From contig CABPSV020000067.1 of the NCBI GenBank assembly GCA_902459845.2, forward strand, positions 7,742 through 35,209: a stretch of DNA of 27,468 nt, read 5' to 3'. Position numbers and translations under genes: made by a program. The notes beneath the pieces were generated by a model. The model saw nothing but the letters and a program-made list of their open reading frames with translations. It was not told the origin of the DNA and made no database searches. Of this stretch, positions 1 through 27,468 are shown one piece after another. The stretch is from Hepatocystis sp. ex Piliocolobus tephrosceles. Lineage: Eukaryota; Apicomplexa; Aconoidasida; Haemosporida; Plasmodiidae. Every line of letters begins with the position of its first letter. The first letter of the stretch is position 1.

Positions 1-11
1 TTACTAGTACC

Positions 12-33
12 AGATCGGAAGAGCGTCGTGTAG
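12..33. other. Illumina adapter remnant at contig end
   Basis: A 22-base stretch starting AGATCGGAAGAGCGTCGTGT matches the start of the standard Illumina TruSeq adapter (the read-through form). It stands out because the flanking DNA has almost no G or C. The match breaks after position 33, where the sequence turns into TA repeats. Bases 1-11 are therefore also of doubtful genomic origin. This is an assembly artefact and not biology. Confidence 0.95.
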
Positions 34-851
34 TGTATATAATATATATATATATATATATAATAAATAGTCGGCTTAAAAAATTTACAAGTATATATTT
101 ATACTATGTATATAATACAATTTTTTTTTTTATTTAATTTTAATATATAATTCATAACTTTCAATATTGTATTTTTTATTTTTTTTTCATTGTATTTTAG
201 TATAGTTTCTATATGTATAATATTTAGATAATTATAGTACTATTTTTATTTTTTTAGTTTTTTTTTTTTTTTTTTTACTGCATTATTTAAATAACTTTCT
301 ACATAATATTTTAAAATCAAAAATAAATATCTATTATAATTTAATTATTATTTTTTTTTAAGCTTATTTTATTTAAAACTTAAAAAAAAAAAAAAATCCT
401 CATCTAAATTAGTGTTGTTTGTTTTTTTTTTAATAAAATGTTTTTTTAACATTATAAGATAATAAAATTAATTTATTTGAAAAATGTATATACACATATA
501 AGCAATACTATAAAACAACATCAAAATTTAGTGTTATCTATTTTTTCTAATTATTTTTGTAAGTTTTTTTTATTACAAAATTTAAATTTTATAATTCATT
601 ATAAGTGATAAACAATATACATTTGCAAACAATTATATGCATTTAAATAATTATATCAAGTAAAAAACTTTTATTTTGCAAAAAAATATAGAAAAAAAAA
701 ATATATAAAACAAAGTTTATATTTTAGTAATTATTAGACTTTTTTTTTAGTTTTATTTAATAATCCTAATAAAAAAGTGTAAATAAAAACCTATTCTAAG
801 TTAAAAAAAAAAAAAAAAAAAAAAAAACATCAGCACAACATCAACATAACT
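34..851. other. AT-rich noncoding leader
   Basis: About 0.8 kb with no supportable gene. It holds a TA run (about 37-62), many T and A homopolymers (for example T runs near 260-277 and an A run near 802-827) and stops in all frames. It ends just before the signal-peptide exon at 852. No telomere heptamer is present, although this is the contig end. Confidence 0.7.
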
Positions 852-923
852 ATGTTCGTGAAGACATTATTAAAAAAAGTTTTTACCTTATCCCTGAGCA
901 TACTAATTATAAATAACTATGTA

Positions 924-958
<35 letters not shown>

Positions 959-2209
959 ATGTATATGTTCATATGTTAACGTTTTTGTTAAATCGTTGAT
1001 ACATATCCTACGTAACTTGTATTCATGATAAAATATAAAAAAATTTACATGTTTGCGCGCATGAAAACATACATACATATACATACATACATATACATAC
1101 ATACATATTTCGTTTTTTAATATAAAAAAAATATATACATATTTTTTTTTTTTTTTTTTTTATTTTAGTATAACAATGGTGATTTTAGTGCCATTGACAA
1201 AAAATTAATAAACAAACAAAATATTAGGTTGCTGGCTAATGTAAATCCTGATCAGAATCAGACAAAAATAGGAGAAAACGACTATTACAAGAATGTATTC
1301 AATAATGTAGGTGATTTAGATATACAACCAGAGGATTTTAATACTATTGTTAGTTATTTTGATCTTTACAACAACATTCCAAAACTATTTACAGAAAAAA
1401 ACGAAAAGTTTAAAGATTTATATGAAGGACTATCAAAGTACTTAGTAAAAGAAAAACAAACTGAAGAAGCCACTCAAGTGGTGAAGAGTAATTTAGCGAT
1501 ACAAACACCAATAAAAGAAACACAAGATACAATGCAAAAAAGAAGATCTATATGGAATTTAGGTGATCTGGGTAAAGGAGCTACAGGTAAAACAGAAAAT
1601 AGTAAAGCAACATCTAAAACAGTGGCAAGTGATGCACAAGGATTAGAATCAATAAAAGAAACACAAGATACAATGCAAAAAAAAAGATCTATATGGAATT
1701 TAGGTGATCTGGGTAAAGGAGCTACAGGTAAAACAGAAAATAGTAAAGCAACATCTAAAACAGTAGCAAGTGATGCACAAGGATTAGAACCAAAAAAAGA
1801 AACAAAAGATGTAACTCAAGTAAAAAAATCTATATGGAATATCCGTGGCTCAAGTAACAAAGGAAGTACAAGTAAAACAGCAAATAGTGCAGCAAAATCC
1901 AAAGCAGCGAAGAATGATATTGAGTCATCAGATACAATAAATAACATACAAAATGAAATTAAAAATACAAAGGATTTATTGACTGCACCTGGATTAGGTC
2001 TTAATGCAATTAAAAATAAAATAGCATATATTGAAGTTAATTTACAAGCAGTGAAGGTGGGCATACATTTATTAAAAAAAACAGACGGGAAACAAAATGA
2101 AATTCAGGAAATAACAAAATTATTGGAGTTACTTCAAACATCTACACAAACAATTAATGATAGTGTGAAAATTTTGAATGTGTATATTGAGAAAATGTTA
2201 GAAGAATAA
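852..2209 (+). CDS. Two-exon secreted/exported protein with three 47-residue repeats
   Basis: Proposed join 852-920 and 1169-2209, 369 residues. Exon 1 starts with ATG and encodes 23 residues, mostly hydrophobic after the two-lysine stretch (MFVKTLLKK), a likely signal peptide. The intron 921-1168 runs from GTACAA to a long T tract ending TTTTAG and is phase 0. Exon 2 reaches R43-L-L-A-N47, close to a PEXEL export motif (R-x-L-x-E/D/Q) but with N in the fifth position. Residues 138-184, 185-231 and 232-278 are tandem repeats; the first two are nearly identical and the third has drifted. Each repeat contains a K-S-I-W-N or R-S-I-W-N core. The last 90 residues or so look helical or coiled-coil. 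No transmembrane segment follows the signal peptide. This two-exon layout is typical of Plasmodium exported proteins. I do not recognise the family. The donor is not the commonest form, so exon 1 is less certain than exon 2. Confidence 0.75.
1068..1108. repeat. ACAT-type microsatellite inside an intron
   Basis: Repeated ACATACATACATAT blocks within the proposed intron 921-1168, upstream of the T-rich acceptor tract. Confidence 0.8.
1511..1933 (+). repeat. Three in-frame 141-bp coding repeats
   Basis: Units 1511-1651, 1652-1792 and 1793-1933, each 141 bp (47 codons). By eye, units 1 and 2 differ at three positions only (R/K, a silent GTG/GTA and S/P). Unit 3 keeps the length and the S-I-W-N core but is much diverged. 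This pattern fits a recent duplication or gene conversion of units 1 and 2. Confidence 0.92.
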
Positions 2210-2911
2210 ATGGATATAAGGAATAATTAATCTAAATCTCATTAATTAAAATTTTGAAGAATGTTATTTCTAGAATTAATAAATGTTCTAATGTTTGCAT
2301 AGAAAAAAAAAAAAAAAAAATTAAATAAATTAATAAAATATGTTTCGTATTATTATTTTAAAATAGTAACGCTTCTTTATTTTATTATGTTTTTTTAATT
2401 TTTATATAGCAATGTGTGTTTTTTAACTTTTAGTGTAATTTTGAATCGTTCCATATCCTTTTTTTCTTTTTAAAACGTTATTTATATTTGTAATAAATAT
2501 AAAAAAAATAAAAACAAATTTTTTTTTTTTTTATTTTATTTGTAAATATGAGTATCTTAAAAACAAATAAATAGAAGTTAAATTGTGATCGTTTTTAAAA
2601 TTTTTTTTTCACACACGCTTATAAAAAAAAAAAAAAATAATAAAATTATTTTAGTTTAAATATATAATACTTTTATGAAAGTATAAAATCTATCTTAATT
2701 AAAGAAAAAAAAAAAAAAACAAACAAAAAAAATAGTTCTATTATTAAATATTTAATAAATATTCTAAAAAAAATATAGGTTTTAAGTAATGTACAAAAAA
2801 TTATCAAAAATATAGCTTGTGTATTTTAATAGCATAAGAGCATTGAGTTTTTTTTTTTATCTATTCATTTATTCGTTTATTTATTATAATTATCATAGTT
2901 ACAATAAAATT

Positions 2912-2942
<31 letters not shown>

Positions 2943-3218
2943 TTGTACACATACTATATAAGCGCACTAGCATATAATTATGAACGACATTGAGCATTTA
3001 TGTTCTTATTTTTAATTGATATTTTTTAAGTTTTTTGTTTATGCGATTTGATAAAACTCAACAGTGTGATTTTATTTTTACGTCTTACGTGTGCAAAACA
3101 TGACTAGTTTGATGTGTTAATAAATGGTGACACATGTGTGCATATATGTCTACATATTTATAAATAAATAATAAATTGGGCTATTAAAAAAAAAAAATAA
3201 AAAAATACTAATTTGTGT

Positions 3219-3367
3219 AATTAATTTATGTAACAATTTTACCTTAATTAAATAATAATATATTGTTAATATTTCATATATAAAGTAGGATATTAATTTG
3301 TATGTTCAATTATTTATTTAATGTATTTATTATTTAATTATATGTACAAATTGTTACACTAATTGAT
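3219..3367. repeat. Imperfect inverted repeat
   Basis: The left arm (about 3219-3265) and the reverse complement of the right arm (about 3318-3367) share a TGTAACAATTT block and an AATTAAATAATAA block at corresponding distances, with a spacer of roughly 55 bases. It could form a hairpin. It may also be chance enrichment in AT-rich sequence, but two separate shared blocks argue against that. Confidence 0.55.
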
Positions 3368-4084
3368 GCATTGTAAAATTTAATGGATATAAGTAAATTT
3401 CATTTTTAAAAAACATACTAGAAAAAAAAAGTACCTGATAATACTTAGTATACTACCAACAGGTAAGCCAAAAATACATACATTAAATATATACACATAT
3501 ATACGTATGTTGTAAAATAGAAAATTATAATTATTGTCATAAATTACATAAATAATAGAACAAGTAAAAACTAAATATGTGCTCAAAAATAAAAAAAATT
3601 TACAATAACAGAAATCTCTTCAAAGAGAGCAGATAAAATGTGTAGCTCATAAAATTGAATACTATAAAATACTTTTAATAAAATAAAAGCAAAAAGGTAA
3701 CAATTTTTTTTTTTTTTTATATAATCATTAAATATATAACAAAAACCCGTGATGTATGTATGTTTGAATTGAAACATTATTTATAATTTTGTTTATAAAT
3801 CAGAATTACATTTTATGTGTGTGTTACCATAAAGCGTTTTCTTAAAAAAAAAAAAAAAAATAAAATAAAAAAATTCAAATTACTATTATATAATTCCTAT
3901 AATTATTACACTTAAAAGTAAAATATATATATTAAAATGTTAAAAAATTAAATATTATATTATCCTACATTTTATTATTTTGTAAGCTGAAGCTGGTGCG
4001 TATAAAAATAATTATATCAACAGGAATGTTACAAAAATCATATGCTTGATGTTTTTAATAAAAATTATAAAAATAAGAGTACAA

Positions 4085-4158
4085 ATATGTATATATATGT
4101 ATATATATGTATATATATGTATATATATGTATATATATGTATATATATGTATATATAT
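4085..4158. repeat. Decamer tandem array (ATATATATGT)
   Basis: About seven head-to-tail copies of a 10-bp unit ATATATATGT with almost no divergence. It is simple-sequence expansion in intergenic DNA. Confidence 0.9.
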
Positions 4159-4465
4159 GAACATATAAAATGATGCATATATATGACATCATTTTTTCGT
4201 AATTTTTTTTTTTTTTTTGCTTCTTGAAATACACACATGTGTATATATATAAATATATTATTATATAAAAATTGTATCCTTTTTGTGATTTGATCTATCG
4301 TATGATTTAATAATTGTATTTAAATTTATCTTAAAGAATAATTTAGAATAGTGCTTCATGACTTTGGTTTTTATATGTACATATATATGTGTATGTATAT
4401 TTCGAGTATATATTAATGTAACTAAAATATAATATATATATATATATATATATATGATTACAAGG

Positions 4466-4514
<49 letters not shown>
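4466..4514. repeat. Long poly-A tract (about 49 A)
   Basis: An uninterrupted A run following a TA microsatellite. It is among the longest homopolymers in the window and its exact length is unreliable in short-read assembly. On the minus strand it produces artificial poly-phenylalanine frames. Confidence 0.9.
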
Positions 4515-4516
<2 letters not shown>

Positions 4517-5507
4517 ATCGACATTAAGACAAAGGCAATAAAAACAGCTCAACAAATTAAAAAAAAAAAAAAATAAAGAACGAAAGAAAAAACACCAGTT
4601 AATTTTAAGATACATAAGATAAATGTTTTAATATTTTTTTTACATTAAATTGGTTACATTATTTATTTTAAAAAAGTATTTAATTTAATAAAACCTGTTG
4701 GTACGAATTGGTTTGGCTATTAAATGTGTTGTATTTACAAACGCATAGTTTTATTTGTTTTTATATTATAATGCACTAAACATGGGTTAAATAACATGAG
4801 ACATACGTAGTTCCAAAAAAAAAAAAAAAAACTTTATAGATCCGACAATGAAAAAAAAAAAAGTTTATTTGTTTCCTAAATTATAATTGGAAAAAGAAAA
4901 AAAATTTAATTAATTTTTTATTGTTTTTATTTTATATTTGATATTTTTTATTTCATATTTTTTATTTCATATTATTTATTTTATATTTTATATTTTATAC
5001 TTTTAATATTTTTTTAAATAATTGTAAAGTTAAATGTATAGCATTTTAACTTTTAATGATTTTAAATTAGGGCAACTGTGTTATTATAATATTGTTACTT
5101 TATTATTTCTTTTTATTTTGATTTATTTTGTTGTTTTTTTTTATTTTTATTTTTATTTTTATTTACTTTGTTTTTTTTTTTTTTTTTTTTATTTTGCATT
5201 TATTGCATGTTTTAGTCATAAAATATTTAATTGTTTGTATTTTCTATACACAATAAAAGAAATTGGTTGTATTCTAAAACTTTTATGTAGTAAACATAAC
5301 AGTTGTCAAAAGTGAACAATTTTATTATAAAATAAAAGTGTTATTTATATTTTATTATAAATTTATTAATATATGTAAATTACACATAATATTATATATT
5401 TGTGATTTTTATATTCACTAAAATAAATAAAATAAAAAAAAAAACTTACGAGATTTACATTATTATACAATTCTAATTCTATTGAAACAAAATTTAATCT
5501 TTAAAAA

Positions 5508-6709
5508 ATGGTAAACCTGATATAGTTTAATAATACAATTTTGTGATATAATTTTTTATATTTGATTTTATTGACGTTATATTGTTATGTAATGTTTTAT
5601 ATTTAATTTTATTGATGTTATATGGCTATTATGGACTACTTTAGTTTCATTCTATTATATATATATATATGTACACAAGTAAATTAATATAATTTTTTTT
5701 TATTTTTTAGACGGAAGTTATAAATAAGTTACCTTCTAGAGTATTTTATGGTAAGTTGTTGGATAAGAGTGATCTTAGTTATTACGCTGAAAGTCCACAT
5801 GTACATAATATAGAAAAAAGTATTCAAAATTTCGGACGTGCAAAAGAAATTATGATGATGCTTGAAAAGAATTTAGATATGTTTTATCATAATGAAGACA
5901 CACCTTTTAATAAAAAACATTGTTTCGATGTGAATTTTTGGTTATATAATACGATAAATGAAAATTTAACTAAACCAAAAAGCAATAAGAAATTATTTAA
6001 AGTACTTGATAAATATCATAAAGAGTGGGATGTAATAAATCAATCTAAAGAAATTGATAAAGAAATTATATGCGAACCAAATAGAACTTTAATAGATATA
6101 AAATATTTAAGGGAGGTTAAACATTTATTTGATTATTTTGAAAATTTTGATTATGTCAAAGATGAGGCAAAGAAGAACCCTGATGATGCTTGTAAAATTT
6201 TTTATAAGCCATTAAAAAAATTAATTCCAATATTTTTTAGATGGACAGATATATGTCAACTAGAAGAACCAAATATATGCAATACACATATATCGAATCC
6301 TGGCAATTATACTCCAAGAGCAATGTTAAAGCATGTTAATCTTATTAGTCTTACCTTTTCAGCCTTGGTGAATTCATGCTTTAAACAAGTTATTGATTTA
6401 GTAAAACAATCTGAACAGTTGAAACATAAAACATATGTTATAGTTAGATATAAAAATGAAGCTAAAATGTTAAAATTAATAAAAAAGAAGAGTAGATCAT
6501 TAGCTGAAACAGATGATATGTTAGGAATACTACATGGAGATGATAATAGCTGTGGTTTATTAAGTTATATAGTATGGTTTTTTTACCAAACATATTTATA
6601 TATTAATGAAAATATTATTTTAGTAAGTGCCTTTATGCTAGGAATGTTATTTGTTTTCGGTATTTTTTACCAAGTAAACAATATTTCTAAAAAAAAAAAA
6701 AAAAATTAA
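5508..6709 (+). CDS. PIR-like (Plasmodium interspersed repeat) protein
   Basis: Main exon 5711-6709, preceded by a T-rich tract ending TTTTTTAG. A candidate first exon is the ATG at 5508-5510, followed directly by GTAAAC and with an in-frame stop just upstream. The joined product has 333 residues. Residues 8-14 read L-P-S-R-V-F-Y, like the LPSxxFY start typical of vivax-type PIR proteins. Near residues 72-80, C-F-D-V-N-F-W-L-Y resembles the PIR C-x-x-L-N-Y-W-L-Y block. Further cysteines lie at about 122, 162, 183, 191, 224 and 282. One membrane segment at about 301-321 is followed by a short lysine-rich tail, the usual PIR topology. PIRs are variant antigens, many of them on the infected-cell surface. 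PIR genes usually have three exons; a GTAAAC at 6674, right after the membrane segment, could be the donor to a third exon I could not locate. Family assignment is by motif memory and no search was run. Confidence 0.72.
5551..5623. repeat. Short duplicated block in the PIR intron
   Basis: Two copies (about 5551-5580 and 5594-5623) of a block with the core TTTTATATTTGATTTTATTG and a GACGTTATAT / GATGTTATAT end. They lie between the proposed start-codon exon and the main PIR exon. A TA run follows at about 5658-5670, before the acceptor. Confidence 0.7.
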
Positions 6710-8504
6710 ACACCTTATTTTATTTTTGAAAACATATTATCATAAACAATATTAACGAAAAAGAAAAAAAATATATGTATATATATACATATATAAATAT
6801 ATTTACAACTTTTTTTTTTTTTATATTTTTTTTTATATATATTTTTTTTTTTTTTTTTTTTTAATTATGTCAATTTTTTATGAAATTTTTACTATTCCAT
6901 TTGATAAATTTTATCATTGTTATTATTTTTATTTTTTACATAAATATTTTTATTATAATTTATAACTATAATATAATAAAATTTTATTTACGAATAGAAT
7001 TTTTATTATAATAAAAAACAATGGCAATAGTTTTTATTTTAAAATAGCTTTTATTTTTTTTTATTTTTGCCCTATGTTTTATAAAATTGTATTGTTTCAA
7101 AAGTGTGACATATTTAATTTGTCCATATTAGTCGTTTATTTATATTTCAACTTAGATAAAATAACTAAAATTTAAAAAATACATAAAAATTAAAGTAGCG
7201 TTTACTAATTATAAAATTTGCAAAAAAAAAAAAAAAAAATAGAATATGTAAACAGAGGGTATGTATATATACGTATGTTATATTTTTTTTATTTTAGTAG
7301 TTAATTATTTGTTTTTATTTGATAAAAAAAAAAAAAAAAAGTTAATCTATTTTATTAGAACATTTATATTATGTTTTAATTTTTCAGTACCTTAGTATTA
7401 AACATTACAATGCAGATTTAAAACAAATTATGAATGTGAAAATAATTATTAGTTATCAGAATGTTTATGTATTTTCATTAAGCTAATAGTCTAATATATT
7501 AATATGAACACATAATAAATAGTTGTATAAAATAAATATCTATTTTTTAGGGTTATTTTGTACTTAGTAATTAATATAGTGTGGTGAAATTTTATTAGAA
7601 ATTGGGTTATGATTGTGTAGTTTATTTTTATAAAAGTATTGCTTTAGTTATTTCTAATGGAGTGGTATGCTTATGATATATATATATGTGTTATTCTAAA
7701 AGTGTATTTAAGTATAAAACCCTTTTATTAATGTATATATACATATATACATTTTAACATTACAACTTCATTAGTAGTATATTTTAATAGTTGTTATAAT
7801 AGTGTTAATACATTATTTTTATAATTTTTTTTTGTTTTTTTTTTTATATCATAAAAATAAAACTTTAAATAGATAGTGTGAACAAATCGTAAAACTCACT
7901 TTTATTGGGATAAAAATGTATATATATATATATATATATATTTATCGCTTTTTTTTACTTCTTATTATGCGTGAGTACATTTAAGCATTTATATGTTTTA
8001 TATAATGCTTCGTATATATGGACTAATGTAGAACTTACAAAATAATTACATTCTAAATAGTTGTAAAAAAAAAAAAAAAAAAAAAAATTATTTATCATAA
8101 AATAAAAATTATATTATTTGTTATATTACCAAAATCTTATTTAAAAAAAAATTATTTAAAAAAATGATTTCAGCGTCATGAATTCTATTGTAATGAATCC
8201 GTGTTAGTAAATATATAATTCTATATAATCTAATATATTATACGAATTAGAATATAAATAGTATATATGTAAGCATAATATATACCCAAAACGAAAAACA
8301 TCATAAAAACGGATTAGTTATATAATTTTAAGTTCCTAATTAACATTAAAAATAATGGACCCAATTATATATTCTAGCACTAAAAAAATTTTCGATCCTA
8401 ATATAACTAATGAAATGAACTTTGTATTATTCTGCAATAGTTAAATTGAATTTATCATATAAATACTAGTATAATCATGTTTTTTTTATTATTATTTATT
8501 TTTG
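6710..8504. other. 1.8-kb noncoding gap
   Basis: AT-rich intergenic DNA with many homopolymers and TA runs (for example about 7917-7940). If the PIR gene has a third exon it should lie near the left edge, but no clear acceptor plus conserved tail is visible. A small frame after a TTTTCAG at 7388-7486 and a 29-codon ATG frame at 8355-8443 are noted but not supported as genes. Confidence 0.6.
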
Positions 8505-8890
8505 TGCTTTCTACTATTAGGTTATAAAAAAAAATTTAGGTTAACAATGTAAAGTTGTTCTATTTATTTTTTTTTTTTTTTTTTAGTACTTTTATATTTT
8601 TAAATTATAAAAAAAAATATACGTTAACAATGTAAAGTTGTTCTATTTATTTATTTTTTTTTTTTTTTTTTGGTATACTTTCTATTTTTAAGCTATAAAA
8701 AAAAATATATGTTAATGTAAACCTATTCTATTCTATTCTAATTTTTTTTTTTTGTTTTTTTTTTTTTCTTCAGTACTTTCTATTGTTAAGGTATAAAAAA
8801 AAATATATATGTTAACAATATAAAAGTTATTCTATTTTTAATTGTTTTTGTTCTTTTTACTTTTAAATTATAAAAAAAAAAAAAAAAAAG
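8505..8890. repeat. Tandem array of about 80-100-bp units upstream of the PHIST gene
   Basis: Four to five diverged units. Each has a CTTTCTATTTTTAA-like start, then TATAAAAAAAAATATATGTT, AACAATGTAAAGTTGTTCTA and a long T tract. Approximate units are 8505-8585, 8586-8672, 8673-8773, 8774-8855 and a partial 8856-8890. Unit length varies mainly with the T tract. The array ends less than 100 bp before the first exon at 8979, so it lies in the promoter or 5' leader region. Confidence 0.85.
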
Positions 8891-8929
8891 TATGTAAGAA
8901 TTGTACTTATTTGTTTGTTTTTTGTACAA

Positions 8930-8960
<31 letters not shown>

Positions 8961-8978
8961 TTTCATTTGCATGTCAAA

Positions 8979-9286
8979 ATGAAATTATGTAATGATGCTT
9001 CTATTTTCAACTGGAAAAATTTCATAGCAAAAAATCAAATATGTAGCAATACAGCAAATGTTACAAAAACGATAAAAGAGAAATATAAAAGTAGTATACA
9101 ATTTGCAATGTTTACAACTAAAGTCGTTTTTTTTTTCTTTTTATTCTATTTATTATTACAAGTAAGATATTAATTAAATTTTTAGTATATTGTATGATAA
9201 TACTATGGTGCAACGATTTGATGTTTTATTTTTTTTTTTTCTAGCTATGACCTTTTTATATGCAACAATTTAGTTAGTGCATACCC

Positions 9287-9324
<38 letters not shown>

Positions 9325-10667
9325 TGTGCCTTTATACACACGAATATTATATATTTTTGTTTTACGTTACTTTTGTTATAATTTGTTTACAGAATGAATA
9401 TAACTATTGGAATGATCGTATACCAATTATTAAAAAAATAAAAAATTATACAACATACGCAAGACAACTAGCAGCATATAATGTAAATGAAAAAAGGTAT
9501 AACAATAATATACAAGTAGGTATGAACAAAAATAATGATATGTATAAATTGCGTAAAGGTTTGAGTGGTATTATGAAAGTACCTGACATGGGGAGCACAG
9601 ACAGTGTGTATGATAGAGTATTTAATGCTTATAGTTCTAATACATATACTAATACAAATGAAGGTACACCTCCTAAATATAATAATCAAAATAAAAAACA
9701 AATTGATGCAAGTAAAAGATGTACTTCTTTAAATATGCAACATAAAGGTGAAACTTTCCAAACAAAAAATACACCTAACAATGGTAGAAGGTATGAAAAT
9801 AAAACTAATAAGGCTGAGCACGTATTGGGTAATGATAAAAAGAATGATCAGCATCTAACACAATCCCATCACCAGACGTTGCAAGAAAAAGAAAAATATG
9901 ATAAAAATATAGCGGATAACAAACTGGAAGACTATGAAAGTGTTTTTAAAAAATTTGCAACAAATACAGAAAAAGCAAATGAAAAAAAAACAACTGCTAT
10001 CGCAAAAACAGAAAACACTTTGTCATTAAATGAATGTGACAAATCATATGAAACATTTTTTAAAGCTTGTACTAAAAAGAAAAAAATGGAAGATAATACG
10101 ATACCACCAACTCCTGAGACATCATCCAACAGTTCTGTAAGCCAAAAAGAACAAGCTAAAAAAAACAAAATAACAAAACAAGTATCTGAAAGCAAGAAAA
10201 ATGATTATGTTCCTGAAAGTTTTGAATTTTATGCAAATAGTATGGATGTGTCATTTATAAATATCACACACGAACTAAAAAATATATTAGAAAAGCATCC
10301 TAGAGACTTTGATACTTTAAAATTGCTTGTGTTATATAATATGGAGATTAGTGTTATGAGATACAATTTTCTGAATTTACAAAACAATTTATATAAAATT
10401 TGGATTAGTTTAACAAACCAATATCAACTGGACAATTATTATGCAAATAAATGTTGGTCAAAGATTTATACCAGAATGATAAAAGATCTATTTTATAAGG
10501 AAAAAAAGTATCTGCATAAATTACATTGCACCCTTCAAAATGGAAATTGTTCAAATCATGTATTGAAACGAGTTCTTTTAATATTCGATGAAAAATATAG
10601 AATGCTTTTAAATAACCTGTTCGAAGATTATAAACAAAATTTATATAGAAAAGCAAGGAATTATTAG
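8979..10667 (+). CDS. PHIST-domain exported protein, two exons
   Basis: Proposed join 8979-9161 and 9393-10667, 485 residues. Exon 1 (61 codons) has a polar N-terminus and a recessed hydrophobic stretch at about 41-60, ending before a strong donor GTAAGA. The intron 9162-9392 is phase 0 and ends ATTTGTTTACAG. Exon 2 carries R85-Q-L-A-A89, a PEXEL-like motif with A in the fifth position. Residues about 110-330 are low complexity and rich in K, N, E and T. Residues about 334-485 match the helical PHIST/PRESAN pattern: a run such as YNFLNLQNNLYKIW, then NKCWSKIYTRMIKDLFYKEKK, with the aromatic and tryptophan positions expected of this domain. PHIST proteins are exported into the infected cell and some act at its cytoskeleton. 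The ATG at 8979 is preferred because upstream codons in this frame are poly-F from a T tract. An open read-through from an ATG inside the intron (9324) exists but would skip exon 1. The exact partner is unknown. Confidence 0.78.
9295..9326. repeat. TA microsatellite inside the PHIST gene intron
   Basis: TA run flanked by ACATATA blocks, within intron 9162-9392 and upstream of the acceptor. Similar TA runs occur in the introns at 5511-5710 and 20417-20537. Confidence 0.8.
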
Positions 10668-11211
10668 AAGTGTGCCTACTGGCTATTTACAACAGTTTTC
10701 AAAAAGTGCGCAGCGTAAAAAAGTGTGATATTTTTTATGGATACGTATATGGATTGTTTTTAATTATTTTATTTTAAGTATGTGTGTCTAGATGAACGGA
10801 AAAAAAAGAAAAACGGACGAACAAAAAGATGAACGAACTAATTATAAAATTAAATAAATCTGTAATTTTATATATTGTTAATTTGTGTAATTTTTAAATT
10901 TTATTTTAACAATTTTCAATGTACACATGTTGGACCATACATAAAAATTTATCAAAAAAAAAAAAAAAAGTATACATGTGGTTATATTCTACATATAATA
11001 ATGCGCTTTATATTAACTACATATAATCGTATATATATATATATGGATATAACTACTGATTATATGATTATATATATTTATAATTTTGTAACATGTCATT
11101 TTGTGTGAGTTCTGCTTTTTTTTTTTTCTTTTTTTTTAATAACCGTGAATTTTGCAAATTCCAACACCTTGGTTTTTTTTTTTTTTCTTTTTATCATTTG
11201 TAAAACATTTA

Positions 11212-11330
11212 CGTTTATTTTCTTTCATTTTCTTTTACTTTCTTTCACGTTCTTGCTCTTTCTATCATTTTCTTTTACGTTCTTTCACTTTTTTTTACTT
11301 TCTTTCACTTTCTTTACTATTTTTGTTGTA
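11212..11330 (+). repeat. Polypyrimidine minisatellite (TTTCTTTCACTT-like)
   Basis: About 110 bases almost entirely T and C on the plus strand, built of degenerate units such as TTTTCTTTCA, TTTTCTTTTA and CTTTCTTTCACTT. It lies about 550 bp after the PHIST stop codon. Mirror-like purine/pyrimidine tracts can form triplex DNA; that is an inference only. Confidence 0.8.
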
Positions 11331-11494
11331 AACGTGTAAAAAGTAAATTTAGCATGTTATGAATTTAAAATAGATTAATTCTTTTTAAAAGTTTTAATAA
11401 CAAGTGCTTCGTTTAAAATTTGTGTAAAATATATTTTTACACTACATTTTTATAATAAAAAAGAAAAAAAAAAAAAAAGAATGAAGCAAGCTAC

Positions 11495-11495
<1 letters not shown>

Positions 11496-11543
<48 letters not shown>
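11496..11543. repeat. TA dinucleotide microsatellite
   Basis: About 24 TA units without interruption. Confidence 0.9.
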
Positions 11544-11546
<3 letters not shown>

Positions 11547-11639
11547 TATGTGTATTATTGGTACATAATTATTTTAATGAATTTAGAAACGAAATAATTT
11601 CGCTTTTTATTACACTACGTGTCATTATTTTTACAAAAC

Positions 11640-12035
11640 AGTTTTTTACTAATTACAGATATAATATATGATATGGTTTTAGTTTTTTTTTTTTACACCT
11701 TTGATTAGGTGATAATTATATTATATAGTCATCAATGAAACTTAACAGTCATCTGAGCTTAATTTTCATCTATTGGTAAAAAAATATTTTAAATCTAATT
11801 ATGTTTAATACATTTAGGATTATAAACATGTCAAGTTACATAGTGCTAAGTTTACATAAAATGGTATTTACAATTAAAATTTTTTTTAGTGTTATAAATT
11901 TATATAACTGACTATTCTACAATAACTTATAATGGTGTGAAAACATGCATGCAAAGGTATGTACACGAATTTTTTACGCATTTTTTTTGGAATTAGTTTA
12001 AGCTATTAAAATAAAATCCTTTTAAATTAAAAAAA
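11640..12035. repeat. Duplicated noncoding block, copy 1
   Basis: Aligns by eye over about 380 bases with 19575-19950 in the same orientation. Shared landmarks, in order: TTACTAATTACAG, CATCTATTGGTAA, ATACATTTAG, GCTAAGTTTACATAAAATGG then TATTTACAATT, GTTATAAATT, TTTTTTTTGGAATT and AAGCTATTAAAATAAAAT. Both copies have stops in all frames, so it is not an obvious coding remnant. Confidence 0.85.
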
Positions 12036-12047
12036 AAATTAAATAAG

Positions 12048-12081
<34 letters not shown>

Positions 12082-13934
12082 ACTACATAAGAGGTGAAAC
12101 TTTTAAATTGCTTTGACAAATCGAAAATTGTCTGTACTTTATTTTTTTTACGGCTAATTGTGCTATTTTTTTTATTTTTTTGTTTTATTTATATTTGGAG
12201 TGCTATTTATGATAACATATAATACATTATAATTGTGCGATCATTTAACGCTAAAATCTTTTTTGTTATTGTTAATTTTTTATTTTTTTAGTAAATATAC
12301 ATATAACTAAACAGTAATAAATTACTATTGATTCGATTTTTACATACCATTATAAAAACATATTACATAAAATATGTGTTCTATTTATATGTTTTACAAA
12401 AATTACAATATTATATAAGAGAACTCGCTTAAAATTATATACACATATATATATATATATATATATGTAATTTCATCTGAGCTTATCCCTGATGTAATAT
12501 TTCTGTCTTTTGTGTCCAAAAATTTTTTGTAGGTTTCAATTAGCTTAAGTAATGTTAGTTGTAATAAATATTTACAAATAAAATTAATAAATCAAAATAA
12601 CCATTGTTTTTGAATACATTATATATATGTAATTTAACTAAAAAAGGGTAAATAATTTATATTGTGAACATAAATGCGAAATGTTTTGCTAGGTAATTGT
12701 GCATTGTTTTTTTTTTCAACAATATAGATTACATATTTTTTTTTGTCAAAAGTTTTAATGTATATAATGCAAATTAAAATTTAATATTATTTATTCGCAT
12801 GTTACCGTTTTATGAGTCTTTTGAAAAAACCAGTGTTATTACTATAAAAGTAATAATTAGAAAAAACATATATTAAATTGTTATTAACATGTAATTATAA
12901 AAAATTAATATAACAATTTCAATTTTATTTTTCAATAAAACCAAAACATGTATAACATGTTAAGTCATAAATTTTTGGTTTAAATTACTAAATCTAATTA
13001 TTTTTAGTATTGAAAATAAGCACAGAATTTTTCAAATGAAAAGTGTATATATAACGTACCAAATGTAATAATTGGTTGTATAATATAACAGGAAATAATA
13101 TATAAAATTCTATTAAATGTAAATGGTTAATATATGTAGATAACTAAAACCTAATAGAAAAAATGACATAATTATATTTTTATTAATAAAGAAAAAAAAT
13201 TAATCGTTTTGTGGCAAAATATTTATTTATAATTATGAAATCTTACATTTTGCATCAATTATTTATTCAGAAGTTTTGTAAAGATAGAGATATAAGAATA
13301 TACATCTATTATTATTTTTTTTTTATTTATTTATTTATTTTTTTTTTTTTTACATTTATACTATATGTTAATAAAAATCTGTTACTTATTATTTAACAAT
13401 ATGAGTTACATTTGAAACAAAATATATACGTAGAATTTTTTTATTTTTAATAGTATAAAATAAAACGTTTGTTGCAATGCATTTAGTTATATAAAAATAT
13501 ACTAATCCCGTTTTTTTTTTTCATTAAATATTTTTTAAAAAGAGCTAAATTATGTTGCTTTATTTTATATATTATTTTATATTATTTTTAACATATAAAA
13601 TTAGCGAACAAGTTGGTTATTAAATATTATAAAAACAAATATTAGACTCTGTTTCTTTTTTTTAAGCAATATATTGGTTAATATTAGATGCATGCTAAAC
13701 TATATTTTTAAAATATTGTATGCTACAGTAGTTAGATGTTTTATGTATTAAAGTAAATAAAAATTTAGTTTAAAAACACTTTAATTTAAACGTTGAACGT
13801 TTTAACAAATTGTTTAACATAAAAAATTTATAAAAATGAAACAAGTCATATATATGTTTTTACAACAAAAATAAGAAAAAATAAAATATAAAATAACAGT
13901 TTTAAATATTATACTTTAAATTGAATTAAAAATA

Positions 13935-14836
13935 ATGGTAAAACTTATGTTTAATATTTTTAATCTGTTAATTTTGACCAATTTTATATTTATAATTTTT
14001 AATGAACGTCTCATCGTTTTTATCGATAAAAATAAATGTCATAATAAAATTCGAAATTTAGAAGAAATTGATCTGGAATATACAAACTCTAATTCCTGTA
14101 TTAAACAATGGATATATCCTAAAAAATGATTTAAAAGGTTGAGTACTATAGAGAGAGATATAACATACGATTTTGCAAATAAATTAAATAATAACAAATT
14201 AAAAAATTTACGTATTGGTAAGATAGAAGAGCAAATCAAGGATAAATTTGAACAACTCGATTATAAATTAGAACAAATCGAACAAGAATATAAACAAATC
14301 GATCTTAAAGAAAAACAAATAGCAGGAGGATTTGATATACAGATTACAAAATTCTATAATGTAAAAATCAAATGTATGGCAAAAAGAATATTACAGCGTT
14401 TAGTAAATTTATATCAAAGTAATTTAAAAAACGATGACATATATTTTTTTTTAAAAGTTGAAGAATCATGTACAAAATATTTGTTTAAACATATCGAAAA
14501 AAGGCAAAATAGTCAGTATATATATACAATGTTATATTTATCAAAAGTAAAAGAGAAATTGGATAAAGAACTAAAACATAAAAAAATTATAAATGAACAA
14601 ATAAAGAAAGATTCTGCATTAAGAATAGTTCAGCAAATAAGTAATGTACTTTTTTTAAATCCAATAAATTATGAACATTTTGTAGAGATAAATGATGAAA
14701 TCAAATTCGAAAAAAAAAAATGAAAAGAGAAAATAAAAGCAAAATAAATATAATTAATTTATTGAAAAAACGAAATGTTGACGTAAAAAATCTGGTTGTT
14801 AAAATGAATAATCTAAATACTAATATAAGAAAATAA
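13935..14836 (+). pseudogene. Broken member of the R-x-x-Q repeat-domain family
   Basis: One reading frame from ATG 13935 to 14723, interrupted by a single TGA at 14127-14129 (codon 65). Before the stop it encodes a hydrophobic signal peptide (about 1-25) and a canonical PEXEL, R40-N-L-E-E44. After the stop it continues in the same frame with the family domain: M-A-K-R151-I-L-Q154 and L-R230-I-V-Q233, 79 residues apart as in the paralogues at 18030 and 23981. The frame then ends just after an A tract (14710-14720). Directly after the tract, a different frame stays open for 38 lysine- and asparagine-rich codons to a TAA at 14834-14836, which looks like the original C-terminal tail displaced by one missing (or two extra) A. 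It is therefore probably a pseudogene with two lesions. Alternatives are assembly errors, likely for the A tract, or stop readthrough. The piece 14139-14723 alone lacks an ATG start. Confidence 0.8.
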
Positions 14837-16571
14837 AAATTAAAAAAAAAGGAAAATAGTTATAAATAGAATATATTAATATGTAAAAAAAAATGATTTT
14901 TGTAATGATATCGGATTATATGACTTTAATAAAATATTCAGTAACATTAGTCAAAATAATTATGAGACAAAAAAAAAAAAAAAAAAAAAAAAAAATTAGT
15001 AGATCATATACACACGCATACATATATATATACTATTAATAAAATTATGTTTTTGTTATTGATTTGGTTTGCATTTTTTTTTATACATTTGTGTATTTTT
15101 TATATTATACTTTATTTCTGTAAATGTGAATAGTGAAAAATCAAAATAATTAATAATGAACAATGTGTACATTAAAATATTTTTTGTACAGTTAATATAC
15201 TTCGTTATTAATTTTAACTAATTTGTTTAAATAAACTTTTTTTTTTACCTTTTTAAGCACATTCAATATTAAAAATTAATTAACTTTTTTGTGCATGTTT
15301 TTTTTTTTTTTTTTTTTTTAATTTATACAAGTTAATAATAGACACGTTTATATGATCTGTATAAAGAACATATTATATATTTGTGTTACGATTTAATAAA
15401 TGTAACATATAACTAGTCACGAGACATTAAGGCGATAACTATTCAGATTTTATAAAAAATATTTGAATATATTGTTTACTACATATAATTTTTATGCAAA
15501 ATACAAAAAGGTTACAAGTGTTAAATTTTATATTTTGCTTAAGTTGTTTAACACCATTCGAAATGTCTAAAGTGTTATGATAGGTATTCACATGAAGACT
15601 ATGATACTGATTGTTTTGTTATTGAAAATATATATATGGTGTTGTTGTTTATTTTATATCATATGTTTCATTTGAAACAATTATTAATCAAAATTGTGTA
15701 CATTCTTATTTTAAATCTGTACGTAAACAAAAAAAGGAATGAATTAATATAAATTAATTTGAATTAAAAAAATTTCAAATAGAGTTTTAAATGGATTTTT
15801 TTTTTAGAAACATATTAAACTGTAATTGGCGATAACACTTTTTTATATAATAAAAATATATTACTAAAATATATAACATGAGATCAATGAGTAATTCGTT
15901 TTGGTAAAATTATCAGTTCCTAAATTAGAAATTAGTTATGTTTATATAATGAATTGCGTAAAAACTATCAATTACATTATATATACGTTAAAACATATAA
16001 TTTTTTTTATTGTTAAGTATAGTATGAACGGTTGTTACATTGTGTGCTCTTATAAGATAAAATCAGTGGTTTTGATATTGTAATTAAAATTATTTCCTTT
16101 TTTTTTCCTATTTATGTATTTTACTTAGAAAACTTAAATTACATCTACAGCATTGGATGGATATGGTATAAAAAAAAAAGTCGAATGAAAAAAAAATATA
16201 TGCTAATGATTTTAGAATGTATTATATAGGAGTTATGTGAGAATGTCAAATTCATTATGATGGTCATAATAAACAGAAAAAATACGAATTTAGTAATACA
16301 TTAAAATGCTACGTGAATGTATATTTTTATTGGAATTTTTTTTTTTTTTCTGTTTATGACATAAACATTTACATAAATCTTTTTTATTTTTGACTTGATT
16401 TTATTTGAAATTTCTCCATACATTATTGTTTTTTTATTTTAAGTTATTGTGTTGAATAGTAAATAAAAATAAATTAAATATGATTAAGCATTTTAAAATT
16501 TTAGTAAATATTTTATATTTATTTAATGTTTATTTAATAATTATTATTTCAGTATAAAATATTGATTAAAA

Positions 16572-16622
<51 letters not shown>

Positions 16623-17287
16623 GCTTATAAAATATAAAACAATTTGATATATGTGTTAGCTTGACAATCATGTAGAACATTATTGTATTTTTTATAATTT
16701 GTTTAAACGTATATTGTTTTGTTAAATTACAACTTTAAATATGATTACTACTATATAATAATATGTTAGTCATTTTGTTAAATAAAATATTTATAATTAA
16801 CAAACATGTAAAATAAAAATTATAATATGTGTAAAAAAAAATATGTACCTGCATAAAAATTAATATTATTATCATAAAAAAAAATTTCAATATAACCAAA
16901 AATTGAAAAAAATGTATTTACGTAATATATAAAACAAATAAAAAAATTGTGAAGTTCCAAAAAAATCGATGTAAATATAAATCAGTTATATATATGTATA
17001 TATTACTAATAAATATGATAGTGAAATTTTTTTTATTTGTTTTCATATAGTGTCAATCTTATAATTAAATTTTTTGTTGTTCACATATAATTAATAAATT
17101 TATGACAATATTGATAAAAAGATATATATATTTATATATATATTTATTTATGATTTAATTTTTATTTTTACTTGTTTTTTATTTTTACCGATTATGTTTG
17201 TTACATCTCTCTTCTTTTTTTGGTATATATATATCATATAATAAACATCAACAATTTAACACAAATGATTGAATAGCATAATGTCAA

Positions 17288-17350
17288 TACTTTATAACAG
17301 TGCTTTATAACAATGCTTTATAACAATGCTTTATAACAATGCTTTATAAG
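17288..17350. repeat. 13-bp minisatellite (GCTTTATAACAAT)
   Basis: Four to five copies of GCTTTATAACAAT, the first slightly altered (ACTTTATAACAGT) and the last truncated. Located about 0.7 kb upstream of the family gene at 18030. Confidence 0.92.
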
Positions 17351-17720
17351 TTTTAAAAATATAAAAAACATTTTTAATGCATGCTATAGTATTAACCCTT
17401 TTTTTTTTTAAATATAATGGTATAACTATTCTTTTTTTAAGTTTTATTTCAACGTGCAAAACTCAAATGAACCTTACAATAATATAAGCACATAATTAAA
17501 ATAAATAGTAAATAATTATTAATTTAGTATTACGTTTTTTTATGTATATAATTATATTTATAATATTTAAATGCATTTCTAAAAAGATGCATAGATTTAT
17601 ATTTTTTTGGTTTTTTTTTGAATTCATTATTTAATATTTATTAGAAGCTTATTCATTATTTAATAATTGTTTAAAGTTTATTTATTAAATTTTTATTATT
17701 CAGTGTTTGTTTATTCTTTA

Positions 17721-17825
17721 TGCAACGCTGGTCTATGCAACACTGGTCTTTGCAACACTAATTTACGCAACACTAATTTATACAACACTATTTTATACAA
17801 CACTGATTTATGCAACACTGATTTA
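17721..17825. repeat. 15-bp minisatellite (TGCAACACTGATTTA)
   Basis: Seven exact-length 15-bp units over 105 bp, with a conserved CAAC core and variable ends. Because 15 is a multiple of three, one plus-strand frame stays open through the array and would encode pentapeptides of the form [CRY]-N-[AT]-x-L. The surrounding open frame (about 17667-17843) has no ATG. It lies about 200 bp upstream of the gene at 18030. Confidence 0.93.
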
Positions 17826-18029
17826 TGCGTTAATTATTCTTGATCCAACTGTATATAGATAAAATGTCCTAATTAATGTTTTTTTTTTATCGCATTGGTT
17901 ACCTTATTTTTTATCAGTTTTAAAAAAATTAATAGCATTTCATAAATAAATGTAAAAAAAAAAAAAAACAACAAAGAAAAAACATATAAATGTATAGTTT
18001 TTTATACGTATAGTATAAACCTAAGAGCA

Positions 18030-18779
18030 ATGAAAAATTTAAAAATTAATTTTTGTACTTTTATACTATTTACAAAGTTGATAATATTGTTTTACAATTT
18101 ATTTTTTGTAAATAGTGCAACAAATGTTAATAAAGATGTGAAAGCAGATTGTAAGAAAGAGGCACCTAAACACAGTAGTAGTGATTTAAAAAAACTTATT
18201 AAAATAGAACGTAAAGTAGTAAAAAAATACATGAATGACATAAATAAAGGAGAAATTGATTTGAGCATTAATGATATAAAAAAGAAAATTAATGAAATAA
18301 TAAATAAGAAAAAAATAACATATGAAGAGTATAGAATAAATTCAATGGCAAATAGAATATTTCAACGTTTAGAAGACATATACATATATAATGAAAGCTG
18401 TCATGATGTAGATTCGATTTACAAATTAGAAAACTATATAACTGAGAAGTTTATGAAATTATTACAATCCAATAGGTGTACTAAAAATGTTGACACAAAA
18501 AACTTTTTTGAAGTTTTAAGACACCGCATTTTGATAGATGATAATGCTTCCAAATTATTAAGTAAAAATTTAATTACCAAGATGACATGGAGAGTGATTC
18601 AGCGCGCTAGTGATATTATATTTCGCGATTCTTCTTCCTATAGTGACTTAGTAATAGTTGATGATACATCGGAAGATGAAGAACATACGTATGATCAGCA
18701 TAAGAAACAAGATAATTTTAATAAAGAAAAAAAAAAAAATTTTACAGAAATTGGGACCGTCAGTCAAACAAAGGATTAA
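18030..18779 (+). CDS. Secreted protein of the R-x-x-Q repeat-domain family, intact copy 1
   Basis: A single exon of 249 residues, ATG to TAA. The N-terminus (about residues 5-29, FCTFILFTKLIIL and onward) is a clear signal peptide or anchor ending near V-N-S-A. No PEXEL motif is visible after it. Residues 53-115 are charged and helical. The domain has a first core at N-S-M-A-N-R109-I-F-Q112-R-L and a second at M-T-W-R188-V-I-Q191-R-A-S-D, then F-R-D-S-S-S-Y-S-D-L-V. The last 40 residues are acidic, then lysine-rich, like a disordered tail. It is paralogous to 23981-24730 (same length, 249 residues, same core spacing of 79) and to the broken copy at 13935. I do not recognise a named family. 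Hepatocystis is known to have lineage-specific subtelomeric families, but I cannot say whether this is one. Role unknown; probably secreted into the parasitophorous space or the host cell. Confidence 0.85.
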   Translation: MKNLKINFCTFILFTKLIILFYNLFFVNSATNVNKDVKADCKKEAPKHSSSDLKKLIKIERKVVKKYMNDINKGEIDLSINDIKKKINEIINKKKITYEEYRINSMANRIFQRLEDIYIYNESCHDVDSIYKLENYITEKFMKLLQSNRCTKNVDTKNFFEVLRHRILIDDNASKLLSKNLITKMTWRVIQRASDIIFRDSSSYSDLVIVDDTSEDEEHTYDQHKKQDNFNKEKKKNFTEIGTVSQTKD

Positions 18780-20344
18780 TAAGAACAAATTGTGATCATA
18801 TATATGTGATAAATTTATTTTTAATATTTTAATTATGTAATTGGATTAGTAATGATAATTATTTATATAAACATATGTTAAAAAATAATGTTGTATGTAC
18901 ATGTAATTCACATATTTTTACATTTTTTAGATTAACAGTGTTGCTATATATTTTTTTATACACGTTACAATGCTAATGAACACATATATAAATAGTTTGT
19001 ACAATATAAATTGTGTATAATTAAGATTTATAACTTTTAATTTACTTCATGATATATATTTTATACAAATAGTTAAAAGTTTCGTTTTTTATATATGTTT
19101 TTTTGTTATTTTTAAATATACATTATAATATTTTTTTTTTTTTGTCGTAAAATAGTTAATATACTTTTTTTTTGTGTAATGTAAAGCCAAAAATATTATA
19201 TTAAGATGTAGCTTATATAATATATAAATGGTGAACTCGTTACAGTAATGTAAGTGCAAAACAAATAATGTTTCGTTTTTATTTAATATTCGTTTATTCA
19301 CTTTTTAAATAAACTGAACAAAACTCTTGTTTATGTTATGGCTAACAATTTTAATTAACATATTATTTTATATATTTAAACATGTTTTAATAAAAAGTAT
19401 ACATTTTTGTACAATGAAATAAATCACAAAATGTTATTTTAAAGATTAAATATTCAAAAAATTAATGCCAATGCTAATTATATAAATGAATATATTTTGA
19501 AAAAATAAAAAGAATTCTATGAACAATTGAAAGTAGTTTATTTTTTCATTTTTTTTAGGTGTTATTCTTTCTTGGACTATGCTCCTTATTAATTACGGAT
19601 TTATGGTATTGATTTTAGTTTTTGTATATTTTTTTTTTAGATTATTTTATATTATAATATATGTATTGTTTAATAGAACTTAATCTTCATCTATTAGTAA
19701 GAAAGTATTTTAAAACGGATTGTGCTTAGTACATTTAGTATCATAATCAAGTCAAAATATGCAGTACTAAGTTTATATAAAATGGTATTTACAATTAGGT
19801 TTTTTTTTCATTGTTATAAATTAGTATGATAATTCTAAATAACTTAAAATGCTGCTGAAAGCATGTTTTAAAAGTTATACATGCGTTTTTTACGTATTTT
19901 TTTTGGAATTGTTCTAAGCTCTTAAAATAAAATATTTTTAAACAAAAAAAATATAAATTAAAAAAGAAAAATAAATAAAATCGTTTTTTTTGCTTTTATT
20001 TATTAAATATTATAAACATTTTATAAATGCAGTACTTATTTTATAAATACAATACTTGTGGAAACCGATGTTTATATAATTTATGGTAAAACATTTAAAA
20101 AGCACTATAAAGTGGTACCAACTTCTTTTTTTCGTTACTTTTTTTTGTAGTAATCATTAAATAAAATATATTATACAAATTTATTTTTTAATGGTTTTTT
20201 TTTTTTTTTTTTTGGTACATTGTACAATCCTAGGCATAAAAAATAAAAAATTACGTAAGTTAAAATTGCATATATTTTATGTATATGAATAGATATATAT
20301 TTAAAAATATGTTTTAAAATAAATATATAATTAAGGAATTAAAC
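18780..20344. other. 1.6-kb noncoding gap
   Basis: No gene supported. The second copy of the duplicated noncoding block occupies 19575-19950. The remainder is AT-rich with homopolymers. The frame at 19089-19301 (minus) is a low-complexity shadow. Confidence 0.7.
19575..19950. repeat. Duplicated noncoding block, copy 2
   Basis: Same orientation and order of landmarks as 11640-12035: TTATTAATTACGG, CATCTATTAGTAAG, GTACATTTAG, ACTAAGTTTATATAAAATGG then TATTTACAATT, GTTATAAATT, TTTTTTTTGGAATT and AAGCTCTTAAAATAAAAT. Roughly three quarters identical by eye, with small indels. It sits about 400 bp upstream of the signal-peptide exon at 20345. Confidence 0.85.
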
Positions 20345-20436
20345 ATGAAATTATTCTTTTCTATACTAGCAATTAAATTTATTGTGTTTATACAATTGCG
20401 CCTAATTTACTGTAAGGTAATAATACGAGTTTGATT

Positions 20437-20474
<38 letters not shown>

Positions 20475-21155
20475 TTTTTTTAGATATGTATATTATTTGT
20501 GCTAAAATTTTTTACCATTGTTTTGTTTACTTTTTAGGAAGCATCTTATGAATACCCGACATTTGTGAGAAATAACAAAAAAAAGATTCAAACTGATATA
20601 TTAATGAACACAGTAGAAAATTTAAATAAAATACTATTGGACACTTTAAAATTAGAAATCGAAAAAGCAAAAATGTTACGAAATAAAACGACAGTATTTA
20701 AGGAAACGGATTTACTAAACGAAGGATCATTATTAAATACACAATTATTAAGTACATCAACGGAATTAAAACATATTTCGGAAGAATTAAACATTATCTC
20801 TCATATTTTAACAATCGTTGACAAACGTTTTGCAGATAAGATGCTACATTTGTTGAATAAACAAATTTATAATAAAAAAATTACGTTAGATATTTTGTGT
20901 ATGATTAAAAATGAACTACAACTGATTTATGATGAACATGATAATGAAATGGAATATATAACATCCAATAATTTTAAATATACTTTTTTGTATGCATTTA
21001 TGATAATTTTTCAATTATTTGTTAATCCTATAAATATGACAATGGTCATTGGTAGTATTTTACCGACGGTACATGCAAAACATTTAGCTTTACGTATGCG
21101 TGCTAAACGAAAAATGAAAAGAGTCATAAAAAATTTTGTTAATAGCACTAACTAA
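20345..21155 (+). CDS. Two-exon signal-peptide and membrane protein of unknown function
   Basis: Proposed join 20345-20416 and 20538-21155, 229 residues. Exon 1 has 24 codons: M-K-L-F-F-S-I-L-A-I and more hydrophobic residues ending Y-C-K, a convincing signal peptide. The intron 20417-20537 (GTAATA to TTTTTAG, with a TA run) is phase 0. Exon 2 starts E-A-S-Y-E-Y-P. Residues 36-165 are helical, rich in K, L, E and N. A hydrophobic stretch covers about 172-199 and is followed by a strongly basic tail (about 205-223, R-M-R-A-K-R-K-M-K-R). No clear PEXEL is present. The predicted form is a signal-peptide protein anchored near its C-terminus with a basic end. Its region before and within the hydrophobic stretch (N-F-K-Y-T-F-L-Y-A-F) faintly resembles that of the minus-strand gene at 25869 (D-F-K-L-F-T-Y-A-L-F). 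I do not recognise the family. Exon 2 has no ATG near its start, which supports the spliced model. Confidence 0.78.
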
Positions 21156-21489
21156 TACGTAATATATTTTGCAATAAAAATACATATGATTATAACCGTA
21201 ATTATATAAGCTTATTTTTTTAAACAAATGAGTTTTTTTAAGTAGAATAAAATATATATACGTTAATTGGAACGATATGGATAAATAAATCTTTGTTATA
21301 CAAGTTTGTTTAATGTTTCTTAATAAATATAACTAAATAGTATTTTCTTTATAAGCTTTATTTATTGTGTATATGAAAATACTTTTATACTTAACATGTA
21401 TTGTGCATAATCGCATATTCTTGTATTTTTTTAAATATATAATTATAATTTGCATATTTTAAAATGTTGAAAATGATCATTGAAAAATT

Positions 21490-21592
21490 GGTTTTTACAA
21501 TATGGTGGTTTTTACAATATGGTGGTTTTTACAATATGGTGGTTTTTACAATATAGTGGTTTTTTACAACATAGTGGTTTTTTACAATATTG
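21490..21592. repeat. 17-bp minisatellite (GGTTTTTACAATATGGT)
   Basis: Six head-to-tail units. The first three are identical, the fourth has one change and the fifth and sixth have an extra T and further changes, giving a gradient of decay to the right. Confidence 0.93.
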
Positions 21593-22287
21593 TTTTTTAA
21601 TATACATATACAATATTAATAATTAAAATAGTTATATGTAAATATGACATGATATATATATATATATATAATTGTTTATAATGCACAATAATTGATATTT
21701 AAGAGAAGCATACGAATTGCTTTTATAATTTTAATCCACCTGTCTATAAAAAATACATTTACATGTAGCTTTTTTTAAAGTGTACATGCTTAGCCATTAA
21801 ACTTATAAAAACGTTGTTAAAAATCATGTGTAAACTATCACTTCTGACTAATTAAGCATTATATAATTTAGATAATAATTATATAAAAAAACTTTTGCGA
21901 ATCGTGGTTGCACCATTTCAAATTTTTTTTTTACTGGTAACAATTACATTTTAGAAGAAATTATTAAACTGGGAGTAAAAATTTTTAGCATTTTTTATAC
22001 TACTTTCATTGCTATTTATTGATTATCAATTATGCTTTAATTAAGCTTTAATGGTGATACTGTTATGTTATGTATTGAATAGTTTTGTTGCATAAAAAAA
22101 AAAAAAAAAAAATTAATGTTTAATTGGTTGTGTTATATGTGTGTTACTTATTTTAAGTTTTTATGATTACATAAATGCTGTATTTATAGAACTAAAATAA
22201 TTGTGTCAAAAAAAAAATAAAAAATAAAAAAATAGTGACAAGAACGAATGAAGTGCGTGAACTTATCAAAATAAATGCCAATAAAAT

Positions 22288-22320
<33 letters not shown>

Positions 22321-22529
22321 AGATAAAACAGATTGACACAAAATAGAAATGAATGATAAATCGTGCATAAAAAAATAGAGCTTATGTTTTTAAATTAATA
22401 TTAATATCATAAAAACTTAATACCTGTACCCCAATTCAATAACAAAACAACTTCTCTTTGAACAAACAATCAAAATATATATCCTAATAATCCTGCGTTA
22501 TCATCCCCAAATCTCAAAATAAAACTTTA

Positions 22530-22902
22530 ATCTTTTCTTTTGAAAAAAACAGGTCTAAATGTGTTATAAAAACTATACTTAATCATTCCCGAACCATAGA
22601 GGAAAATCAAAACCTTTAACTTTGAAATAACAGAATTGAATAAATCCTAAAAACCTTGAATCCTCAATCAAAAAACAAACACGCATTTAATATGCAAAAT
22701 AAAATAATAATAAATAATATATAATATTATTGCAATAACAATAAAAATTATAATATTTGATTATGTACTTTCCCAAGATTTTTAAAATTTGTTGTAAGGT
22801 TTTTATGATTGATTGAAATATATTTAGAATTGATTAAAGGGTTTTGACTATTGGATGCAGGGTTCTTAAGATTTATTTAGATCTTTGATTCGAAGAAAAG
22901 GG
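22530..22902. repeat. Diverged inverted repeat of C-rich/G-rich, faintly telomere-like DNA
   Basis: Left arm about 22530-22665, right arm about 22790-22902. The reverse complement of the right arm shares ordered blocks with the left: CTTTTCTT..GAA, TCTAAAT, GAACC, TCAAAACC..TTTAA and AAAAACCTT. On the plus strand C is concentrated in the left half and G in the right, unlike the rest of the window. Some stretches (for example ACCTTGAATCCTCAATC near 22653) have a 7-base period resembling decayed CCCTRAA telomere units, but no perfect unit array exists. The spacer (about 125 bp) is pure AT-rich sequence. Confidence 0.65.
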
Positions 22903-23591
22903 TAAAATAATAATTTGTTATTAAATTCAATTAACATTTAATTTATTTAAAATTATAAGCAAATTAAAAAGGCAAAAACAAATTTTTCATACTAGGTTAT
23001 TTAATTGTAAATAATATTGCACTATAATGCAGTTTTATTTTTAGTTATTAATTATTATCTTATGTTAAAAAAAAAAAAATTTACACGTATACTTTTAAAA
23101 TATGTCATTTTTGGCTTTGTACTACTAAGATTGTTTTTGGGCTTACAACAGATAATTATAACATGATAAAATTTAACATTTATTTAATAAAATATATGTA
23201 ATTGTAAATTTGTAAGTAATGTGATGTTGTCATAACTTTAGTAGTTCAAAATGATACATACATATATATAAAAAGGTACTTATTTTACAACAATGCAAAA
23301 TAAAAAATAGCCACCTTATTTAATTTTTTAAAATTATTATTTGTTTTTTGTACTACAATATATATATAGAATTTATAAAATATGTACAAATTTTGTACTA
23401 TCAAGCTTTATAAAGTCAAACATATAAGTCATAATGATTAAATACTAAAACGGTTTTACATGGTTGTTCTACGTTTTTAGTTGTTTAGTTCTAATTTTTA
23501 CATACATGAGTTAGAATGAACAAAAAAAAAAAATTATGTATAGAATTTTTTTTTTTAAATTGCATGTAGAACGTACATCACATTCAAAGGT

Positions 23592-23622
<31 letters not shown>

Positions 23623-23861
23623 GTATATTATAATGATTGTGATTTATTAATTTATAGTATTTTTAATTCGAACATGTTAATTCTGCTTTTTTATCTTATG
23701 TTTTATGCAATTAAAATTTGAAATGCTTCACATATTGGTTTAGATATATATGTACAAAATAAATATACTTGTTTTGATGTTACGCTTTAGTAAATTTAAA
23801 TTTCGAACAATATTATATATTTTTATAAAATAACTACTAAAAGGTTATTAACAATAATTTA

Positions 23862-23905
23862 TGTACATAATTTGTCTACATAATTTGTCTACACAATTTT
23901 TCTAC
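23862..23905. repeat. 13-bp repeat upstream of the third family gene
   Basis: About three copies of ACATAATTTGTCT, slightly diverged. Its translation creates an artificial N-terminal extension of the downstream frame, which is why the later ATG at 23981 is preferred. Confidence 0.85.
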
Positions 23906-23980
23906 ATTCGTGAATTAATAAAAATATTAATAGTAAAAGTTTTCAACTTACACGTACATACAATATATTTTATACTAACA

Positions 23981-24730
23981 ATGAAACTACAACATTTTTT
24001 GTTTTTTAACGCTTTATTATATAGCAGTTGTGTGTTGACCTTTAAAATAAATGGCTCGTTTATACTTACTGATATAAATACACACACCCCTAATAAAGAA
24101 ACAAACTATGTAAAAGCAGCATTTAGCAACAATACAAACTTGCTTTTTACAAATAAAAATGATTTTGTTAAAAGATCTGACAAAATATTTGGTGTAGAAA
24201 GTATGTTATCATTACTATATTTAGTAAAAATGAAAAAACCACGTGAAGAAGATATGCGTAAGTTTATTATACATGTTACGTTTGGTGAATTTATGGATAA
24301 AAAAGAATATGATAGAGAAAATGCTGCAATGATCAGAGATGTCAAAACTTCAATTAAACATTCATTACAAAGTAGGAATATTTCATATGATGAACATAAA
24401 ATTAATTCAATGGTGTATAGAATACTTCAACGTATAATTGATTTTAATGTGTTTTATACTGGAAACTTATCTTTAAATGATTTTATTTCGAAAGAAAGAG
24501 AGCACACAAAATATTGGTTACAACAAATATCGAATGTATTAGGTGATAGGAATTTTAATATACAAGATTATTATATACAAATTAGAGCAAGAATTGAAAA
24601 TGATAGTATAATTAAAAAAGGATGGGATAAAAACAGAATTCATAATATTGCATGTAGAATAATGCAAGTTTTAAGTGATTTATTATTTGTCGACTCTTCT
24701 GGTTATAAGGATTTAGTACAAATTAAATAA
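23981..24730 (+). CDS. Secreted protein of the R-x-x-Q repeat-domain family, intact copy 2
   Basis: A single exon of 249 residues when started at the ATG 23981. The frame is open 40 codons further upstream, but those codons run through a 13-bp tandem repeat, and starting at 23981 puts a hydrophobic signal peptide (M-K-L-Q-H-F-L-F-F-N-A-L-L) at the N-terminus. No PEXEL motif is seen. Residues 85-140 are charged. The domain has a first core I-N-S-M-V-Y-R147-I-L-Q150-R-I and a second I-A-C-R226-I-M-Q229-V-L-S-D, followed by F-V-D-S-S-G-Y-K-D-L-V near the C-terminus. The second core aligns with the first, and the spacing is again exactly 79. Length equals the paralogue at 18030, but the protein ends right after the domain, without the acidic and lysine-rich tail. 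Convergent with the minus-strand gene at 25869. Function unknown. Confidence 0.85.
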   Translation: MKLQHFLFFNALLYSSCVLTFKINGSFILTDINTHTPNKETNYVKAAFSNNTNLLFTNKNDFVKRSDKIFGVESMLSLLYLVKMKKPREEDMRKFIIHVTFGEFMDKKEYDRENAAMIRDVKTSIKHSLQSRNISYDEHKINSMVYRILQRIIDFNVFYTGNLSLNDFISKEREHTKYWLQQISNVLGDRNFNIQDYYIQIRARIENDSIIKKGWDKNRIHNIACRIMQVLSDLLFVDSSGYKDLVQIK

Positions 24731-25868
24731 AAATTTGTCGATGAAGCATAAACCACATAAAATTAGGAAAGAAAAACAATGACATAATGTCATTTTATAA
24801 CGAATTAAAATATTTTTGTGTTTTAAAAGCACAATTTATATAACGTGTATAAAATATAAAAGATTTTTCAAAATTAGATTTTAAAATTTTATGTGATAAT
24901 TATGTAAACGTTATTATAATTATTTATAAAAAATTTTATTCATTACATATTAACAGTTGTTTATGGTTTTTTCCTTTTAAAATGTATATTAAAAATATTT
25001 TATCAAAAAGTTATTAAATATGCAATATATATTTATGTACATGTTTACATGCTTACATACATATATAAATACATACATCCATGCATAAATACATTGTAAT
25101 AAGATTTTTTTTTTACTTTTTATTTTATTTTTTTAGTTTTTTTATATTTTATATGATATATTTTTGGTTACTTATTGTTGGTAACTATTAGTAAAAAAGG
25201 TAAACAATATATACCAATGTGTATGAAAAATGATAAAGTAAAACACAATATAACAACAAACAACATATTTAATTTAATGTAAATTATACGTATATGATTA
25301 ACAATAAAAAGTGTATTATAATTACGTAATTTGTGTAGCGATTTATATAAGTATGATAAAAAATAATACATAGCGTTCAAATTTTATAATTTAATAAATG
25401 TTATTATGTTTAATAGTTCAACACTGTGATATATTGTGGTATATATAAATTAGTATATATACAATAAAAAATTAATAATTTAAAAGCATAAACGAGTTAA
25501 AAAAATGGTATGTATTGAAAATGAACACTTTATAATACATTTAAAACAAAAATTGCATGTTTACAAGTACATTAAATAAGCAAAACATCAAATAAACAAA
25601 ACATCAAATAAACAAAACATCAAATAAAAAAAACATTAAATAAACAAAACATCAAATAAACAAAACGTCAAATAAACAAAATATAAAATAAACGAATTAG
25701 TTTATCACATTAAATATAGACATATAAAATCGAGGTGATACATGTTTAAAACAAAACACATGCATTTAAGCCCATATAAATTTTAACATATGCTAAAAAA
25801 AAAACAATACTAAAATTATTATAGAATAATTATTTTATTATGTTATAATTTGTTTATGGTGTTTATTA
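24731..25868. other. 1.1-kb convergent intergenic region
   Basis: Lies between two converging genes, so it should hold both 3' ends. Contents are AT-rich sequence, TACATACATA-like runs (about 25030-25095) and a 16-bp minisatellite (about 25573-25694). No gene is supported; the frame at 25168-25380 (minus) is low complexity. Confidence 0.7.
25573..25694. repeat. 16-bp minisatellite (AAACAAAACATCAAAT)
   Basis: About seven units of 16 bp with single-base variation (CATT, CGTC, a degenerate last unit). Located about 180 bp past the stop codon of the minus-strand gene at 25869. Confidence 0.92.
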
Positions 25869-27035
25869 TTAAATAAAACTTTTTTTTTTTGCTAGTGCTG
25901 ACCCTTGTATAATTTGATCTACGGAATCCATGGTTTTTATAATTTTATATATAGAGTGTATACTTGCGCAAATAGGCAGACTTAATAATGGAAATGTGAG
26001 GGAACTAAATCCCAAAAATGCAATTCCAATAATAAATGCAGAACTTAATAATGGATTAAAAAGCGCATACGTAAATAACTTAAAATCTGATTTATATAAA
26101 AAATTTACATTCTGATTTATTTCTGTTTGTATCATTTGTTTAAGTAACATAGTTTTAACTTGTTTATTTATTTTTCCTATGAGTTTAAATATATTTAAAT
26201 ATTTTTTTTTGAATTTGATATTATCCTTTTTAAATATTGGTTGTCCGTGATTAGTTTCTAAATGTAATAAGTTTTTTTTAAATTTTTTTTCATTGTTAAT
26301 TAAAAAGAAATATGTATTCATTAAATGCATTATCGTGTTGTGGTATAATTCAGCATTATCATTATTGTGTTTACTTTTTTGTTTTAATAATTTATAAGTT
26401 TCATTTAAAATTTTTAAATATTCTTCACTGGGAACGACATGTTTAATAAGATCATATATTTCTATTAAATCTTTCTTTTGTAGGTTTTTATTTTTTTGTA
26501 GTATATATTTTATTTGCGATTCATATCGGTTAGTTAATAATGTAATTAATTCATTTTTAACATTGTTTAAATAAATTGATTTTTGTTTTTTATATTTTTC
26601 AATTTCCCATTCACTCTTATATGAGCTATCATTAAAAATTACATTTTGTTCACCATCACTTATCACATCTTGTTCACAATAATTACAAAATTTGTTAAGG
26701 ACATCATATTGTGCTATACCCAAATCATCATTTGTCTCGGGTAGAGAGATATATTGAGCCAGTAATCTACCATATCTTGCATTCCATGTATTTGCTAGAT
26801 AAGCCTAAATAAATAAAAAAAATTAATGTAAAAATGAATAGTATAAATATGTAAATGTTAAATATTATTGTGAATATATTATTCGACATATAGATATAGT
26901 TACTTAAAATATTGTTACGCACAGAAAATATATAAAATAGAGAGTAAACAGTATTAATGTTTTTACTTTGTTGTTATAAGTCCATGTCCATGTAAAGAAC
27001 AGAACAGTAATTATTTTATAAATTATGGCAAACAT
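25869..27035 (-). CDS. Two-exon PEXEL-bearing exported protein with C-terminal hydrophobic region
   Basis: Proposed complement of join 25869-26804 and 26967-27035, 334 residues. Exon 1 (ATG at 27035-27033) encodes 23 residues, M-F-A-I-I-Y-K-I-I-T-V-L-F-F and onward, a signal peptide, then a GTAAAA donor. The intron 26805-26966 is phase 0 and ends TTTTATTTATTTAG. Exon 2 soon reaches G-R36-L-L-A-Q40, a canonical PEXEL (R-x-L-x-Q), so export to the host cell is predicted. A cysteine pair (C-N-Y-C, about 63-66) follows. Residues about 80-260 are lysine- and asparagine-rich helices. A hydrophobic region at about 266-312 may form two membrane segments (split near F-S-S-L-T-F-P), with a short polar tail A-K-K-K-S-F-I. 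This arrangement, with signal, PEXEL and late membrane spans, resembles small exported Plasmodium families such as fam-l and fam-m, but I cannot assign it. The exon-2 frame has no ATG near its start, supporting the splice model. Confidence 0.82.
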
Positions 27036-27124
27036 TTTTGTATCATAAATTGCGATGTGGTATGATTTTTACCGTACCTAACAGATTTTATATATTCTAC
27101 AATAATAATGTATTTTTAGATATA

Positions 27125-27167
<43 letters not shown>

Positions 27168-27468
27168 TTGTAATAATTTAAGTTAAATTACGATATGATT
27201 AGATTAATTTTATTAATAAACAATAGAACAAAAATATTTCTAAATATAGAAATAATGACGTTTAATTTTATATAAATAAAACAAAAAAAAAGTACTTTCA
27301 ATGTAAGCAATATAGAAAAAAAAAAAAAAAATACTTTCAATGTAAGCAATACAGAAAAAAAAAAAGTACGAACTAAAATAACATTTGTAAAAAAAAAAAA
27401 AATGTTATATATGATTGAAAGAGTACTTGAAACATGCTTTTACTATTCAAGTTACTTTTTTTATAATT
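27036..27468. other. AT-rich end region upstream of the minus-strand gene
   Basis: Probable 5' region of the gene at 25869-27035. Contains an uninterrupted T tract of about 37 bases (27129-27165) and a short tandem repeat (27285-27365). No gene is seen and no telomere motif reaches the contig end. Confidence 0.7.
27285..27365. repeat. Two-copy repeat with ACTTTCAATGTAAGCAATA core
   Basis: Two near-identical copies of ACTTTCAATGTAAGCAATA followed by TAGA or CAGA and a long A run. Unit length is about 45 bp. The copies differ at one base in the unique part and in A-run length. Confidence 0.88.

What the first reader, a model, noticed from the sequence alone, without database searches (positions are those of the whole stretch)
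13935..24730. Three-gene secreted family with an internally duplicated R-x-x-Q domain at fixed 79-residue spacing
The genes at 13935 (broken), 18030 and 23981 share a signal peptide and a helical domain with two cores of the form [MA]-x-x-R-[IV]-x-Q-[RVQ]-[ALI]. The two arginines are at 109/188, 147/226 and 151/230, exactly 79 residues apart in each gene although the sequence between has diverged strongly. The second core is followed by F or LF, a short S/N-rich turn, Y and a hydrophobic end. Invariant spacing under heavy divergence suggests a fixed fold, perhaps two repeats of one helical unit. It is not a family I recognise and may be lineage-specific.
Basis: partly seen in the sequence, partly recalled or inferred. 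Interest (0 to 1): 0.8.

Follow-up and report, generated by a model that had tools for sequence, protein, structure and literature searches.

The report
hep1 proteins carry duplicated helical unit
The three genes belong to hep1, a published multigene family of the malaria-like monkey parasite Hepatocystis; what is added here is that each protein is probably two copies of one three-helix unit, each with an almost unchanging glutamate and arginine.

Summary
A relative in the same assembly (C605) is identical over 476 aa to HEP_00353700, which PMC7425995 lists as hep1, a Hepatocystis-specific family. Fourteen sites lie in the held contigs, 9 intact and 5 broken. R-to-R spacing is 79 in 13 of 14 and 78 in one. 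The duplicated unit has about 75 residues and three predicted helices, with a conserved Glu in helix 1 and Arg in helix 3. Half-against-half profile comparison gives P 2.4e-8 over 72 columns; 0 of 150 column shuffles and 0 of 150 block shuffles reach its score, though one block shuffle comes close. AlphaFold2 agrees at moderate confidence; no convincing fold match. Database searches found no relative outside Hepatocystis, but missed most hep1 members too, so that absence is weak. Function is inferred only: a secreted, fast-changing helical scaffold facing the host. The constant 79 is shared descent with almost no indels, not separate evidence for a fold.

The parts
18030..18779 (+). intact hep1 gene (m1), single exon, 249 aa
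   Evidence: own-genome family of 14 sites
18177..18404 (+). m1 repeat unit 1 (residues 50-125), E60 and R109
18405..18656 (+). m1 repeat unit 2 (residues 126-209), E134 and R188
23981..24730 (+). intact hep1 gene (m4), single exon, 249 aa
24167..24469 (+). m4 repeat unit 1, with a longer stretch between helix 1 and helix 2; E73 and R147
24470..24727 (+). m4 repeat unit 2; E172 and R226
13935..14723 (+). broken hep1 copy (m14): frame interrupted by TGA at 14127-14129, open again to 14723
14052..14066 (+). PEXEL-like RNLEE (R-x-L-x-E) after the hydrophobic N terminus of the broken copy, read by eye; a string search found none near the N terminus of the 9 intact members
14130..14435 (+). m14 repeat unit 1 (open-frame residues 1-102), E8 and R86
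14436..14693 (+). m14 repeat unit 2, E111 and R165
25869..26804 (-). neighbour: PEXEL-bearing multicopy gene, probably hep2 (RLLAQ)
5711..6709 (+). neighbour: pir gene (Plasmodium_Vir, E 1.1e-18)
9222..10667 (+). neighbour: PHIST/PRESAN gene (E 1.4e-9)

Best explanation
The genes are hep1 genes of Hepatocystis sp. ex Piliocolobus tephrosceles. Shown by sequence: a hydrophobic N terminus; a domain made of two tandem copies of a unit of about 75 residues (helix 1 with a conserved Glu, helix 2, helix 3 with R-I-x-Q; helices predicted); and in some members a charged, sometimes tandemly repeated tail. The duplication is older than the split of the 14 sites. Inferred: the conserved Glu and Arg pair inside or between units and hold a fixed helical frame, while helix surfaces, the helix 1-2 stretch of unit 1 and the tail diverge. 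Inferred: blood forms secrete the protein into the vacuole or, without a PEXEL, beyond it into the host cell, where it works as a binding scaffold facing the host; the lysine-rich tail of at least one member could place it at the red-cell periphery, as such repeats do in Plasmodium.
For: Identity: the C605 relative is identical over 476 aa to HEP_00353700, which the S7 Fig legend of PMC7425995 names under hep1 with that length (passages); another database hit, HEP_00519600, is 248 aa. Family: queries from five members; four recover the same 14 sites and the 13935 piece 12 of them. Duplication: half-profile match P 2.4e-8 over 72 columns, with a narrower cut P 2.5e-7 over 29 columns; controls. 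R109, I110, E134 and R188 invariant in 14 of 14, E60 in 12 of 12 that have the column. Helix order. Unit tree: the 14 second units form one group, support 0.959. Conservation has helical periodicity in predicted helices 2-5. Blood expression and hypervariability: PMC7425995 and PMC12187015 (passages). Lysine-rich repeats and the red-cell periphery: abstract of PMC5207086; the C605 tail has a 19-residue period and net charge +28.
Against: Nothing here shows export, binding or function. Of 11 N termini examined (9 intact members, HEP_00519600 and the 13935 copy) only the broken 13935 copy has a PEXEL-like motif. Most members have acidic tails or none, so the tail cannot be the general function. 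The AlphaFold2 models have pLDDT of only 72 and 61; in the second the stretch around the first Glu is disordered, and the first has an extra short helix in unit 2. Predicted helices 1 and 6 show no conservation peak near 100 degrees. The first-unit profile places only 9 of 14 second units above the best unrelated frame. dN/dS estimators disagree.
Confidence: 0.6

Rival explanations
1. The two cores are one helical motif that arose twice by convergence or by drift in AT-rich coding sequence, not by duplication.
For: The window is very AT-rich, and K/I/N/E-rich helices look alike; shuffles that keep blocks of 7 columns reach a score of 41.5 against 44.2 observed, so much of the signal is in the core.
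Against: 0 of 150 column shuffles pass 19.4 and the reversed profile scores 9.6; the second-unit profile ranks 14 of 14 first units above all 422 background frames; the match spans 72 columns with the Glu helix in register; the helix order repeats.
Confidence: 0.07
2. hep1 is a variant-antigen family whose main role is immune evasion at the surface of infected cells, like pir.
For: Published hypervariability of 3 of 16 hep1 genes in one population and 1 in another, and that paper's own suggestion (PMC12187015 passages); NG86 dN/dS 0.81-1.42 among the ten pairs of five members (one of them broken) against 0.42-0.67 for three pir pairs; a pir gene nearby.
Against: YN00 gives 0.43-1.08 for nine of those ten pairs and failed for one, so positive selection is not shown; after residue 50 only one of 15 sequences has a 19-mer hydrophobic enough to suggest a membrane anchor; few copies.
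Confidence: 0.25
3. hep1 stays in the parasitophorous vacuole or at its membrane and acts on the parasite side; it is not exported.
For: Hydrophobic N terminus but no PEXEL-like motif in 10 of 11 N termini examined.
Against: PEXEL-negative exported proteins are known (recalled); lysine-rich repeat tail in the C605 member.
Confidence: 0.3
4. hep1 is a very diverged PHIST (PRESAN) branch.
For: A PRESAN gene lies in the same window, and both kinds are helix-rich and secreted or exported (PHIST part recalled).
Against: No PRESAN match in the Pfam scan of the three genes; profile comparison with one and with three Hepatocystis PRESAN domains gives probability 0.2 and 0.1 percent.
Confidence: 0.06

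Closest known systems
hep1, Hepatocystis-specific family 1 (PMC7425995)
   Same: Single-exon genes, about 250 aa, hydrophobic N terminus, multicopy with broken copies; one member of the group identical to HEP_00353700.
   Different: Nothing found that sets them apart; they are members. The internal three-helix duplication is an added description that I did not meet in the passages I read; the published alignment figure was not available.
hep2 (same paper)
   Same: Multicopy, and near hep1 on three held contigs, C64, C355 and C528, if the gene at 25869-26804 is hep2.
   Different: PEXEL-bearing; no profile similarity between hep1 and that gene (probability 0.1 percent).
PHIST / PRESAN (PF09687)
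   Same: Secreted or exported protein family of Plasmodium-like parasites (recalled), present in this window.
   Different: No sequence or profile match.
pir (PF05795)
   Same: Multigene neighbour in this window.
   Different: No Pfam match for the hep1 genes.
KAHRP and other exported proteins with lysine-rich repeats
   Same: The C605 member has a lysine-rich tail of 19-residue repeats; PMC7425995 reports a KAHRP-like repeat region in hep1.
   Different: Only the tail is comparable; neither it nor the helical domain was compared with KAHRP here.

Membership tests
hep1 | Groups with a named hep1 member | tested here: met
   C605 member identical over 476 aa to HEP_00353700, named as hep1 in the S7 legend; gene 18030 finds C605 at E 1.6e-8 and gene 23981 at 4.6e-24. 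The 13935 piece as query does not list C605 but finds 11 other sites.
hep1 | Single exon, about 250 aa | tested here: met
   18030 and 23981: 249 aa in one frame; the seven other intact ones 247, 254, 254, 258, 273, 324 and 476 aa. No transcripts were available.
hep1 | N-terminal signal peptide | tested here: inconclusive
   Most hydrophobic 19-mer is N-terminal in 7 of 9 intact members; no signal-peptide predictor here.
hep1 | 12 genes plus 4 pseudogenes | tested here: inconclusive
   9 intact and 5 broken sites in the 12.4 Mb held; HEP_00519600 lies on a 927-base contig, which is shorter than the held contigs whose lengths I saw.
hep1 | No relatives in other sequenced genomes | tested here: inconclusive
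   Three searches of 5.8 billion proteins returned only the window's own proteins and two HEP_ proteins. But they also missed the other intact hep1 members of this assembly, and one search scored only its best 7993 candidates, so the absence elsewhere is weak.
hep1 | KAHRP-like repeat region | tested here: inconclusive
   Charged repeats in the tails of two members, C605 and C352; not compared with KAHRP itself; of the two intact window genes one has a 40-residue acidic tail and one has none.
PHIST/PRESAN | PF09687 match | tested here: not met
pir | PF05795 match | tested here: not met
hep2 | N-terminal PEXEL and sequence similarity | tested here: not met
   no R-x-L-x-[EQD] near the N terminus of the 9 intact hep1 members; no profile match to the probable hep2 gene; the broken 13935 copy alone has such a motif
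RAD, fam-a/b/c/d | Sequence or fold similarity | tested here: inconclusive
   No Pfam family over its cut-off and no clear fold match, but these families were not compared one by one.

The most novel reading that the evidence does not exclude
The hep1 domain is a lineage-born fold: a tandem pair of three-helix units, each fastened by a conserved Glu-Arg pair, invented or remodelled beyond recognition in Hepatocystis and expanded as its own host-facing toolkit where the large Plasmodium families are reduced.
Probability: 0.2. Interest if true: 0.55.

Novelty: already known. Interest (0 to 1): 0.35.

Why it matters
The two papers describe hep1 as a family of unknown function without known relatives, with some of its genes among the most variable of the genome. 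A defined domain with an internal duplication and four fixed Glu and Arg positions gives boundaries for expression and structure work, a better profile for searching new haemosporidian genomes, and a way to separate constrained frame from variable surface in population data.

Tried and rejected

Positive selection was considered. NG86 over whole genes gives 0.81-1.42 for ten hep1 pairs and 0.78-1.14 for ten hep2-like pairs; YN00 gives 0.43-1.08 and 0.45-0.98, with one failure in each set. NG86 over the core alone gives about 0.5 to 1.55 for nine hep1 pairs. In a genome this AT-rich the estimates are unreliable, and no claim is made. In the background test of the first-unit profile, the two best background frames turned out to be pieces of broken hep1 copies and the third a low-complexity frame. 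An intron was considered for the 13935 copy; the reading frame and the match to relatives run on directly past the stop, so an in-frame stop is the simpler reading (by eye). Comparison of hep1 with the window gene at 20538 gave nothing.
Full report
What the window is. The window is C64:7742-35209 of an assembly held as 611 contigs and 12.4 Mb; the ten contigs whose lengths I saw are over 10 kb. It is AT-rich and holds a pir gene and a PRESAN gene and a PEXEL-bearing multicopy gene. A protein encoded in the same assembly (C605, 476 aa) is identical to HEP_00353700 of Hepatocystis sp. ex Piliocolobus tephrosceles, and both lie on a 10,221-base contig. So this is very likely the published Hepatocystis assembly or a filtered copy of it.

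The family. Gene 18030 finds 14 sites in the assembly; gene 23981 and the C352 and C277 members as queries find the same 14 sites, and the open piece of the 13935 copy finds 12 of them. Nine are intact (247 to 476 aa) and five broken. HEP_00353700 is named in the hep1 alignment legend of PMC7425995, and 476 aa is the length given there (passages). That paper describes hep1 as 12 single-exon genes plus 4 pseudogenes of about 250 aa with a signal peptide, no relatives by HHblits and a KAHRP-like repeat region. The window genes therefore belong to hep1. Three searches of 5.8 billion proteins returned only the window's own proteins and two HEP_ proteins; since they did not return the other intact hep1 members either, this is weak support for absence elsewhere. 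Two papers in the library hold hep1, hep2 and Hepatocystis together (with other phrases gave no further hep1 paper by title, and its other listings were not opened). In the passages I read of those two the internal duplication is not mentioned. I saw passages, not whole texts, and not the supplementary figures.

The observation. R109 and R188 and their counterparts are 79 apart in 13 of 14 sites and 78 in the C164:10.3k member. This stretch has almost no change of length: R109 to E134 is 25 in 14 of 14 and E134 to R188 is 54 in 13 of 14. By contrast E60 to R109 varies from 49 to 78 in the 12 sites that have E60. The fixed spacing is thus shared descent, and the variable part lies in the first unit. 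R-[IV]-x-Q holds in 6 of 6 cores of the window genes; over the family Q is kept in 13 of 14 first cores and 12 of 14 second cores.

The duplication. A first cut of the family alignment into halves around the cores gave probability 93 percent, P 2.5e-7 over 29 columns. With limits taken from the predicted helices the score is 44.2, probability 95 percent, P 2.4e-8 over 72 columns, with Glu on Glu and the R-I-x-Q cores in register; the global version gives 91 percent. Column-shuffled controls: mean 10.0, maximum 19.4, 0 of 150 reach it. Shuffles of blocks of seven columns: mean 19.4, maximum 41.5, 0 of 150; the near miss shows that much of the signal sits in the core. The reversed profile scores 9.6. 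A profile of second units ranks 14 of 14 first units above all 422 background frames (211 frames of this window and fetched loci, and their reversals); the reverse profile ranks 9 of 14 second units above the first unrelated frame. In the unrooted unit tree the 14 second units form one group (support 0.959), so the duplication came before the family spread.

Structure. AlphaFold2 on gene 18030, with only the three window sequences in the alignment, gives pLDDT 72 and pTM 0.67 and helices at residues 47-72, 80-94, 100-121, then 127-150, 156-168 (followed by a short one at 171-176) and 179-199 (renumbered to the full protein). R109 and R188 are each the tenth residue of their helix. The model of gene 23981 is weaker (pLDDT 61, pTM 0.61) with matching later helices but a disordered stretch where the first Glu lies. 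Coordinates were not given to me, so symmetry and E-R pairing are inferred. Fold searches gave no convincing relative.

How it may work. Shown by sequence: hydrophobic N terminus, two-unit domain, a first unit of variable length, variable tails. Tails differ: 234 residues with a 19-residue period and net +28 (C605), 104 residues with an acidic period-4 stretch (C352), shorter tails, or none. From papers: three members highly expressed in blood, one correlating with rings (PMC7425995); some members hypervariable in wild populations (PMC12187015); lysine-rich repeats suffice for localisation to the red-cell periphery in Plasmodium (PMC5207086, abstract). Inference: a secreted scaffold that faces the host, with a fixed frame and a changing surface. 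Export is uncertain, since a PEXEL-like motif is seen only in the broken 13935 copy among 11 N termini examined.

Selection. Among the ten pairs of five members (one broken), NG86 dN/dS is 0.81-1.42 and YN00 0.43-1.08 with one failure; ten hep2-like pairs give 0.78-1.14 by NG86; three pir pairs 0.42-0.67. This says fast change, not proven positive selection.

Verdict. A real and largely correctly seen feature of a known family, with a better-drawn repeat unit. The family itself is already known; the duplicated three-helix architecture is the added part.

Noticed in passing
window 14127-14129 and the C164 copy in L014 (7146-7148, minus strand): Two broken hep1 copies that are not nearest relatives have an in-frame stop (TGA and TAG) at the same place, eight residues before the conserved Glu of unit 1. 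Chance or a shared weak point; unexplained.
   Followed up: partly
window 12-33: Looks like Illumina adapter sequence (recalled): probable assembly artefact.
   Followed up: no
window 25869-26804 minus: PEXEL-bearing family with 8 matches at 7 sites; the five N termini looked at hold R-x-[LM]-x-[QE]; probably hep2, and near hep1 on C64, C355 and C528.
   Followed up: partly
window 9222-10667; C200:18346-18693; C277:4069-4413: Three PRESAN sites over cut-off in the assembly, while Table 2 of PMC7425995 lists two Phist genes.
   Followed up: partly
window 1169-2209: Open frame with tandem repeats (about 47 residues by eye) and an RLLAN motif near its start; no Pfam match and no second copy in the assembly.
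   Followed up: partly
window 20538-21155: Open frame of 205 aa with a hydrophobic segment towards the C terminus; no Pfam match and no second copy in the assembly.
   Followed up: partly
L010 2389-3207: One hep1 member carries short E/N/S-rich repeats after its hydrophobic N terminus, another place where the family gains repeats.
   Followed up: no
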